DNA of 64,000 bases from an uncultured Alistipes sp. (GTDB lineage: Bacteria; Bacteroidota; Bacteroidia; Bacteroidales; Rikenellaceae): NCBI GenBank assembly GCA_944326855.1, contig CALVFO010000017.1, forward strand, positions 16,133 to 80,132, in the 5' to 3' direction. Shown here piece after piece: positions 1 to 64,000 of this stretch. A program made the position numbers and the translations under genes. Under the pieces are notes generated by a model, which did not search any database, was not told where the DNA came from, and saw only the letters and a program-made list of their open reading frames with translations. Numbering within the stretch: position 1 is the stretch's first letter; each line of letters starts with the position of its first letter.

Positions 1-208
1 CGGAGACTGGAACGTAATCGACAATCCGGATGAATCCCTGCCTAAAGGAATCGTTCCCCGCAAGATCACCCGATACGTCAAGAAAAACTTCCCGAACCAA
101 TACATCGTCACCGCCGCACATAACCCCTTAACCGGTTCTTACGGCATCATCCTGGACAACGACTGGGAATTGACATTCGACGAAAAAGGAAACTACACGG
201 GCTGGTAA
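1..208 (+). CDS. PepSY-like domain protein, C-terminal fragment
   Basis: The reading frame is open from the left edge (first full codon at base 2) and stops at 206-208. The 68 visible residues contain two short beta-strand-rich segments around IVPRKITRYVKKNFP and NPLTGSYGIILDNDWELTF. This resembles the C-terminal repeat of the periplasmic PepSY-like (DUF2874, BLIP-fold) proteins of Bacteroidota, in which a helix KxIxxYIxxNFP is followed by a hairpin ending in FDxxGxW. Such proteins are usually small and secreted, and their function is unknown. The start and any signal peptide lie outside the window. The family call comes from motif resemblance only. Confidence 0.65.
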   Translation, partial: GDWNVIDNPDESLPKGIVPRKITRYVKKNFPNQYIVTAAHNPLTGSYGIILDNDWELTFDEKGNYTGW

Positions 209-230
209 TTCCCCCGCATCCTGTCCGAAA

Positions 231-262
231 ACGAGGCCGCAACTATTTGTTGCGGCCTTTCC
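231..262 (+). terminator. Intrinsic terminator after the PepSY-like gene
   Basis: A perfect 9-bp stem (234-242 with 250-258, AGGCCGCAA/TTGCGGCCT) closes a 7-base loop 26 bases after the stop codon and is followed by a short T-rich stretch. Confidence 0.75.
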
Positions 263-309
263 GGTAGAAATAGCTATAAATAGGGAGGAGAAAATTGGAA
301 TCCTGTGCG

Positions 310-317
310 TATCTTTG
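310..317 (+). promoter_or_regulatory. Bacteroidota -7 box for feoAB
   Basis: TATCTTTG at 310-317 fits the TAnnTTTG -7 consensus of the Bacteroidota primary sigma factor, 28 bases before the feoAB ATG. No TTG lies 19-21 bases upstream, so only the -7 element is convincing. I saw no Fur-like dyad. Confidence 0.55.
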
Positions 318-345
318 TGTTCTGAATCCTTGAAAGAATCACTTC

Positions 346-2745
346 ATGTCTGCATACAATACGCCTGATCTGCTCTGCAAACGACTCTCTGAACTCAAGA
401 CCGACGAAGAAGGCGTCATCACCCGGGTATTCGGACACGGTTCGTTCCGCAACCGGATTACCGAAATGGGGTTCGTACGCGGCAAAAAGGTCAAAGTGAT
501 CAAAAACGCCCCGCTGCAAGATCCCGTCGAATATGAAATCATGGGCTATCGCATTGCCCTGAGACGAGCCGAAGCCGAACTGATCGAAGTAAGCTCCGCC
601 CCGGAAATGGCCCTGAACGAACAAAATCATCTGCTCGGAGGAGAAACCTTTCCCCAGGAAACCGCCAACCGTTTTCTGCATAAAACCGGGAAAACGATCA
701 ATGTCGCCTTGGTCGGTAATCCCAACTGCGGCAAAACGTCGCTGTTCAACATGGCTTCCGGGGCCCGAGAACATGTCGGCAATTACAGCGGTGTCACCGT
801 CGGAGCCAAACAGGCCTCTTTCCATCACAAAGACTACCTGATCAACCTGGTCGATCTGCCCGGCACCTATTCCATCACCGAATACAGTCCCGAAGAGTTG
901 TTCGTGCGGACTCATATTCTGGAACGGATGCCGGACGTGGTCATCAACGTAATCGACGCCTCGAACCTCGAACGAAACCTCTACCTGACCACCCAGCTGA
1001 TCGACATGGACCTCAAGGTCGTGGTGGCGCTGAACATGTACGACGAATTGCGCCAAAGCGGGGCCGAGCTCAATTATCGGGAACTGGGCCGACTTTTGGG
1101 GATTCCCATCGTGCCGACCGTCGCCTCCCAAGACGTCGGGCTGTCGGAGTTGTTCGATACGGTCATCGCCATTTTCGAAGACAACGAACCCATCGCCCGA
1201 CACATCCACATCAATTACGGACACGACATCGAACGATCGATCGGCGAACTGCAAACCCTCATCTGGCAAGACAAGGATCTGGTGGCCCGCTACTCTTCGC
1301 GCTATCTGGCCATCAAGCTGCTGGAAAACGACCAGGCCACCCAAAACCTGCTGAAGAAAAGTCCGAATTACGATCGGATCGTCGAAACCGCCCAAAAAGA
1401 ACGGCAGAAACTGGAACGCAACTACGGGGAAGAGTGCGAAACGATCATTGCAGATGCCAAATACGGGTTTATTGCCGGAGCTCTGGGCGAAACCTACCGG
1501 GGAGCCTCCACCGACAAACATGCCCGAACCGCCCGTATCGACCGTTTCATGACCAGCAAAATATGGGGACTTCCGATCTTTTTCCTGCTGATGTGGGTCA
1601 TGTTTCAAACCACCTTTACGCTGGGAAGCATCCCGGCCGAATGGCTGGAAAACGGAGTGAGCTGGCTGGGCCGGTTCGTACAAAGCCACATGAATGAAGG
1701 TTCGTTGCGCGACCTGCTGGTCGATGGTGTGATCGGCGGGGTGGGGGGCGTCATCGTCTTTCTGCCCAACATCCTGATTCTGTTCTTTTTCATCTCCCTG
1801 ATGGAGGATACGGGTTATATGGCCCGCGCCGCCTTTATCATGGACAAGCTGATGCACAAAATGGGATTGCACGGCAAATCCTTCATTCCCCTGTTGATGG
1901 GATTCGGGTGCAACGTTCCCGCCATCATGGCCACCCGAACCCTCGAAAGCCATAAAGACCGCATCCTGACCATGCTGATTCTGCCGTTCATGTCTTGCAG
2001 CGCCCGGCTACCGGTTTACGTGCTGCTGATTTCGGCATTCTTTCCCCACAATCAAGGTCTTGTCCTCTTTTCCATCTACCTGATCGGCATCTTGTTGGCC
2101 GTCGTCTGCTCCCTGATTTTCAAACGGCTGTTCTTCAAACAGACCGAAGCTCCTTTCGTAATGGAACTTCCTCCTTATCGGGTCCCGACCGGACGCAGCG
2201 TTGTCCGACACATGTGGCACAAAGGATCGCAATACCTTCACAAAATGGGGACCGTCATTCTGTTGGCTTCGGTGTTGATTTGGGCGTTGGGCCACTACCC
2301 GAAAGGCGATCCGTCAATGACTCCCGCCCAGCAACAGGAACAATCCTACATCGGTCGTATCGGGAAAGTGATCGAACCGGTGATTCGGCCGTTGGGTTTC
2401 GACTGGCAGATCGGCATCAGTCTGGTCACCGGATTGGCCGCCAAAGAAATTGTCGTCAGCACCATGGCCGTGTTGACCGACAGCGGGGACGAAAACGCCA
2501 GCCTGGTCACCAACCTGCAAAACCTGACTTACACACAAGGCGACCGGGCCGGAGAGAAAGTATATACTCCCTTGGTAGCTTATACGCTAATGGTCTTCAT
2601 TCTGCTCTATTTCCCGTGTATCGCCTCCGTAACGGCCATACGTCGCGAAGCCGGCCGGAAATGGGCCTTGTTCACCCTCTGTTACACGACAGGCGTAGCC
2701 TGGTTGGTCTCTTTTGCCATTTTTCAGATCGGCAGTCTGTTCTGA
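346..2745 (+). CDS. feoB: Ferrous iron transport protein FeoAB (FeoA-FeoB fusion)
   Basis: GTP-dependent Fe(II) importer of the inner membrane. Residues 1-80 form a FeoA SH3-like domain (GHGSFRNRITEMGFVRG), fused to FeoB. The FeoB G domain begins near residue 115: P-loop GNPNCGKTS from G124, then switch and G3 motif VDLPGTYS, and NVIDASN. The C-terminal half has the FeoB membrane core, with Gate motifs (GYMARAAFIMD, GFGCNVPAIMATRT, LPFMSCSARLPVY) and a final helical segment. Its 799 residues are the length expected for a FeoA+FeoB fusion, which is common in Bacteroidota. A -7 box lies just upstream and the FeoB-associated small protein follows 21 bases downstream, so the two are probably cotranscribed. 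Antisense open frames across this gene are shadows. Confidence 0.97.
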   Translation: MSAYNTPDLLCKRLSELKTDEEGVITRVFGHGSFRNRITEMGFVRGKKVKVIKNAPLQDPVEYEIMGYRIALRRAEAELIEVSSAPEMALNEQNHLLGGETFPQETANRFLHKTGKTINVALVGNPNCGKTSLFNMASGAREHVGNYSGVTVGAKQASFHHKDYLINLVDLPGTYSITEYSPEELFVRTHILERMPDVVINVIDASNLERNLYLTTQLIDMDLKVVVALNMYDELRQSGAELNYRELGRLLGIPIVPTVASQDVGLSELFDTVIAIFEDNEPIARHIHINYGHDIERSIGELQTLIWQDKDLVARYSSRYLAIKLLENDQATQNLLKKSPNYDRIVETAQKERQKLERNYGEECETIIADAKYGFIAGALGETYRGASTDKHARTARIDRFMTSKIWGLPIFFLLMWVMFQTTFTLGSIPAEWLENGVSWLGRFVQSHMNEGSLRDLLVDGVIGGVGGVIVFLPNILILFFFISLMEDTGYMARAAFIMDKLMHKMGLHGKSFIPLLMGFGCNVPAIMATRTLESHKDRILTMLILPFMSCSARLPVYVLLISAFFPHNQGLVLFSIYLIGILLAVVCSLIFKRLFFKQTEAPFVMELPPYRVPTGRSVVRHMWHKGSQYLHKMGTVILLASVLIWALGHYPKGDPSMTPAQQQEQSYIGRIGKVIEPVIRPLGFDWQIGISLVTGLAAKEIVVSTMAVLTDSGDENASLVTNLQNLTYTQGDRAGEKVYTPLVAYTLMVFILLYFPCIASVTAIRREAGRKWALFTLCYTTGVAWLVSFAIFQIGSLF

Positions 2746-2766
2746 ACCGCTAAATTTCCGACAATC

Positions 2767-2973
2767 ATGCAGGAAGTCATCACCAAAACCATTATCATTC
2801 TGGCCGCTTTAGCCGCCATCGTCATTGTATTCAATCGGCTCGGCCGATCCAAAAACCCGGGATGCGGTTGCGGTTGCGGCAGCAAAACGGACGCTCCGTG
2901 TAACGACTGCTCCCAGGCATCCGACTGTATCGACACCCCCAAAGATCGGCAAAAATCTTCGGCCGACGCATAG
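2767..2973 (+). CDS. FeoB-associated Cys-rich membrane protein
   Basis: A 68-residue protein with one N-terminal membrane helix (about residues 5-22) followed by a basic turn and a cysteine-rich tail containing a CGCGCG run and later CNDC and SDC motifs, eight or so cysteines in total. This is the layout of the FeoB-associated Cys-rich membrane protein family (PF12669), which habitually follows feoB. It probably binds iron or helps hand it over at the FeoB channel; its biochemistry is not established. It sits 21 bases after feoAB in the same orientation and before a strong terminator. Confidence 0.88.
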   Translation: MQEVITKTIIILAALAAIVIVFNRLGRSKNPGCGCGCGSKTDAPCNDCSQASDCIDTPKDRQKSSADA

Positions 2974-3050
2974 TCTCCCAATGCGGCTTTCCACGGCTGT
3001 GTTCGGCAAACGCGCCGTCCGACAACTTTTCCGCTTGGAAATATCCATGA

Positions 3051-3092
3051 ATACAACGACAGGCGAATCTTCCGATTCGCCTGTCGTTGTAT
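3051..3092. terminator. Bidirectional terminator between the feoAB operon and the UROD-like gene
   Basis: A perfect 19-bp inverted repeat (3051-3069 with 3074-3092) around a TTCC loop, placed between the converging FeoB-associated gene and the minus-strand UROD-fold gene ending at 3114. It can serve both. Confidence 0.85.
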
Positions 3093-3113
3093 CTGATCGC
3101 ACCTGGTTTTTCG

Positions 3114-4202
3114 CTATTTCTTCGCACGGGCCCGCAGATCAGCCGCCGTATCGAAAATCATCTCCCGGGTCAGACCCGCCTCATGGTACATGGCAAAGAT
3201 ATTTTCGAGTGGCGTTTCCGGCGGAACGGTATGCGAAGCTGCCAAAATATACCCCCCTCCGTCGGAGGTCATGCCGTCGATCAGACGTCGGGTCTCGCGA
3301 CGCACCTCATCGACCGTTCCCCGGGGCAACAAACCGATGGTATCCACACCTCCCATAAAAGTCAGATGCTGTCCGAAATCCTTCTTAAGTTGAATGGCAT
3401 CCATGCCGGGACAATCGCACTGGATCGGATTGAGCACATCGAGCCCCATATCCACCAGATCGGCAATCACGGGACGAACGCCTCCGCAAGAGTGGTAAGC
3501 AACCGGCAAGCCATGCTGTTTACCTACGTCGAAGATACGCTTCAACTGGGGTTTAATCATCTGGCGCCACATGTCGGGACTGATGATCATCCCTCCGCTA
3601 CCGGCAATATCGTCACCCGTCCACAACCAATCGAGGCGATATTTTTCGCAGGCTCTGCGAGCCAACTCGACGTTGAAATCCACACAACGCGTCACCAGAT
3701 CCAAAAAGGCCGGCGATTCAGTCGCCATCAAAATCATGGTCTCTTCCATCCCGAACAGGCGGAACAGCAACTCGAACACACAAGGCGAAACATCGCAACC
3801 GATAAAATACTCGTCAACATAGGGCAACAGATCGTCCATGTTGCTCAACAACTCGTCGATATGTTCGTACGGAAAGCGATATTCCCGGATCTGCTCTTCG
3901 GAAGCCCCTTTCAACGGATAACGCATGATCTGGTTGAACCCACCGTAACGTCCCCAGAGAATGCCCCAAAAATCGGTATGGGTTTCCCCTTCGTGTTCGT
4001 GAACGATCCCTTCCATGGCAAAATTGTTGCCCACCCATTTCTGGCAAACATCATTGCCCATGGCAATACCCACTTCAGAAGCAGGTATTTCCAATTCCCG
4101 ACCCAATATAGCGGCCGTCTCGGGGTGGAACCACATAAAAATCGGAATACGATCCACCGGACGACGTTGCATGGCCGCTATGACTCGCTCTTTTGAAGTC
4201 AT
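3114..4202 (-). CDS. UROD/MtaA-like methyltransferase-family protein (paralogue 1)
   Basis: A 362-residue TIM-barrel protein of the uroporphyrinogen decarboxylase (URO-D, PF01208) superfamily. It starts MTSKERVIAAMQ and has the H-S-C-G motif (H237, C239), plus DVLNPIQ, FMGGVDT and the C-terminal ILAASHTVPPETPLENI segment. The HxCG pair is the zinc site of the corrinoid methyltransferase branch (MtaA, MtbA, CmuA). Known members move methyl groups between a corrinoid protein and coenzyme M or another thiol. The N-terminal substrate-arginine motif of true haem-pathway HemE is absent, so haem synthesis is unlikely. No corrinoid protein is encoded nearby, so substrate and acceptor are unknown. It is separated from the other minus-strand paralogues by a terminator and the AT-rich lipoprotein gene. 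Confidence 0.85.
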   Translation of the reverse strand: MTSKERVIAAMQRRPVDRIPIFMWFHPETAAILGRELEIPASEVGIAMGNDVCQKWVGNNFAMEGIVHEHEGETHTDFWGILWGRYGGFNQIMRYPLKGASEEQIREYRFPYEHIDELLSNMDDLLPYVDEYFIGCDVSPCVFELLFRLFGMEETMILMATESPAFLDLVTRCVDFNVELARRACEKYRLDWLWTGDDIAGSGGMIISPDMWRQMIKPQLKRIFDVGKQHGLPVAYHSCGGVRPVIADLVDMGLDVLNPIQCDCPGMDAIQLKKDFGQHLTFMGGVDTIGLLPRGTVDEVRRETRRLIDGMTSDGGGYILAASHTVPPETPLENIFAMYHEAGLTREMIFDTAADLRARAKK

Positions 4203-4210
4203 GATCTTAT

Positions 4211-4256
4211 CGATTTAAAAACAGGGCCGAGGTCGATCCTCGGCCCCCACTTTTTA
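4211..4256 (-). terminator. Hairpin terminator after the lipoprotein gene, inside the leader of UROD paralogue 1
   Basis: A perfect 9-bp stem (4224-4232 with 4238-4246, GGGCCGAGG/CCTCGGCCC) with a 5-base loop. On the minus strand it is followed by a T-run (TGTTTTTAAAT), so it should end the transcript of the lipoprotein gene. It lies between the -7 box at 4269-4276 and the ATG of paralogue 1, and so may also act as an attenuator. Confidence 0.75.
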
Positions 4257-4268
4257 TAAAAACAATGA

Positions 4269-4276
4269 CAAAGTTA
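4269..4276 (-). promoter_or_regulatory. Candidate -7 box for UROD paralogue 1
   Basis: CAAAGTTA on the plus strand reads TAACTTTG on the minus strand, 67 bases upstream of the ATG at 4202. No TTG is found at the proper -33 distance. Confidence 0.4.
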
Positions 4277-4282
4277 TCCCCT

Positions 4283-4660
4283 CTATTTCTTAGAATACAT
4301 ATTCAAAATTGAATCAACTCTTTCTATTCCTTTTAAATCTATAAAGTTATTAGCATCATCCAAATCTTGCTGCAATTTATTGTAATATTGAACAGGTATT
4401 CCTCTTTGTACAAAATCATTTTCTGATAAGGTAAAATATAAATGATTATCTCGAACTTGTAAATTTTCCGTTATTGTTTTTTGTAATAATAAAAATAACT
4501 CTTTCTGTTCTACCGTCCTTAGAGAATCAGGAATAAGATGCACATATTCAAAAGTATCTTTTTCCAAACATTTATCTACTACCCTTGTTTTATTGCAGCA
4601 ACCTGAAAGAAGAAAAGTTAAAACTACTAAACTTAAATTTTTAGGTATAGAAGAAATCAT
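4283..4660 (-). CDS. AT-rich small lipoprotein of unknown function
   Basis: A 125-residue protein with a signal peptide and lipobox LLSGC (cysteine near residue 21), so probably a secreted lipoprotein. The mature part is mostly charged and helical (for example LRTVEQKELFLLLQKTITENL) and I recognise no family. The gene is strikingly AT-rich beside neighbours of about 55% GC and uses codons such as ATA, TTA and AAA that they avoid, which suggests separate origin. It starts 11 bases after the stop of the upstream UROD paralogue and ends before a terminator, so it is probably read as the last gene of that operon. Confidence 0.7.
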   Translation of the reverse strand: MISSIPKNLSLVVLTFLLSGCCNKTRVVDKCLEKDTFEYVHLIPDSLRTVEQKELFLLLQKTITENLQVRDNHLYFTLSENDFVQRGIPVQYYNKLQQDLDDANNFIDLKGIERVDSILNMYSKK

Positions 4661-4671
4661 ATTTTAGAAAT

Positions 4672-5736
4672 TTACAGGCTTTTCACCGTTCGGATAAACG
4701 CTTCGATATTTTCCCAGGGAATCACCGGATCGAGAATATGGGCCGGCGCTACCAAAAAACCGGTATCCGGACCCAGCGTCTGGATGGTCTCCCGGGTTTT
4801 GGCCTCCACTTCCTGCGGCGTACCGTGCGGCATGACCGACTGCACACCGACACCGCCCCAAAACGATAACTTACCGGCGTATTTTTCCCGGATCATCGCC
4901 AGATCGTTGCATTCGGGCTGCACCGGGTTGAGAATTTCCACACCGGCTTCGATCAAATCGTCGATCATCCCTTCGATCTTGCCGCAACTGTGCATGAAGA
5001 TCAAAATATCGGGATTAACGGCCTTGGCGGCATCTACGATCCGACGAATACGGGGTTTGAAGAAGGTCGCATACGTCTCACGCGACATCATCAAACCCTG
5101 TTGACTGACGATATCATCCCCCAGACGCAGAATATCGACTCCGGCACGGGCATACTGCCGGGCCTGTTCAATCCGAATGCGGGTAATGTTTTCGCAAATG
5201 GCATGAGCCAGCGATTCGTTCATCAGCAGATCCATCAGGAAATCCTGCATGTCACGCATCAACCAGGCGGTTTCGAAAATCGTCTGGTACATCTCCCCGC
5301 ACACCGCATAGCCCCGGCGATGATACTCTTCGGTCTGAGCCGCCACCTCTTCATAACGATACGCAGCCCCCAGATCGGGCCAGGGATAGGCCTCGATCTC
5401 TTCGACCGTCGTCATCCGATTCAAAGGATGATATTTGAAATCGGGAATCTCATACAGGGTCGGCACCGAACCGATGCCCCATTCATCAAAAGTCGTATCG
5501 TCCTGCACACCCTCCGGGAAGAAACGGGTAAAATCCGTTTTCAGTCGGGAAGGGGAGGGAACCACCGAACGGGTATCGAAATCGAAATACTCTTCGGGGG
5601 GTAAATCCGAACCCGTCTTTTCCCGATAGGTTTTCATCAGCAGAGGGGTGAAAGCCCCCCAGCTGATTTCAAAAGGCGTACGATCGGGACGCCCCGTCCG
5701 CTTCATGGCGGCAAGTACTCTCTCACGCGGTGTCAT
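4672..5736 (-). CDS. UROD/MtaA-like methyltransferase-family protein (paralogue 2)
   Basis: A 354-residue URO-D superfamily protein beginning MTPRERVLAAMKRTGRPDRT. The zinc-type motif H-S-C-G is at H249/C251, followed by VEILNPVQPECND, FWGGVGVQSVMPHGTP and the closing FLVAPAHILDPVIPWENIEA segment. As in paralogue 1, the HxCG pair points to the corrinoid/thiol methyltransferase branch rather than haem synthesis. Three bases separate it from the upstream paralogue 3, so the two form one operon, with the small lipoprotein gene as the third member. Substrate unknown. Confidence 0.85.
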   Translation of the reverse strand: MTPRERVLAAMKRTGRPDRTPFEISWGAFTPLLMKTYREKTGSDLPPEEYFDFDTRSVVPSPSRLKTDFTRFFPEGVQDDTTFDEWGIGSVPTLYEIPDFKYHPLNRMTTVEEIEAYPWPDLGAAYRYEEVAAQTEEYHRRGYAVCGEMYQTIFETAWLMRDMQDFLMDLLMNESLAHAICENITRIRIEQARQYARAGVDILRLGDDIVSQQGLMMSRETYATFFKPRIRRIVDAAKAVNPDILIFMHSCGKIEGMIDDLIEAGVEILNPVQPECNDLAMIREKYAGKLSFWGGVGVQSVMPHGTPQEVEAKTRETIQTLGPDTGFLVAPAHILDPVIPWENIEAFIRTVKSL

Positions 5737-5739
5737 CTT

Positions 5740-6999
5740 CTACAAATGATTGATTTCACGAAGCGTATCGATCATGGCGATCGCATTTTCCACCGGCATG
5801 TTGGCCTGCAGGTTGTGTACGGCATTGAATACGAAACCACCGTCCTGGCCGAAAATGTCGCACTGACGTTTCACCTCGTCCCGAACCTGGGCCGGAGTTC
5901 CGTGCATCATCGTGATCTGCGTATCCACACCGCCGCCCCAGAAGACCAGCTTGTCGCCGAATTCCCGTTTGAGGAACTTGGAATCCATGCCCTTGGCATT
6001 GATCTGTACCGGGTTGATGATATCGAATCCGGCATCGATCAGGCCCGGCAGTAAAGGCACCATCGCCCCGCAACTGTGTTTGAACGTCTTCCAGGTCGTA
6101 TTCTGGTGAATCCAGTCGTTCATCTTCTTATAATAGGGCAGATACAGATCGCGGAACGTGGCATCGGAGCAGAACTGCGAATCCTGCGTGCCGAGGTCGG
6201 TCCCGCAAATGAACATCACATCAATGTCGTTGCCCACGATATCATAGATCGTCTTGAGATTTTCGACCGCGATATCGGTTTGACGTTCGAATATCGCTTT
6301 CACGTAATCCGGACGCATCACCGTAGACATATACCATTCAGCGATATCGCGAATGCCTTTGGGGTGACGCATGTGTACCCCCGGAACTGCCGCCACATCC
6401 CCCAACTGCATCCCGCCGATGGACATGATAATCCCTTTGTCGGTCTTCTTATAGGCTTCCAAATGGCGTTTGATCCAGGCTTTGCTCTCTTCGGGAATCG
6501 GGCCGAACTCTTCCAGGTTGTCTTCCACATTGAGTTTGGAATCGTCGATGGGATCCTGACGGATGATGGCATCGTAGAAGAAATTATCCTGCGGCATGCG
6601 GCCCGACGGAGCCAGCGACGTATCGCCTTCGGGGAACATCAGGTAATCGCCATTGCTGTCCCGCACATCGGTCGTGAATTTTCCCGGTACCAGACATACC
6701 TGGCCCCAAGGCGTTTTGAACTCTTTCCAGCCTTCCAACGGAAAACCGAACATCGTATTCCGGTCTTTGATTCCGACGATATCCACTCCGATCACCTCCT
6801 GCAGATCGGGTTCGATCTCTCCGATCATCTGGAACACATCGGCAATCTTAATCGGATGATCATCCAGCCCGTAGTGCCGCCGAAGCGCTTCGATCAAACG
6901 AATGTGCATACCGGTAACGGCCGTTGCTCCGAAATCCACGCAAATGCGATCGGCCGCACGATGATTCAGTACGGTCTGGAATCTTTCTTTCGAGGTCAT
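5740..6999 (-). CDS. UROD/MtaA-like methyltransferase-family protein (paralogue 3)
   Basis: At 419 residues this is the longest of the four URO-D superfamily proteins. It starts MTSKERFQTVLNHRAADRIC and carries H-S-C-G at H308/C310, then FDIINPVQINAKGMD, VFWGGGVDTQ and the C-terminal FVFNAVHNLQANMPVENAIA segment. The extra length lies between the N-terminus and the zinc motif (including a PEGDTSLAPSGRMPQDNFFYD region), and may shape a different substrate pocket. It is the first gene of the minus-strand operon, starting 49 bases from a -7 box. The divergent fourth paralogue starts about 300 bases away. Confidence 0.85.
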   Translation of the reverse strand: MTSKERFQTVLNHRAADRICVDFGATAVTGMHIRLIEALRRHYGLDDHPIKIADVFQMIGEIEPDLQEVIGVDIVGIKDRNTMFGFPLEGWKEFKTPWGQVCLVPGKFTTDVRDSNGDYLMFPEGDTSLAPSGRMPQDNFFYDAIIRQDPIDDSKLNVEDNLEEFGPIPEESKAWIKRHLEAYKKTDKGIIMSIGGMQLGDVAAVPGVHMRHPKGIRDIAEWYMSTVMRPDYVKAIFERQTDIAVENLKTIYDIVGNDIDVMFICGTDLGTQDSQFCSDATFRDLYLPYYKKMNDWIHQNTTWKTFKHSCGAMVPLLPGLIDAGFDIINPVQINAKGMDSKFLKREFGDKLVFWGGGVDTQITMMHGTPAQVRDEVKRQCDIFGQDGGFVFNAVHNLQANMPVENAIAMIDTLREINHL

Positions 7000-7047
7000 A
7001 ATAATTAAAGAAGTTTAGTTTGAGTTACGTTTGTATTCAGGTTTCAA

Positions 7048-7055
7048 CAAATATA
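7048..7055 (-). promoter_or_regulatory. Candidate -7 box for the UROD paralogue 3-2-lipoprotein operon
   Basis: CAAATATA on the plus strand reads TATATTTG on the minus strand, fitting TAnnTTTG, 49 bases upstream of the ATG at 6999. No clear -33 TTG is present. Confidence 0.45.
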
Positions 7056-7189
7056 ACAATTTTCCCAAAACAGGAACTTTCTCCGCCGGCATTTCCTACC
7101 CAAAAGATTCAAGATTTTACAAAAGAATTCCCTGTCGTTTAAAAGTCCACACAAAGGCCTCTTCCTTCGACGAAACCTCGCCGAAACTG

Positions 7190-7220
7190 TTGGTTCCGGT
7201 CGGAAAAATTTCTATCTTTG
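7190..7220 (+). promoter_or_regulatory. Bacteroidota promoter for UROD paralogue 4
   Basis: TTG at 7190-7192 and TATCTTTG at 7213-7220 are 20 bases apart, matching the TTG-N19-21-TAnnTTTG consensus. The leader to the ATG at 7309 is about 80 bases. Confidence 0.7.
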
Positions 7221-7308
7221 TCCAATGCCGATCGGTTTCGGCACCATGCGTCCGATCGCGAAATATCACCTTAACGAAATATCACTTTAATCTAATAAAC
7301 ACATCCTA

Positions 7309-8412
7309 ATGAACAGCAGAGAACGCGTATTAAGAGCTTTCCGCCGGGTAGAAGGATTACCCGACCGTGTACCCGTAGAATTCGATCTGTGCGCCCAACT
7401 GGCCGAACATTTCGGTAAAAAACTGAACATCCCGGTCAAAGTCACCAACAACCTCTACGAAGACGTAACCTATCGTATCAGCGCCAATGAACTGCGTCTG
7501 GCCATGGGTAGCGACGTCGTCATCACGGGGGCTTCCGTATCGGACGACTTCAAAATCGTCAAAGACGCCGACGGGACCTGGCTCAACGAATATAAAATGC
7601 GGATGCAACAAGGGTCGCTCTATGTGGAAGTCGTAGACTATCCGCTGGCCAACGCCCAAACCGCCGAAGATATCAAAAACTATCAGTTCCCCGATCCCGA
7701 TGCTCCGGGCCGTTATCGCGACGCCGAAGAACTGATCAAAAAATACAAGGACGATTACTTCATCATCGGCGACATCGAAGTGACGATCTTCTCGTTGGCT
7801 CACCAGTTGGCCGGTTTCGAAAAGATCCTGATGAGCATGTTCACCGAAGACGAATACCTCGAACCGCTGTTCGCCGCCTGCGCCGAATTCCAGACCCAAA
7901 TCGGGCTGCGCCTGATCGAAAAGGGGGTAGACGCCATCTGGGTAGGGGACGACTTCGGCTCGCAGAACAGCACCCTGTTCTCGCCGGAAATGTTCCGCAA
8001 ACTGCTCTTCCCGCACTACAAGAAGATGATCGACACCTTCAAAAAAGCCAAACCCGATCTGGTGGCCATCCTGCACTGCGACGGTGCCGTCAGCTCCCTG
8101 ATGCCGATGATCCACGAAATCGGTTTCGATGTCTTCAATCCGGTACAACCCGGCGTACCTCACCACTCACCCCAAGAAGTCAAAGACGGCTTTGGCGATC
8201 TGTTCGCTTTCTGGGGCGCTATCGACCAGCAATATCTGCTGCCCAACGGCACGGACGAAGAACTGGAAGCGGCCATCAAGGAACGCATCGATATTCTGGG
8301 AAAAGGCGGAGGTTACATGGTGGCCCCGGCCCACATCATCCAGAACGACGTATCGCCCGAACGGGTGGAAAAATTTATCGAACTGTGCAAAAAACACAGC
8401 TACATTTACTAA
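7309..8412 (+). CDS. UROD/MtaA-like methyltransferase-family protein (paralogue 4, altered metal motif)
   Basis: A 367-residue URO-D superfamily protein (MNSRERVLRAFRRVEGLPDR at the N-terminus; FDVFNPVQPGVP, FWGAIDQQYLLPNGT and YMVAPAHIIQNDVSPERVE later). Where the other three have H-S-C-G, this one reads H256-C257-D258-G259: the cysteine is shifted one place and an aspartate stands where Cys is expected. Zinc binding and thiol activation may therefore differ or be lost. It has its own consensus promoter and terminator and is divergent from the other three, so it may be regulated separately. Substrate unknown. Confidence 0.85.
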   Translation: MNSRERVLRAFRRVEGLPDRVPVEFDLCAQLAEHFGKKLNIPVKVTNNLYEDVTYRISANELRLAMGSDVVITGASVSDDFKIVKDADGTWLNEYKMRMQQGSLYVEVVDYPLANAQTAEDIKNYQFPDPDAPGRYRDAEELIKKYKDDYFIIGDIEVTIFSLAHQLAGFEKILMSMFTEDEYLEPLFAACAEFQTQIGLRLIEKGVDAIWVGDDFGSQNSTLFSPEMFRKLLFPHYKKMIDTFKKAKPDLVAILHCDGAVSSLMPMIHEIGFDVFNPVQPGVPHHSPQEVKDGFGDLFAFWGAIDQQYLLPNGTDEELEAAIKERIDILGKGGGYMVAPAHIIQNDVSPERVEKFIELCKKHSYIY

Positions 8413-8430
8413 AGAAAAAGTCTGTAAAAA

Positions 8431-8466
8431 AGAGCCGGAACCCTTTCGGATTCCGGCTTTCTTTTT
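8431..8466 (+). terminator. Terminator after UROD paralogue 4
   Basis: Stem GCCGGAA (8434-8440) with TTCCGGC (8451-8457), extended by a few further pairs, followed by TTTCTTTTT. Confidence 0.85.
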
Positions 8467-8510
8467 AATAGGAGGGAGGGGAGAGAGGAACCTCTGCCGT
8501 CCGATTCATC

Positions 8511-9245
8511 TCAGGCCCCGGGCAACACCACTTCTCCCACCGCATTTACCTGAGGCACACAATCGGTGATATCGATCTGAAGGCAATATGCGATATCCTC
8601 CAACAGACCTCGTTTCATGATAAAATTATAGTGCTGGCTCTGGCTTAACGGATCACGCAGATCATTTTTATAACGACGGTACTGGTCCCGCAGGGTCCAG
8701 GCCAGATCGGTCAGGAAACAATCCGTCGTCCCGGAAACAATCTCGGCCATCAACCCGGCACACAAGGCATCCTCCATGGTGTAGTGACCCTCACGACCGG
8801 AACAAATCAGGGTAATGTCCCGTCCGGATTCCATCATCCGCCGACAAACGGCCGTTGCATTGATCAATGCTCCGATCAAAATCGTCCCGGCTCCCGCCGC
8901 ACGTGCTCCATTGATTGCCCGGGTTCCATTGGTCGTCGTAAACAGGATGGTCGCTCCCGCCACCCGTTCGGAAGTATAGGCCAGCGGAGAGTTGTCCAGA
9001 TCGAAACCGGGAATCAATACCGTTCCCCGTTCTCCGCCCAGAATCACGTTTTGTTGCGGTCCGAGTCGGTCCCGAAGCGCAAACGTTTCAGGAATATCCA
9101 ACAGAGGAACCATATGATCCGCCCCGTTTTTCATTGCCGTTATCATCACCGAAGTCGCCCGAAAGACATCGATCACGCACACCGTCCGATCTGCGACTTG
9201 TTCCGCCGTGACATGAGAGGCGGAAATAATGACATCCAATTTCAT
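8511..9245 (-). CDS. comB: 2-phosphosulfolactate phosphatase family protein (ComB)
   Basis: A 244-residue ComB family protein: MKLDVIISASHV, then VIDVFRATSVM, LGGERG, FDLDNSPL, LFTTTNGTRAI and LICSGREG, all typical ComB blocks. In methanogens ComB converts 2-phosphosulfolactate to sulfolactate on the coenzyme M route; in bacteria the homologue's role is often unclear. I chose the ATG at 9245, preceded by an AAAGGAAAA stretch and a -7 box at 9268-9275. The frame runs open to 9515, but that extension resembles nothing in the family and overlaps the divergent transporter gene. No other coenzyme M genes are nearby. Confidence 0.9.
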   Translation of the reverse strand: MKLDVIISASHVTAEQVADRTVCVIDVFRATSVMITAMKNGADHMVPLLDIPETFALRDRLGPQQNVILGGERGTVLIPGFDLDNSPLAYTSERVAGATILFTTTNGTRAINGARAAGAGTILIGALINATAVCRRMMESGRDITLICSGREGHYTMEDALCAGLMAEIVSGTTDCFLTDLAWTLRDQYRRYKNDLRDPLSQSQHYNFIMKRGLLEDIAYCLQIDITDCVPQVNAVGEVVLPGA

Positions 9246-9267
9246 GGGTTTTCCTTTTAAAAGCGCC

Positions 9268-9275
9268 CAAAGATA
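9268..9275 (-). promoter_or_regulatory. -7 box for comB
   Basis: CAAAGATA on the plus strand is TATCTTTG on the minus strand, 23 bases before the chosen comB ATG. It supports that start over the longer open frame. Confidence 0.55.
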
Positions 9276-9480
9276 CGACTTTTCGCTCTTCCACGAAACG
9301 CAAAGCCCCCTCTGTTTTCCAACATTCAGCGGCAATCGGCACCCTCTTTCCCCAGTTCCGGGCATAGGAGCACGCCTTCCCGAACCAGACATGCCATTAC
9401 CTCTCTTTCTGATCTCGGGAAAGCCGGCAAAAGATGCCGGATTCTCCGAAAATGGATTCCTGCAGATGAAAATATTTTGA

Positions 9481-9488
9481 TACCTTTG
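9481..9488 (+). promoter_or_regulatory. -7 box for the DMT transporter gene
   Basis: TACCTTTG at 9481-9488 fits TAnnTTTG, 17-26 bases before the two candidate start codons. No good -33 TTG. Confidence 0.5.
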
Positions 9489-9504
9489 CCCCGTCCATGA
9501 CCCA

Positions 9505-10428
9505 ATGCTACCCATGAAAACAAACAGGGGATTTTACCACGCCATGGCCCTGGTGGCCGTCATCATTTGGGGAACGACTTTCGTCTCCACCAAAACCCTC
9601 TTAGCGGAAGGACTCTCCCCGTCAGACATCATGTTCTACCGTTTTCTGCTGGCCTATGTCGTTTTGTGGGCCTACCGTCCCGGCCTCTATCTGCCGCGAA
9701 ACCTGCGTGATGAAGGACTCTTCATTCTGGCCGGAATCAGCGGAGGCTCGCTCTATTTCTGGACCGAAAACACCGCTCTGGATCTCACACTGGCTTCGAA
9801 CGTGGCCCTGTTGCTGGCCACAGCTCCGATTCTGACCGTTTTGCTGAGCCGTCTCTTTCTGAAAGAACAACGCATCCATAAGGCTCTCATAGCAGGTTCC
9901 CTGCTCGCCCTCATCGGAGCAACCTGCGTCATTTACAACGGACAATTCATCCTGCAAATCCATCCGTTGGGCGATCTGCTGTCCATCGCCGCCGCCCTTT
10001 CCTGGGCCGTCTATAACATCTGTCTGAAATACCTGGACGGACAATACGATACCCTGACGATCACCCGAAAAGTTTTTTTCTACGGCGTCATCACGCTGTT
10101 GCCCGTCTTTGCTTTTCATCCGCTGACCCATGATCCGGCCATTTTGTTCCGCCCCATCGTCATCGGCAACCTGCTATTCTTGGGACTGATCGCTTCGCTG
10201 TTCTGTTTCGCCGTCTGGAATCTGGCGGTCAAAGGGCTGGGCACGATCACGACCAGTCACTACATCTACCTGATTTCCCCGATCGCACTGGGATGTTCGG
10301 CCTGGTGGCTGAACGAACCGATCACCGGCATAGCCTTGTGCGGAGCCGCCATGATCCTCAGCGGCGTATATATCGCCGAAAAGGGATGGAAACACGTTTC
10401 ATTCAAACATCTTTTCGTCAAATCATAA
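9505..10428 (+). CDS. EamA/DMT family transporter
   Basis: An inner-membrane protein of about 305 residues with ten predicted helices and two EamA repeats. The first contains AVIIWGTTFVSTKTLLAEG and ENTALDLTLASNVALL, the second IAAALSWAVYNICLKYLDG and a GTITTSHYIYLISPIALG stretch. It belongs to the drug/metabolite transporter superfamily, whose members mostly export amino acids or small metabolites; the substrate cannot be read from sequence. Translation may start at 9505 or at the ATG at 9514 (MKTNRGF), which leaves a more usual leader after the -7 box. The acetyltransferase gene starts four bases after its stop, suggesting cotranscription. Confidence 0.88.
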   Translation: MLPMKTNRGFYHAMALVAVIIWGTTFVSTKTLLAEGLSPSDIMFYRFLLAYVVLWAYRPGLYLPRNLRDEGLFILAGISGGSLYFWTENTALDLTLASNVALLLATAPILTVLLSRLFLKEQRIHKALIAGSLLALIGATCVIYNGQFILQIHPLGDLLSIAAALSWAVYNICLKYLDGQYDTLTITRKVFFYGVITLLPVFAFHPLTHDPAILFRPIVIGNLLFLGLIASLFCFAVWNLAVKGLGTITTSHYIYLISPIALGCSAWWLNEPITGIALCGAAMILSGVYIAEKGWKHVSFKHLFVKS

Positions 10429-10432
10429 ACCC

Positions 10433-10912
10433 ATGAAAAACGAATTGAACATACGTCCGGCGACCGAAGCCGATACCGCCACCATTCTGGGTTTTATCCG
10501 TAAAATGGCCGAATACGAAAAACTGACCCACCAGGTCGATACCGACGAACCTTCTCTCAGACAGGCTCTTTTCGTCGACCACCAGGCCGAAGTCGTTTTA
10601 GCCGAAGTAGCGGGAAAGCCCGTAGGAATGGCTCTCTTTTTCCACAACTTTTCCACCTTCAAAGGCCGTCACGGACTCTACCTGGAAGATCTTTTCGTCG
10701 ACCGGGAACACCGCGGGAAAGGATATGGCAAAGCCCTGTTGCTGCATCTGGTCGGGATCGCCAAAAAACGGGGATGTCGCCGGATGGAATGGGTCGCTCT
10801 GGATTGGAACACCCCGGCCATCGACTTCTACAAATCGTTGGGCGCCGAAGCTCATCCCGAATGGATTCTGTTCCGACTGGATGAAACAAAAATCGACTCT
10901 TTGAGCCGCTAA
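10433..10912 (+). CDS. GNAT family N-acetyltransferase, diamine acetyltransferase-like
   Basis: A 159-residue GNAT protein. The acetyl-CoA pyrophosphate loop reads RGKGYGKALL and is preceded by the strand GLYLEDLFV, as in spermidine/spermine N1-acetyltransferase and thialysine acetyltransferase relatives. N-terminal IRPATEADTATILGFIRKMA and C-terminal NTPAIDFYKSLGAE complete the fold. It probably acetylates a polyamine or a lysine analogue; that substrate is an inference from the SSAT-like signature. Its start lies four bases after the DMT transporter stop, so modification and export could be linked. Confidence 0.85.
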   Translation: MKNELNIRPATEADTATILGFIRKMAEYEKLTHQVDTDEPSLRQALFVDHQAEVVLAEVAGKPVGMALFFHNFSTFKGRHGLYLEDLFVDREHRGKGYGKALLLHLVGIAKKRGCRRMEWVALDWNTPAIDFYKSLGAEAHPEWILFRLDETKIDSLSR

Positions 10913-10935
10913 TTCACTTTTAACCTCCTTATTCT

Positions 10936-11472
10936 ATGATTATCGACGAACGAACAACCCGGGAAGAGGCCATCCTCGAAGCCGCCCGAGAAATCATGAC
11001 CGCCGGACGCACCGCTCCTAAGGGGAAAGGGGTGGATCTGATCGAAATCATCACCCTGAGCGGAAAAGAATTGCACGCCCTCGCCGCAGCCATGCGGAAA
11101 GCCAGCGACGAAACCGGCCTGAAATTTTTTCTGCGCGATGCCGACAACATAGACGCCTCGCTGGCCGTCATTCTGATCGGCACCCGGCAACAGACCATGT
11201 CCCTCAACTGCGGCTATTGTGGGTATGCCAGCTGCACGGAGAAGGACCAACGGCCGGATGTGCCCTGCGCCATCAATTCGGTCGACGTCGGGATCGCTCT
11301 GGGATCGATGGCAGCCAAAGCCGCCGATCTTCGTATCGATTCCCGGATCATGTTTTCGGCCGGATACGCCGCCCGAAAACTGGGGATATTGACCGAATGC
11401 CGCCAGATACTGGCCATGCCGTTGAGCATCTCCTCCAAAAGTCCGTTTTTCGACCGGGTATCGACCCGATAA
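10936..11472 (+). CDS. DUF2148 ferredoxin-like domain protein
   Basis: A 178-residue protein of the DUF2148 family. It carries the cysteine cluster C92-x2-C95-x4-C100 with a further C111 (NCGYCGYASC ... VPC), suited to a 4Fe-4S cluster. The N-terminus IIDERTTREEAILEAAREIMT and the repeated small-residue helices are typical. Family members are cytosolic and of unknown role. It lies 23 bases after the acetyltransferase in the same direction and may be in the same transcript. The 219 bases that follow hold no gene I can support. Confidence 0.85.
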   Translation: MIIDERTTREEAILEAAREIMTAGRTAPKGKGVDLIEIITLSGKELHALAAAMRKASDETGLKFFLRDADNIDASLAVILIGTRQQTMSLNCGYCGYASCTEKDQRPDVPCAINSVDVGIALGSMAAKAADLRIDSRIMFSAGYAARKLGILTECRQILAMPLSISSKSPFFDRVSTR

Positions 11473-11691
11473 GCCCGATTCCCAACGGATTTGTACGAGA
11501 GCCGGCTTTCATGCTCCGAAAATCGTTCGGGGCTCTGTCGCCGGCAGGCAACCCACATACGATTCCAGGGGAACCGCGTCCCGAGCAAGGATACCAAACC
11601 CCGCCTCAACGCAAGGCTTCCCGGGTAGTAGATATTATGCAGTCAATGTAAACGCTGCATCCGAATCAAGAACCAAAACGTACCGTTATTT

Positions 11692-12864
11692 ATGTTTCAA
11701 GACCGAATCAAGGAGCTTCGTCTGCGCTGGGAGAAATTGCAGAGCAAGATGAAGGATGAAGCCGCCCAAGGCCTTCTGATCACCAGCAACGTCAATCTGT
11801 ATTATGTTTCGGGCCGCGTATTCAGTGGCTATGCCTATCTGCCCGCCGAAGGCGACCCTCTGTTTTTTGTCCGCCGACCGGTCGGACTTTCCGGTCAGGG
11901 AGTGGTCTATGTGCGGAAACCCGAAGAGATCGGAGAATATTTCCGGCAACACGGACTGACTATGCCGAAGGCCCTGTATCTGGAAACAGATGCCATCTCC
12001 CACAACGAATATCTGCGTTATGAAGCCATTTTCCACCCCGAAACCGTTCTCAACGGCACGGCTTTGTTGCGCCAGGCCCGCAACCTGAAAACCGACTGGG
12101 AATTGGCGCAAATCAGACGCTCCGGCGTGCTGCACACCCAGGTATACGAAACCATTCCGTCGCTCTACCGTTCGGGGATGACCGACATCGAACTTTCGAT
12201 TGAAATCGAACGCCAGTCCCGACTGGCCGGATCGCTGGGGCTGTTCCGCATTTTCGGACAAAGCATGGAGATTTTCATGGGCAGCCTGTTGGCCGGGGAG
12301 AATGCCGACAATCCTTCGCCCTATGATTTCGCCATGGGCGGGGCAGGGCAGGATCCCTCATTACCTGTCGGCGGAAATGGAACCCCCCTGCGGGAAGGAA
12401 TGGCCGTCATGGTCGATATGGGCGGCAATTTTACCGGTTACACGACCGATATGAGCCGGGTGTTTTCAATCGGCACGTTGACCGATCTGGCATACCGGGC
12501 CCATGAATGTTCCTTGTCCATCCAACACGAAATCGAACGTACCGCGCGCCCCGGAACCCCCGCCAAAGACCTTTACAACCTCGCTGTCGAGATGGCTGCG
12601 GAAGCCGGACTGGCCGATTACTTCATGGGACATACCCAAAAAGCCGGATTCGTCGGACACGGCATCGGTATCGAAATCAACGAAGGCCCGGTACTGGCTC
12701 CCCGTTCCAAAGACGTTCTGACCGAAAGCATGGTCTTCGCCCTGGAGCCGAAATTCGTCATCCCGGGAGTGGGAGCCGTCGGCATCGAAAACTCTTTTGC
12801 CGTCCGGAAAGAAGGGCTGGAAAAACTGACGCTCTGCGAAGAAAAGATCCTGAGTCTGAAGTAA
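11692..12864 (+). CDS. M24 family metallopeptidase (Xaa-Pro aminopeptidase-like)
   Basis: A 390-residue cytosolic peptidase with an N-terminal creatinase-type domain (residues about 10-150) and a C-terminal pita-bread catalytic domain. All five metal ligands are visible: D242 and D253 (VDMGGNFTGYTTD), H323 (GHGIGIEINEGP), E352 (LEPKF) and E366 (GIENSF). Family members remove an N-terminal residue before proline. It has no signal peptide. It stands alone, with a terminator 40 bases after the stop. Confidence 0.92.
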   Translation: MFQDRIKELRLRWEKLQSKMKDEAAQGLLITSNVNLYYVSGRVFSGYAYLPAEGDPLFFVRRPVGLSGQGVVYVRKPEEIGEYFRQHGLTMPKALYLETDAISHNEYLRYEAIFHPETVLNGTALLRQARNLKTDWELAQIRRSGVLHTQVYETIPSLYRSGMTDIELSIEIERQSRLAGSLGLFRIFGQSMEIFMGSLLAGENADNPSPYDFAMGGAGQDPSLPVGGNGTPLREGMAVMVDMGGNFTGYTTDMSRVFSIGTLTDLAYRAHECSLSIQHEIERTARPGTPAKDLYNLAVEMAAEAGLADYFMGHTQKAGFVGHGIGIEINEGPVLAPRSKDVLTESMVFALEPKFVIPGVGAVGIENSFAVRKEGLEKLTLCEEKILSLK

Positions 12865-12902
12865 CAGAGTTTTGGGTTTTCACCCCAAATTTTCTTATCT
12901 TT

Positions 12903-12931
12903 AAGAGCTGCCCGATGGGGCGGCTCTTTTT
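12903..12931 (+). terminator. Terminator after the M24 peptidase
   Basis: Stem AAGAGCTGCCC / GGGCGGCTCTT (12903-12913 with 12918-12928, one G-T pair), loop GATG, then TTTTT. Confidence 0.85.
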
Positions 12932-12967
12932 GCTGGACGAATCGACAACCCCCTAAAATTTCATAAT

Positions 12968-14386
12968 ATGGTCACACGTCGGGAATTTCTGAAAACTTCA
13001 CTGCTGGCCTCAGCCGGTTTGGCCATGGGCGGACTCTCTTCGCTCAACGCCCGCAGCTATGCCAACGTCCGCGGAGCCAACCGCAAAGTGGCCGTGGCTT
13101 TTATCGGCATCGGCAATCGGGGCGAACAACTCATTCAGGACTTCGAAAAAACGGGAATGATCCAGGTCGTCGCCCTGTGCGATGTGGATCTGGGGGCTCC
13201 GCACACCCAGGCTGCCTTGGCCAAATATCCCGAAGCCGCCCGTTTTCAGGACTTCCGACAGATGTTCGACCGTATCGGCAGTCGCATCGAAGCCATCGTG
13301 GTGGCCGTACCCGATCATGCCCACTTTCCCATCTGCATGCAGGCCATGGCTCTGGGAAAACATGTCTATGTCGAAAAACCGATGGCCCGCACCTTCCATG
13401 AAGCCGAACTGATGATGCAGGCGGCCCGCAAATACCCCAAAGTAGTCACCCAGGTCGGCAATCAGGGACACTCCGAAGCCAACTATTTCCAGTTCAAAGC
13501 CTGGATGGAGGCCGGCATCATTCGGGATATCACCGCCGTAACGGCCCACATGAACAATCCCCGTCGCTGGCACGACTGGGACCCCTCCATTCAAAAACCG
13601 CCATCCGCCCAACCGATCCCCGAAACCCTGGACTGGATGACCTGGCTGTCGGCCCGACCTTATCATGACTACAACGAAATCTACCATTACGGCGAATGGC
13701 GCTCGTGGTTCGATTTCGGCATGGGAGCCTTGGGCGATTGGGGCGCGCATATTCTCGATACGGTACACGAATTTCTGAATCTGGGTCTGCCCACCGAGAT
13801 CGACCCGATCAAACTGACCGGACACAACGACTTCTTTTTCCCGAAAGATTCCACCCTCCGTTTCCATTTCCCCGAACGAGAATCGATGCCGGCGGTAGAC
13901 GTCACCTGGTATGACGGACAGAACAACCTGCCGCCTCTCCCGGACGGATACGGAAAATCGGAACTCGACCCCAACATTCCCACCTCGGGAGCCGGAGAAA
14001 TTAACCCGTCGCAGCTCAATCCAGGTAAAATCATCTACGGCAAGGATATCACCTTCAAAGGCGCCTCACACGGCAGCACACTGTCGATCATTCCCTCGGA
14101 AAAGGCCGCCGAAATGGCAAACCAACTGCCCGAAGTACCACCGAGCCCCTCCAACCATTTCGCCAACTTTTTGCTGGCTTGCCAGGGGCTGGAAGAGACC
14201 CGCTCGCCGTTCGAAATTCACGGCCCGTTGAGTCAGGTCTTCGCGCTGGGTGTCATCGCTCAACGTCTGGGGACCAAACTGATCTTCGATCGCACGACCA
14301 AACGCATCGTCAACGACGCTTTCGCCGATGCCATGCTGACCGGCGAACCGCCCCGAAAAGGGTGGGAAAGTTATTACAAACTCTAA
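12968..14386 (+). CDS. Gfo/Idh/MocA family oxidoreductase with Tat signal
   Basis: A 472-residue NAD(P)-dependent sugar oxidoreductase. The N-terminus has a twin-arginine signal (R4-R5-E-F-L-K, then a hydrophobic stretch), so it should be exported folded with its cofactor. The Rossmann motif GIGNRG starts at G47 and the family E-K-P triad is E136-K137-P138. The C-terminal half (WRSWFDFGMGALGDWGAHIL) matches the periplasmic subgroup of Bacteroidota and Planctomycetes. Together with the DUF1080 protein 12 bases downstream it fits a pathway in which glycosides are oxidised to 3-keto-sugars and then cleaved. That pairing is inferred from family knowledge; the sugar is unknown. Confidence 0.92.
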   Translation: MVTRREFLKTSLLASAGLAMGGLSSLNARSYANVRGANRKVAVAFIGIGNRGEQLIQDFEKTGMIQVVALCDVDLGAPHTQAALAKYPEAARFQDFRQMFDRIGSRIEAIVVAVPDHAHFPICMQAMALGKHVYVEKPMARTFHEAELMMQAARKYPKVVTQVGNQGHSEANYFQFKAWMEAGIIRDITAVTAHMNNPRRWHDWDPSIQKPPSAQPIPETLDWMTWLSARPYHDYNEIYHYGEWRSWFDFGMGALGDWGAHILDTVHEFLNLGLPTEIDPIKLTGHNDFFFPKDSTLRFHFPERESMPAVDVTWYDGQNNLPPLPDGYGKSELDPNIPTSGAGEINPSQLNPGKIIYGKDITFKGASHGSTLSIIPSEKAAEMANQLPEVPPSPSNHFANFLLACQGLEETRSPFEIHGPLSQVFALGVIAQRLGTKLIFDRTTKRIVNDAFADAMLTGEPPRKGWESYYKL

Positions 14387-14398
14387 AAACTTCCGACC

Positions 14399-15748
14399 AT
14401 GAAAAAATACATGCTGCTGTTCGGGATTTCGTGTCTGTGGCTCGGTATCGCCTCGGCCCAGCCCTGGCAATCGCTGTTCAACGGTAACGACCTCAAGGGT
14501 TGGCAAGTGATCAACGGTCACGCCCAATATACCGTCGAGGATGGATGTATCGTCGGAACCGCCTGCATGGACCGGACCAATACGTTTCTGGTCACGGAAC
14601 GAACCTACGGCGATTTTATTCTCGAGTTCGAATTTCAGGTAGACGAAGGACTTAATTCCGGCGTACAAATCCGCAGTCACAGTACCCCGGACTACCGGGA
14701 AGGTATCGTGCACGGTTATCAATTCGAGATCGATCCCTCGGAGCGAGCCTGGACTGGAGGCATTTATGATGAATCACGACGTGGCTGGCTCTACCCGCTC
14801 ACCTTCAACCCCACCGGCAGAACCGCCTTTCAAAACGGTTCATGGAACCGGGCCCGCATCGAAGCCATCGGCTCCAAAATCCGCACTTGGGTCAACGGGA
14901 TTCCCTGCGCCGAATTGTGGGACGATGCCGACAGCAGCGGTTTCATAGCCCTGCAGGTACATGCGGTTTACAAACCCGAAGACGAAGGGAGAACCGTTCG
15001 GTGGCGCAATGTGCGTATCTGCACTGAACAACCCGATCGTTATGCCGCCCGGGAGTCCATCGCTCCGGAAGTCAACACCTGCGACAATACGCTCTCTCCG
15101 GCTGAGCAGGCCGAGGGATGGCATCTGTTATGGGACGGTCACAGTACGGCCGGTTGGCGGGGTGCCAAACTCGACACTTTCCCCGGGAAAGGCTGGAGTA
15201 TCGAAAAGGGCGTCTTGAAAGTTCTGAAAGGCGACGGGGGAGAATCCACCAACGGAGGCGACATCATCACCTCCGCGTCTTATCGGAACTTTATCCTGAA
15301 AGTAGATTTCAAGATCACCGAAGGAGCCAACAGCGGCATCAAATATTTCGTTGATCCGGAACTGAACCGCCAAGCCGGATCGGCCATCGGCTGCGAATTT
15401 CAGATTTTGGACGACCTGCATCATCCGGACGCCAAATTGGGCGTAGCCGGTAATCGGACTTTGGGTTCTCTGTACGATCTGATCCCGGCACCGAACGATA
15501 AACCGTTCCGTCGGGGAGAATTCAACACGGCCATGATCGTGGTACAAGGCAACCATGTGGAACACTGGCTCAACGGCACCCGACTGCTGGAATACGACCG
15601 CAACAACGATCTGTGGAACGCGCTGGTCGCCTACAGCAAATTCGCCAAGTGGCCCCAATTCGGCAACGCTCCGCAAGGACACATCCTGCTGCAAGATCAC
15701 GGCGACGAGGTATGGTTCAAAAACATCAAGATCAAAGAACTGCCATAG
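14399..15748 (+). CDS. Tandem DUF1080 (3-keto-disaccharide hydrolase) protein
   Basis: A 449-residue secreted protein with a signal peptide ending near AQPW (residues 1-21) and two DUF1080 concanavalin-like domains. Domain 1 (about 24-205) begins [13 protein letters not shown] and contains NSGVQIRSH; domain 2 (about 235-449) begins [17 protein letters not shown] and contains [12 protein letters not shown]1080 enzymes in Bacteroides cleave 3-keto-glycosides, which matches the oxidoreductase 12 bases upstream. Most family members have one such domain, so the duplication is notable; I cannot tell whether both are catalytic. Confidence 0.92.
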
Positions 15749-15780
15749 TGTCCGAATCTCCCGGCGATCACTTTACAACG

Positions 15781-15812
15781 ACGGGCGGGGTAACTCCGGT
15801 TACCCCGCCCGT
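15781..15812. terminator. Bidirectional hairpin between the DUF1080 and Cys-rich genes
   Basis: A perfect 14-bp stem (15781-15794 with 15799-15812) with loop TCCG, between converging genes. It has no clear T-run on either side. Confidence 0.65.
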
Positions 15813-15840
15813 CATTCAAGCACTGATTCGAAGGTTCCGT

Positions 15841-16200
15841 CTATTGCCAGCGGCAGCAACCGCCTCTCCGAAACCTTCTCGATCGACCGGAAGTAGAGAC
15901 GCTTTCCGCATCAGGATCCCGCATCGGAACCACACAGCCCTGGGGACAGTTTTCCCGGCCGCAAATCCGATCGCAAATCCAGCCGCAACGAGTTTCCCCC
16001 TGGGGAGGACAAAAAGCAGAACAACCATCCCCCGAAGGCGTACAACAACTCGTACGGCCATCGGCCGGACACACCACACGGCCCAGACATTCAACGTCCG
16101 CTCTCGGACACACTCGGGTTCGGCCCCGATCCCGGGCGACCACCGTGGTCAGACCGACCACCATGAACAGGCCGATCAAGTACAAAACTTTCTTTCCCAT
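15841..16200 (-). CDS. Small Cys-rich secreted protein, unknown
   Basis: A 119-residue protein with a hydrophobic signal segment (KKVLYLIGLFMVVGLTTVVA) and then 14 cysteines, in spaced pairs such as CPRADVEC, SCC, CGWIC and a terminal CC. The pattern suggests a disulfide-stapled or metal-binding secreted protein; I recognise no family. I use the ATG at 16200; another at 16212 adds four residues. The plus-strand frame over the same bases (15613-16215) has no comparable features and is taken as the shadow. It could still be a non-coding stretch. Confidence 0.6.
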   Translation of the reverse strand: MGKKVLYLIGLFMVVGLTTVVARDRGRTRVCPRADVECLGRVVCPADGRTSCCTPSGDGCSAFCPPQGETRCGWICDRICGRENCPQGCVVPMRDPDAESVSTSGRSRRFRRGGCCRWQ

Positions 16201-16535
16201 CCTATTTGTCATTGATCAAGGTTATCATTCCGAAATACACTCTTCGGATGAAAAACTACATCGGTAAAATAGCACTTTTCGGGAAAATATCCAACCTCGA
16301 CGGCCACTCCTTACCCCCATTTTCCCCCAATTATTCATCAAATTTTCCGCCCCCGTTACGAAGCCTCGCAAAAAGGCTATTTTTGTAGGGTGAAAGCGCT
16401 GGAAAGAAATTCCCAGCCACGACAGCGGTTCCTATCAAACACCGATACATCAGCACGCCCGAAAAGAAAAGACGCAGAGCGTATCGAATGGGAAAGCAAC
16501 GACCAAACCGGCAAGAGCGAAAGGAGAGAATTACG
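16201..16535. other. Intergenic region before the TIGR04076 gene
   Basis: About 335 bases without a supported gene. It holds a candidate -7 box TATTTTTG at 16378-16385, which would give the TIGR04076 gene a leader of about 140 bases. I see nothing else. Confidence 0.45.
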
Positions 16536-16889
16536 ATGAAAAAAGTAAAAATCACTGTCTTACGAAAAATGTGGATCGAAGATTTAGTCCGAGACTATGG
16601 CGCCAAAGACCTGGGCAAATGTCCGATGTTGCGGGAAGGGCAGGTTTTTTATGCGGATTATGCCAAACCGGAAGGTTTTTGCGATGAAGCCTGGAAAGCC
16701 ATTTACCAATATGTATTTGCTTTGGCTCACGGAGCTTCCACGCAGACTTTTTATTTCGGGGACTGGATCAGAAAACCGGGCGTGGCAATTTGCAGCTGCA
16801 ATGACGGATTGAGACCGGTTATTTTCAAACTGGAAGCGACGGATGAGGTTTCCTCATTAGATTATACCCCCATAACGGAAGAGTCGTAA
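16536..16889 (+). CDS. TIGR04076 family protein
   Basis: A 117-residue protein matching the TIGR04076 layout: MKKVKITVLRKMW at the start, a central GKCPMLREGQVF, then EGFCDEAWKAIYQYVFAL, and NDGLRPVIFKLE at the end. Conserved cysteines lie at GKC, GFC and ICSC. The function of the family is unknown; the cysteines suggest metal or redox chemistry. I choose the ATG at 16536, preceded by GGAGAG, because the upstream in-frame codons (from 16488) are not conserved-looking. Confidence 0.85.
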   Translation: MKKVKITVLRKMWIEDLVRDYGAKDLGKCPMLREGQVFYADYAKPEGFCDEAWKAIYQYVFALAHGASTQTFYFGDWIRKPGVAICSCNDGLRPVIFKLEATDEVSSLDYTPITEES

Positions 16890-16971
16890 GCCGGGGCATT
16901 CGTCTGACCCCCTCGAAGAACGGACCGGATACAAGCGAAGATCCTGCCTGTCTTCCAGGAGAATTGGATCC

Positions 16972-18066
16972 ATGAAAAAAAGGTGTAGCATGATGATTTT
17001 GCCGATCGTATCGTTGACAGGAGGGATATTGGGGGTAGGGGTGTATCTTTTTCTGAAACAGCCCTCCTTTGGCAAACTGCCTGCCGGTGAACGTTTGGAA
17101 CGGATTGGCCGCTCCCCGAACTATCGGGCCGGAAGATTCGTCAATCAGGTACCGACCCGCATGTGGAGTGGGGATAAAAGCCGATGGCACCTCTTCTGGA
17201 AAATGCTCTTTTCGAACCGAAACCAAGTGCGTCCGAAACAGGCCATGCCCGTCATACCGACCGACGTGCGCCAGATTCCCGATCCACAGAATGCCCTGGT
17301 ATGGTTTGGTCACTCTTCCTGTTGGCTTCAAATAGACGGAAAACATATATTGGTGGATCCTGTGTTTTGTCAGGCCGCTCCGGTTTCCTTTATCAACAAA
17401 CCTTTTGCCGGTACCGACATCTTTCATCCCGAAAAGATGCCCGATATCGATGTTCTGATCATCACCCACGATCATTGGGATCATTTGGATTACCAAACGG
17501 TCAAGTCATTGCAAGGCAAGGTTCGCAGCGTAGTCTGCCCGCTTGGGGTAGGGGCGCATTTTGAATATTGGGGGTACGAAAAGAACCGTCTTTGTGAACT
17601 GGACTGGTCGGAACAAACCGAATATGAAGGCTTGACCATACATTGTTTACCCGCCCGTCATTTTTCCGGACGAGGGACCATACCCAATAAAACGTTGTGG
17701 GCCTCGTTCCTGATAGAAGCCCCGTCGTTAACGATATATATCGGAGGCGACGGAGGGTACGGACCCCATTTCCGTTCGATCGGACAACGCTTTCCGAAGA
17801 TCGATTGGGCCATTCTGGAAAACGGCCAATATAGCGAGAACTGGAAATTCATTCACACCCTGCCGAATCAGTTGGAGTCAATCGTCTCGGATCTGAAGGC
17901 CCGGCACGTCGTTACCGTACATCATTCCAAATACGCGCTTTCACAACACTCCTGGCAAGAGCCCCTGCAAAATGCGGAAAACCTACGAGCCAAAGTCCAT
18001 GGGGAGGTCTGGCTACCCCTTATCGGGGAGATTGTCCCGTTGGATGGCCATACTCCGCCCCGCTGA
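16972..18066 (+). CDS. MBL-fold metallohydrolase, NAPE-PLD/UlaG-like
   Basis: A 364-residue protein with an N-terminal hydrophobic segment (about residues 8-28), probably a membrane anchor. The metallo-beta-lactamase motif HDHWDH spans H166-H171, preceded by WFGHSSCWLQIDGKHILVDP and followed by the metal-ligand regions ARHFSGRG, YIGGDGGYG and TVHHSKY. The long N-terminal part before the fold and the GHSS motif resemble the N-acyl-phosphatidylethanolamine phospholipase D subgroup. The substrate is probably a lipid phosphodiester, but this is not certain. It lies 82 bases after the TIGR04076 gene. Confidence 0.88.
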   Translation: MKKRCSMMILPIVSLTGGILGVGVYLFLKQPSFGKLPAGERLERIGRSPNYRAGRFVNQVPTRMWSGDKSRWHLFWKMLFSNRNQVRPKQAMPVIPTDVRQIPDPQNALVWFGHSSCWLQIDGKHILVDPVFCQAAPVSFINKPFAGTDIFHPEKMPDIDVLIITHDHWDHLDYQTVKSLQGKVRSVVCPLGVGAHFEYWGYEKNRLCELDWSEQTEYEGLTIHCLPARHFSGRGTIPNKTLWASFLIEAPSLTIYIGGDGGYGPHFRSIGQRFPKIDWAILENGQYSENWKFIHTLPNQLESIVSDLKARHVVTVHHSKYALSQHSWQEPLQNAENLRAKVHGEVWLPLIGEIVPLDGHTPPR

Positions 18067-18577
18067 ATCGGCCGCAAAAACGGGGTCCAATCCCCGCATA
18101 CCGAAACACGCCGATCCGACTCAGGGATTCACATCGCAAAATCAAGGGGAAACGCTCCTGACCGCGGAACCCCAAACCGCCCCCGGAGTTCGTATCTTCG
18201 GTTAAATCGGGTTGCAATAATCCGGTCCAACATGCCGGAATCCGACGGAAACGATCTATCCCGAGACCATACGCCAACCCGTTTTCAAACCGTTCCGCCA
18301 TTCACGCAAGCCCTTTCATTATTAAACAAATCATTCATTATAAAGTAATTACAAAACATCCTTTCTCCGGCAGGCTGCAAGCAGGGGTCTCGTTCACGTC
18401 GCATCATGGTACCCGACAGCGTTCATCGTCTTTTCTCCTGCCGGGTTTACAAGCCGTAAGCGGATAAACCATTCTTTTCATAAGTTCATCTATTTTTTCG
18501 GCATATCACTTTTTATTAGTAACTTTGTGTGCGAAATATCAAACCCCTAAATAACCATCAAAAAACAGTTCTGTACC
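18067..18577. other. 511-base intergenic region upstream of carB
   Basis: No gene that I can support. Contents: a weak 5-bp hairpin near 18081-18096, an 8-bp inverted repeat CCGGCAGG/CCTGCCGG (18367-18374 and 18437-18444), and the carB -7 box. The rest is unremarkable. Confidence 0.5.
18520..18527 (+). promoter_or_regulatory. -7 box for carB
   Basis: TAACTTTG at 18520-18527, 51 bases before the GTG start. The -33 region has a T-run but no exact TTG. Confidence 0.5.
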
Positions 18578-21500
18578 GTGAAGAAAAATATTTCCAAAGT
18601 GCTAGTCCTGGGTTCGGGTGCGCTTAAAATCGGTCAGGCCGGAGAATTCGACTACTCCGGTTCGCAAGCCCTCAAGGCTATGAAAGAAGAGGGCATTTCT
18701 ACCGTGTTGATCAACCCCAACATCGCCACCATTCAAACCTCGGAAGGGATCGCCGATAAAGTCTATTTCCTCCCGTTGACCCCCTATTTTATCGAAGAGG
18801 TCATCAAAAAAGAACGTCCCGACGGCATTCTGCTGGCTTTCGGCGGCCAAACAGCCCTGAACTGCGGTACGGAACTCTACACCAGCGGCACGCTGGCCAA
18901 ATACGGAGTTGAAGTGTTGGGGACCTCGGTCGAAGCCATCATGAACACCGAAGACCGAGACCTGTTCGTGAAAAAGCTCAACGAAATCGGCATCAAAACC
19001 CCGCGCAGCATCGCCGTCGACACAATGGAAAAAGCCGTCGAAGCGGCTCAGGTCATCGGTTTCCCGATTATCGTCCGTTCGGCCTACGTACTGGGCGGGA
19101 TGGGTAGCGGATTCTGCTACAATATGGATGAGCTGAAAGCCCTGGCTGAAAACTCGTTCTCCTATGCCCCGCAGATTCTGGTCGAAGAATCGCTCAAGGG
19201 CTGGAAAGAAATCGAATTCGAAGTTATCCGCGACCGCAACGACCACTGCTTCACGGTAGCCAGCATGGAAAATGTCGATCCGCTGGGGATCCACACCGGA
19301 GAAAGCATCGTCGTCGCTCCGACCTGCTCGCTGGATCAGGAAGAATTGACGCTGTTGCAGGAACTCTCCAAGAAGACGATCCGCCACCTGGGTATCGTGG
19401 GCGAGTGCAACATCCAATATGCGTTCAACTCCGAAACCGACGACTACCGCGTCATCGAAGTGAACGCCCGTCTGAGCCGTTCCTCGGCCCTTGCTTCCAA
19501 GGCAACCGGGTATCCGCTGGCTTTCGTGGCCGCCAAACTGGCCATCGGCTATACGCTGGATGAAATCGGGGAAATGGGAACCACCAACTCGGCTTATGTG
19601 GCTCCGGAACTCGACTACATGATCTGCAAAATCCCGCGCTGGGACCTGAGCAAATTCGCCGGCGTCAACCGCCACATCGGATCAAGCATGAAATCCGTCG
19701 GCGAAATCATGGCCATCGGGAAAACCTTTGAAGAAATCATCCAGAAAGGGTTGCGCATGATCGGGCAGGGGATGCACGGTTTTGTCTGCAACAACGACCT
19801 TTCGTTCGAAAACCTCGACGACGAACTGGCCAATCCGACCGATATGCGTATTTTCGCCATTGCCGTCGCTTTCGAAAAGGGGTACAGCGTCGAACGCATC
19901 CACGAACTGACCAAAATCTCGACCTGGTTCCTCCAGAAACTCGAAAATATCTATCGCTACTCGCAGGTCATCGCTCAGTTCAACAAAATCGAAGAGGTGA
20001 GCGCCGACGTACTGTGGGAAGCCAAACGCCTCGGGTTCTCCGACTTCCAAATCGCCCGTCTGGTGGAACATCCTGCCGGCAACATGGAAAAAGAGGTGAT
20101 CCGCGTACGCAACTACCGTAAACAGTTGGGGGTTCTGCCTTCGGTCAAACGCATCAACACCGTAGCTTCGGAACATCCCGAACTGACCAACTACCTCTAC
20201 ATGACCTACGACGGTTCGCCACACGATATTCCTTATTACCAGAACAAAAAATCGGTGATTGTCCTCGGATCGGGTGCTTACCGTATCGGTAGTTCGGTAG
20301 AATTCGACTGGTGTTCGGTCAATGCCGTTCAGACCGCCCGCAAATTGGGTTACATGTCCATCATGATCAATTACAATCCCGAAACCGTGTCGACCGACTA
20401 CGACATGTGCGACCGGCTCTATTTCGACGAACTGTCGGAAGAACGGGTGCTGGATGTGATCGATCTGGAACAACCCAACGGCGTGATGGTATCGGTCGGC
20501 GGTCAGATCCCCAACAACCTGGCCATGAAACTCTATCGTCAGGGAGTACCCATTCTGGGCACCTCGGCCGTTTCGATCGACCGGGCCGAAAACCGCCACA
20601 AATTCTCCTCGATGCTCGACTCGCTGAAGATCGACCAGCCGCAATGGAAGGAACTCTCTTCGATGGACGACATCAACGAATTTGTCGATCGGGTAGGATT
20701 CCCGGTATTGATTCGTCCTTCGTACGTCCTGTCGGGAGCCGCCATGCGCGTTTGCTACACCAAACAGGAAATGGAACACTTCCTGGGCATCGCCGCCAAA
20801 GTATCGAAAGAATATCCCGTAGTGGTGTCGGCTTTCCTGGAAAATGCCAAGGAAGTGGAATTCGACGCCGTAGCCCATGCCGGTGAAATCATCGAATACG
20901 CCATCTCGGAACATGTGGAATTTGCCGGGGTTCACTCGGGGGATGCCACGCTGGTCTTCCCGGCTCAGAAGCTCTATTTCGAAACCGGACGCCGAATCAA
21001 GAAAATCAGCCGTCAGATTGCCAAAGAACTCAACATCACCGGTCCGTTCAACATCCAGTTCCTGGCCAAGAACAACGAAATCAAGGTCATCGAATGCAAC
21101 CTGCGGGCTTCGCGCAGTTTCCCGTTCGTCTCGAAGATCCTCAAACGCAACTTCATCGAAACGGCTACCCGCGTGATGCTGGATGCCCCGTACACCAAAG
21201 CCGACAAGACCGTGTTCGATATCGACTGCATCGGGGTGAAAGCCTCGCAGTTCTCGTTCGCCCGGCTGTTGCAGGCCGACCCCATCCTGGGCGTCGACAT
21301 GACCTCGACCGGCGAAGTAGGTTGTCTGGGCGACGACTTCAACGAAGCCTTGTTGAACGCCATGATCTCCGTCGGATACAACATTCCCAAAAAGAACGTG
21401 ATGATCTCTTCCGGCACGGCCAAATCGAAAGTCGACATGCTGGAAGCCTGCGGAGAACTCGACAAACGCGGTTACACGATCTACGCCACCGAAGGTACGG

Positions 21501-21793
21501 CCCAGTTCCTCAATAACAACGGGGTCAAAGCCATCGCCGTGGCCCACGCCGACGAAAACAAGGAAACCAATGTCACCCAGATGATTGCCGATAAGGTATT
21601 CGATCTGGTAGTCAACATTCCCAAGGATCACACGACCCGGGAAATCACCAACGGATTCCGCATCCGTCGTGCCGCCATCGACCACAACATTCCGTTGATC
21701 ACCAACGCCAGACTGGCCGCCGCTTTTATCCATGCCTTCTGCACGATGGATATGAGCGAAATCGCCATCAAGTCGTGGGACGAATACAAATAA
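18578..21793 (+). CDS. carB: Carbamoyl-phosphate synthase large subunit
   Basis: A 1071-residue enzyme that makes carbamoyl phosphate from bicarbonate, ATP and ammonia for pyrimidine and arginine synthesis. It has the duplicated architecture: a first carboxyphosphate half (VLGSGALKIGQAGEFDYSGS, ATP-grasp about 128-330), a second carbamate half (VLGSGAYRIGSSVEFDWCSV, ATP-grasp about 680-870) and a C-terminal MGS-like allosteric domain (about 935-1071; ISSGTAKSKVDMLEA). The start is GTG at 18578, placed by homology of the N-terminal MKKNISKVLVLGSG. The small subunit gene carA is not in the window. Its length and motifs are intact. Confidence 0.97.
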   Translation: MKKNISKVLVLGSGALKIGQAGEFDYSGSQALKAMKEEGISTVLINPNIATIQTSEGIADKVYFLPLTPYFIEEVIKKERPDGILLAFGGQTALNCGTELYTSGTLAKYGVEVLGTSVEAIMNTEDRDLFVKKLNEIGIKTPRSIAVDTMEKAVEAAQVIGFPIIVRSAYVLGGMGSGFCYNMDELKALAENSFSYAPQILVEESLKGWKEIEFEVIRDRNDHCFTVASMENVDPLGIHTGESIVVAPTCSLDQEELTLLQELSKKTIRHLGIVGECNIQYAFNSETDDYRVIEVNARLSRSSALASKATGYPLAFVAAKLAIGYTLDEIGEMGTTNSAYVAPELDYMICKIPRWDLSKFAGVNRHIGSSMKSVGEIMAIGKTFEEIIQKGLRMIGQGMHGFVCNNDLSFENLDDELANPTDMRIFAIAVAFEKGYSVERIHELTKISTWFLQKLENIYRYSQVIAQFNKIEEVSADVLWEAKRLGFSDFQIARLVEHPAGNMEKEVIRVRNYRKQLGVLPSVKRINTVASEHPELTNYLYMTYDGSPHDIPYYQNKKSVIVLGSGAYRIGSSVEFDWCSVNAVQTARKLGYMSIMINYNPETVSTDYDMCDRLYFDELSEERVLDVIDLEQPNGVMVSVGGQIPNNLAMKLYRQGVPILGTSAVSIDRAENRHKFSSMLDSLKIDQPQWKELSSMDDINEFVDRVGFPVLIRPSYVLSGAAMRVCYTKQEMEHFLGIAAKVSKEYPVVVSAFLENAKEVEFDAVAHAGEIIEYAISEHVEFAGVHSGDATLVFPAQKLYFETGRRIKKISRQIAKELNITGPFNIQFLAKNNEIKVIECNLRASRSFPFVSKILKRNFIETATRVMLDAPYTKADKTVFDIDCIGVKASQFSFARLLQADPILGVDMTSTGEVGCLGDDFNEALLNAMISVGYNIPKKNVMISSGTAKSKVDMLEACGELDKRGYTIYATEGTAQFLNNNGVKAIAVAHADENKETNVTQMIADKVFDLVVNIPKDHTTREITNGFRIRRAAIDHNIPLITNARLAAAFIHAFCTMDMSEIAIKSWDEYK

Positions 21794-21832
21794 TCTTTCC
21801 GGAACCGATCCGGAATCTTTATCTGCTTTTCA

Positions 21833-21869
21833 CATCGATCCCCCTCTTCGCAGGGGGATCGATGCAAAA
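21833..21869 (+). terminator. Terminator after carB
   Basis: Perfect 13-bp stem CATCGATCCCCCT / AGGGGGATCGATG (21833-21845 with 21852-21864), loop CTTCGC. Confidence 0.75.
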
Positions 21870-21880
21870 AGACGGATCCA

Positions 21881-21908
21881 AACGTACAAAAAACGTATTC
21901 CGTACGTT
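21881..21908 (+). promoter_or_regulatory. Dyad upstream of the TauE/SafE gene, possible operator
   Basis: AACGTAC (21881-21887) and GTACGTT (21902-21908) form a perfect 7-bp dyad separated by 14 bases, 28 bases before the permease ATG. The spacing would suit a dimeric regulator; no regulator gene is adjacent. Confidence 0.35.
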
Positions 21909-21935
21909 ATATACAAATAATAAGAAAACAACAAA

Positions 21936-22688
21936 ATGGATATCAGTGCGGTAGTGAGCGGACCGGCTCAATGGACGATTCTGGTTTTGTGTGCCATCAT
22001 CATCGGAATGTCGAAAACCGGTATCCAAGGGATCACGACCCTGGCGATTCCGATTCTGGCCCTGGCTTTCGGGGGAAAACCTTCGACCGGAATCATTCTG
22101 CCCATGTTGTGTCTGGCCGACTTCATGGCGGTAGCCTATTACCGCAGAGATGCCGAATGGAAATACATCCTACGGTTGTTGCCATCGGCCATCGCCGGTT
22201 TTTTCGTTGCCCTGGCCGTAGACAAGCTCATTCCGGCCGATGAGTTCAAACGCCTGATGGCCGTGTGTATTCTGGCCGGCATCGGTGTCATGTTCTGGAC
22301 CCGACGAGTGGGCAAAGAAAACACCGTGTCATCCGCCTGGTGGTACGGACCCATGTTCGGTCTGTTGGGCGGATTCACCACCATGATCGGTAATGCTGCC
22401 GGCCCGATCATGTCGGTGTACCTGCTGTCGATGAACCTGCCCAAGAATTCGTTCGTCGGCACCAGCGCCTGGTTTTTTCTGATCGTCAACCTGCTGAAAG
22501 TACCCCTGCAAATCTTCGCCTGGGAAAACATCACCTGGACGACCTTTGCCGTCGATGTAATATTGTTGCCTGCCATCGCCACAGGGGCTGTATTGGGGAT
22601 CTGGCTGGTCAAACGGCTGCCTGAAAGCAAATACCGCAGCCTGATCATCTGGCTGACCATCCTTTCGACCCTTATGTTGTTGTGGTAA
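21936..22688 (+). CDS. TauE/SafE family sulfite/organosulfonate exporter-like permease
   Basis: A 250-residue membrane protein with about eight helices and the family's repeated start GMSKTGIQGITTLAIPIL and internal GGFTTMIGNAAGPIMSVYLL. TauE/SafE members move sulfite, sulfoacetate or other small organic anions across the inner membrane, but many have unknown substrates. It follows the carB terminator and the dyad listed above, and precedes the acyl-ACP thioesterase gene by 28 bases in the same direction, so these may share a transcript. Confidence 0.88.
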   Translation: MDISAVVSGPAQWTILVLCAIIIGMSKTGIQGITTLAIPILALAFGGKPSTGIILPMLCLADFMAVAYYRRDAEWKYILRLLPSAIAGFFVALAVDKLIPADEFKRLMAVCILAGIGVMFWTRRVGKENTVSSAWWYGPMFGLLGGFTTMIGNAAGPIMSVYLLSMNLPKNSFVGTSAWFFLIVNLLKVPLQIFAWENITWTTFAVDVILLPAIATGAVLGIWLVKRLPESKYRSLIIWLTILSTLMLLW

Positions 22689-22716
22689 ACCGACCCGACT
22701 AAAAACTGAACGACCT

Positions 22717-23439
22717 ATGGAATGTGGATACTATGACTTTCAAGTACAACCCCGGGAAGTGGATCTGACCAAACGAGCCACACTGATCGCTTTGGGCGAC
22801 CACATTCTGCATACCGCCGGCGAAGACGCCGACCGAAACGGCTTCGGCATCCGCACCCTGCATGAACACAACATTGCCTGGGTGCTGTCCCGGTTTGCCA
22901 TCGAGATCGACCGGCAACCCGATGAATACGAAAAATACCGGATCCAAACCTGGGTCGCCGAAGTCAGCCGGGTCATGACCACCCGAAACTTTATCCTGCG
23001 GGACATGAACAATCGAGAAATAGGCCGGGCCTCGAGCCAATGGGCCATCATCGACATGCAAAGCCGTCAAGCCTTGGATTTGCGTTCCAATGTACAGTAT
23101 ACCGATGTGGTCGTTCCGCTCGAATTTCCCATGCAACGTCCCGCCCGTATAGGAGCCGTTCACGGCGATCGGACAGGGGAACATACGGTCCGTTACAGCG
23201 ACATCGATTTCAACCAACATGCCAACAGCATGAAGTACGTGGAATGGATGACCGACCTGTTGCCGCTGGAAAAGATGACCTCCGGCCATCTCGCCCGCAT
23301 CGACATCAACTATATTCACGAAACCCGTTATGGAGATGTTCTGACTCTGGCTGTGGAAGAGAGTGACACCGTTGCTCGTTTCGAAGTGAGACGTCCGGAC
23401 GAAACCGTAGCCTGCCGGGCTATGATTCAATGGAAATAA
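22717..23439 (+). CDS. Acyl-ACP thioesterase
   Basis: A 240-residue cytosolic protein with two hotdog domains, of the plant-type FatA/FatB family found in many Bacteroidota. Domain 1 includes WVLSRFAIEIDRQP; domain 2 has the conserved VRYSDIDFNQHANSMKYVEW stretch, whose Asp, Asn and His residues are the catalytic-type set. It releases fatty acids from acyl carrier protein, ending chain growth. Its end overlaps the first possible start of the next DUF1080 gene by 10 bases, so the two are probably translated from one message. Confidence 0.9.
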   Translation: MECGYYDFQVQPREVDLTKRATLIALGDHILHTAGEDADRNGFGIRTLHEHNIAWVLSRFAIEIDRQPDEYEKYRIQTWVAEVSRVMTTRNFILRDMNNREIGRASSQWAIIDMQSRQALDLRSNVQYTDVVVPLEFPMQRPARIGAVHGDRTGEHTVRYSDIDFNQHANSMKYVEWMTDLLPLEKMTSGHLARIDINYIHETRYGDVLTLAVEESDTVARFEVRRPDETVACRAMIQWK

Positions 23440-23453
23440 CTCTAAAACAAGAC

Positions 23454-25896
<2,443 letters not shown>

Positions 25897-26002
25897 CCGG
25901 GCAGGGAGTTCTTATTCGACGGGATTCGTTTCTTTCGATCAAACGGGTCCTGTCGATTTTTCTTCAACGTGATACTCGAACAAACCTTTGGGGATCTCGA
26001 CC

Positions 26003-26833
26003 ATGAAACGAATGCAATGGATAGTGATAGGAGTCGTTTTGGGGACTTTACTGGCTCCGGCCTTACGGGCTCAGAGCCCCGAAGACTCGATGGCACTGGC
26101 CCATGCTTCCTGGAAAATCCGGCCACAGAAAGAACCGGGTCTAATCTGCCGGACATTATCCATCGACCTGTTCGGTAGTCCGCAACAGTTGTTCTGTCTG
26201 GAAATCGACACTTCGTTGTACCACCTCCGGATCGTGCAAGACAAAAGACGCCGGACTCCCGGCGCCCAAGGTCGCCGACGGGGGGCCGCCGCCGCCATCA
26301 ACGGAGGCTTTTTCGTCACCAAAACCTGCCGGGCCATCGCCAACGATTTTCTGAAAATCGAGGGAGAGGTGCAACCCTTTGCCGGAGGATGGGGCCGGGC
26401 CGGAATCGGCATCGATTCGACCGGTCAGATCGTCTTTGTTCAACTGCCCGCCGATTTTCAGCACGATACGCTCTGGCACCGCCGCTATCGTGACGTTCTG
26501 ACAGCCGGACCTCTGTTGCTGCTCGACCACCGAGTGATTCCCGACAACAATCCGGCCCGCCATCCCCGCTCGATGATCGGACAAAAGGATGACGGTACCC
26601 TCATGCTCGTAGTCGTAGACGGCCGCCGTCGGAAAGCCGCCGGAGTCAGCCTGAACGAACTGGCATGCATCGCCCGGGCGCTGGGTCTCCGATCGGCCCT
26701 CAACCTCGACGGAGGCGGTTCATCAGCCCTGTGGATCAAGGAGCAGGGGAATGTGAACCGTCCTTCGGACCGGATATGGTTCGTACGATTTCCCCGCGAT
26801 GTCGCCAACAGCCTGCTGGTCATACCCCGGTAA
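26003..26833 (+). CDS. Phosphodiester glycosidase (NAGPA domain) family protein
   Basis: A 276-residue secreted protein: signal peptide (IVIGVVLGTLLAPALRAQ) then a NAGPA domain (PF09992) with the hallmark AAINGGFFV and LNLDGGGSSALWI motifs. Family members cleave GlcNAc-1-phosphodiester bonds, as in the human uncovering enzyme; in bacteria they may act on exopolysaccharide or wall phosphodiesters. The ATG at 26003 places the signal peptide at the terminus; an in-frame ATG at 25988 adds five residues. It stands alone before a strong hairpin. Confidence 0.88.
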   Translation: MKRMQWIVIGVVLGTLLAPALRAQSPEDSMALAHASWKIRPQKEPGLICRTLSIDLFGSPQQLFCLEIDTSLYHLRIVQDKRRRTPGAQGRRRGAAAAINGGFFVTKTCRAIANDFLKIEGEVQPFAGGWGRAGIGIDSTGQIVFVQLPADFQHDTLWHRRYRDVLTAGPLLLLDHRVIPDNNPARHPRSMIGQKDDGTLMLVVVDGRRRKAAGVSLNELACIARALGLRSALNLDGGGSSALWIKEQGNVNRPSDRIWFVRFPRDVANSLLVIPR

Positions 26834-26889
26834 TCGATCGGGTCCGGTCAGTCCGATCCGACATGCCCCGGGGATACCATACCCCGCTT

Positions 26890-26926
26890 CACGAAGGGCG
26901 ACCCCGTTCCGGGATCGCCCTTCGTG
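26890..26926. terminator. Bidirectional terminator between the NAGPA and YeiH-type genes
   Basis: A 17-bp stem with one mismatch (26890-26906 with 26910-26926), placed between converging genes, with a T-rich stretch (TCGGTTTT) on the plus side. Confidence 0.8.
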
Positions 26927-26950
26927 GATTCGGTCGGTTTTCCCCCGTCA

Positions 26951-28183
26951 TCAGGCGGCCAGCCATCCGAACAACAGCAAAGCCATCACCAGGGTAACGA
27001 AGATATTGAACCCTTGAGCAATCAGGAAAGCCGAGATATTGCGTCGATTTTCCGCCTTAAACAGGAAACGGAAGTCGGTTTCCAGACCGATACACACGAA
27101 AGCGACCGAAAACATCACTTCCCGCATACCTTTGGCCAGCGAACCCAACGATTTGGCCTGTTCGGGCGAGAGACAAAAACTGAAAATCAGCGAGGCCAGC
27201 ACGAAGCCGACCACGAATTTCGGGAAACGATCCCACAAAACCCGTGGCGTAGGACGTTCCGTCCGATGGGTGCCTTTCAACGACCAGTAGATCGAAATCA
27301 CAAAGGCTGCCACCCCTAATAAAACATTCTGTGAAGATTTGATAATCACACTATAAGTTTCGGCTACCTCACCTAAAAATTTACCCGAAGCCACTACAGC
27401 CCCGGTCGTATCGATCGTACCGCCCAGCCAGGCCCCGGCCACCTCCTGAGAGAGGCCCATCCAACGCGCCAGCAACGGCATCAGATACATCATGGGAATC
27501 GCCACGACCAACACCAGAGAAACCACGAACGAGAGTTTTTTGCTGTCGCCTTTGATGGCTCCGCAGGTGGCAATGGCAGCCGAAACCCCGCAAATCGAAA
27601 CGGCACTGGCCAGCATGACACCCATTTCCCGATCCACGTTCATTTTGCCGGAGAGCCAGAAAGTAAAATACCAGACACTGAATACCACGACGAGACTTTG
27701 GATCAGCCCCCAGAACCCGGCCTCCAGAATCTCGCCGAACAACACGGAGGTCCCCAACAGAACCAACCCGATTTTAATGTAATATTCACTACGAACCGCC
27801 GGCGTCAACCATTTCGGCAAGCCGATCGTATTGCGAATCAGGAGTCCGATCGCCACCGAGAAAAACACCGATTCGAGCCCGATCGTTTTGATAAACCCGA
27901 GCCCACAAATGTACATAGACACTGCCGCAATCAGGAAAACGCCCATAAAAGCGGGCACAAACCCCCGTAAACGTTCCCCAAGCCCATAAACCCCCACACC
28001 GGCAAACAACAGCGCGATCAGGAACATTCCTCCAACAGCCATCCAGCTGTCGGCATCCGTCAACGTTTTGGGAAAGGCCGGGATCATTCCGGGAAAACAA
28101 ATAATCGCCGTCATCAGGGCCAAACCCATAATCGTGGCGATCCAATCTTCGTTCTTGAACTGTAGCAGAAATTTATTCAACAT
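26951..28183 (-). CDS. YeiH-type putative sulfate exporter family protein
   Basis: A 410-residue inner-membrane protein with about eleven helices of the YeiH/UPF0324 (PF03601) family. Typical blocks are FFSVAIGLLIRNTIGLP, YYIKIGLVLLGTSVLF, ASAVSICGVSAAIATCGAI and GAWLGGTIDTTGAVVASG, the last being the family's signature. The annotated role, sulfate export, is a database-style name with limited experimental support. It is a single gene on the minus strand with no partner. Confidence 0.88.
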   Translation of the reverse strand: MLNKFLLQFKNEDWIATIMGLALMTAIICFPGMIPAFPKTLTDADSWMAVGGMFLIALLFAGVGVYGLGERLRGFVPAFMGVFLIAAVSMYICGLGFIKTIGLESVFFSVAIGLLIRNTIGLPKWLTPAVRSEYYIKIGLVLLGTSVLFGEILEAGFWGLIQSLVVVFSVWYFTFWLSGKMNVDREMGVMLASAVSICGVSAAIATCGAIKGDSKKLSFVVSLVLVVAIPMMYLMPLLARWMGLSQEVAGAWLGGTIDTTGAVVASGKFLGEVAETYSVIIKSSQNVLLGVAAFVISIYWSLKGTHRTERPTPRVLWDRFPKFVVGFVLASLIFSFCLSPEQAKSLGSLAKGMREVMFSVAFVCIGLETDFRFLFKAENRRNISAFLIAQGFNIFVTLVMALLLFGWLAA

Positions 28184-28318
28184 AATTCACGCGGAGATTT
28201 TGATGCATTGTGACGCGAAAATAACCAAAACGACGAGAGTAATACAGAATGCCCCGTAAAATACGATTTTATGCGTAGTGGCCGGAGAGCATCACGACGC
28301 CGAACAAACTTTTTTTTG

Positions 28319-28326
28319 TAGCTTTG
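28319..28326 (+). promoter_or_regulatory. -7 box for the metallophosphoesterase gene
   Basis: TAGCTTTG at 28319-28326 fits TAnnTTTG, 22 bases before the ATG at 28349. Confidence 0.5.
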
Positions 28327-28348
28327 TCGAAAAGTCTTTCTGCAGATT

Positions 28349-29593
28349 ATGATCAAATATTTCATCGGTTTGTTGGCCCTGCTCGCCCTGGCGCTCGACG
28401 GACTGATCTACCGTCAACTCAAAAAGCGTTTCACAAACCGTTCTTGGGTATCTAAACTTTATTTGGGTCAGGCCATCGTTCTGGATGTCGTGATCGTGAT
28501 CGCCCTGACGTTTTATCGACGGGCCATCAATATGCCCGAAAGTCCGTACGCTCTACTGATTTTGTGGGTAATCTGCCTGTTCTTTCTTACGATTCTTCCG
28601 AAACTGGTCTACATGCTTTTCTCGGCCATAGACAGCCTTTGGAGGGGAGTTCGAGGCCGTAAATCCGTCGTTTTTACCTGGATCGGCGCAGGTGCCGGAG
28701 TATGCGTGTTCGGGATCATGCTCTGGGGCGCCACCGAAGGACGCAGCCGCATTCGGGTCACTGAGGTCGAAATCCGGTCCGACAAAATTCCCGCCTCTTT
28801 CGACGGATACCGCATTGCCCAAATCTCCGACCTGCATATCGGCAATTACGCCCAACGCAACACCCTGATTCAAAGAGTTGTCCAACGTGTCAACGCCTTA
28901 CACCCCGACCTGATCATCAGCAGCGGCGATTTGGTCAATCTCTCGGCTCGGGAACTGACACCCCGGTATCAGGAGATTCTCTCCGGACTGAAAGCTCCGG
29001 ATGGAGTAATGTCCGTCTTCGGCAATCACGATCTGGGTTTTTACATGCAGGAAGATCCGAACTTTACGCCACAGCAAAGCGTACGTATGCTGATCGAAAA
29101 GCAACACGCCATGGGCTGGCGTCTGCTCCAAAACGAAACGGTATATATCCACCGCGGAGCCGACAGTATTTCGGTATCCGGGGTCAAATACCCCCGAGAC
29201 GGTCATCACAACGGCCGCGACAGCGGGTTAGGAGGCTGTGATTTGGTTGCGACGTATCGCGGGGTCCCCGATTCGCTGTTCAACCTGATGATCTCCCACA
29301 CCCCCCAGAACTGGGATGAGATCCGAACGGAAACCCCGGCCGACCTGACCGTGGCAGGGCACGTCCACGCTATGCAGATGAAACTGCCGTTCGGGGAGCG
29401 GGGATGGTCTCCGGCCCGGTGGATGTACGACCGCTGGAGCGGCTTATATGAAGAGGATGGAAAAACCCTCTATATCAACGATGGAATCGGATACGTGATG
29501 TACCCCATGCGTATCGGGACTCGTCCGGAAGTGACGCTTTTCACCCTGAAAAGCACTAAGAAGTCAGCCTCAGACCGATCACCCCGGCAATGA
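28349..29593 (+). CDS. Membrane-anchored metallophosphoesterase (YaeI-like)
   Basis: A 414-residue protein with four N-terminal membrane helices (to about residue 135) and a calcineurin-like phosphoesterase domain. The metal motifs appear in order: ISDLHIGN, SSGDLVNL, FGNHDLG, ISHTPQ and AGHVHAMQ. Proteins of this type are typically periplasmic-facing phosphatases on lipids or nucleotides; the substrate is unknown. Its last 38 bases overlap the 3' end of the converging SMR gene. Confidence 0.9.
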   Translation: MIKYFIGLLALLALALDGLIYRQLKKRFTNRSWVSKLYLGQAIVLDVVIVIALTFYRRAINMPESPYALLILWVICLFFLTILPKLVYMLFSAIDSLWRGVRGRKSVVFTWIGAGAGVCVFGIMLWGATEGRSRIRVTEVEIRSDKIPASFDGYRIAQISDLHIGNYAQRNTLIQRVVQRVNALHPDLIISSGDLVNLSARELTPRYQEILSGLKAPDGVMSVFGNHDLGFYMQEDPNFTPQQSVRMLIEKQHAMGWRLLQNETVYIHRGADSISVSGVKYPRDGHHNGRDSGLGGCDLVATYRGVPDSLFNLMISHTPQNWDEIRTETPADLTVAGHVHAMQMKLPFGERGWSPARWMYDRWSGLYEEDGKTLYINDGIGYVMYPMRIGTRPEVTLFTLKSTKKSASDRSPRQ

Positions 29594-29873
29594 TAAGGGC
29601 CGCGGAAAACAACCGCCAGAAACTGGCCGAATCTCCGAACAACAAAATACCCGCCAACAGCGTACCGACAGCCCCAATGCCGGTCCAAACCACATAGGCC
29701 GTACCGATGGAGATCTGACGTTGTGCCAGATAAAGCAGGAAAACACTCAATGCCATCGAAATGACCGCAAAGAGGATTCCCCAGATTTTCACCTGCATCG
29801 TTTGGGAAAATTTGAGTCCTAAGGCCCATCCCATCTCGAAGAGGCCGCCTAAAATCAAATAAAACCAGGCCAT
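29556..29873 (-). CDS. SMR family exporter, Gdx/SugE-like
   Basis: A 105-residue four-helix small multidrug resistance protein. It has the essential membrane Glu at E13 in LILGGLFEMGWALGLKFS, and the Gdx-type motif YVVWTGIGAVGTLLAG. Known Gdx proteins swap guanidinium for protons as dual-topology dimers; the W-x-G residues after E13 favour this branch over QacE. I see no guanidine riboswitch upstream. Its 3' end overlaps the converging metallophosphoesterase gene by 38 bases. Confidence 0.88.
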   Translation of the reverse strand: MAWFYLILGGLFEMGWALGLKFSQTMQVKIWGILFAVISMALSVFLLYLAQRQISIGTAYVVWTGIGAVGTLLAGILLFGDSASFWRLFSAALIIAGVIGLRLTS

Positions 29874-29977
29874 GATGTTAAAATCGTTCGGAATTGACAG
29901 GACGAAGGTAATGCTTTTGGCAAAAAACTGCTATATTTACGCTCGAATTTCAAAAAACGCTTTTCAAATCACGCTCC

Positions 29978-31219
29978 ATGAAAAAGCCCATCAAAGTCGG
30001 ACTACTACTCAAAATCGTCATTGCGATCATCCTCGGCTTAACCTTTTCCACCTTTCTGCCTGAAGGAGGCGTTCGCATTTTCGTAACCATCAACTCTATT
30101 TTCAGCAACTTTTTGGGCTTCGCCATTCCGCTGATCATTCTCGGACTGGTCGCACCGGGTATCGCCGACCTGGGAAGCGGAGCCGGCAAACTGCTGGGCA
30201 TTACGACCCTGATCGCCTATGTATCGACCATCATCGCCGGATATTTTTCCTATTTCGGGTGCATGTTCACGTTCCCGTACCTGCTGCCTGAAGGCGGTGC
30301 CCATGTGGTAGGAGGAAGCGGATCTGTCGCCACCTCCGGCCAACTGGACCTGGTGGGCAAAACCATCGAACCGTTTTTCACCATCGCCATGCCCCCGCTC
30401 ATGGATGTCGTATCGGCCCTGATTCTTTCGTTTATTCTGGGTTTGGGACTGGCCGCCATGCCGGGCCGGGCTTTCAAAGACGTATTGAATGAATTCGGAG
30501 AGGTGGTCAACATGCTCATCGCCAAAGTCATCATTCCGATCCTTCCGCTGTACATCTTCGGGATCTTCCTCAAAATGGGAGCCGAAGGACAGGCCGCCAG
30601 CATTATGTCCCTATTCATGAAGGTGATCATCCTGATCTTTATCATGCACATTCTCTTGCTGCTGTTCCAGTACGCCGTGGCCGGTATCGTCGCCAAATGC
30701 AATCCGCTCAAGATGCTCAAAACCATGCTTCCGGCCTACATGACCGCTTTGGGGACCCAGTCCTCGGCCGCCACCATTCCGGTATCGCTGGCTCAGACCA
30801 TCAAAATGGGCGTCAACCCCGATCTGGCCGGGTTCGTCGTGCCGCTCTGCGCCACGATTCACCTTTCGGGCAGTATCCTGAAGATCGTCGCCTGTGCACT
30901 GGCCATCATGTGGATCACCCCCGATACCCTGCCCATCACCTTCGAACTCTACACCGGATTCATTCTGATGCTCGGCATCGCCATGGTCGCCGCGCCGGGA
31001 GTGCCGGGAGGTGCCATTATGGCCGCACTGGGTCTGTTGGCCTCGATTCTGGGTTTCAACAACGACCTGCAAGGATTGATGATTGCCCTCTATATCGCCA
31101 TGGATAGCTTCGGAACCGCCGGAAACGTAACCGGTGGAGGCGCCATCGCCCTGATCATGGATAAAATCTACCGCAACATGAAGAAAAAAGAGGCGGCTCA
31201 GGATGCAACGGCAGCATAA
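29978..31219 (+). CDS. Dicarboxylate/amino acid:cation symporter (DAACS)
   Basis: A 413-residue inner-membrane transporter of the GltP/SstT family (PF00375). Visible hallmarks are the serine-rich re-entrant loop GTQSSAATIPVSLAQ, the second re-entrant loop AAPGVPGGAIMAALG and the helix 8 segment MDSFGTAGNVTGGGAIALIMD. It takes up glutamate, aspartate, serine or C4-dicarboxylates with Na+ or H+. The substrate-determining C-terminus has D-x-x-G-T-A-G-N-V rather than the classic NMDGT, so its amino acid preference is unclear. Confidence 0.92.
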   Translation: MKKPIKVGLLLKIVIAIILGLTFSTFLPEGGVRIFVTINSIFSNFLGFAIPLIILGLVAPGIADLGSGAGKLLGITTLIAYVSTIIAGYFSYFGCMFTFPYLLPEGGAHVVGGSGSVATSGQLDLVGKTIEPFFTIAMPPLMDVVSALILSFILGLGLAAMPGRAFKDVLNEFGEVVNMLIAKVIIPILPLYIFGIFLKMGAEGQAASIMSLFMKVIILIFIMHILLLLFQYAVAGIVAKCNPLKMLKTMLPAYMTALGTQSSAATIPVSLAQTIKMGVNPDLAGFVVPLCATIHLSGSILKIVACALAIMWITPDTLPITFELYTGFILMLGIAMVAAPGVPGGAIMAALGLLASILGFNNDLQGLMIALYIAMDSFGTAGNVTGGGAIALIMDKIYRNMKKKEAAQDATAA

Positions 31220-31261
31220 AAGCACAGTCTGAGGTCGTTCTGATTTGACAATCCTTCCCCA

Positions 31262-31726
31262 ATGAACAAGCTCGCAGCCAAAATTCTGTTACTGTTTTCC
31301 GGAGCTCTGCTTCTGGTGCTCTCCGTGCTGCCGCATCACCACCACGGAGACATCATCCACTTCGGAGTTATGGAACGTTGCGAGCCCTGTCAGGAGTGTC
31401 GCGAAAATGCCCGACAAGGCGAATGGGATATTGTAGCCCACAAACATCACCATTCCTCCGACGAATCGGATGCCGATTGCGATCTGCGTCAACTTTTCGT
31501 CATCTCGGCCCGGGAAGAGCAGTTATTGCCGATATATCACGGCAATCAAACCGAACCCTCTTGGAGCCCGACACTGCCATATGTATCCGACCTCTTTTCG
31601 TCGTATTGCCTGCCTCAAAACGACACACCCAACAACCTGAAATACCCGCCGCTGATCGAACGTTTGCGTTCGATCGCGGCAGGGCATATCTTTGCCCTGA
31701 GGGCTCCTCCCGCCATCATTGCTTAA
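31262..31726 (+). CDS. DUF6769-like His-rich membrane-anchored protein
   Basis: A 154-residue protein with an N-terminal hydrophobic helix followed at once by LPHHHHGD, a cysteine cluster (ERCEPCQEC) and a second histidine run HKHHHSS. This is the layout of the small proteins (DUF6769 in Bacteroidales) that head RND metal-efflux operons. It probably binds metal in the periplasm and may hand it on or sense it; this is inferred from composition and position. It lies 83 bases before the adaptor gene. Confidence 0.75.
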   Translation: MNKLAAKILLLFSGALLLVLSVLPHHHHGDIIHFGVMERCEPCQECRENARQGEWDIVAHKHHHSSDESDADCDLRQLFVISAREEQLLPIYHGNQTEPSWSPTLPYVSDLFSSYCLPQNDTPNNLKYPPLIERLRSIAAGHIFALRAPPAIIA

Positions 31727-31809
31727 TCGGGCTCCCTGCATCGTCAGGGAGTTTGCTCGGCGCTTTCACGCACCGGGCTTTCATGTATTCACATCACACC
31801 TTTCAAGCA

Positions 31810-33054
31810 ATGAAAAGCATCTTAATTATCAGCATTATATCGACATGTATATTATGGGGTTGCGGGAATCGTCACACCGAAGCCCATACGGAGCACGGTT
31901 CGGAACACACTGAACATACAGACCTCCACGATCACGACCAACACGATCACGCCACAGAAGGTCATAACCATGAAGCCGAAACCGGCGAAGAACATGCCGC
32001 GCACCACCACGAAAACGAAGAGGCTCACCGTGGAGAAATCATCTTTACCCAGGCGCAAGCAGCCGCAGCCACAAACTTCGCCCTGTACGAAGTTCGCCCT
32101 GTTACGTTCCATGGCATCATTCCGGCCAGCGGACAAATTCTGACGGCTCAGGGAGACGAAGCCACCGTGGTGGCCTCGTTCAGCGGCATTGTCCGCCTGC
32201 CCTCCAAAAAACTGGTTCCCGGAGCCTCGGTAACGGCCGGAGAGACTCTTTTCTATGTCTCTTCCAAAGAGATTGCCGAAGGGGATTACGCCACCCGTAC
32301 GGAAGCCGCCTACCAACAGGCCAAAGCCAATTATGAACGCGCCCAAAAATTGATCGGGGATCGGATCATCTCCCAAGCCGAATTCGAAGCGGCCAAAACG
32401 GCTTACGAAACCGCCGCAGCGGCCCGGGAAGCACTCGGCGACAAAATTTCGAAACAAGGAACCGCCATTCAAGCTCCGCTGAGCGGTTTTATTAAGAATC
32501 TGAGCGTTTCCGAAGGTCAATACGTGGATGTCGGGCAACCGCTGGCAACCGTCTCCCAAAACCGGAGACTGGTTCTGCAAGCCGAAGTTTCTCAACGCTA
32601 CCACCACCTGCTCGGGACGATCCGGAGTGCCAATTTCCTGACTCCGTACGACGACCAACTCTATTCGCTCAGCGAACTCAACGGACGTCTGCTCTCCAGC
32701 GGGAAAGCCTCGGACGGACGTTCGGCCTACATTCCGGTAACGTTCGAATTCGACAACCGGGGCCATGTACTGCCCGGTTCCTTCGTCGAAATCTACCTGA
32801 TCTGCGCCCCGATGTCCGACGTATTGACCATTCCGGTTTCGGCCCTGACCGAAGATCAGGGGAACTATTTTGTTTACGTACAACTGGACGAAGAAGGATA
32901 CCGTCGTCAACAAGTCACCCTGGGGGTTAATGACGGAGAAAATGTCCAAATTCTTTCCGGTCTGAAAGTCGGCGACAAGGTCGTCAGTCAGGGAGCGACG
33001 CTGGTTAAAATGGCCTCCTTCTCCGGGGCGATTCCCCACGGTCACACCCACTAA
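31810..33054 (+). CDS. Heavy-metal RND efflux periplasmic adaptor (CusB/CzcB-like)
   Basis: A 414-residue lipoprotein from the ATG at 31810 (lipobox LWGC). A histidine- and glutamate-rich metal-binding stretch covers about residues 22-77 (for example DLHDHDQHDH). Then come the membrane-fusion domains: beta-barrel/lipoyl (VRLPSKKLVPGASVTAGE), helical hairpin (AEFEAAKTAYETAAAAREAL) and lipoyl return (GTAIQAPLSGFIKNLSV). The open frame runs back to 31378, but the extension overlaps the upstream gene and lacks a signal peptide. It links the inner-membrane pump 12 bases downstream to the outer-membrane channel. Confidence 0.92.
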   Translation: MKSILIISIISTCILWGCGNRHTEAHTEHGSEHTEHTDLHDHDQHDHATEGHNHEAETGEEHAAHHHENEEAHRGEIIFTQAQAAAATNFALYEVRPVTFHGIIPASGQILTAQGDEATVVASFSGIVRLPSKKLVPGASVTAGETLFYVSSKEIAEGDYATRTEAAYQQAKANYERAQKLIGDRIISQAEFEAAKTAYETAAAAREALGDKISKQGTAIQAPLSGFIKNLSVSEGQYVDVGQPLATVSQNRRLVLQAEVSQRYHHLLGTIRSANFLTPYDDQLYSLSELNGRLLSSGKASDGRSAYIPVTFEFDNRGHVLPGSFVEIYLICAPMSDVLTIPVSALTEDQGNYFVYVQLDEEGYRRQQVTLGVNDGENVQILSGLKVGDKVVSQGATLVKMASFSGAIPHGHTH

Positions 33055-33066
33055 TCCGTCGTCGCC

Positions 33067-36000
33067 ATGCTGAACAAAATCATCAACTACTCATTACACA
33101 ACCGACTGTTGGTAATGATCATGGCGGCTCTGGTGACCGGTGTCGGTCTCTACACCGCCAACCGCATGGAAGTCGACGTCTTTCCGGACCTGAACGCCCC
33201 GACAGTAGTAGTCATGACCGAAGCCCTCGGAATGGCTCCCGAAGAGGTGGAACGGACCGTCACCTTCCCAATCGAAACGGCCGTCAACGGAGCGACCGAC
33301 GTTCGGCGCGTCCGTTCGAGTTCAACCACCGGATTTTCGATCGTCTGGGTGGAATTCGATTGGGGCACCGACATCTACCGGGCCCGGCAAATCGTATCCG
33401 AAAAACTGAGCACCCTGGGCGAAACCCTGCCCGACAACGTCGGAACCCCCGTTCTGGGTCCCCAGTCCTCCATTCTGGGTGAACTGATGATCGTGGGACT
33501 GACCGCCGATACCACCTCGATGCAGGAGTTGCGGACACTGGCCGACTGGACCCTGCGTCCCCGTCTGCTTTCCACCGGTGGGGTGGCCCAGGTTACCGTC
33601 ATCGGAGGTGACATCAAAGAGTATCAGATTCTGCTCGACCCGCAACGCATGAAACACTATGGGGTATCGGTCGATGAGGTGCTGGCCGTCGTACAGAACA
33701 TGAGTCGGAACGCCAACGGTGGGGTCTTGAACCAATACGGCAACGAATACCTCATCCGAGGGATGCTTTCCACCACCTCGACCTCGGAAATGGCCAAGGC
33801 TGTCGTAAAAACCGTCGACAACAATCCCGTCCTGCTGGAACACATCGCCGATGTACGGATCGGAGGCAAAACGCCCAAAGTGGGGGTAGCCTCGGAAAAG
33901 GGGAAAGCGGCCGTTTTCCTGACCATCACCAAGCAGCCGAATACCAACTCGTTGGAATTGACCGAAAAGTTGGACGCAGCCATCGCTGAAATGCAGGCCC
34001 AACTGCCCGAAGACATTCATATCTCGACCGATGCGTTTCGGCAGGCCCGTTTTATCGACAACTCGATCGACAACATCCAGAAAGCCCTGCTCGAAGGGGC
34101 CGTATTCGTCGTCATCGTGCTGTTCTTCTTCCTGATGAACGCCCGCACGACGCTGATCTCGCTGATTGCCCTGCCGCTCTCGCTGCTGGTTGCCATTCTG
34201 GCGCTCGAAGCCCTGGGGCTGACCATCAATACCATGAGTCTGGGAGGAATGGCCATCGCCATCGGATCGCTGGTGGATGACGCCATCATCGATGTCGAAA
34301 ACGTATTCAAACGCTTGCGGGAAAACTTCCGCCGCCCTAAAGACGAACGTCTGCCGACCCTGAAAGTCGTGTACGAAGCCTCGACGGAGATCCGCAGCTC
34401 GATCGTCAACGCGACCTTCATCACCATCGTGGCGTTCATTCCACTGTTTTTCCTGAGCGGCATGGAAGGCCGCATGCTCCGTCCGCTGGGAATTTCGTTC
34501 ATCGTAGCGCTGTTCGCCTCCATGATCGTCGCCGTCACGCTGACTCCCGTTCTGTGCAGCTACCTGCTGACCGGAGAACGCACCTTGCACCACAGCGAAA
34601 AGGAACCTTTCCTCTCCCGCTGGCTCAAAAGCATATATGAACCGGCCTTGGAATGGGTTCTGCGACATAAACGACTCGTACTGGGAGGCACCCTCGCGCT
34701 ATTTATCGTCTCGCTGTTCATCTTTACCGGGTTGGGACGCAGTTTCTTACCGGCCTTCAACGAAGGCTCGCTGACGATCAACGTCGCCACCATGCCGGGC
34801 GTTACGCTCGAAGAGTCGAACCACATCGGACAAAGCGCCGAACGTATCCTGATGTCCATTCCCGAAATCCAAACCGTCGCCCGCAAAACCGGACGCGCCG
34901 AACTGGACGAACATGCCCTGGGCGTGAATGTCTCCGAAATCGAGGCTCCGTTCTTGCTCAAGGAACGTTCCCGCAGTGAATTTATGGCCGATGTCCGTCG
35001 CAAACTGAGTGTCCTGCCGGGCGTCAACATCGAAATAGGACAACCCATTTCGCACCGCATCGACGCCATGCTTTCGGGCACCCAGGCCAACATCGCCATC
35101 AAACTCTTCGGTACCGACCTGAACCGCATGTTCAGCCTCGGCACCCAAATCCGCAACGCCATCGCCGACGTGGAAGGCATTGCCGACCTGAACGTAGAAC
35201 AACAGATCGAACGTCCCCAACTGCAGATCCGACCCCGACGCGAGATGCTGGCTCGTTACGGCATCACGTTGCCTCAGTTCTCCGATTTCGTCGAAGTGGC
35301 TCTGGCCGGCCGGGTAGTTTCGCAAGTATACGATCAGGGCCGTTCGTTCGACGTCACCGTCAAGGTGAACGACTCCGACCGCGACCGCATGGAATCGATC
35401 GGCAATCTCTGCATCGAAGGCGCCTATGGAAAAGTTCCGCTGAATTACGTGGCGGAGATCGTTTCCAGCTCGGGCCCCAACACCATCAGTCGTGAAAACG
35501 CCCAGCGCAAAATCGTCATTTCGGCCAATGTTTCGGATCGCGACCTGCGGGGCGTGGTCAACGACATCCAGCGCATTATCGACGAACAGATCGTCCTGCC
35601 CGAAAACTACCACATCGAGTACGGCGGTCAGTTCGAAAGCGAAGCCAATGCCTCCCGCATCCTGTTGCTTTGCTCGATCGTCTCGCTGCTGATTATCTAT
35701 CTGCTGTTGTTCCAGGAGTTCCGCAGCCTGACCGTTGCCGGAGTCATCATGCTCAACCTGCCGCTGGCGCTGATCGGGGGTGTACTGAGTCTGTGGATCA
35801 CCTCGGGCGAATTGAGCATCCCGGCCATCATCGGATTCATATCGTTGTTCGGGATTGCCACCCGCAACGGGATTCTGCTCATCTCGCACTACAATCATCT
35901 CCGCACGGAAGGCCTCTCGTTGCACGATAGCGTCATCCGAGGTTCGCTCGACCGTCTGAACCCCATTCTGATGACAGCCCTGACGTCTGCCCTGGCCCTG

Positions 36001-36156
36001 ATTCCGCTGGCGCTGGGCGGAGACCTGCCGGGCAATGAAATCCAAAGTCCGTTGGCGAAAGTGATTTTGGGTGGTCTGCTCAGTTCGACGCTGCTCAACG
36101 GATTCATCATCCCGATCGTCTACCTGATTGTCAACCGTAAAACCGAAACTGCATGA
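33067..36156 (+). CDS. CusA/CzcA family heavy-metal RND efflux pump
   Basis: A 1029-residue twelve-helix proton-driven pump. It has the RND pattern of helix 1, a large periplasmic loop, helices 2-6, then a second half. In helix 4 the proton-relay acidic residues stand in GGMAIAIGSLVDDAIIDVEN, a variant with two adjacent aspartates and a further Asp and Glu, unlike the CusA MVDAAI or CzcA VDGAVV forms. Which metal it exports is therefore open (Cu/Ag, Zn/Co/Cd or other). The adaptor precedes it by 12 bases and the channel gene overlaps its stop by 4 bases. Confidence 0.93.
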   Translation: MLNKIINYSLHNRLLVMIMAALVTGVGLYTANRMEVDVFPDLNAPTVVVMTEALGMAPEEVERTVTFPIETAVNGATDVRRVRSSSTTGFSIVWVEFDWGTDIYRARQIVSEKLSTLGETLPDNVGTPVLGPQSSILGELMIVGLTADTTSMQELRTLADWTLRPRLLSTGGVAQVTVIGGDIKEYQILLDPQRMKHYGVSVDEVLAVVQNMSRNANGGVLNQYGNEYLIRGMLSTTSTSEMAKAVVKTVDNNPVLLEHIADVRIGGKTPKVGVASEKGKAAVFLTITKQPNTNSLELTEKLDAAIAEMQAQLPEDIHISTDAFRQARFIDNSIDNIQKALLEGAVFVVIVLFFFLMNARTTLISLIALPLSLLVAILALEALGLTINTMSLGGMAIAIGSLVDDAIIDVENVFKRLRENFRRPKDERLPTLKVVYEASTEIRSSIVNATFITIVAFIPLFFLSGMEGRMLRPLGISFIVALFASMIVAVTLTPVLCSYLLTGERTLHHSEKEPFLSRWLKSIYEPALEWVLRHKRLVLGGTLALFIVSLFIFTGLGRSFLPAFNEGSLTINVATMPGVTLEESNHIGQSAERILMSIPEIQTVARKTGRAELDEHALGVNVSEIEAPFLLKERSRSEFMADVRRKLSVLPGVNIEIGQPISHRIDAMLSGTQANIAIKLFGTDLNRMFSLGTQIRNAIADVEGIADLNVEQQIERPQLQIRPRREMLARYGITLPQFSDFVEVALAGRVVSQVYDQGRSFDVTVKVNDSDRDRMESIGNLCIEGAYGKVPLNYVAEIVSSSGPNTISRENAQRKIVISANVSDRDLRGVVNDIQRIIDEQIVLPENYHIEYGGQFESEANASRILLLCSIVSLLIIYLLLFQEFRSLTVAGVIMLNLPLALIGGVLSLWITSGELSIPAIIGFISLFGIATRNGILLISHYNHLRTEGLSLHDSVIRGSLDRLNPILMTALTSALALIPLALGGDLPGNEIQSPLAKVILGGLLSSTLLNGFIIPIVYLIVNRKTETA

Positions 36157-37334
36157 AACGTTTGATATTCCTTCTGGTCTGCGCACTCCCCGGATGGGGT
36201 ACGCTCACCGCCCAAAATACCATCGAAGAGGTTCTCTCCCGAGTCGAACAGGCCTCCATCGCCATGGAAGCCCAACGCAAACTGACCGAAGCCCAAAAGC
36301 TGGAAGCCAAAACCGGCAATTACCTGACCAATCCTTCGGTCGGTTATGAAAGCATGTGGGGCAGCGGTGAAAATCGCGGGAATGCCGGGGAACTGTCGGT
36401 CGTACAGGCTTTCGATTTCCCGAGTGCCTATGGCAACCGGAACAAGATCGCCCGGCTCAAAGGCCAAATGTACGAACAGCAGGGAGCGGCTTTCCGTCGA
36501 CAGATTTTATTGGATGCCAAAATGGCGTGTCTGCAGATCATTTACCTCAGGCAACAGGAGAGCTTGCTCCAGGAACGGCTCGCCAATGCGGAGAAACTCG
36601 CTCAGGTATATCAACAAAAACTCGAGGCTGGAGATGCCAATATCATTGCCATCAATAAAATCAACATCGAAAAGTTGAATGCGCAGACGGCCTTGAGTCT
36701 GAATGGAACGGCGCTGAAGAGTCAGCTCGAACAACTGTCGAATCTGGTCGGAGGCGAACGCATCGAATTCGAAAGCCAGGTTTATCCTCCCGAAACGGCC
36801 CTGCCGTCTCTTTCCGAAATCGAAAGCCGTTACCTGAACGATGACCCCAATCTGCTGGCTCTGGAACAGGCTTACAGCATCGACCAACGGAGCATTGCCC
36901 TGAATCGGTCGCTCTCCCTGCCGCAATTCGAAGTGGGGTATCGCCAGAATTTCGGCATGGAAGGGAAAGCCAAAGGGTTTCTGGTCGGCATCTCCGTTCC
37001 GTTGTTCGAAAACAAAAACAAGGTCAAAGCCGCCAAGGCCCGCAGCTTCTTCTCGCAAGCCCAACTGCAAAGCTCCAAACTCAATCTCAAAACCGAACTC
37101 GCCCAACTGTACGAACAGGCCCAAACCCTGCAACGGTCGGGCAATGAACTGCGGTCGCTGTTGAGCCAGCAAAACAACCTGGAGATTCTGCAAAAAGCGC
37201 TCGAAGCCGGACAGATCGATATTATCGAATACTTTACCGAAGTCAATATTCTGTTTGAGAGCCGGGCGCAACTCCTGACGATCGAACGGGACTATCGCCT
37301 GGCCACCGCCCAGTTGTTCCGCTATACCTTGTAA
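36153..37334 (+). CDS. TolC family outer-membrane channel of the metal efflux operon
   Basis: A 393-residue protein with a signal peptide (LIFLLVCALPGWGTLTAQ) and two long alpha-hairpin repeats typical of outer membrane efflux proteins (PF02321): TIEEVLSRVEQASIAMEAQ at the start and NEIVQA-like coils later (for example ALEAGQIDIIEYFTEVNIL). Its ATG overlaps the pump stop (ATGA at 36153-36156), indicating translational coupling. It should complete the tripartite metal exporter. A strong terminator follows. Confidence 0.9.
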   Translation: MKRLIFLLVCALPGWGTLTAQNTIEEVLSRVEQASIAMEAQRKLTEAQKLEAKTGNYLTNPSVGYESMWGSGENRGNAGELSVVQAFDFPSAYGNRNKIARLKGQMYEQQGAAFRRQILLDAKMACLQIIYLRQQESLLQERLANAEKLAQVYQQKLEAGDANIIAINKINIEKLNAQTALSLNGTALKSQLEQLSNLVGGERIEFESQVYPPETALPSLSEIESRYLNDDPNLLALEQAYSIDQRSIALNRSLSLPQFEVGYRQNFGMEGKAKGFLVGISVPLFENKNKVKAAKARSFFSQAQLQSSKLNLKTELAQLYEQAQTLQRSGNELRSLLSQQNNLEILQKALEAGQIDIIEYFTEVNILFESRAQLLTIERDYRLATAQLFRYTL

Positions 37335-37469
37335 CCGGACGAGATCGAATAGGTCGTGGGGGTAGAATCGGCACCCGCATCAGCTACCCCAAACAAACCA
37401 CGCTGCCGGTGAAGTGACCATACCAACCCGTCGTACAGCATCCTTTCGATCGACGGCACGTTTTTCCAA

Positions 37470-37508
37470 AAAAGAGGCGCATTCCCATCGTGGAATGCGC
37501 CTCTTTTT
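37470..37508. terminator. Terminator of the metal RND operon
   Basis: Stem AGAGGCGCATTCC / GGAATGCGCCTCT (37473-37485 with 37492-37504), loop CATCGT, then a T-run. An A-run on the left side makes it usable from the minus strand too, for the converging dipeptidase gene. Confidence 0.9.
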
Positions 37509-37521
37509 TTCGTGCAACCAG

Positions 37522-38748
37522 TTATCCGTTCTGGACGGACGATGACTGTTGCGCGGCATAGTCCTGAGCGGCTTTCATCACCCGTAACAGGTTTCCGCTC
37601 CATATTTTAGCAATGTCCTCTTCGGAATAGCCTCGGCGCAAAAGTTCTACGGTAATATTTTTCAGCTGCGCCGCATTTTTGCAATCCGAAAGCTGACCGC
37701 CTCCGTCGAAATCGGTACCGATCCCCACATGGTCGATTCCCACCAGGCGAACTACATGATCGATGTGATCGACCGCTTCGGACACCGAAGCCAGATTGGG
37801 CGGATACGTCTCATAAATCTTCTGGATATCGGCCCGCTGCTGACGCTGCTGTTCGGGAGTCAAAGTTCCCAAGGCCGCATACTGTTCGCGCATGGCTTGC
37901 ATGGCCGAATCCAATTGCGGATTGGGAATGTCCGGGCGCACATAACTGCTCAAAATACACAACTGCATGACCCCGCCTTTTCGGGCCATCGCCACCAGCA
38001 GGCTGTCGCTCATGTTGCGCGGATTCTGACACACCTCCCAGGCACACGAGTGCGAAGCCACGACCGGAACGGCACTCAACTCGATCGCATCAAACGCCGA
38101 CGCCTCACTCACATGAGAAATATCGACCATCATCCCGAGGCGGTTCATCCGTTCGACTACCTGACGACCGAAATCCGAAAGTCCTCCATGCTCTTCGATC
38201 GTATCGTTGGCCGAGTCGCAGATATCGTTATTGCGGGTATGACACAAGGTCATATAACGTACCCCCAAATCATAGAAGCGATCCAAGATTTCCAGATTAC
38301 GTCCGATTGCATAACCGTTTTCCACGCCAATATACATGGCTCTTTTGCCTTCCTGTTTGATTTTCAAACCGTCTTCCGGGGTCGTGGCCAGCGTGAACTG
38401 ATCCGGATGTTCGGCCGCCATACGGCGAATATCTTCGATAATGGAGAGGGTGCGTTGCGTAGCCGCTTCCAGGGCTGCCGAATCACGCGCTCCCTGACGA
38501 ATATAAGCCGCAAAAAAAGCGCCGTCGAGTCCGCCGGCTACCATCTTCGGATAATCCACACATACGCCCGGATTGTCCTGCATGATATCGAACTCCGGCA
38601 AACGAAATCGCAAAGGCGTATCGTTGTGCGAATCCAAGGTCAACATACGGGTATGTAAAGCCTCGGCCCGTTCTTCGAGGGTCTGCTCCCGGCAGGAAAC
38701 CAGAAGCGACAGGGCCAATAAAGCCCCGAAACAGATTTTTGAATTCAT
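37522..38748 (-). CDS. M19 membrane dipeptidase family lipoprotein
   Basis: A 408-residue renal-dipeptidase family zinc peptidase with a lipobox (LLVSC near residue 19), so anchored to the envelope. The metal-site motifs are in order: LDSHNDTP, YIGVENGYAI, VDISHVSE, ASHSCAWEVC and GIGTDFDGGG. The family hydrolyses dipeptides, often with a C-terminal D-amino acid, which suits peptidoglycan or dietary peptide turnover. It is a single gene whose 5' leader contains a nine-G tract (see the repeat). Confidence 0.92.
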   Translation of the reverse strand: MNSKICFGALLALSLLVSCREQTLEERAEALHTRMLTLDSHNDTPLRFRLPEFDIMQDNPGVCVDYPKMVAGGLDGAFFAAYIRQGARDSAALEAATQRTLSIIEDIRRMAAEHPDQFTLATTPEDGLKIKQEGKRAMYIGVENGYAIGRNLEILDRFYDLGVRYMTLCHTRNNDICDSANDTIEEHGGLSDFGRQVVERMNRLGMMVDISHVSEASAFDAIELSAVPVVASHSCAWEVCQNPRNMSDSLLVAMARKGGVMQLCILSSYVRPDIPNPQLDSAMQAMREQYAALGTLTPEQQRQQRADIQKIYETYPPNLASVSEAVDHIDHVVRLVGIDHVGIGTDFDGGGQLSDCKNAAQLKNITVELLRRGYSEEDIAKIWSGNLLRVMKAAQDYAAQQSSSVQNG

Positions 38749-38763
38749 AGAAGGGTTAAGTTT

Positions 38764-38772
38764 GGGGGGGGG
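38764..38772. repeat. Nine-base G homopolymer in the dipeptidase leader
   Basis: GGGGGGGGG at 38764-38772 (C9 on the coding strand), 16 bases upstream of the dipeptidase ATG. Tracts of this length can slip in replication and change promoter spacing or expression. Confidence 0.8.
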
Positions 38773-38997
38773 TTAAAAATATAAAAATCCAACCGAAAAC
38801 CAAGACGGATGTTAACCTTTTGTCGATAAATTTCACACTACACCAGCGACTTTCTGTTTTTTTATCAGGAATAAAAACGTATTTTAGTCTCGAAAACAGG
38901 CCAACTTCCCAAAAGTTTTAAAATTTATAATTTTGTATATATTTATACAAATAAAATAAAATTTTAACACATACTGGGAATCCGAGCTTTTATGACC

Positions 38998-39005
38998 TAT
39001 CTTTG
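38998..39005 (+). promoter_or_regulatory. -7 box for the giant PLP/P-loop gene
   Basis: TATCTTTG at 38998-39005, 91 bases before the ATG at 39096. The -33 region (ACTGGG near 38973) matches only partly. Confidence 0.55.
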
Positions 39006-39095
39006 TCCCTGTCCGAAAGAGTCTGTATTCTTCCAGAAGAAGAGTCGATCGGGTTGATAAATAGATACGTCGCAAACAAGAAGAAAGCGTAGAAG

Positions 39096-42000
39096 ATGAA
39101 AATTGTAGGAGAACCGAAAGCCTTTTTAAGCCAGGAAGCCCGCCAATTACTCAATCTGTATGAGTCGCTGGGAGAGAGAGCCGAGATCCTGTTGCCTCGT
39201 CACATTTTCGACAACCTGACCAGTTTTGTGTCCCTCTGCATGGAGGAACCCGACGATCCCGCCAAACAGCAGGCCGAAATCAATCGTTACCTGCTCAAAT
39301 TCCGCGAGGACATTCCGGGGTACACCCATGTGTCGCTGATGCTCGTCCCGCACAACAACTCCAAAGCCTTCGAGCTGAGCAGCAAACGAGGCGAATTCAC
39401 CCATAAGATCAATGCCCTGCTCGATACGGACGGCACCGGTCCCGAAGTTAAAAACATCCTGCGCAATATCCGCGACAGTCACGACCTGTCGGTAGGAACA
39501 CCGCCCATCAACAGTTCGCATATCGATTTCATGTCCCAAGTGCAGTTGGGCGGCCATGTTCGTGATCTGAGAAAATACCGGGATGTCATCGGGGTGACGG
39601 GCGATATCAACGAAGCCCACTGGAACTACCTGATGGACACCCTCGAACAGATGATCAGCCAAAGCACCCACTACACCACGCAGGCCGAAAAGAAAGACTT
39701 CCTGCATCGTACGCAGTGGGCGGTGAATTTCAAAGGGATGAACGGCATGATCCGCACCGTGGTGTCGGGCAATGCCGACAAGGCGGTCTCGTTGCTTCGG
39801 GGCGATGTCTTCAACAAGGATTGCGTGGTGGTGATGGAAAGTCCCTCGCCCGAAGTGTTGTACGAAAAGATGACGACCGACACCACTTCGGTATTCGTCG
39901 TCAAGGTAAAGCACGCCCGTATCAACCACTACGCAGGCGAAAAATGGTTCCCGCTGTTGACCCGTCTGGTGATCGTGGACGACTCCAAGGAGTCGCGCAG
40001 TTCGAACACCTCGCTGGTTTTCTGTTTCCACAACGGCATCATCAACACCCTGAACATCGTTCACACAAAAAAACTGGGTTCCCCGGCCAATACGCAGCTC
40101 AACCTGCGGTTGATCCTCGAAAACGTCAACCTGAAATACCTGATCGAATTCCGCGAAAAGATCGAAGCCCAGATCGCCGAATACACCCGCGAACTGAACA
40201 TTCTGCTCAAGGAACAGACCGGGGAGACGGACGACGTGGAAAAACGCATCACGCTGTTCAAGCTCGACGCTTTTTCACGTCAGGTGGTTCAGGACAAATA
40301 TTCGCTGGAGAAACTGCGCGACTTCATCTTCTTCCTGGAAAACTGCCACAAGCAGGACAACAAGAAAATCCAGACCCAGGAGCTGATCGACGAGTTCGAA
40401 AGCCGCATGAAACAATACTTCTACGCCGGCAACAAACTCATCGACGTAATCACCATCCTGGAGGGTGGGGGACGCCACCAGATCAAAACCTTCGGCGATT
40501 ACCTGCGCAGCAAAACCTTCAACAACCTGGGTAGCCGGATTCGCTATGCCTGTCGGTTGATTCTGGACATCATTCCCAGCTGTTACGAACGGACCCTGCA
40601 CAACCATTTCCACAAGAATTTCGGCATCAATCTCTTTTTGGAAAAGTATCAGGAATACCTGACCAAAACCATCAAGGATGCCGACAACAAAGGCCGTTAC
40701 GAAAAATTCCTGATCGATCTGGGAATTCGGGACAAATACTTCGCCCTGAGCGAAGAGGACCAGAACATCGTCAAGAATTTCCTGTCGGCGCTGGGTAATT
40801 TAGATCAGACCTCGGTGTCGGACTCGGTCCAGATGATCATCCGCGACCTGCTCTTCAACCCGAACGGGCGGCCGAAACCTTATATCATCTACAACGCGGT
40901 ACAGGCCTGGGAATACAAAGACCTGCTGCCGGACGACTGTTTCGACATCAATCCTTTCGACATCGAAATCGAAAACGACGAGAAAGGACGACTGGCTTAT
41001 GACCGTCTGATCGACAAGTTGCAGCGGATCAAATCGACACTGGCGTTGTTCGACGACAGCGGCAGTCTGTGGGATCTGTTCTGCGAGAACACGACCATCA
41101 TCATCAACGACCCCAACAACCCGACCGGATACAGCGACTTCAACACCGAAGCGATCAATAATTTCCTGCGCTTCCTGAACAGTTGCAAGATCACCCTGTT
41201 CCTGGACGAAGCCTATGCCGAAAGCGTCAAGATCGAAGATCGAGAGATGCCCAAATGGCGGACGATTTCGCGTTACATCATGAACAACATCAACGCCCAG
41301 TCGCGCATCAAGGCCATCTCGTCGCTCTCGACCACGAAAAACCTGGCGGCCACGGGAGAACGCCTGGGGGCCGTTGCCCTGACGCCTCAGGCCTCCGATT
41401 TCGCCAAATACGCCCGCAGCTGCAACAGTGCCGAACACGGCAACAACAATTCGTTGCTGATGCTCAACAACACGCTGGAAACAGCTCAGGTAGCCAAAAG
41501 CATCAAAGACCAGATCGAAGCCGAGTTGCCGAAAAACGCTTCGCGCTCGAAGATCAAAAAGGCCATCATTAAATTCATCGTCAACCAGATCGACAAGACG
41601 AAACAGAATAACGAAATCAGCAAAACCAACCGCCAGTTGCACAAAACGGCCGGATTCGAAGGTTCTCCGCTATATCTTTTCCTGCTGGACGAACTGGTCG
41701 CCCTCGACAAACTGGATGTTTTGGGATTGCCGGACGACTTCAAATACCACGATGAACCGTTCTTCATCTATTACCAACAACGACTGGTCGAAAATCTGAA
41801 CCGCTTCCGGGTCAACAAGAATTTCCGTAAGGAATCGCTCACCCGTCAAAAAATGGCTCAGGGGATTGCCAAACGTCTGTTGGAAGAGGCTCCCGAGGGC
41901 ACTCAACTGGATTACATCCAGTCGGACGGTTCCTACCTGTTCAACTTCCGGATTACCGGTCCCTATGCCTATCCCGATCTGTTGCTGTTCTGTCGGGCCC

Positions 42001-45000
42001 TGGCCAAAAACAAAGGCGTCGCCACGGTACCGTACCCCACGGGGCTGATCCGCTTCTCTCTGGGTGGATACATCAATGCCTCGCCTCAGGGGATGAAGGT
42101 ATTTGCCGCCGAAATCGAGGATGCTTTTTCGATTCTGATCAAATACTGGACCCGGTTCGCGACCCTTCGAGCCGATGAAGCCAACAAGGAGAAAGAGAGT
42201 AGCGAGCTGCTCGCTCAGGTATTCTATTACCCTAAGGACCAGGACTTTATCAACGCCGTTATCGAAGACTACGCTCTCTCGGCCCGGTACAAAAAAGACA
42301 AAGCCCCGTCGTTGCAGATCCGCGACGTCCGCTCGCTTTACCACACCTCTCCCGAAAAGAGCGGTGTAACGATCACCACCATCGGACGTTCGGCCAATTC
42401 GGTTATCGAATTGCACGGCGATCTGATCGGTTCGTGCAAGGACGTCTTCGAGTTTGTCAAGAGTTCGGCCTTCACCAAGGTGTACGAAAACCTGTTGGCC
42501 CAGGTCTATCGCAAGATTCCGGCCCTGGCCGACCTGGACTTCAATAAAGTCAGTTCGAAATACAGCAAAGCGGTCATTCTCAAATACATCACCAACAAGC
42601 GGACGTTCCAGCCCAATCACCACGTACTGGATAATCCCGAAGAAAAGAACGTGATGCGGGAAATCCTGATCGAGATGGAGAACCTGCTCTTCTCGGACAG
42701 CAAGATGAAAATCCTGGCCATCAACGCCACGGGAGACCCCGAACTGGACAAGGCCAAACTGGAGGGACTGAACTCCATTCTCAAGAAACATATCCGCGAA
42801 ATCCTGTTGCACTTCAACCTGCCGTTCGAAAAAGAGAGTCTGGAACCCAGCCGCCGCGAGATCATTCACGTGGCCGGAGAGTGCTTCGAAGAGATCACGG
42901 GCATCAAACTGACCGATCTGAATCTCAATATCTGGATCGACGAATTCATGCGCAACCTGCGCGAAATTCCCGAATTCCGCTCGTTGGAAATCTTCTCGCG
43001 TCGCAGCATCGGATACATTGAAGAGATGATCTATCAGGGCGTAGACAACGCCCCCGAGGTAGCGGACAAGATTCTCTACCTGTACCTGCTCAACAACGAT
43101 AATTCGTTCTACAAACAGGTTTGCAACAAACTGAAATACTTCAGCCAACGCATCGAAAGTTGTGACGATGGCGAATTGAGACTGTTCGCCGAAGAATTCG
43201 TATCGAGTCTGCTTCCCATGGAGTTGCGAGAACTGAGCAACTATATCATGCGCAAGAAGGACATTAAAATCGCCGAAAGCGAAATCTATTCGGTCAGCCG
43301 CCGGGTCGTGCGTTTCTACATCAGCATGATCAAGCGTACCCGGGGAACGGATTATTACAACCGTTACGCCCACACCATGGTACGCATCGTGGAAACGGCC
43401 TTCAAAAAGCAGAATTCCAGCGTCAACGAAATGGTGCAGCACGGCATTTCGCTTTACAAGGGCTTCGAGATGGAGAACAAGACCCTGGAAACGTTCGACA
43501 AAGGCCGTATCAGCTGGATCAACGAGCTGATGTCCAAATGCGGAGTCATCTCCTCGGAACAGCCCGTTCAGGTTCATACCCGCATCGTCACCGACGCCAA
43601 GAAACGCGAATACCCGTTCCACAAAATCGACCGGCTCGACAGTCGTAAACCGGATGGAGAAATCCCCTCGGACTACCCGGCCGAATATATCCGCTATATC
43701 GATACCCGACCGGCTTCATCGTTCTTTATGGACCGGCTGGCGCGTTTCGTCGAAAACATGGACTCGGACGACTATCGCTGCAAAGTAGTGAAACACGGGA
43801 TTGTCAAAGAGTTGGTTATTTTCCAGAAAGGGTACATGAAATACCTGACCGACAACTACCGACTCAACTACACCGAAGATATCAGTCTGAAGGACATTCG
43901 CAATTTCGTTCCGGACGTAATTTCACTGCTGGGAGCTCCCGAAAAGCTGATTTCGTTCCCGCAGATCGGTTATTTCGACATTAAAGGTCCTTCGGGCAAC
44001 ATCAAGACGATCGTTACGCCGCTCAAATCCGAAGCCGACTATTTCGGCGACGTCAAGAAACCGCGTCTGACGGTCATCAACGAAAAAGTGAAAGAAATCG
44101 GAGGGATTCCGCGTCACGGATCGTTGTTCATGGTCGAAGAGAACGACGGAAGTGTGTTCGTGATCGAAATCAACGGCGACAGCGGGGTAGGTAAGAGCGA
44201 AATGATCGCCGCCTTTGTTCTCAAATGGCTACGCAACAACCTCGAAGGGATCCGGTCGGTAAAAATGATCGCCGGAGACATGTTCCACGAATTCCAGGAT
44301 GCCGACGGCAACCTCTACGGCATCGGCACCGAAGTAGGAGACTTCTCCCGCACTACGGACTTCGACCCGGATTATATCAAATACTACAAGTACCTGTTCG
44401 AAAGCAGTGCAGACAGCAACGTGGACGACCTCAATTCACGCAGTACGGTCAGCGGCATGTGCGATATCACCATGCCGTACAAGGTGGACATCATGCTTTC
44501 GGCCAGCAACTACGCCAAAGACGAAGGAGGCATTACCCGGGTGGATAATCCCGAAAACTTCCTGCTGTACATCGACGCCCACGGCGAACGCAAGGAAAAG
44601 GCCACCAGTCAGGACGGTCCCAATTTCCACCGGACGCTCAAACGCTATACGGCCGACAAAAACATCGTGGAAGTAATCTCCAAACACGGCAACTACCTGG
44701 ACGAAATTCTCGACTGGGACTATTCCCCCGTCGAAAAGCAATACTACCTGGCCTCATCATTCAAGTTGATGGACAAGGTGGATATTCCCGAAGTGGTTCG
44801 CATGATTTTCGTGGGCCACAGTTTCACCCGCGAAGGCATCCGTTATCGGATCGACAGCGTCGATTTCGACATGATCCAAAACCGATTCATCGCGTCTGTA
44901 AGCTACACGCAGGACGAAGAACCCGGTTATGCCGAAATGAAAATCGACCGCAAGATGTTCAGTGCCATTTTCGATGCGCTGGCCAGCACGCCGGGCGGTC

Positions 45001-45821
45001 AGCCCTTCATTGCTGAAGAGGGACAAATGGAATGCATCCAGAATCTGATCACCTGTCTGCGGGGTGGAAAAGACGGCAAGGGGAAAGCCCGTCTGATCCA
45101 ATGCGGGGTACTGTCGACCGAAATCGGCAAGAAGGGCCGTGAGATCACCGGCCCTCAGAAAGCCGCCGCCGCCCTCAAACAACTGATCCAGGAGGTTCGG
45201 GTCAATAAACCGGAGATCAATGCCGGCAAGATCAAGGTCAAGGAACTGATCAACGACAAGTATCGCCACATTTTCGGTGGAGAGATGAACAGTTCGGAGA
45301 TCTGGCGCTACAACTTCTACCTGTATCAGTTGGATATCATGCGCAAAGCCGATCTGCGTCGGATGGACAACCGAAACAAGAAAGTGGATATCACCAATCT
45401 GGTGGATTTTCACCCTTCGGATCGCAAACAGGAATTCAGTCCGCTGTTGGTGACCCCGAATCTCAACATCGAGTTAACAAGTTTCAGCGAAACCTACGAC
45501 GAGCTGATGAGCTTTCCGAACTATCCGGAATTTGCCGAAGAGTTCGCCGCCAAACTCGACCTGCTCTACCTGGCCGAAGGATACAGCGAAGAGACCAATA
45601 TCAATAACATGATCGTTCAGTTACTGATGCTCGAAGGATACATCAACAGCGACGATTTGGCCCGGGGCAGCGTCATCGAGAAAGTGAATCGGGAAACCAT
45701 CGCCGCCGCCAAATACGCCGTCGTACAATACCTGAATCATCGGAAAGCCGTGGCCGCTCCAAGCGATTCACCCAAAGCCACCGCTCCTTCCGAATCGGCC
45801 GTAAAACCGACGGTACAGTAA
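39096..45821 (+). CDS. 2241-residue PLP aminotransferase-like / HprK-PEPCK-like P-loop fusion protein
   Basis: One uninterrupted frame without signal peptide or membrane helix, so cytosolic. About 1-500: no recognised domain. About 500-1040: fold-type-I PLP enzyme with N671-D-P-N-N-P-T-G678, D704-E-A-Y707 (ring-nitrogen Asp), SSLSTTK with the likely Schiff-base lysine K748, R756 eight residues later, and R986 (LIRFSLGG) in the place of the carboxylate-binding Arg; a long helical insertion lies between. About 1040-1640: unassigned, helical. About 1640-1960: kinase-like domain with INGDSGVGKSE (P-loop G1694-S1701), then AGDMFHEF, GIGTEVGDF and VDIMLSASNYAKDEGG, resembling the HPr kinase/PEP carboxykinase superfamily. 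About 1960-2241: unassigned, low-complexity end. It could activate or phosphorylate an amino-acid-like substrate, but the reaction is unknown. Confidence 0.85.
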   Translation: MKIVGEPKAFLSQEARQLLNLYESLGERAEILLPRHIFDNLTSFVSLCMEEPDDPAKQQAEINRYLLKFREDIPGYTHVSLMLVPHNNSKAFELSSKRGEFTHKINALLDTDGTGPEVKNILRNIRDSHDLSVGTPPINSSHIDFMSQVQLGGHVRDLRKYRDVIGVTGDINEAHWNYLMDTLEQMISQSTHYTTQAEKKDFLHRTQWAVNFKGMNGMIRTVVSGNADKAVSLLRGDVFNKDCVVVMESPSPEVLYEKMTTDTTSVFVVKVKHARINHYAGEKWFPLLTRLVIVDDSKESRSSNTSLVFCFHNGIINTLNIVHTKKLGSPANTQLNLRLILENVNLKYLIEFREKIEAQIAEYTRELNILLKEQTGETDDVEKRITLFKLDAFSRQVVQDKYSLEKLRDFIFFLENCHKQDNKKIQTQELIDEFESRMKQYFYAGNKLIDVITILEGGGRHQIKTFGDYLRSKTFNNLGSRIRYACRLILDIIPSCYERTLHNHFHKNFGINLFLEKYQEYLTKTIKDADNKGRYEKFLIDLGIRDKYFALSEEDQNIVKNFLSALGNLDQTSVSDSVQMIIRDLLFNPNGRPKPYIIYNAVQAWEYKDLLPDDCFDINPFDIEIENDEKGRLAYDRLIDKLQRIKSTLALFDDSGSLWDLFCENTTIIINDPNNPTGYSDFNTEAINNFLRFLNSCKITLFLDEAYAESVKIEDREMPKWRTISRYIMNNINAQSRIKAISSLSTTKNLAATGERLGAVALTPQASDFAKYARSCNSAEHGNNNSLLMLNNTLETAQVAKSIKDQIEAELPKNASRSKIKKAIIKFIVNQIDKTKQNNEISKTNRQLHKTAGFEGSPLYLFLLDELVALDKLDVLGLPDDFKYHDEPFFIYYQQRLVENLNRFRVNKNFRKESLTRQKMAQGIAKRLLEEAPEGTQLDYIQSDGSYLFNFRITGPYAYPDLLLFCRALAKNKGVATVPYPTGLIRFSLGGYINASPQGMKVFAAEIEDAFSILIKYWTRFATLRADEANKEKESSELLAQVFYYPKDQDFINAVIEDYALSARYKKDKAPSLQIRDVRSLYHTSPEKSGVTITTIGRSANSVIELHGDLIGSCKDVFEFVKSSAFTKVYENLLAQVYRKIPALADLDFNKVSSKYSKAVILKYITNKRTFQPNHHVLDNPEEKNVMREILIEMENLLFSDSKMKILAINATGDPELDKAKLEGLNSILKKHIREILLHFNLPFEKESLEPSRREIIHVAGECFEEITGIKLTDLNLNIWIDEFMRNLREIPEFRSLEIFSRRSIGYIEEMIYQGVDNAPEVADKILYLYLLNNDNSFYKQVCNKLKYFSQRIESCDDGELRLFAEEFVSSLLPMELRELSNYIMRKKDIKIAESEIYSVSRRVVRFYISMIKRTRGTDYYNRYAHTMVRIVETAFKKQNSSVNEMVQHGISLYKGFEMENKTLETFDKGRISWINELMSKCGVISSEQPVQVHTRIVTDAKKREYPFHKIDRLDSRKPDGEIPSDYPAEYIRYIDTRPASSFFMDRLARFVENMDSDDYRCKVVKHGIVKELVIFQKGYMKYLTDNYRLNYTEDISLKDIRNFVPDVISLLGAPEKLISFPQIGYFDIKGPSGNIKTIVTPLKSEADYFGDVKKPRLTVINEKVKEIGGIPRHGSLFMVEENDGSVFVIEINGDSGVGKSEMIAAFVLKWLRNNLEGIRSVKMIAGDMFHEFQDADGNLYGIGTEVGDFSRTTDFDPDYIKYYKYLFESSADSNVDDLNSRSTVSGMCDITMPYKVDIMLSASNYAKDEGGITRVDNPENFLLYIDAHGERKEKATSQDGPNFHRTLKRYTADKNIVEVISKHGNYLDEILDWDYSPVEKQYYLASSFKLMDKVDIPEVVRMIFVGHSFTREGIRYRIDSVDFDMIQNRFIASVSYTQDEEPGYAEMKIDRKMFSAIFDALASTPGGQPFIAEEGQMECIQNLITCLRGGKDGKGKARLIQCGVLSTEIGKKGREITGPQKAAAALKQLIQEVRVNKPEINAGKIKVKELINDKYRHIFGGEMNSSEIWRYNFYLYQLDIMRKADLRRMDNRNKKVDITNLVDFHPSDRKQEFSPLLVTPNLNIELTSFSETYDELMSFPNYPEFAEEFAAKLDLLYLAEGYSEETNINNMIVQLLMLEGYINSDDLARGSVIEKVNRETIAAAKYAVVQYLNHRKAVAAPSDSPKATAPSESAVKPTVQ

Positions 45822-45834
45822 CCGTCGCTGAATC

Positions 45835-45881
45835 GAGAAACGAATGGCCCGGGATAAAAAATCCCGGGCCATTCGTTTCTC
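45835..45881 (+). terminator. Terminator after the giant gene
   Basis: A perfect 21-bp stem (45835-45855 with 45861-45881) with loop AAAAA, starting 13 bases after the stop codon. It is the longest hairpin in the window. Confidence 0.85.
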
Positions 45882-45980
45882 GGTCCCATTCACTCTGGCA
45901 CCCCGTATCTGTCGAGAGTCGGAAAGAGAACTTCCGATCGAGTCGTATTGCCTGAGCGAGAACCGGACTGTAAGCGAGAA

Positions 45981-46009
45981 CCGGAAGAGGAGATATAATC
46001 CTCTTCCGG
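45981..46009 (-). terminator. Hairpin after the sigma/Dma/NigD operon
   Basis: Perfect 11-bp stem CCGGAAGAGGA / TCCTCTTCCGG (45981-45991 with 45999-46009), 74 bases past the NigD stop on the minus strand, with a moderately T-rich tail. Confidence 0.6.
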
Positions 46010-46082
46010 CTCTACCTGCAAAACAACCCTGTTGAAACTATAAATATAACTAACTATCAACGGCTCACGAGCCGCCCATTTA

Positions 46083-46769
46083 CTACAAAGTCCCGGATGG
46101 TAACGTAAAGATTCCCGAATCCTGTCGCGGTATGCCCTGATAATCCGTCCACTCAACACAGACCGTAATTTGCTGCTTTCCTTCGGGCACCAATTCCGAC
46201 AAGTCGAATGAAACCCGCTGAGACGCTGCCAAGGAGGTCGGATCACCGTAAGCATTGTGACGCAAGGTCAAGTACACCGTCTGATCATCGGAACGTTGTT
46301 CGTCGACCACCAAATTGATAAAATGAGCCAACGACGGATCTTTACGCAACACCTCAATATTGGCATTCAGGTATTTACCTCCAAAGTTCATGGCACGAAC
46401 ATTGACAGGATCGTTTCCGAGTTCCGCTATTTGCTCAGAAGTCAACTGTGAAAGATAAACGGGACTTTTAGTCAAAATATTATATAGAAAATTCAATCGG
46501 ACATTATAACCTGTTTCGACTCGATCCAGAATGGTATAATTCGCCATCACTCGTTGTCCGTCCTGCACTTCCATTCCGGAGGAAGCGTTCTCCACAACAT
46601 AAAGCGTAGCTCCCTCATCGATGACGATATGATAGGAGTCTGCATTTCCTACAATATTTCCATAAGAAACCCCGATATAATATGAATCGCGGTCTTTATT
46701 ACAAGCCGTCAGGAGCAACAACGCTCCCATCATCACACCCAGCGCATAGCGCGAAATTCCCTTCCACAT
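46083..46769 (-). CDS. NigD-like lipoprotein
   Basis: A 228-residue lipoprotein from the ATG at 46769: signal and lipobox LLLLTACNK, then two beta-rich domains as in the NigD_N/NigD_C families. YIGVSYGNIVGNADSYHIVID opens the first; NFLYNILTKSPVYLS and the C-terminal VCVEWTDYQGIP fit the second. NigD proteins are envelope lipoproteins of Bacteroidota; in Bacteroides one is controlled by a dual-membrane-spanning anti-sigma factor and affects outer-membrane vesicle release. The frame extends back to 46913 but that part overlaps the upstream gene and lacks features. It is the last gene of the three-gene operon. Confidence 0.85.
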   Translation of the reverse strand: MWKGISRYALGVMMGALLLLTACNKDRDSYYIGVSYGNIVGNADSYHIVIDEGATLYVVENASSGMEVQDGQRVMANYTILDRVETGYNVRLNFLYNILTKSPVYLSQLTSEQIAELGNDPVNVRAMNFGGKYLNANIEVLRKDPSLAHFINLVVDEQRSDDQTVYLTLRHNAYGDPTSLAASQRVSFDLSELVPEGKQQITVCVEWTDYQGIPRQDSGIFTLPSGTL

Positions 46770-46870
46770 TTTCTTGTTGTTCTGTATTGGATTTATTAAA
46801 AAGATGCACAAAGTCTGCAAGACGTTGCATCCATAACACGAAATAACTCGAAAAAACAGAAAAATACCGA

Positions 46871-48169
46871 TTAGAATTTCACCCGGAAGCCCAAACGGAC
46901 GTTGAAACTCCACGGATTTTCGGTACGGTAAGTAATCGGCTGGCGATCGTTGGCAAAATAATAGCTGGCTCCGGGTTCAAGATAGACGCCGAAACGATCG
47001 ATCATGTAATAAGTGACCCCGCCGCCCAACGTCGTCGACCAGAGCAATCCTTTGGGATGCAGATCTTCATAGCTGGTCGATTGGGCGTCCCCTTCGAAAT
47101 ACATCCGGATACGCTGCTGGCCCGACAAGCCGACTTCAGCCATGAATCCACCGGTCAAATACACATCCCAACGATGGTTGTTGAAAAGCGAATAACTGGC
47201 ATACAGCGGGATCCCCAAATAATGAACCTGCTGACGGGCTTTATACAGAAAACTTTTCGATTCCAACTCTCCGGTCGACTCCAGGTAAGAATAGACCAGT
47301 CCGGTTTCCAATGCCCAACGGTCATTGAAATGCTTTTTAACGCCCAAACCCACTGAAATCGGGAAATGATGTTTAAACTTCATTCCCGACAAGCTATTGG
47401 ACATATTGTTCAGATAATCGGCATTCACCATCGAGGCAAGCAAGATCTTCGGCGTATCGAATCGACCGCTGTTCTTGCTGTTATCCGAAGCCGCAAACGT
47501 ATTGGTGAAAGCTGACAACTGCCAAGTTTTCCGCTGTCTGCGTTCCGTATAGCGATCCCAGTCGAACCCGCCTCCCAGAGCAGAAGATACGGAAGAAGAG
47601 CGATCGGCACGAGTTCTCGCCGTATGGTTCCGTTCATTGGGTGTCGGAGACTCCATCGAGAAGGGACGTACGATCAGTTCATCGGCCAACAAAGATTCCG
47701 AAGCCAATTTAATATCGAAATCCTCGATCAGGGAGGGTTGATTCTGAGTATTATGCAATGGATTACGTTGGGGAGTGGTTACGACGCTGACGCTGGCAGC
47801 CGACTTGAACAGATTCCCCAAGGCCGAACGAATTTCCTGATTGGAGACCTGCAACGATTCTACCGGAATGGCTTGTTCGATGCCGGGCAGTGTCATATCC
47901 AGCGAATCTTCCGGCAGATGAATATCGGCAAGCCGTTCGGGGGTATCGGTTTCGAAATGATACAGACCGAGTCCCAACAGAATAGCGATCAAAGCCGCAG
48001 CCGCATAAGCTACCCAGCGGCGATGAGGCATACGAGGCCGAGGAGGCACGCCTTGGGCATTTTCCACCAAGGTCATCCGCCTCTGCATCTCATGCCAAGC
48101 CGGAACCGGGCGGTCCGACTTCAGATCGTACAACTTATCGTGTAATATTTTTTCAAATTTGTCGCTCAT
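46871..48169 (-). CDS. Anti-sigma-like protein with outer-membrane beta-barrel (Dma-like)
   Basis: A 432-residue protein with a cytosolic N-terminus (about 1-48, MSDKFEKILHDKLYDLKS), one membrane helix (about 50-68, AYAAAALIAILLGLGLYHF), a long low-complexity periplasmic stretch (about 70-215) and a C-terminal eight-strand-type barrel (about 220-432) ending in F (GFRVKF). A short N-terminal domain that could hold the ECF sigma factor, encoded 7 bases upstream, joined to a barrel is the design of the dual-membrane-spanning anti-sigma (Dma) family. Function by analogy: to sense the outer membrane and release sigma. The NigD gene follows. Confidence 0.8.
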   Translation of the reverse strand: MSDKFEKILHDKLYDLKSDRPVPAWHEMQRRMTLVENAQGVPPRPRMPHRRWVAYAAAALIAILLGLGLYHFETDTPERLADIHLPEDSLDMTLPGIEQAIPVESLQVSNQEIRSALGNLFKSAASVSVVTTPQRNPLHNTQNQPSLIEDFDIKLASESLLADELIVRPFSMESPTPNERNHTARTRADRSSSVSSALGGGFDWDRYTERRQRKTWQLSAFTNTFAASDNSKNSGRFDTPKILLASMVNADYLNNMSNSLSGMKFKHHFPISVGLGVKKHFNDRWALETGLVYSYLESTGELESKSFLYKARQQVHYLGIPLYASYSLFNNHRWDVYLTGGFMAEVGLSGQQRIRMYFEGDAQSTSYEDLHPKGLLWSTTLGGGVTYYMIDRFGVYLEPGASYYFANDRQPITYRTENPWSFNVRLGFRVKF

Positions 48170-48176
48170 TGCAAAC

Positions 48177-48713
48177 TCAATACCCCCCTTGCTTTTTCAA
48201 CATTCTTTGCAGATAAAGCTTGGCCCGCGCATATTGGGATCGAGAAGTTCCTTCGTTAATCTCCAACATCTCGGCAATTTCTTTGTGAGAATAACCTTCT
48301 ATCGCAAACAGATTCAGGACGACTCGGTAACCCTCCGGCATAGCTTCGATGCAACGCATCAATTCACGTGCCTCCATTTTTTCCAGGGCCGACACCGTAT
48401 CGGCTTCCAACTGGCCGACCAGATCATCCATCGGAACCGTATTTTGCCAACTTTTTTGTTTACGAATATGTCCCAGAGCCGTATTGACGAAAATACGTCG
48501 CATCCAACCTTCGAAAGAGCCTTCTCCGCGGAAATCCCCGATCTTGGAAAAAACCGTAATGAAACCGTCGTGCATCAAATCCTGGGCTACCTCCCCATCC
48601 GACACATAACGCAGACATATCCCCAACATTTTGGGGGCATAGGTTTCATATAGTTTTTGCTGGGCTGTGCGGTCATGTTGGCAACACCGTTTAATCAGCT
48701 GTTTCTCAGTCAC
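48177..48713 (-). CDS. ECF-type RNA polymerase sigma factor (Das-like)
   Basis: A 178-residue sigma-70 family protein with region 2 (QQKLYETYAPKMLGICLRYV ... AQDLMHDGFITVF ... EGWMRRIFVNTALGHIRK) and region 4 (LMRCIEAMPEGYRVVLNLFA ... GYSHKEIAEMLEI ... SRSQYARAK). It should direct polymerase to a small regulon that probably includes its own operon. The barrel protein with the anti-sigma-like N-terminus starts 7 bases downstream of its stop. A -7 box is seen upstream. Confidence 0.93.
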   Translation of the reverse strand: MTEKQLIKRCCQHDRTAQQKLYETYAPKMLGICLRYVSDGEVAQDLMHDGFITVFSKIGDFRGEGSFEGWMRRIFVNTALGHIRKQKSWQNTVPMDDLVGQLEADTVSALEKMEARELMRCIEAMPEGYRVVLNLFAIEGYSHKEIAEMLEINEGTSRSQYARAKLYLQRMLKKQGGY

Positions 48714-48846
48714 ACATATCGGGAATTACTCCATCTACACTTTTATAGATGAACGGGGTTGAGTTTTCGTTGCATTTGAAACGTTCTTTTTCGTCAAATT
48801 ATTTCATTCGCGCTCCATTTTATTCATAAAACAACACTTGGCAAAA

Positions 48847-48854
48847 CAAAGATA
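48847..48854 (-). promoter_or_regulatory. Candidate -7 box for the ECF sigma operon
   Basis: CAAAGATA on the plus strand is TATCTTTG on the minus strand, 134 bases before the sigma factor ATG. No good -33 TTG. Confidence 0.4.
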
Positions 48855-48917
48855 CACAAATTTGTGAATCATAAAAAATTGACTGATCTTTGCAGACAGA
48901 ACAAACGCAAAAAAAAC

Positions 48918-50057
48918 ATGATCGTACGGGCCTCTGCCGCCATTTCGCTGGACGGATACATCAACGACCTCTCCTCTCAACGACTGATTCTGTCATCCCC
49001 CGAAGACTGGGCCGAAGTCAAAGCGGCCCGGGCGGCCTGCGATGCCATTTTGGTCGGAGCCGAAACCATCCGACAGGACGATCCGGCATTAGTCACCCGA
49101 CAGGAAACCTTGAGGGCTCAGCGATTGGCCGCCGGACAAGCGCCCGATCCCATCAAGGTGACCCTGAGTCGCAGCGGAAAGCTCGACCCGCAAGCCCGCT
49201 TTTTCACCGAAGGGGCAGGGGAGAAGATCGTATTTCTGAGCGAAGAGGCCCCAGAGAAAGCCGTCTCCGCCCTTCAAAAGGTCGCTACCGTATTCCGGAT
49301 GGCAGACACCGAACTTACCCCTTCCCACATTCTGAACCGGCTCGAAAACCACGGCGTCCGCAGCCTGTTCATCGAAGGAGGCACACGGGTATTGACGGAA
49401 TTTTTAAGTCAGGATGCCGTTGATTATCTGCGCATCGCCATTGCCCCTTTTTTCGTAGGCGAGGCTTCTGCGCCCCGTTTGGTAGGCGAAGCCCGGTTCC
49501 CTTTTCATAAAGGACGTCGCATGCATTTATTGCGCAGCGGTCGGGCCGGAGACATGGCGGTTCTGGAATATGCCCTGCGATACGATGCTGAAGATTATGC
49601 CCGACTGGAAGAGGCGATCGCTCTGGCCGAAAATTGTCCTTGCAGCGAAACCGCTTACAGCGTCGGAGCCCTTTTGATAACAGCCGACGGACACCGTTTC
49701 ACGGGATACAGCCGCGAAACCGCGCCGAACAACCATGCAGAAGAAGAAGCGATTCTAAAAGCCGAACAAGAAGGCTGTTCTTTAGAAGGGGCGACCATCT
49801 ACTCCTCGATGGAGCCCTGTTCGACCCGCAAATCCAAACCCTTGTCATGCAGTGCCCTGATTTGTCGACACCGCATGCGCAGGGTCGTATTCGCCGCCTA
49901 CGAACCGATCCATTTCGTTCATTGCTGCGGGGAACGCATGCTCAAAGAAGCCGGCATCGACGTAGCGGTTATCGAGTCACTCTCCTCCCGAGCTCTGGCC
50001 GTCAACCGACACATTCTCCATCCTGTCGGAGACGATGCCACCGAACCGAACCGGTAA
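48918..50057 (+). CDS. RibD-like reductase-deaminase with reversed domain order
   Basis: A 379-residue cytosolic protein from the ATG at 48918. Residues about 1-210 are a RibD C-terminal/dihydrofolate-reductase-type domain (VRASAAISLDGYI, CDAILVGAETIRQDDPAL, LFIEGGTRVLTEFL). Residues about 225-379 are a zinc cytidine-type deaminase: H273-A-E275, then P-C301 and C311 (EPCSTRKSKPLSC). Normal RibD has deaminase first and reductase second, so this is a permuted arrangement. It could do the two middle steps of riboflavin synthesis, or act on another aminopyrimidine. A longer frame from 48864 is less likely. No other rib genes are nearby. Confidence 0.85.
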   Translation: MIVRASAAISLDGYINDLSSQRLILSSPEDWAEVKAARAACDAILVGAETIRQDDPALVTRQETLRAQRLAAGQAPDPIKVTLSRSGKLDPQARFFTEGAGEKIVFLSEEAPEKAVSALQKVATVFRMADTELTPSHILNRLENHGVRSLFIEGGTRVLTEFLSQDAVDYLRIAIAPFFVGEASAPRLVGEARFPFHKGRRMHLLRSGRAGDMAVLEYALRYDAEDYARLEEAIALAENCPCSETAYSVGALLITADGHRFTGYSRETAPNNHAEEEAILKAEQEGCSLEGATIYSSMEPCSTRKSKPLSCSALICRHRMRRVVFAAYEPIHFVHCCGERMLKEAGIDVAVIESLSSRALAVNRHILHPVGDDATEPNR

Positions 50058-50099
50058 CAAGGACACAACATTTTTCACGGAAGCAGAACCCGGTTGATT

Positions 50100-51347
50100 T
50101 CAGGCCTTTTCATCCGAAGAGACCTGAGGCAATATGATTTCACCTTCCTGCGCCTCTTCCCGTTCGATACGGTGCATCAACAGACGGATCCCGACACAAG
50201 CCAACACGAGATAGACCCCGGTCAGAATCCACAACGTCATCCAGGGAACACCGACCTCCACAAGGCTGGAGCCCATACTCTGCAACCGGATAAAACCGTC
50301 TACGGCACTACTGCTCGGAATTGCTTTCCCAAAGGCAAACAACCATTCCGGCATGGACTCCCGAGGGATGGAAGCGCCGCTGAGCATCAGGAAAGGAATC
50401 GAGGCGAACAGCAGGAACAACAGCGAATTTTCCCGATGTCGGAAAACGGTCGATAAAGCGATTCCCATAAAAATGCAAGAGAGCAGATAAGGCAACAGGA
50501 AAAGGACGACCTGCATGAAGCTGGCATGCATCGGATATCCGAACACTTTGTAGTGGAAGCCCAATACATACAGCAACGTCACGGTGTAGATCGACAGGTA
50601 CACCACCGATTTCCCCAACACCAGCGGTAAAACCGACAAGCGCTTTTCTCCTTTCGGGATTAACGAGCGATACAAGCCCCGTTCCCGCCAGGTTCCTCCG
50701 ATCAGGCCGATACCCACCAACAGAGTCTGTTGGATAATCACCATCAGGATCGCCGGCATAATAAACGTCGCATACCCGCCGTAAGGATTATAGAGGTTTT
50801 CGATTTTCGACCCAACCGGATCGCTCAGCGTTTCGGCCTGTTTGGAGGGGACGCCTTTGGAGACAAGTCGCAGCCATTCGATATTGGCACCCTTGGTCAG
50901 AACGCTTTTGGAGATATCGAAAAACACCTGACGATACATCAGAAAATAACTGGCATCGGCATATACGGCCAAATTGACTTTTTCTCCCCGCAGAACTTTC
51001 TTTTCATAGTCACCCGGGATCACGACAATTCCGTTGATTTTCCGGGCCATGAACATCTCCTTGGCATCGATCATACTGGTCGGTTTGTAGGCGACCCACA
51101 GATTGGGTGTCGCATCCATGGCACGACACAACGATCGGCTGGAAGGAGTATTGCTGTGGTCGATCACCGCAATGGGGATTTCACGCAACACCTGAGGTCC
51201 GTAGGCCAACGAATAGGCCAACGAATAGATGAAGATAGCCCCGATAATAATCAGAATGGCTCCCGGATCATGGAAAATGAAACGGTACTCGTGTTTAAGG
51301 GTATCGACAAATTCCCGGTATTTGATTTTGAAACGCTCCGTTTTCAT
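50100..51347 (-). CDS. ABC-2 type permease 1 of the export operon
   Basis: A 415-residue inner-membrane protein (ATG at 51347) with one N-terminal helix, a large periplasmic domain (about 50-190) and five or six C-terminal helices, as in the YhiH/YbhS/YbhR branch of ABC-2 permeases (PF12698). Motifs such as DHSNTPSSRSLCRAMDATP and the gating helices are typical. It pairs with permease 2, whose stop codon lies immediately upstream. No ATPase domain is fused and none is encoded beside it. Its cargo is unknown. Confidence 0.85.
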   Translation of the reverse strand: MKTERFKIKYREFVDTLKHEYRFIFHDPGAILIIIGAIFIYSLAYSLAYGPQVLREIPIAVIDHSNTPSSRSLCRAMDATPNLWVAYKPTSMIDAKEMFMARKINGIVVIPGDYEKKVLRGEKVNLAVYADASYFLMYRQVFFDISKSVLTKGANIEWLRLVSKGVPSKQAETLSDPVGSKIENLYNPYGGYATFIMPAILMVIIQQTLLVGIGLIGGTWRERGLYRSLIPKGEKRLSVLPLVLGKSVVYLSIYTVTLLYVLGFHYKVFGYPMHASFMQVVLFLLPYLLSCIFMGIALSTVFRHRENSLLFLLFASIPFLMLSGASIPRESMPEWLFAFGKAIPSSSAVDGFIRLQSMGSSLVEVGVPWMTLWILTGVYLVLACVGIRLLMHRIEREEAQEGEIILPQVSSDEKA

Positions 51348-51349
51348 AA

Positions 51350-52528
51350 CTACAACCTCCCCCAGTATTTTTCCTGCGTACAAACCTTGTGCAGACGAGG
51401 CAGAATAGCCAGTCCGGGCAGCAGGAACAAGATGATATAACCCAGATAAGCGGTCGAGTTAGCGACCGGGGCGCCCCGCATGGCCTGATCGATGAATATT
51501 TCCATATAAAAGGTCAACGGGAAGATATACCCGATCCATTGCATGGGAGGGATCATCGCCATAAACGGGAAGGTCAATCCGGAAAAGGTAAAAGCCAGAA
51601 CCGAATAACCGCCTCCGATGGAGAGCGACAAACGCATATTGCTCAACCAGCTGACCAGGAATACGCCCAACGATTGAGAAGCCAACACAAAAGCCAAACC
51701 CGACAGGAAAATCAAGGCGACACTCCCTCGCAACGGTACTCCGATGAATTTGAACAGGACGGTATCCATCAACAATGCCAGCGAGAAGAAAATCAGCGTA
51801 TAAGGCAACAGTTTACCGGCAATGGCGATCAGGATGTTGTTATCGGCCGTTTTCATCCATCCCCGGGCCGTACCGTTTTTCAATTCCACCCCGATGGTGA
51901 AGATGGTGGTCAACAGCACGAACAACATCAGCATCAAGGGCAGGAAAGTCGGCAACAGGTAGTAGGCGTAATTGATATACGGGTTGAACAAAATATGCTT
52001 TTCATAATAGATCGGCATCATTTGCTGATAGGCTTCCGTTTCGGAGACGCCCTTTTTCATCAGCGTCTGCACCTGGATACCGGACGAAAAACTGGTGAAT
52101 ACGGTTTGTATGTCTTTGTTCAAGAGTCCGTTTTTCGTAATATTAACCCCATTGATATACGCGACGACATCGGCTTGCGTGTTGCTGTACACCTTCTTTT
52201 CCAGCCCTTGGGGGATATAGACGACCGCATCGACTTTTCCCTCTTTGATCAGGCGTTCTCCTTCCCCCAAATCCGTCACTTCATACGCGACCCTGGCTGA
52301 AGGTGTCGCATCGATCATGCGAATCAATTGACGCGAGAGTGGGGTATGATCCTGGTCGTAAATGGCGACCGGCAGATCGCGCGGCACCCCATGCTGAAAG
52401 AGCAGGATAAACAACACGAACGAAAAAATAGGCAGACCGATAGAGAGCCTGGAAAAGGTTCGATGCGATGAAAACACCAACAATTCCCGGGTCAGAACCG
52501 CCCAAAACGTACGGAATGCCTTTTTCAT
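51350..52528 (-). CDS. ABC-2 type permease 2 of the export operon
   Basis: A 392-residue paralogue of permease 1 with the same plan: helix 1, a periplasmic domain containing YDQDHTPLSRQLIRMIDATP (clearly related to the matching stretch in permease 1), and six helices. The two adjacent permease genes probably form a heterodimer. It starts 12 bases after the HlyD-type gene ends. Confidence 0.85.
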   Translation of the reverse strand: MKKAFRTFWAVLTRELLVFSSHRTFSRLSIGLPIFSFVLFILLFQHGVPRDLPVAIYDQDHTPLSRQLIRMIDATPSARVAYEVTDLGEGERLIKEGKVDAVVYIPQGLEKKVYSNTQADVVAYINGVNITKNGLLNKDIQTVFTSFSSGIQVQTLMKKGVSETEAYQQMMPIYYEKHILFNPYINYAYYLLPTFLPLMLMLFVLLTTIFTIGVELKNGTARGWMKTADNNILIAIAGKLLPYTLIFFSLALLMDTVLFKFIGVPLRGSVALIFLSGLAFVLASQSLGVFLVSWLSNMRLSLSIGGGYSVLAFTFSGLTFPFMAMIPPMQWIGYIFPLTFYMEIFIDQAMRGAPVANSTAYLGYIILFLLPGLAILPRLHKVCTQEKYWGRL

Positions 52529-52539
52529 AGGTCGATTTC

Positions 52540-53526
52540 TTATTTTAATTCATCCCAATTGACGGTCACCGTCATACCGGGGCGCAGGCCCTCGATCTTG
52601 CCATCGGGACGAGCTCGCACCTCGAAGGTACGCACATCGAATTCTCCCCGCGTCCGGGTAGCCGCCCAGGTCGCGTATTCCGCTTCAACGGCCAGGTAAT
52701 ACACCGTCAGTTTGATGCTTCGATCCAGGGCCGGAACATAGGCCTTGAGCACGGAGCCTTCTTTCACCCGGGGCAACAGGTCCTCTTTGATATTGAACGT
52801 CACCCACATATCGTTCATATCGAGCAACGTGATGACCGGATAACCCGAGCCGATCAGTTCCCCTTCTTCGGCAATCACCGTCGAAATCTGTCCGTCGATC
52901 GGAGCATACTGACGAGCGTCGGCCAGATAAGATTCCACCTCCGAGACGCCTCCGGCAGCCTGTCTGACCAAAGCGGCGGCAGCCGTCAGATCTTCCGAAC
53001 GAGCACCATCCCGGGCCATGACATATTGAGATTTGGCGGCATCTGCCGTTGTTTTGGCCGCTTCCAGATTGGCCGATGCTTCATCGAATTTCTGAGCCGG
53101 AACGACCCCTGCTTCATACAGATTACGCACCCGATCATAGGTTTTCTGCGCCAATTCCCGTCCGGTTTCGGCTTTTTGCCACATATTGTAAATAGCATCG
53201 AGTTCCTGTTTGCGCACCCCGGCCTTGGCTTTTTTATCCTGAGCCGCAGCTGCCGCACGCATGGCTTCGGCCTGAATCAATTTAGCATCTATTTCAGGGG
53301 TGCTCAGCACAAACAGCAAATCGCCTTTAGCCACTTTCTGACCCTCCCTGACACGCAGGGTGTCGATGCGACCGGCCAGTTTGGAGGCGATCTTGTAACT
53401 GGTCGCTTCCACCTCACCCTGAAGCAGAATGGGCACGGGTTTGATGGCATACCAACTGATGAGCGAAACGGCGACGATAATCACAATCACTCCGATACTC
53501 AGTCCGATTACGTTACTCCTTTTCAT
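52540..53526 (-). CDS. HlyD family periplasmic adaptor
   Basis: A 328-residue membrane-fusion protein: one N-terminal helix (IGVIVIIVAVSLISWYAI), lipoyl/barrel segment (GEVEATSYKIASKLAGRID), helical hairpin (AEAMRAAAAAQDKKAKAG ... EASANLEAAKTTADAAKSQY), lipoyl return (QYAPIDGQISTVIAEEGE) and C-terminal barrel. It is most like EmrA/YhiI-type adaptors that bridge an inner-membrane exporter and TolC. It lies between the TolC gene (33 bases upstream) and the two permeases. Confidence 0.9.
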   Translation of the reverse strand: MKRSNVIGLSIGVIVIIVAVSLISWYAIKPVPILLQGEVEATSYKIASKLAGRIDTLRVREGQKVAKGDLLFVLSTPEIDAKLIQAEAMRAAAAAQDKKAKAGVRKQELDAIYNMWQKAETGRELAQKTYDRVRNLYEAGVVPAQKFDEASANLEAAKTTADAAKSQYVMARDGARSEDLTAAAALVRQAAGGVSEVESYLADARQYAPIDGQISTVIAEEGELIGSGYPVITLLDMNDMWVTFNIKEDLLPRVKEGSVLKAYVPALDRSIKLTVYYLAVEAEYATWAATRTRGEFDVRTFEVRARPDGKIEGLRPGMTVTVNWDELK

Positions 53527-53559
53527 GGGAATACAGATTTACGTTTTTATTTGATTTTA

Positions 53560-54981
53560 TTATTCTTCATACCGAATATGTTGGGCCGAGGTGCGTTTGG
53601 CATACTCGGGCAACGATTGGCTCAAACCGCAGGCTTCCAACAGACGCGCCAGCATCAGATCATAATAGTAGGCGGCCTGTAAACGTTCGGTTTTGATCTT
53701 GGCCAGGTTGAGACGGGCGTCCACGACATCCGACGAAGAAGCCATACCTTCCTTAAAGGCCTCTTCCTTGATGCGCAAATACTCTACCGCAAACGCATAA
53801 GAGGCTTCCAAGGAGGGGAATTGTTCCTTGTAGGTGATCATTTCATTGTAGAGTTTGTCGATGAGTGTCAACACATCGTTATTGGCTTTTTGGCCGAGAG
53901 CTTCCACCTGACGCACTTGCGTACGGGCCGCGCTGTACTTGTATTCGCGATTCAACCCGTCGAAAATCTTGAACGTGACTCCGGCACCCACCGCCCAGCG
54001 AGGCATCAAATGGGTTACCTGGTAGTTGTAAAACGAAGCCGCACCCATCAAAGCAATCTGCGGGGCGAAATCGGCGCGTTGCAATTTCATGCCGGTTATC
54101 GCCAGATCGCGTTTCAGACTGACCTGTTTGAGTACCGGACTGTGACTCAAGGCCATCTGTTTAAAATGGTCCACACTTTCGATCTCGTCCAGGATGAACA
54201 TGGTACTCACGGGCGTATAAGTCGTCTGCGTATTGAGGGTATTGGCCAAGGCACTGCGAAGCGTTTCGACCGTTTTGATCGATTTGAGGTAATCCCGTTC
54301 CGCTTCGGAAGTGTGCACCTCCGCATAGAGGCGTTCCCCGCGCGCGATCATTCCATTCTTTTCGAGTTCAACGGCATCTTGAAGGTGTTGACGCATTCCT
54401 TCCAGCACCTGCTTACGTACTTCGGTCACCTGTAACGCCAGAGACAAACCGTAATAACGTTCGATCAATTCCGAAACCAACGCGTTTCGGTTCCGTTGAT
54501 CTTGTTGCTGACTTTCTCCGACCTGAATTTTAGCAGCCCGGTTAGCCGCATTGATTTTTCCTCCCGTATAGATCGGGATGGAAATATTGGCGCCCACCGT
54601 TCCGAAGCTACGGTCCTGCAACGGAATCGACCAATCGGCCTTGAGCAATTGACTGGCCTGCGTCAAGACGGGCGGCGGCAGCAGGCTGCTCATGCTATTG
54701 ACCACACCGCCGATCGGATCTTTCAATCCGTTCAAATCGAATCCGATATCTTCGGACATATAAGCATAGGCTCCCGTGACATTGACTTTGGGCAAACGCA
54801 ACCCATAGGCGGCCTTACGCTCTTTGATAGCGGCTTCTGTTTGGTAGGCTGAAGCCTGGATCTGCGGATTTTCCGTTAAGGTCATATTCAGGGCTTCGTC
54901 CAGGGTCAAGAGTCGTTCCTGGGCCCGAAGTGCCGGAACGAGACCTGTACACAGCAACAGAACAGAGATGACTTTCTTCAT
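53560..54981 (-). CDS. TolC family outer-membrane channel of the export operon
   Basis: A 473-residue protein with a signal peptide (ISVLLLCTGLVPALRAQE) and two outer-membrane efflux repeats, beginning LTLDEALNMTLTENPQIQAS and with long coiled segments, including the loop PIYTGGKINAANRAAKIQVG typical of TolC proteins. It is first in the operon TolC-HlyD-permease 2-permease 1. The 100 bases upstream contain a weak -7 box and a dyad (CGATCG at 55042-55047 and 55054-55059) that could bind a regulator. Confidence 0.9.
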   Translation of the reverse strand: MKKVISVLLLCTGLVPALRAQERLLTLDEALNMTLTENPQIQASAYQTEAAIKERKAAYGLRLPKVNVTGAYAYMSEDIGFDLNGLKDPIGGVVNSMSSLLPPPVLTQASQLLKADWSIPLQDRSFGTVGANISIPIYTGGKINAANRAAKIQVGESQQQDQRNRNALVSELIERYYGLSLALQVTEVRKQVLEGMRQHLQDAVELEKNGMIARGERLYAEVHTSEAERDYLKSIKTVETLRSALANTLNTQTTYTPVSTMFILDEIESVDHFKQMALSHSPVLKQVSLKRDLAITGMKLQRADFAPQIALMGAASFYNYQVTHLMPRWAVGAGVTFKIFDGLNREYKYSAARTQVRQVEALGQKANNDVLTLIDKLYNEMITYKEQFPSLEASYAFAVEYLRIKEEAFKEGMASSSDVVDARLNLAKIKTERLQAAYYYDLMLARLLEACGLSQSLPEYAKRTSAQHIRYEE

Positions 54982-55712
54982 GGAATCGAATTTATAAATC
55001 TGTGTATACGATTTGCCGTAATCTCTGCAAAAATTCAGCCACGATCGGTTCTGCGATCGATTTTATCATTTTTTTTGCAGATGATGTACAAAGATTTGAA
55101 ACTTTTTGTTGATTTCCAAAGGAAAAACGTCTTCCTCCGCCATTCCGGAATAGTTTTCCCGAGTTTGGAAACAAAAGTCCGCCATCGGATCCGAGGCGAC
55201 AAAACAGGCCTCTTCCGCAATCCCGTTTCGGGGTACGACCGTTGAGCATCCCGGTCCGAACCCGGCTGCGTTTTCTGATCCTCAGAATGTCATCCCTCTC
55301 ACAAAAGCCACTTACCCCCTAAAGTTCCGTTCCGACATATTGCTGCAAAGACGCCACTTCCCGCTTGCGACACGGCGGAGAAACTGCTCCCTTCTTCCGA
55401 TGGGTCCAGAATCACGCCCTGTCATACGATTTTCGTCCTGCCGGTATGAGCTTGCACGCTGCCGTATCTTCACGATTCACCCCCGGTTCTGGAACCACCT
55501 TCCGATCGGTCAGCCTTATCGGCGAGTCTTTCCCATTGACGAAACATGCGCCCCGGATCACATCCCTCCCCGAAGCCGCCGTCTTCCCACACCCCGGCCA
55601 TCCCGTTCCCATACCGGCAGCCGGTCTGCTCATCCTCAACACATACGCTTCGTTTCATTCCATAAAAAAACGGCCCGTAAAGGCCGTTTTTTGAAGGTAA
55701 ACGTAATCCAGA
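54982..55712. other. 731-base non-coding region between the export operon and the S9 peptidase
   Basis: Contains the export operon's probable promoter (AATCTTTG on the minus strand at 55089-55096, one base off consensus), the CGATCG dyad at 55042-55059 and the S9 peptidase terminator. Short open frames at 54992-55249 and 55365-55694 show no recognisable family, signal peptide or start context. I see nothing else. Confidence 0.5.
55664..55692 (-). terminator. Terminator after the S9 peptidase gene
   Basis: CGGCC (55671-55675) pairs with GGCCG (55682-55686), extended by A-T pairs, giving a T-run on the minus strand just past the stop at 55713. Confidence 0.8.
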
Positions 55713-58505
55713 TTATTCTACCAGTTCATACTTCTGATCGACATTCTTTTCCAGCACCGAAATACCCTCTTTCATCCAACGCGGCATGGGAGTGCCTTTC
55801 AGATAGTGATCGAAGAACTGATACATGCGTTTATCCCAGTCCATACAAGCCGCCCGGGACATCAGGTTATGTTCGTCGCCGCTGTAATTGAGCATCCACA
55901 CCGGAGCCCCCAGACGACGCAGGGCAATGTAATATTCGATACTCTGATACCAGGGCACCGCACCGTCCTGATCGCTGTGACGCAACAACTGAGGCGTTTT
56001 CACCCGATCGGCAAAGAATATCGGCGAGTTGTCGATATACAGGTCCCGACGCTGCCAGGGGGTAGCACCGATACGGCTCTGACCGGTTTCGTACTGACTG
56101 GCCCGCGAGATACCCGTACTCCAACGAATACCGCCATAGGCCGAAACCATGTTGCTGACCGCAGCCCCCGGCGCGCTGCACGCATACAGATCGGTTTGGG
56201 TCACCAGCCAGGCCGTCTGATAACCGCCCCAGCTCTGTCCCTGCAAACCGATGTGTTTCGGATCGGCGATTCCCCGTTCGATCAGGGCCAGCGTACCGCT
56301 CAACACGGCGTCGTAGCAACTTTTGCCCGGCAAGCCATCCCGATATTTGATGTCGGGAATAAAGACCACATAACCGTTGCTGGTGCAATACACCGGATTG
56401 ATGATCGAACGACTCGGAGAAGGAACGTTGTAACGATACAACAGGAATGTCTGCGTTTCGTAGAAATAGACGATCGTCGGATAAGGTTTCGACGGATCGT
56501 AATTTTCCGGCAGATGCAGCAGGCCTTCGCATTCGTTGCCATTCAAATCCGTCCATTTGATCAATTCCACCGAACCCCACAGATAGTCGGCCTGTTGGGG
56601 ATTGGCATCGGTCATGCGCACGGCATTCCGGAACTGGCGATCGGAAGTCCACAAATCGGGAAACTCATTGAAGTTCTGACGGGTATACAGAATCCGATTC
56701 GCATCGGCATCTTTGGCAAACGCGGTCATGGTGTAGATGTACGGACCTTCCACCAGCGGACGGATCGCTTCTCCGGGCTGCAACAGGTAATATCCGTTCT
56801 CCTTGTTCACATAGTTAAAGGAGAGGAACATCATCGGTTTGGAGAGATCCACGGCCCCTTTACCCGGCGTCGTATTCATGTTGACGAAGCGGAAACGGGT
56901 ATCGGTCTGTCGACCGGTTCCGGTCAGGTTTTTCGAAGGCGTCTGGGCCGTCGGGTCCACCAACCACAAGTCGTAACGATCGGGGATCAGCATTTTTTCA
57001 TCGGTCGTCCAACCGTAAAAACCATACAAGGGCCGTGCGGCCGGATGATCGTCGTCTTCGTTGTAAAGCGGGTAGGGGATATCCGCCGTTATCCGTTTGT
57101 GCAGCAAGGTTTTGGTATCGATGGCATACCATGACGAATCGGCCAGGTTATAATAAGCCACGAATTTGGCCGAAGGCGAAAGATAACTGCCCCCATAACT
57201 GTTTTTCAAAATCTGAGTCCGTTTTCCGGTTTTCAGGTCGATCAGATAGGTATCCGTCCCGACATAAGGGCGTATGTTATTTTCCGTATAAATGCTGTAA
57301 GGTTTCCCCGTCACTCCAAGAGCATAAGGAGCATTCCCGTTTTCGGCAAAACGGATCGATTCGAGGTTGTAGTCGCCCAACGCCAGCGCCCGGTCTTCTT
57401 TCGGGAAATAGACAGCCGTGTAGACCTGTTCCGCAATCCGTTGTTTGTTTTTGATCTGCTGCGGCATGATGATCGTATCCGTCCCGCTCCACAGATCCAA
57501 CGAGAATTTTTCATCATCGGGCAGGCTGTCGGGTTTGGGTTCGGGTTTGGGTCGCGGAGCAATATTCAACTGCAGGAAGGTACCGTCGGTATGGAACGAC
57601 AGCGAACCGAAACGACTGATCGCATAATCCTGAGGCAGTCCAGCCACCCGGTCATTGGTAATCTGTACCGGTTTCGGATCTTCGGTCCGGAAATAATACA
57701 GGTCGTACAACGCATTTTTCAGAGTATCGGTCGTTGCCAGGAAAGCGCCCTGTTCGCCCAGGCGGTCAAACACGAAATTCGGAGCCACAGACCCCAGCTT
57801 ACTGGTCCACAACTGAGTATGTGCCGCCCCTTTGCCCGGAGCGGTCCGATACACATAGACCGATTTGAGCGAATCGGCTTCGCGGCTGTACAAAACGGCG
57901 GTGCCGGGTTCATTCACGGTAAAACTCTTGACGCTGTCCACCGTCACGCTGTCGCCTTTCACTACGTCGAAGATCACCAGACGATCATACGAACCGGTCT
58001 TTTTCTTGTCTTTCCCTTTTTCAACATCCGTGCTGTCTGCCTTGGTTTTCACTTCATAGGTATAAACGACCAGCGGACCTTTGGCCGAAGCCATCAACCC
58101 CTTGGCATCCGGCAGCAAGGTCAGGCTCATATCGCTCAGGCGCACGATAGCTGCCGTATCTTTAGGCATATCATCCTTTTTCGCCTTTTTGATTTTGGCC
58201 TGACGTACCGATTCAAAACGGGGAACAATCGTAAAGCGGGCCCAAGTCCCGTTATTGAAATAAGCAGGATGGCTACCCCGGTCAAAACGCGTTTTCTGGC
58301 CGTCAGCCATGTTATAAAACTCCAACACCCCGTCTCCCCGCTGGGGATCGATGGTATAAAAGGCCCAGGCTCCGTCATCGGAAAGGGTCGTCGATTTAAT
58401 GGCTTTCCAGCCATCGTACACGCTTTGATCCAACGGCTTTTTCTGGGCATAAGTCCAGGTGCACGCCAGGATCAAAGGCACGCTGAGCAATGATTTCAGG
58501 TTCAT
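55713..58505 (-). CDS. S9 family prolyl-oligopeptidase-like serine peptidase
   Basis: A 930-residue secreted peptidase: signal peptide (LLSVPLILACTWTYAQ), a beta-propeller N-terminal two thirds, and a C-terminal alpha/beta hydrolase domain. The catalytic triad is visible: S758 in GQSWGGY, D847 in HSDQDGAVPW and H879 in GDEHNL. Such periplasmic enzymes trim di- or tripeptides in Bacteroidota that feed on peptides. It is longer than DPP4-type enzymes because of an enlarged propeller. A single gene with its own terminator. Confidence 0.93.
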   Translation of the reverse strand: MNLKSLLSVPLILACTWTYAQKKPLDQSVYDGWKAIKSTTLSDDGAWAFYTIDPQRGDGVLEFYNMADGQKTRFDRGSHPAYFNNGTWARFTIVPRFESVRQAKIKKAKKDDMPKDTAAIVRLSDMSLTLLPDAKGLMASAKGPLVVYTYEVKTKADSTDVEKGKDKKKTGSYDRLVIFDVVKGDSVTVDSVKSFTVNEPGTAVLYSREADSLKSVYVYRTAPGKGAAHTQLWTSKLGSVAPNFVFDRLGEQGAFLATTDTLKNALYDLYYFRTEDPKPVQITNDRVAGLPQDYAISRFGSLSFHTDGTFLQLNIAPRPKPEPKPDSLPDDEKFSLDLWSGTDTIIMPQQIKNKQRIAEQVYTAVYFPKEDRALALGDYNLESIRFAENGNAPYALGVTGKPYSIYTENNIRPYVGTDTYLIDLKTGKRTQILKNSYGGSYLSPSAKFVAYYNLADSSWYAIDTKTLLHKRITADIPYPLYNEDDDHPAARPLYGFYGWTTDEKMLIPDRYDLWLVDPTAQTPSKNLTGTGRQTDTRFRFVNMNTTPGKGAVDLSKPMMFLSFNYVNKENGYYLLQPGEAIRPLVEGPYIYTMTAFAKDADANRILYTRQNFNEFPDLWTSDRQFRNAVRMTDANPQQADYLWGSVELIKWTDLNGNECEGLLHLPENYDPSKPYPTIVYFYETQTFLLYRYNVPSPSRSIINPVYCTSNGYVVFIPDIKYRDGLPGKSCYDAVLSGTLALIERGIADPKHIGLQGQSWGGYQTAWLVTQTDLYACSAPGAAVSNMVSAYGGIRWSTGISRASQYETGQSRIGATPWQRRDLYIDNSPIFFADRVKTPQLLRHSDQDGAVPWYQSIEYYIALRRLGAPVWMLNYSGDEHNLMSRAACMDWDKRMYQFFDHYLKGTPMPRWMKEGISVLEKNVDQKYELVE

Positions 58506-59053
58506 GCCGATTGAATTTATTAAAAAGAGAGATTGGGTTACAAATGTTTGACTAAATTACAAAAAATCCTTCAAAAAATAAGTTATACCGCTCTAAAAGT
58601 CACAAAAAATATATGGTCGTCCCGTCCGAATCATCCATTTCCAACAACGTAATATTTCTCAAAATCTTTTCCTGAACCGCAATGAAAAAATCTGACATTC
58701 TTCGTTTCGCCAGAATTTTTCAAAAAATACCCCCAAACTCCTATGCACATAAATACCCGTTTTTCTAAGAGAATAGCTCCATAAGACGACTAATCTGCGC
58801 GCTTAAAGATCCGTATCATTCTCAAAAAAACGGCTCTTATAACGCTATAGACAGAAAATCCATATAAAATAATTTTTTCGAATTCAAGTTAAAATAGGAC
58901 GTAAATTTAAAATTTCACTATCCATTATCGGATAAACTATTTTTTCTTTTTTGTTTTAAAATTCATTTTTTCTATTGTAAAAACTAAAGTTATCAGTTAT
59001 ATTTGAACTTATTAGTTACAAATGCCCAACAATCAATTTATTTTGTTCTGCCC
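58506..59053. other. AT-rich divergent region upstream of the fimbrillin-like operon
   Basis: About 548 bases, much richer in A and T than the surroundings. It carries the fimbrillin-like operon promoter (58975-59005). I looked for inverted repeats that would mark an invertible promoter and found none. The rest shows nothing I can name. Confidence 0.5.
58975..59005 (+). promoter_or_regulatory. Bacteroidota promoter of the fimbrillin-like operon
   Basis: TTG at 58975-58977 and TATATTTG at 58998-59005 with a 20-base spacer match TTG-N19-21-TAnnTTTG. It places the transcript start near 59012 and supports the ATG at 59054. Confidence 0.75.
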
Positions 59054-60244
59054 ATGCTGTTAAAATACAAATCGCTGTTATTCCTGTTCGGATTTCTATT
59101 GGTGGGAGAAATATCTCAAGGACAAGATACGCTTCCTGTCTCCGAACAAACCGTAGTTAGCGACACGGTACTTTTTCATTTCGCACCTAAAAAACGAATG
59201 TTCTGGGCTGATTACAAAGGTAATAAAGCTGCCATCCTATCGTTGACTCAACAAATCCGGGCGAAACTGTCCTCTATTTCCGCAGGAACCATTAAAGTTC
59301 GTGTTCTCGGATTTTGTTCCTCGTACGATTCTTTCCAGGAAAACCTCGCGGCTGCCAAAAATCGAAGCAACCAGGTAAAATCATACTTTATCGTTCATGA
59401 AGGGCTCAAAGAGGAAAATTTCAGAACCACCAATTCCACTCGACCATGGCGGGGAAAATCCGATATCATTGCCGTAGCCTATCTGTTCGAGCCTGATAAC
59501 GCAATAAATTCGACCCAAGAACACACAGACGCATCCTCACCCAAAGGGGAAACCGGAACGGGAGCAAAAACTGAAACCCCAATAGCCCCCAGTCCCCTCA
59601 CCCAAGAACAAAGCGCTGAGGCACTCACCCCTCAACCGGCTATAGAAACGCCCACAGAACCGGAAACCCCTATTAAAGAAGAAGAACCCTCCGAATTAAA
59701 ACCCGAAACTACCGCCCCCACAACGGAAACCCAGATCACACCGACCAGGTCTTTCCAATGGGCCATCAAGACCAATGTGGCCTATTTAGCGGCCACGGTT
59801 GCTAACCTCGGAGTTGAATTTGCCTTTGGGGAACATTACTCCATCAATGTTCCTTTCATATACAGTCCCTATACTGTCGCAGACAATTATAAATTGCGAT
59901 TTTTAGCCATTCAACCCGAATTCCGATACTGGTTGGACACTCCTATGAAAGGGCATTTCTTCGGAGTACACCTCCACGGCGGATTTTTCAATATCGCGGT
60001 CGATGACAAAAACAGATATCAATCCCCTGACGGATTTTATGGAATAGGTCTGAGCTATGGATACAAACTGCCATTCAATCAACATTGGGGAGCCGAATTT
60101 TCCATCGGGGCCGGATATGTCCATACGAAATACAACGTCTATTACAACATACCGAACGGAGCTAAACACACAGATGGAATCCCATATAATTATTGGGGAC
60201 TGACCAATGTTGAAATAGGGCTGGTTTATACTTTTGGAAAATAA
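59054..60244 (+). CDS. DUF3575 domain outer-membrane protein of the fimbrillin-like operon
   Basis: A 396-residue secreted protein: signal peptide (SLLFLFGFLLVGEISQGQ), a beta-rich N-domain (about 30-160; FHFAPKKRMFWADYKGN, VRVLGFCSSYDSFQENL) resembling a POTRA- or OmpA-like unit, a Pro/Thr/Glu-rich linker (about 165-245) and a C-terminal DUF3575 barrel (about 250-396; WAIKTNVAYLAATVANLGVE) ending in YTFGK. DUF3575 proteins usually head fimbrial gene clusters in Bacteroidales and may anchor or export the fimbriae. I choose the ATG at 59054: it follows the promoter, while the earlier in-frame ATG at 59003 lies inside the -7 box. The next gene starts 12 bases on. Confidence 0.85.
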   Translation: MLLKYKSLLFLFGFLLVGEISQGQDTLPVSEQTVVSDTVLFHFAPKKRMFWADYKGNKAAILSLTQQIRAKLSSISAGTIKVRVLGFCSSYDSFQENLAAAKNRSNQVKSYFIVHEGLKEENFRTTNSTRPWRGKSDIIAVAYLFEPDNAINSTQEHTDASSPKGETGTGAKTETPIAPSPLTQEQSAEALTPQPAIETPTEPETPIKEEEPSELKPETTAPTTETQITPTRSFQWAIKTNVAYLAATVANLGVEFAFGEHYSINVPFIYSPYTVADNYKLRFLAIQPEFRYWLDTPMKGHFFGVHLHGGFFNIAVDDKNRYQSPDGFYGIGLSYGYKLPFNQHWGAEFSIGAGYVHTKYNVYYNIPNGAKHTDGIPYNYWGLTNVEIGLVYTFGK

Positions 60245-60256
60245 GGAGGCAAGAGC

Positions 60257-61297
60257 ATGAAAAGATTAATTCAATATACCGTTCTGATGGTTCTATGCGT
60301 CGTTGCGTGTACGAGTTGTAAGCGCACGATTTTGGAACACCCTACAAACGGAGGAGTCGATCCGACAGCCAACTTAACCCTGAATCTGACCCTGGCCATT
60401 GACCCGACCGTCGAGCCCTATGTCTCCACTCAGCAACTATCCAAAGCCGAAGATCAGGAAACCCACGATGTACGATGGATTATCGAGATATTCCAAGATG
60501 AGATCAATGGAGAGCCGGTGGCAACCCGCACCATCAGCAATAGCCCGGATCCTGCAGGAAACCATCAAATCGAAACATCTTTTACCCTCAACGTCGCCAA
60601 ATATCATGTTGTCGCGTGGATGGATTACGTAGACCAAGGTTCCACCGACGACAAATATTACACGATCAACAGTCTGGCTTCCATTTGTATTCTGGATGCC
60701 GAAAACTACATCGGAGACGAAGAGCATAAAGACGCCTATACCGGAACTCAGGAAATTGACCTGAGCGGATATCCTACCACCAGTAACGAATCCATCAATT
60801 ATACCATGACGCTTGAAAGGCCCATGGCTCAAATTGAATTCATTACCACCGACTTGGACAAGCTGACCGACCCAGTACAAAATCAATTCTATTCCGCGAA
60901 CACGTTTTATGCCGACAATATAGATCCTTCAGAATTACATATCTCTGTCGAATATGCCGGATACCTGCCTTCCAGCTTCAACGCCTATACCAACAAACCC
61001 AACGACGCCCAACAAGGCATCTCTTTCGATTGCACGGCAACGCCCTTGTCCGATACGGAAGCCCATTTAGCCAGCGATCATATCTTCGTCAACGGATCAG
61101 AATCAGCCGTAACCGTCAATCTGGCAGTCAAGGATGCACAAGGAAATGTCGTGAACACCATCAATGGAATCAATGTTCCCATCGTTCGAGGCAAATTGAC
61201 TACGATCCGAGACGAGTTTTTGACCAAAAACTTCTCATCCGGCATCGGGATTGATCCCGGATTCCAGGGAGAATTTGACATTAAGATTCCTGACTAA
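60257..61297 (+). CDS. Fimbrillin-like lipoprotein 1 (DUF6562/FimB type)
   Basis: A 346-residue lipoprotein with lipobox VACTSC (Cys near residue 21) and two beta-sandwich-type domains. The stretch LNVAKYHVVAWMDYVDQG and the later TLERPMAQIEFITTDL are typical of the DUF6562/FimB-Mfa2-type subunits that line the base or shaft of Bacteroidales fimbriae. It is the second gene of the operon, 12 bases after the DUF3575 gene. Confidence 0.8.
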   Translation: MKRLIQYTVLMVLCVVACTSCKRTILEHPTNGGVDPTANLTLNLTLAIDPTVEPYVSTQQLSKAEDQETHDVRWIIEIFQDEINGEPVATRTISNSPDPAGNHQIETSFTLNVAKYHVVAWMDYVDQGSTDDKYYTINSLASICILDAENYIGDEEHKDAYTGTQEIDLSGYPTTSNESINYTMTLERPMAQIEFITTDLDKLTDPVQNQFYSANTFYADNIDPSELHISVEYAGYLPSSFNAYTNKPNDAQQGISFDCTATPLSDTEAHLASDHIFVNGSESAVTVNLAVKDAQGNVVNTINGINVPIVRGKLTTIRDEFLTKNFSSGIGIDPGFQGEFDIKIPD

Positions 61298-61309
61298 AAC
61301 ACTCCGGCC

Positions 61310-62116
61310 ATGAAAAAATCAAGATACATGACTCTTCTCATGTCATTCGCTCTGTTTTTAGGAACAGGGTGCAACAAGCAGGAGAAAGATGAACCGCAAA
61401 TCACCCCCATCCGCCACTCGATTTTCGTTCAATCCCAAGCAGATCTTAAAAATGAAACGGGAACCGAACCCATGAAAATCGGAATCACCAAAGCCGATGG
61501 AAATGCAGAATTAACCTACATTCTCGAGGTATGGAGCCAAGAGACCACCCCGCGATGCCTGCTGCATAAGACCACAACCGGGACACTCGCACAAGGAGCC
61601 GTTTTCGACCTCGCGCTGATTCCCGGAACTTACGATTTCCTTTTCTGGGCCGACTACAACGTCGGACATTATACTACTGACAACCTGAAAGAAGTCGCAT
61701 TAGTCTCGACCTCTTATACCCCCGACAGCCAGCACGATGCCTTTGCCGGAGCCCTCACCAATATCGAATGGGGAGAAAATACCCTTTTGAATGCAACATT
61801 AACCCGGCCACTGGCCCTCGTCCAAATCTTTAACACAACCGCACTCAGCAGTACACTTCCCGTATCGGTAGAATACAGCGGTTTCTATACCCAATACAAT
61901 GTACTGACCGGAGAGACTTCCGGCCGACAGGAAACCGTAAACATCGTATTCCCGGAAACCACCACAGGTTCGGATCTCGTCGGCGAAGACTTTTTGTTTG
62001 TCCCGACGGACGGATCTACTGCAGCGATTTCCATAACCGTGGGAACAACCACCAAAACCCTCTCGGAACTTCCTTTGCAAACCAATTATAGGACCAATAT
62101 TACCACTACATTTTAA
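61310..62116 (+). CDS. Fimbrillin-like lipoprotein 2 (DUF6562 type)
   Basis: A 268-residue lipoprotein (lipobox LGTGC) related to its neighbours: IPGTYDFLFWADYNVG and TLTRPLALVQIFNTTAL correspond to the matching segments of the first subunit, and NYRTNITTTF closes the domain. A shaft or minor fimbrial subunit is likely. It starts 12 bases after the preceding gene. Confidence 0.8.
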   Translation: MKKSRYMTLLMSFALFLGTGCNKQEKDEPQITPIRHSIFVQSQADLKNETGTEPMKIGITKADGNAELTYILEVWSQETTPRCLLHKTTTGTLAQGAVFDLALIPGTYDFLFWADYNVGHYTTDNLKEVALVSTSYTPDSQHDAFAGALTNIEWGENTLLNATLTRPLALVQIFNTTALSSTLPVSVEYSGFYTQYNVLTGETSGRQETVNIVFPETTTGSDLVGEDFLFVPTDGSTAAISITVGTTTKTLSELPLQTNYRTNITTTF

Positions 62117-62134
62117 CCTTCAAACCTTTCTCTA

Positions 62135-63571
62135 ATGAAAAAGATCCTATTTTTAATGTTGCTCAGCCTGATGACAGGCCTGATTTCCTGCCAAAAGGAG
62201 GAAACCTCGACCATCCAATCGGATGTTTACTCTCTGACCGTTACCATTCCCCAAGGCATACAGACCCGGGCTGCAGCCGATTATGGGAATGGGGACATGA
62301 TCAATCGGTGTATTTTGGAAATCTACCGAAACGATGCTTTGTACGGAGAACGCCAAATACAAGCCGTTACCGGAAACCAAGTAACTTTTTCCAATCTTAA
62401 ACTGGTTCCCTCACAAACTTATGAATTCGTATTGTGGGCCGACTGTGGCGACGGTCTGAACGACTTGTATTATAATACAAGCAATTTGTCGAAAGTGACG
62501 GCAAACAATTACAAAGGAAACGATGACGGTTTCGATGCTTTCTTCGGGACAAAAACGATCGAGGTAACCGATGCCATTTCCGAAAACATTACCCTGACCC
62601 GACCCTTCGGACAACTAAGCGTCAAAACCAACGATATCGCTTCGATTACCCATGCCGATCTGAAACCAACCGACGTCAAGGTCGAATTTTCCGAGATCCC
62701 GACCAGCTTCAATGTCCGTACCGGGGAAGTCGGAGATCTGCAACCCGTCAGCTACACCACAACGGTCGAAGATGCCGATGCCGGCGAATTAACCATCGAT
62801 TATATCTGGGCTACCTCGGATAAAGCCGACTTGGCTGATTTTACAATGACTTTCCTCAATAATGGAAATACCATAGCCGACAAAAACTTCAGCATCATCC
62901 CGATCCAGCGCAATTACCGCACCAAGGTATCCGGGAATCTGATCACCCAAACGGGTAACATCAACGTAACCATCAATCCCGAATTTCAAACTACCCCAGA
63001 AACGCTTCTCGAAGCGGCTACGAACGGCGGTTCCGTCACTTTACAGAACGACGTAATTTTCGACGCAACCCAACCTGCCTTTACCGTTGCCGCAGGAAAG
63101 ACCCTGATCCTCAATCTGAATGGATATTCCATTAAGTCGACGGTAGCGAATAATGATGCCATTCATGTCAAAGGAGGAACCCTGATCATCAATGGAGAAG
63201 GTAGTGTTGACGCCTCCGAAGGCTATTATGCAATATGGGCGACCGGTGATGCTCATGTGACAATCAATGGCGGAAACTATGTCGGGAACGGGTCCTGCAT
63301 CCAAGCCAATAACAATGCACACATAGAAATCAACGATGGATATTTCAAAGTACAACAACCGTACAATGGAGTGTACTTTGTTGTAAATCTGCAAGATAAT
63401 CTACCTAACACCATCACAATTAAAGGAGGAACGTTCGAAAATTGCGATCCGTCCAACACCAACACGGAACCGGCTGGTGTAAGCGACAACTTTGTTGCCG
63501 AAGGGTACTCTTCGATCAAGATCAGCGATCAACCGGAACCTTTTGGAACTTATCAGGTAGTCAAGGAATAA
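62135..63571 (+). CDS. Fimbrillin-like lipoprotein with C-terminal beta-helix domain
   Basis: A 478-residue lipoprotein (lipobox LISCQK). Residues about 20-290 match the DUF6562-type subunits next door (PSQTYEFVLWADCGDG, ITLTRPFGQLSVKT, IQRNYRTKVSGNL). Residues about 295-478 are a right-handed beta-helix or Ig-like repeat region built of Gly/Asn/Asp-rich turns (GKTLILNLNGYSIKST, GGTLIINGEGSVD, AHVTINGGNYVGN, AHIEINDGYF). The last gene of the operon, with an extra ligand-like domain, is a reasonable candidate for the fimbrial tip. Confidence 0.8.
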   Translation: MKKILFLMLLSLMTGLISCQKEETSTIQSDVYSLTVTIPQGIQTRAAADYGNGDMINRCILEIYRNDALYGERQIQAVTGNQVTFSNLKLVPSQTYEFVLWADCGDGLNDLYYNTSNLSKVTANNYKGNDDGFDAFFGTKTIEVTDAISENITLTRPFGQLSVKTNDIASITHADLKPTDVKVEFSEIPTSFNVRTGEVGDLQPVSYTTTVEDADAGELTIDYIWATSDKADLADFTMTFLNNGNTIADKNFSIIPIQRNYRTKVSGNLITQTGNINVTINPEFQTTPETLLEAATNGGSVTLQNDVIFDATQPAFTVAAGKTLILNLNGYSIKSTVANNDAIHVKGGTLIINGEGSVDASEGYYAIWATGDAHVTINGGNYVGNGSCIQANNNAHIEINDGYFKVQQPYNGVYFVVNLQDNLPNTITIKGGTFENCDPSNTNTEPAGVSDNFVAEGYSSIKISDQPEPFGTYQVVKE

Positions 63572-63700
63572 AACGCCGTATTTCGCCTCCCTTCCTCCGC
63601 TATCGTCTCTGCATCGAGCGAATGCCGATCCTAAAAAGGAAGGTTGAACGAAACCATATTCAAAACAAGAAGCACGGCTTCCGACTAAAAATATTAGGAA

Positions 63701-63740
63701 TAAAAACAGGCGGATCTCCAGAGAGATCCGCCTGTTTTTA
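63701..63740. terminator. Terminator of the fimbrillin-like operon
   Basis: A perfect 18-bp stem (63701-63718 with 63723-63740), loop CAGA, with T-runs on both sides. It serves the plus-strand operon and the converging barrel protein gene. Confidence 0.9.
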
Positions 63741-63767
63741 TTTAAGTCATTACTTTTCGTCAGACCG

Positions 63768-64000
63768 TTACCGGGGAGGGGGAGGAGGGCCCCCGCCCGG
63801 ACCGCCGTGCGGACGCGACAGCATATCGGGTCCGCCCTTACCTGCCGGGATGCTATCTACGGTCTTCCCGCCAAACCGGCGTAGATTATACACAAAATTG
63901 ATGCTCACATAACGGCCGATCACATTCGAAGTCACATTCTCGATGTAGGCATCGGTCACATTACGGGCAAAGCTCTTGTTCTGATTCAACAAGTCATTCA
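63768..64000 (-). CDS. Outer-membrane beta-barrel protein, C-terminal fragment
   Basis: A partial gene open to the right edge. The 77 visible residues include barrel strands (NVTDAYIENVTSNVIGRYVS and INFVYNLRRFGG) matching the C-terminal end of TonB-dependent-receptor-like OMP_b-brl_3 proteins, followed by a Gly/Pro-rich tail (GGPGGGPPPPPR). Such proteins sit in the outer membrane, often as receptors of unknown ligand. The start and the plug domain are outside the window. Confidence 0.7.
   Translation of the reverse strand, partial: NDLLNQNKSFARNVTDAYIENVTSNVIGRYVSINFVYNLRRFGGKTVDSIPAGKGGPDMLSRPHGGPGGGPPPPPR

What the first reader, a model, noticed from the sequence alone, without database searches (positions are those of the whole stretch)
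39096..45821. Giant PLP-aminotransferase / HprK-PEPCK-like P-loop fusion protein
One 6.7-kb frame joins a complete fold-type-I PLP active site (N671 to G678, D704, K748, R756, R986) to a C-terminal P-loop GDSGVGKSE (1694-1702) with further HPr-kinase/PEP-carboxykinase-like motifs, plus about 1,100 residues with no family I recognise. I know of no described enzyme with this pairing. A PLP step plus ATP- or PP-type phosphotransfer in one chain suggests a new amino-acid modification or a large regulatory enzyme. The gene has its own promoter and a 21-bp hairpin terminator, so it is a self-contained unit.
Basis: partly seen in the sequence, partly recalled or inferred. Interest (0 to 1): 0.85.

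Follow-up and report, generated by a model that had tools for sequence, protein, structure and literature searches.

The report
Giant aminotransferase and PEPCK-like fusion enzyme
One very large bacterial protein carries two intact-looking enzyme parts, one that moves amino groups and one related to the enzyme that turns oxaloacetate into phosphoenolpyruvate; it is kept whole in many gut and other bacteria, and our literature searches did not find it described.

Summary
One open 2,241-codon frame (39096-45821) is under strong purifying selection and occurs full-length, about 50-97% identical, in dozens of Bacteroidota genomes of two GTDB classes. Residues about 480-1035 are a fold-type-I PLP aminotransferase whose six diagnostic residues are invariant in 45 aligned rows (42 distinct genes). 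The P-loop part (about 1441-2035) is a relative of phosphoenolpyruvate carboxykinase (PEPCK), not of HPr kinase: it aligns with a stand-alone ~580-residue PEPCK-like family found here in Bacteroidales and on a Limosilactobacillus plasmid, and through it with canonical PckA. P-loop, paired lysines, histidine, one metal-site aspartate and an arginine are invariant; the other aspartate is glycine. About 1,200 residues match nothing known. All 18 carriers checked also have PckA, so the giant does not replace it. In one bacterial family the stand-alone relative lies just upstream of a PEP-carboxylase gene. Best guess: a single-chain enzyme that links an amino acid, perhaps aspartate, through its oxo-acid to a phosphorylated product. 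Architecture shown; activity and substrates inferred. New variant of known kinds.

The parts
39096..45821 (+). Giant gene, 2,241 codons plus stop
   Evidence: Open frame; purifying selection; full-length relatives
39096..40505 (+). Residues 1-470: conserved N-terminal region without a known family
   Evidence: No Pfam family shared by the members above noise; no PDB sequence match up to E 10; 48-55% identical in the other-class members
40533..42200 (+). Residues 480-1035: fold-type-I PLP aminotransferase domain
   Evidence: PF00155 E 5.4e-11, 30 of 30 members; hhalign probability 97, E 4e-11; 4my5 E 3.6e-4 and 1o4s E 1.5e-3 over the C-terminal lobe
41337..41339 (+). K748, predicted PLP lysine
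   Evidence: Invariant in 45 of 45 rows (42 distinct genes)
42201..43415 (+). Residues 1036-1440: mostly helical middle region, no known family
   Evidence: least conserved part, 40-46% in the other-class members
43416..45200 (+). Residues 1441-2035: PEPCK-like phosphotransferase domain, with an insert at about 1861-1998
   Evidence: hhalign to 13 stand-alones probability 99.6, E 1.8e-23, and for about 1999-2032 E 3.7e-5; Foldseek top 50 all PEPCK; alignment
44175..44201 (+). P-loop GDSGVGKSE, residues 1694-1702
   Evidence: G1694, S1696, K1700, S1701 invariant in 45 of 45 rows
45201..45818 (+). Residues 2036-2241: C-terminal region without a known family, ending in a variable tail
38998..39005 (+). 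Promoter-like octamer TATCTTTG; weak
   Evidence: no commoner than chance in the window
45832..45884 (+). 24-bp hairpin after the stop, no U-run after it

Best explanation
A single-chain bifunctional enzyme. The aminotransferase domain binds PLP through K748 and converts an amino acid, most plausibly aspartate, to its 2-oxo-acid (oxaloacetate) or the reverse. The PEPCK-like domain binds a nucleotide and metal at the P-loop (K1700, S1701), with K1655, H1674 and D1728 as the second metal site and R1782 near the transferred phosphate, and moves a phosphoryl group to or from the enolate of that oxo-acid. In the simplest case the chain links aspartate, oxaloacetate and phosphoenolpyruvate; the unassigned N-terminal and middle regions would be scaffold, regulator or a third catalytic part. 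Shown: the two homologies, invariance of the catalytic residues, and a fusion that persists over about 50% divergence. Inferred: activity of both sites, coupling between them, and the substrates. Residue roles are recalled from AspAT and E. coli PckA.
For: Both catalytic residue sets invariant in 45 of 45 rows, 42 distinct genes. The PEPCK-like part is the most conserved, 65-69% against 40-55% for the other parts in the four other-class members. Relation to PckA through the stand-alones: E 1.8e-23, then E 2.5e-7. Foldseek top 50 all PEPCK. In one family the stand-alone relative lies upstream of, on the same strand as, a PEP-carboxylase gene in 4 loci, which ties this kinase family to the PEP/oxaloacetate node; an aminotransferase is the enzyme that connects that node to aspartate (established knowledge).
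Against: 18 of 18 carriers tested also have canonical PckA. The first of the paired PEPCK aspartates is glycine (G1727) in all rows, and no counterpart of the oxaloacetate-binding arginine R65 could be recognised. The aminotransferase scores far below every subfamily cut-off, so its substrate is open. Both structure models are poor (pLDDT 59) and no Foldseek hit reaches E 0.001. The giant has no conserved operon. The ppc link rests on four genomes of one family and on the stand-alone form, not on the giant.
Confidence: 0.35

Rival explanations
1. The PEPCK-like domain is a kinase for another acceptor (an amino acid, another metabolite or a protein) and works with the PLP step to make a phosphorylated compound unrelated to PEP.
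For: PckA coexists in 18 of 18 carriers; G1727 replaces a PEPCK aspartate in 45 of 45 rows; no oxaloacetate-binding arginine recognised; stand-alone and giant domains are far from PckA.
Against: The arginine matching the PEPCK NxR motif and the KK/H/D set are kept; the stand-alone form sits beside ppc in one family.
Confidence: 0.33
2. A metabolic sensor and regulator: the aminotransferase domain senses an amino acid without net turnover, as in GabR- and PdxR-type regulators, and the PEPCK-like domain phosphorylates target proteins, as HPr kinase does.
For: Best Foldseek hits of the N-terminal half are the aminotransferase domains of GabR (E 7.9e-3), and PdxR is among the first 50; size and many helical regions without a family; stand-alone form beside ppc and an aldolase gene in one family.
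Against: No HPr-kinase model matches the giant and the stand-alones match PF07475 only at E 0.09-0.16. No DNA-binding or signalling family was found. The Foldseek hits are weak and mixed with ordinary aminotransferases.
Confidence: 0.2
3. A structural or scaffold protein whose enzyme-derived parts no longer catalyse.
For: One PEPCK aspartate is replaced in all rows; nearly 1,200 residues have no enzyme family.
Against: The other tested catalytic residues are invariant in 45 of 45 rows down to about 50% overall identity; strong purifying selection.
Confidence: 0.05

Closest known systems
Stand-alone PEPCK-like proteins of 574-587 aa (L133-L144; L. fermentum plasmid protein in L056)
   Same: Same PEPCK-like domain: YFGxxKK in 13 of 13, GD[ST]GxGKSE in 13 of 13, GTExG in 13 of 13; E 1.8e-23
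   Different: No aminotransferase, no N-terminal or middle region; DDM where the giant has GDM
ATP-dependent PEP carboxykinase (PckA, PF01293)
   Same: Fold by Foldseek, P-loop, KK, H, second Asp, NxR
   Different: About 540 aa and not fused; the giant has no PF01293 match, lacks the first Asp, has an insert and no recognised R65 counterpart
Fold-type-I aminotransferases (PF00155; aspartate, alanine, tyrosine aminotransferases, ACC synthase)
   Same: PLP lysine, Asp, Tyr, Asn and both Arg; both lobes
   Different: Embedded in a 2.2-kilo-residue chain; not assignable to a subfamily
GabR/PdxR (MocR-type regulators)
   Same: Aminotransferase fold inside a larger protein; best weak Foldseek hits
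   Different: No DNA-binding domain was found in the giant
DUF4914 (PF16260)
   Same: PEPCK-like P-loop and DDM; hhalign with the stand-alones probability 86, E 5.5e-6
   Different: About 630 aa, no fusion; against the giant only E 0.0025
HPr kinase/phosphorylase (PF07475)
   Same: GDSGxGKSE-type P-loop (recalled)
   Different: No PF07475 match in 30 giant C-halves up to E 5; structural and profile matches go to PEPCK

Membership tests
Fold-type-I aminotransferase (PF00155) | Profile match over the curated cut-off | tested here: met
   42.7 bits against 19.7; 30 of 30 members match, best E 1.1e-12
Fold-type-I aminotransferase (PF00155) | Asn, Asp, Tyr, PLP Lys and two Arg (N675, D704, Y707, K748, R756, R986) | tested here: met
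   Each invariant in 45 of 45 rows, 42 distinct genes
Fold-type-I aminotransferase (PF00155) | Complete predicted fold | tested here: inconclusive
   pLDDT 59; Foldseek best E 7.9e-3 to GabR, mixed weak list
PEPCK superfamily | P-loop, KK pair, His, metal-site Asp, NxR arginine | tested here: met
   K1654, K1655, H1674, K1700, S1701, D1728, R1782 invariant in 45 of 45 rows; correspondence, residue roles recalled
PEPCK superfamily | Homology to PckA | tested here: met
   Giant to stand-alones E 1.8e-23, stand-alones to 17 PckA E 2.5e-7, direct only E 2.5e-4 with probability 43; Foldseek top 50 all PEPCK
ATP-PEPCK proper (PF01293) | Profile match over the curated cut-off | tested here: not met
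   No PF01293 match in the giant up to E 1 or in 30 C-halves up to E 5
ATP-PEPCK proper (PF01293) | Two consecutive aspartates (DD) after the P-loop | tested here: not met
   G1727-D1728 in 45 of 45 rows
ATP-PEPCK proper (PF01293) | Oxaloacetate-binding arginine (R65 of E. coli PckA, recalled) | tested here: inconclusive
   N-terminal lobe does not align reliably
ATP-PEPCK proper (PF01293) | Oxaloacetate + ATP to PEP + CO2 + ADP | not testable with these tools
   Needs an assay
HPr kinase (PF07475) | Profile match | tested here: not met
   None in 30 C-halves up to E 5; stand-alone relatives only E 0.09-0.16
PPi-dependent PEPCK | Sequence relationship to characterised PPi-PEPCKs | not tested
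   No such sequence was at hand; a review calls them unrelated to the ATP/GTP enzymes (PMC8100219, passages), to which the giant is related

The most novel reading that the evidence does not exclude
A one-chain metabolic machine that passes an amino acid through its oxo-acid to a phosphorylated product, with a third, unrecognised catalytic domain in residues 1-470: for example a short-cut from aspartate to PEP that avoids free oxaloacetate and coexists with PckA.
Probability: 0.25. Interest if true: 0.82.

Novelty: new variant of a known kind. Interest (0 to 1): 0.62.

Why it matters
A 2.2-kilo-residue protein kept whole over about 50% divergence in Bacteroidota is costly and must be selected for. 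If the reading is right, it adds an enzyme to the PEP-pyruvate-oxaloacetate node or a new PLP-plus-phosphotransfer chemistry. It also outlines an unnamed branch of the PEPCK superfamily, with stand-alone and fused forms, that falls below the Pfam cut-off for PEPCK. Both active sites can be disabled by single residues, so the function is directly testable.

Tried and rejected
HPr-kinase membership: rejected. Phage, plasmid or viral origin: no match in 50,697 phage records, no relative in three scans of viral contigs, and in 72,556 plasmid records only one stand-alone relative. Defence role: only PADLOC DpdH at E 0.053 on the P-loop, taken as chance. A second, degenerate aminotransferase in residues 1-470, suggested by eye: hhalign E 0.16, no better than one reversed and five block-shuffled controls (E 0.031-0.31); an earlier alignment with E 0.089 over 239 columns did not survive the larger aminotransferase set. 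Aspartate 4-decarboxylase as closest aminotransferase: E 1.7e-4 against 5.3e-8 for six generic aminotransferases, but the former is a single sequence, so the two are not strictly comparable. Replacement of PckA: rejected. Direct sequence profile of the PEPCK-like part against PDB: best PEPCK E 0.11, with unrelated hits at similar E, so not significant on its own. Confident structure: not reached (pLDDT 59.2 and 58.6). A cobalamin threonine-kinase/decarboxylase analogy was searched as a listing only and not pursued.
Full report
The gene. The frame 39096-45821 on the + strand is open for 2,241 codons and gives one match in its own genome. The neighbouring ORFs on both sides run on the opposite strand. 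Against L005 there are 95, 30 and 748 differences at codon positions 1, 2 and 3, and 734 synonymous against 81 non-synonymous codon changes. It is a real, constrained gene. A 24-bp hairpin (-45.9 kcal/mol, z -10.3) follows the stop, without a U-run. The promoter-like octamer is no commoner than chance in the window.

Distribution. A pattern scan of GTDB species genomes, which finds close relatives only, gave 28 loci with names of Alistipes, Rikenellaceae, Odoribacter and one Porphyromonadaceae MAG, 73-97% identical in the best segment. Whole-genome searches, each count including the window's own genome where it lies in the group, found the gene in 29 of 150 genomes of the family, 12 of 22 genera; in 2 of 296 drawn across the phylum; and in 6 of 146 of an order in another class, where the end-to-end copies are 53-54% identical. 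In the window's own order 32 of 393 genomes match. By my reading of that table 23 hold the giant (20 end to end, one from residue 62, one split over two contigs, one fragment at a contig end), 8 hold only the PEPCK-like part as a ~580-aa protein, and one is a weak N-terminal match (E 3.7e-4) that blastp of that locus did not reproduce at E 0.01. Nothing like it was found in phage records or viral contigs, and in plasmids only one stand-alone relative. Profiles of the C-terminal half and of the PEPCK-like part recover only giants in the phylum-wide draws: 2 of 296 and 3 of 395.

Aminotransferase part. PF00155 is the only Pfam match of the whole protein up to E 1 (E 5.4e-11, residues 664-807) and is found in 30 of 30 members. 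hhalign with 18 aminotransferases (those of 53 fetched loci that passed a length and motif filter) gives probability 97, E 4e-11. The domain profile reaches the C-terminal lobe of solved aminotransferases (4my5 E 3.6e-4, 1o4s E 1.5e-3), so both lobes are represented. N675, D704, Y707, K748, R756 and R986 are invariant in 45 of 45 aligned rows. No NCBIfam subfamily comes near its cut-off (best 28.6 bits against 376); the substrate is not assigned.

PEPCK-like part. AlphaFold2 of the C-terminal half from 30 sequences is poor (pLDDT 58.6), yet the 50 best Foldseek matches shown, of 451 with E up to 10, are all PEPCKs with probability 0.99-1.00; the best E is 1.5e-3, none reaches 0.001, and TM-scores are low. 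A tblastn search of plasmids gave one hit, a 569-aa Limosilactobacillus fermentum protein annotated as PEPCK (E 1e-5; blastp of the pair E 9e-13), itself just under the Pfam PEPCK cut-off (23.9 against 26.5 bits). The order-wide search showed Bacteroidales stand-alones of 576-587 aa. hhalign, with E-values for single pairs: giant against 13 stand-alones probability 99.6, E 1.8e-23; stand-alones against 17 PckA probability 93, E 2.5e-7 over 264 columns; giant against PckA directly probability 43, E 2.5e-4. Residues about 1999-2032 match the last 34 residues of the stand-alones (E 3.7e-5), so the domain ends near 2035 and carries an insert at about 1861-1998. Y1649, K1654, K1655, H1674, G1694, S1696, K1700, S1701, D1728, R1752 and R1782 are invariant in 45 of 45 rows; G1727, also in 45 of 45, replaces the first of the paired aspartates, which the stand-alones keep (DDM in 13 of 13). 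Residue roles are recalled from E. coli PckA. Against this reading, the sequence profile alone does not reach PEPCK structures significantly (best E 0.11), and single stand-alones match PEPCK and HPr-kinase models about equally weakly (E 0.04-0.07 and 0.09-0.16). On a FastTree of 66 sequences the 45 giant rows group together (support 0.62) and so do the 13 stand-alones (0.99), but the 8 PckA did not come out as a clade after rooting, so the root, and with it a single fusion origin, is not established.

Unassigned parts. Residues 1-470, 1036-1440, about 1861-1998 and 2036-2241 showed no family: Pfam scans of 30 members gave only weak, inconsistent matches, and residues 1-470 have no PDB sequence match up to E 10. 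Residues 1-470 are about as conserved as the aminotransferase part and rich in invariant His, Lys, Asp and Asn, so a third activity is possible. The idea that they hold a degenerate second aminotransferase failed its controls.

Context. In 24 loci plus the window the commonest neighbour family occurs in only 7 loci, and shared neighbours lie mostly in close relatives (in L024 the simple ORF caller took an antisense frame in place of the giant). In 15 further loci, three of them repeats of earlier contigs, recurring neighbours are mostly within one family. In L129 the giant is followed on its strand by a succinyl-CoA-ligase-like gene (Pfam), a sucD-like gene (by eye) and an aminotransferase gene (Pfam). 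The stand-alone gene is followed on the same strand, about 85-160 bp away, by a ppc-like gene in 4 of 13 loci (one scanned: PF00311, 1078 bits; the others by blastp clustering) and lies divergently beside a DeoC/LacD-type aldolase gene in 3 of 13 (one scanned). These seven loci come from four genomes of one GTDB family, so they count as two associations, not seven. PckA is present in 18 of 18 giant carriers and 10 of 10 non-carriers tested.

Interpretation. The pairing of an aminotransferase with a PEPCK relative, and the link of the stand-alone form to PEP carboxylase, both point to the oxaloacetate/PEP node; hence the leading reading of aspartate, or a similar amino acid, to oxo-acid to phosphorylated product in one chain. 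Against it stand PckA in every carrier tested, the lost aspartate and the unproven oxaloacetate site. A kinase with another acceptor is almost as likely, and a sensor-regulator is possible.

Literature. Six searches of the held PubMed Central library for the architecture or its parts returned no paper. Three broader ones returned listings, of which I read only passages of PMC8100219. Most subscription papers and all preprints are outside that library, so 'undescribed' means not found by these searches.

Noticed in passing
L133, L135, L137, L140 (stand-alone PEPCK-like genes, coordinates): In four genomes of one family a stand-alone PEPCK-like gene lies about 85-160 bp upstream of a ppc-like gene on the same strand. 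It may encode a regulator or partner of PEP carboxylase.
   Followed up: partly
L136, L138, L139: Second copies of the stand-alone gene lie divergently beside a DeoC/LacD-type aldolase gene in three genomes of the same family.
   Followed up: partly
L056:8290-9999 (L. fermentum plasmid CP033373.1): A plasmid protein annotated as PEPCK falls below the Pfam PEPCK cut-off and groups with the Bacteroidales stand-alones, so the annotation may be wrong.
   Followed up: partly
L097, L098 (DUF4914 proteins): DUF4914 looks like another branch of the PEPCK superfamily (GASGGGKSEM P-loop and DDM; hhalign with the stand-alones probability 86, E 5.5e-6).
   Followed up: partly
L142, L143, L144: Three stand-alones have GDTGAGKSE in place of GDSGAGKSE and ADDM in place of FDDM, a possible second subfamily.
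   Followed up: no
L118, L119, L132: In three genomes of one family a LysE-like exporter gene (recognised by eye) lies convergent to the 3' end of the giant.
   Followed up: no
window 33067-37334: An RND heavy-metal-efflux-like gene followed by an outer-membrane-efflux-like gene, both recognised by eye only and syntenic in some close relatives.
   Followed up: no
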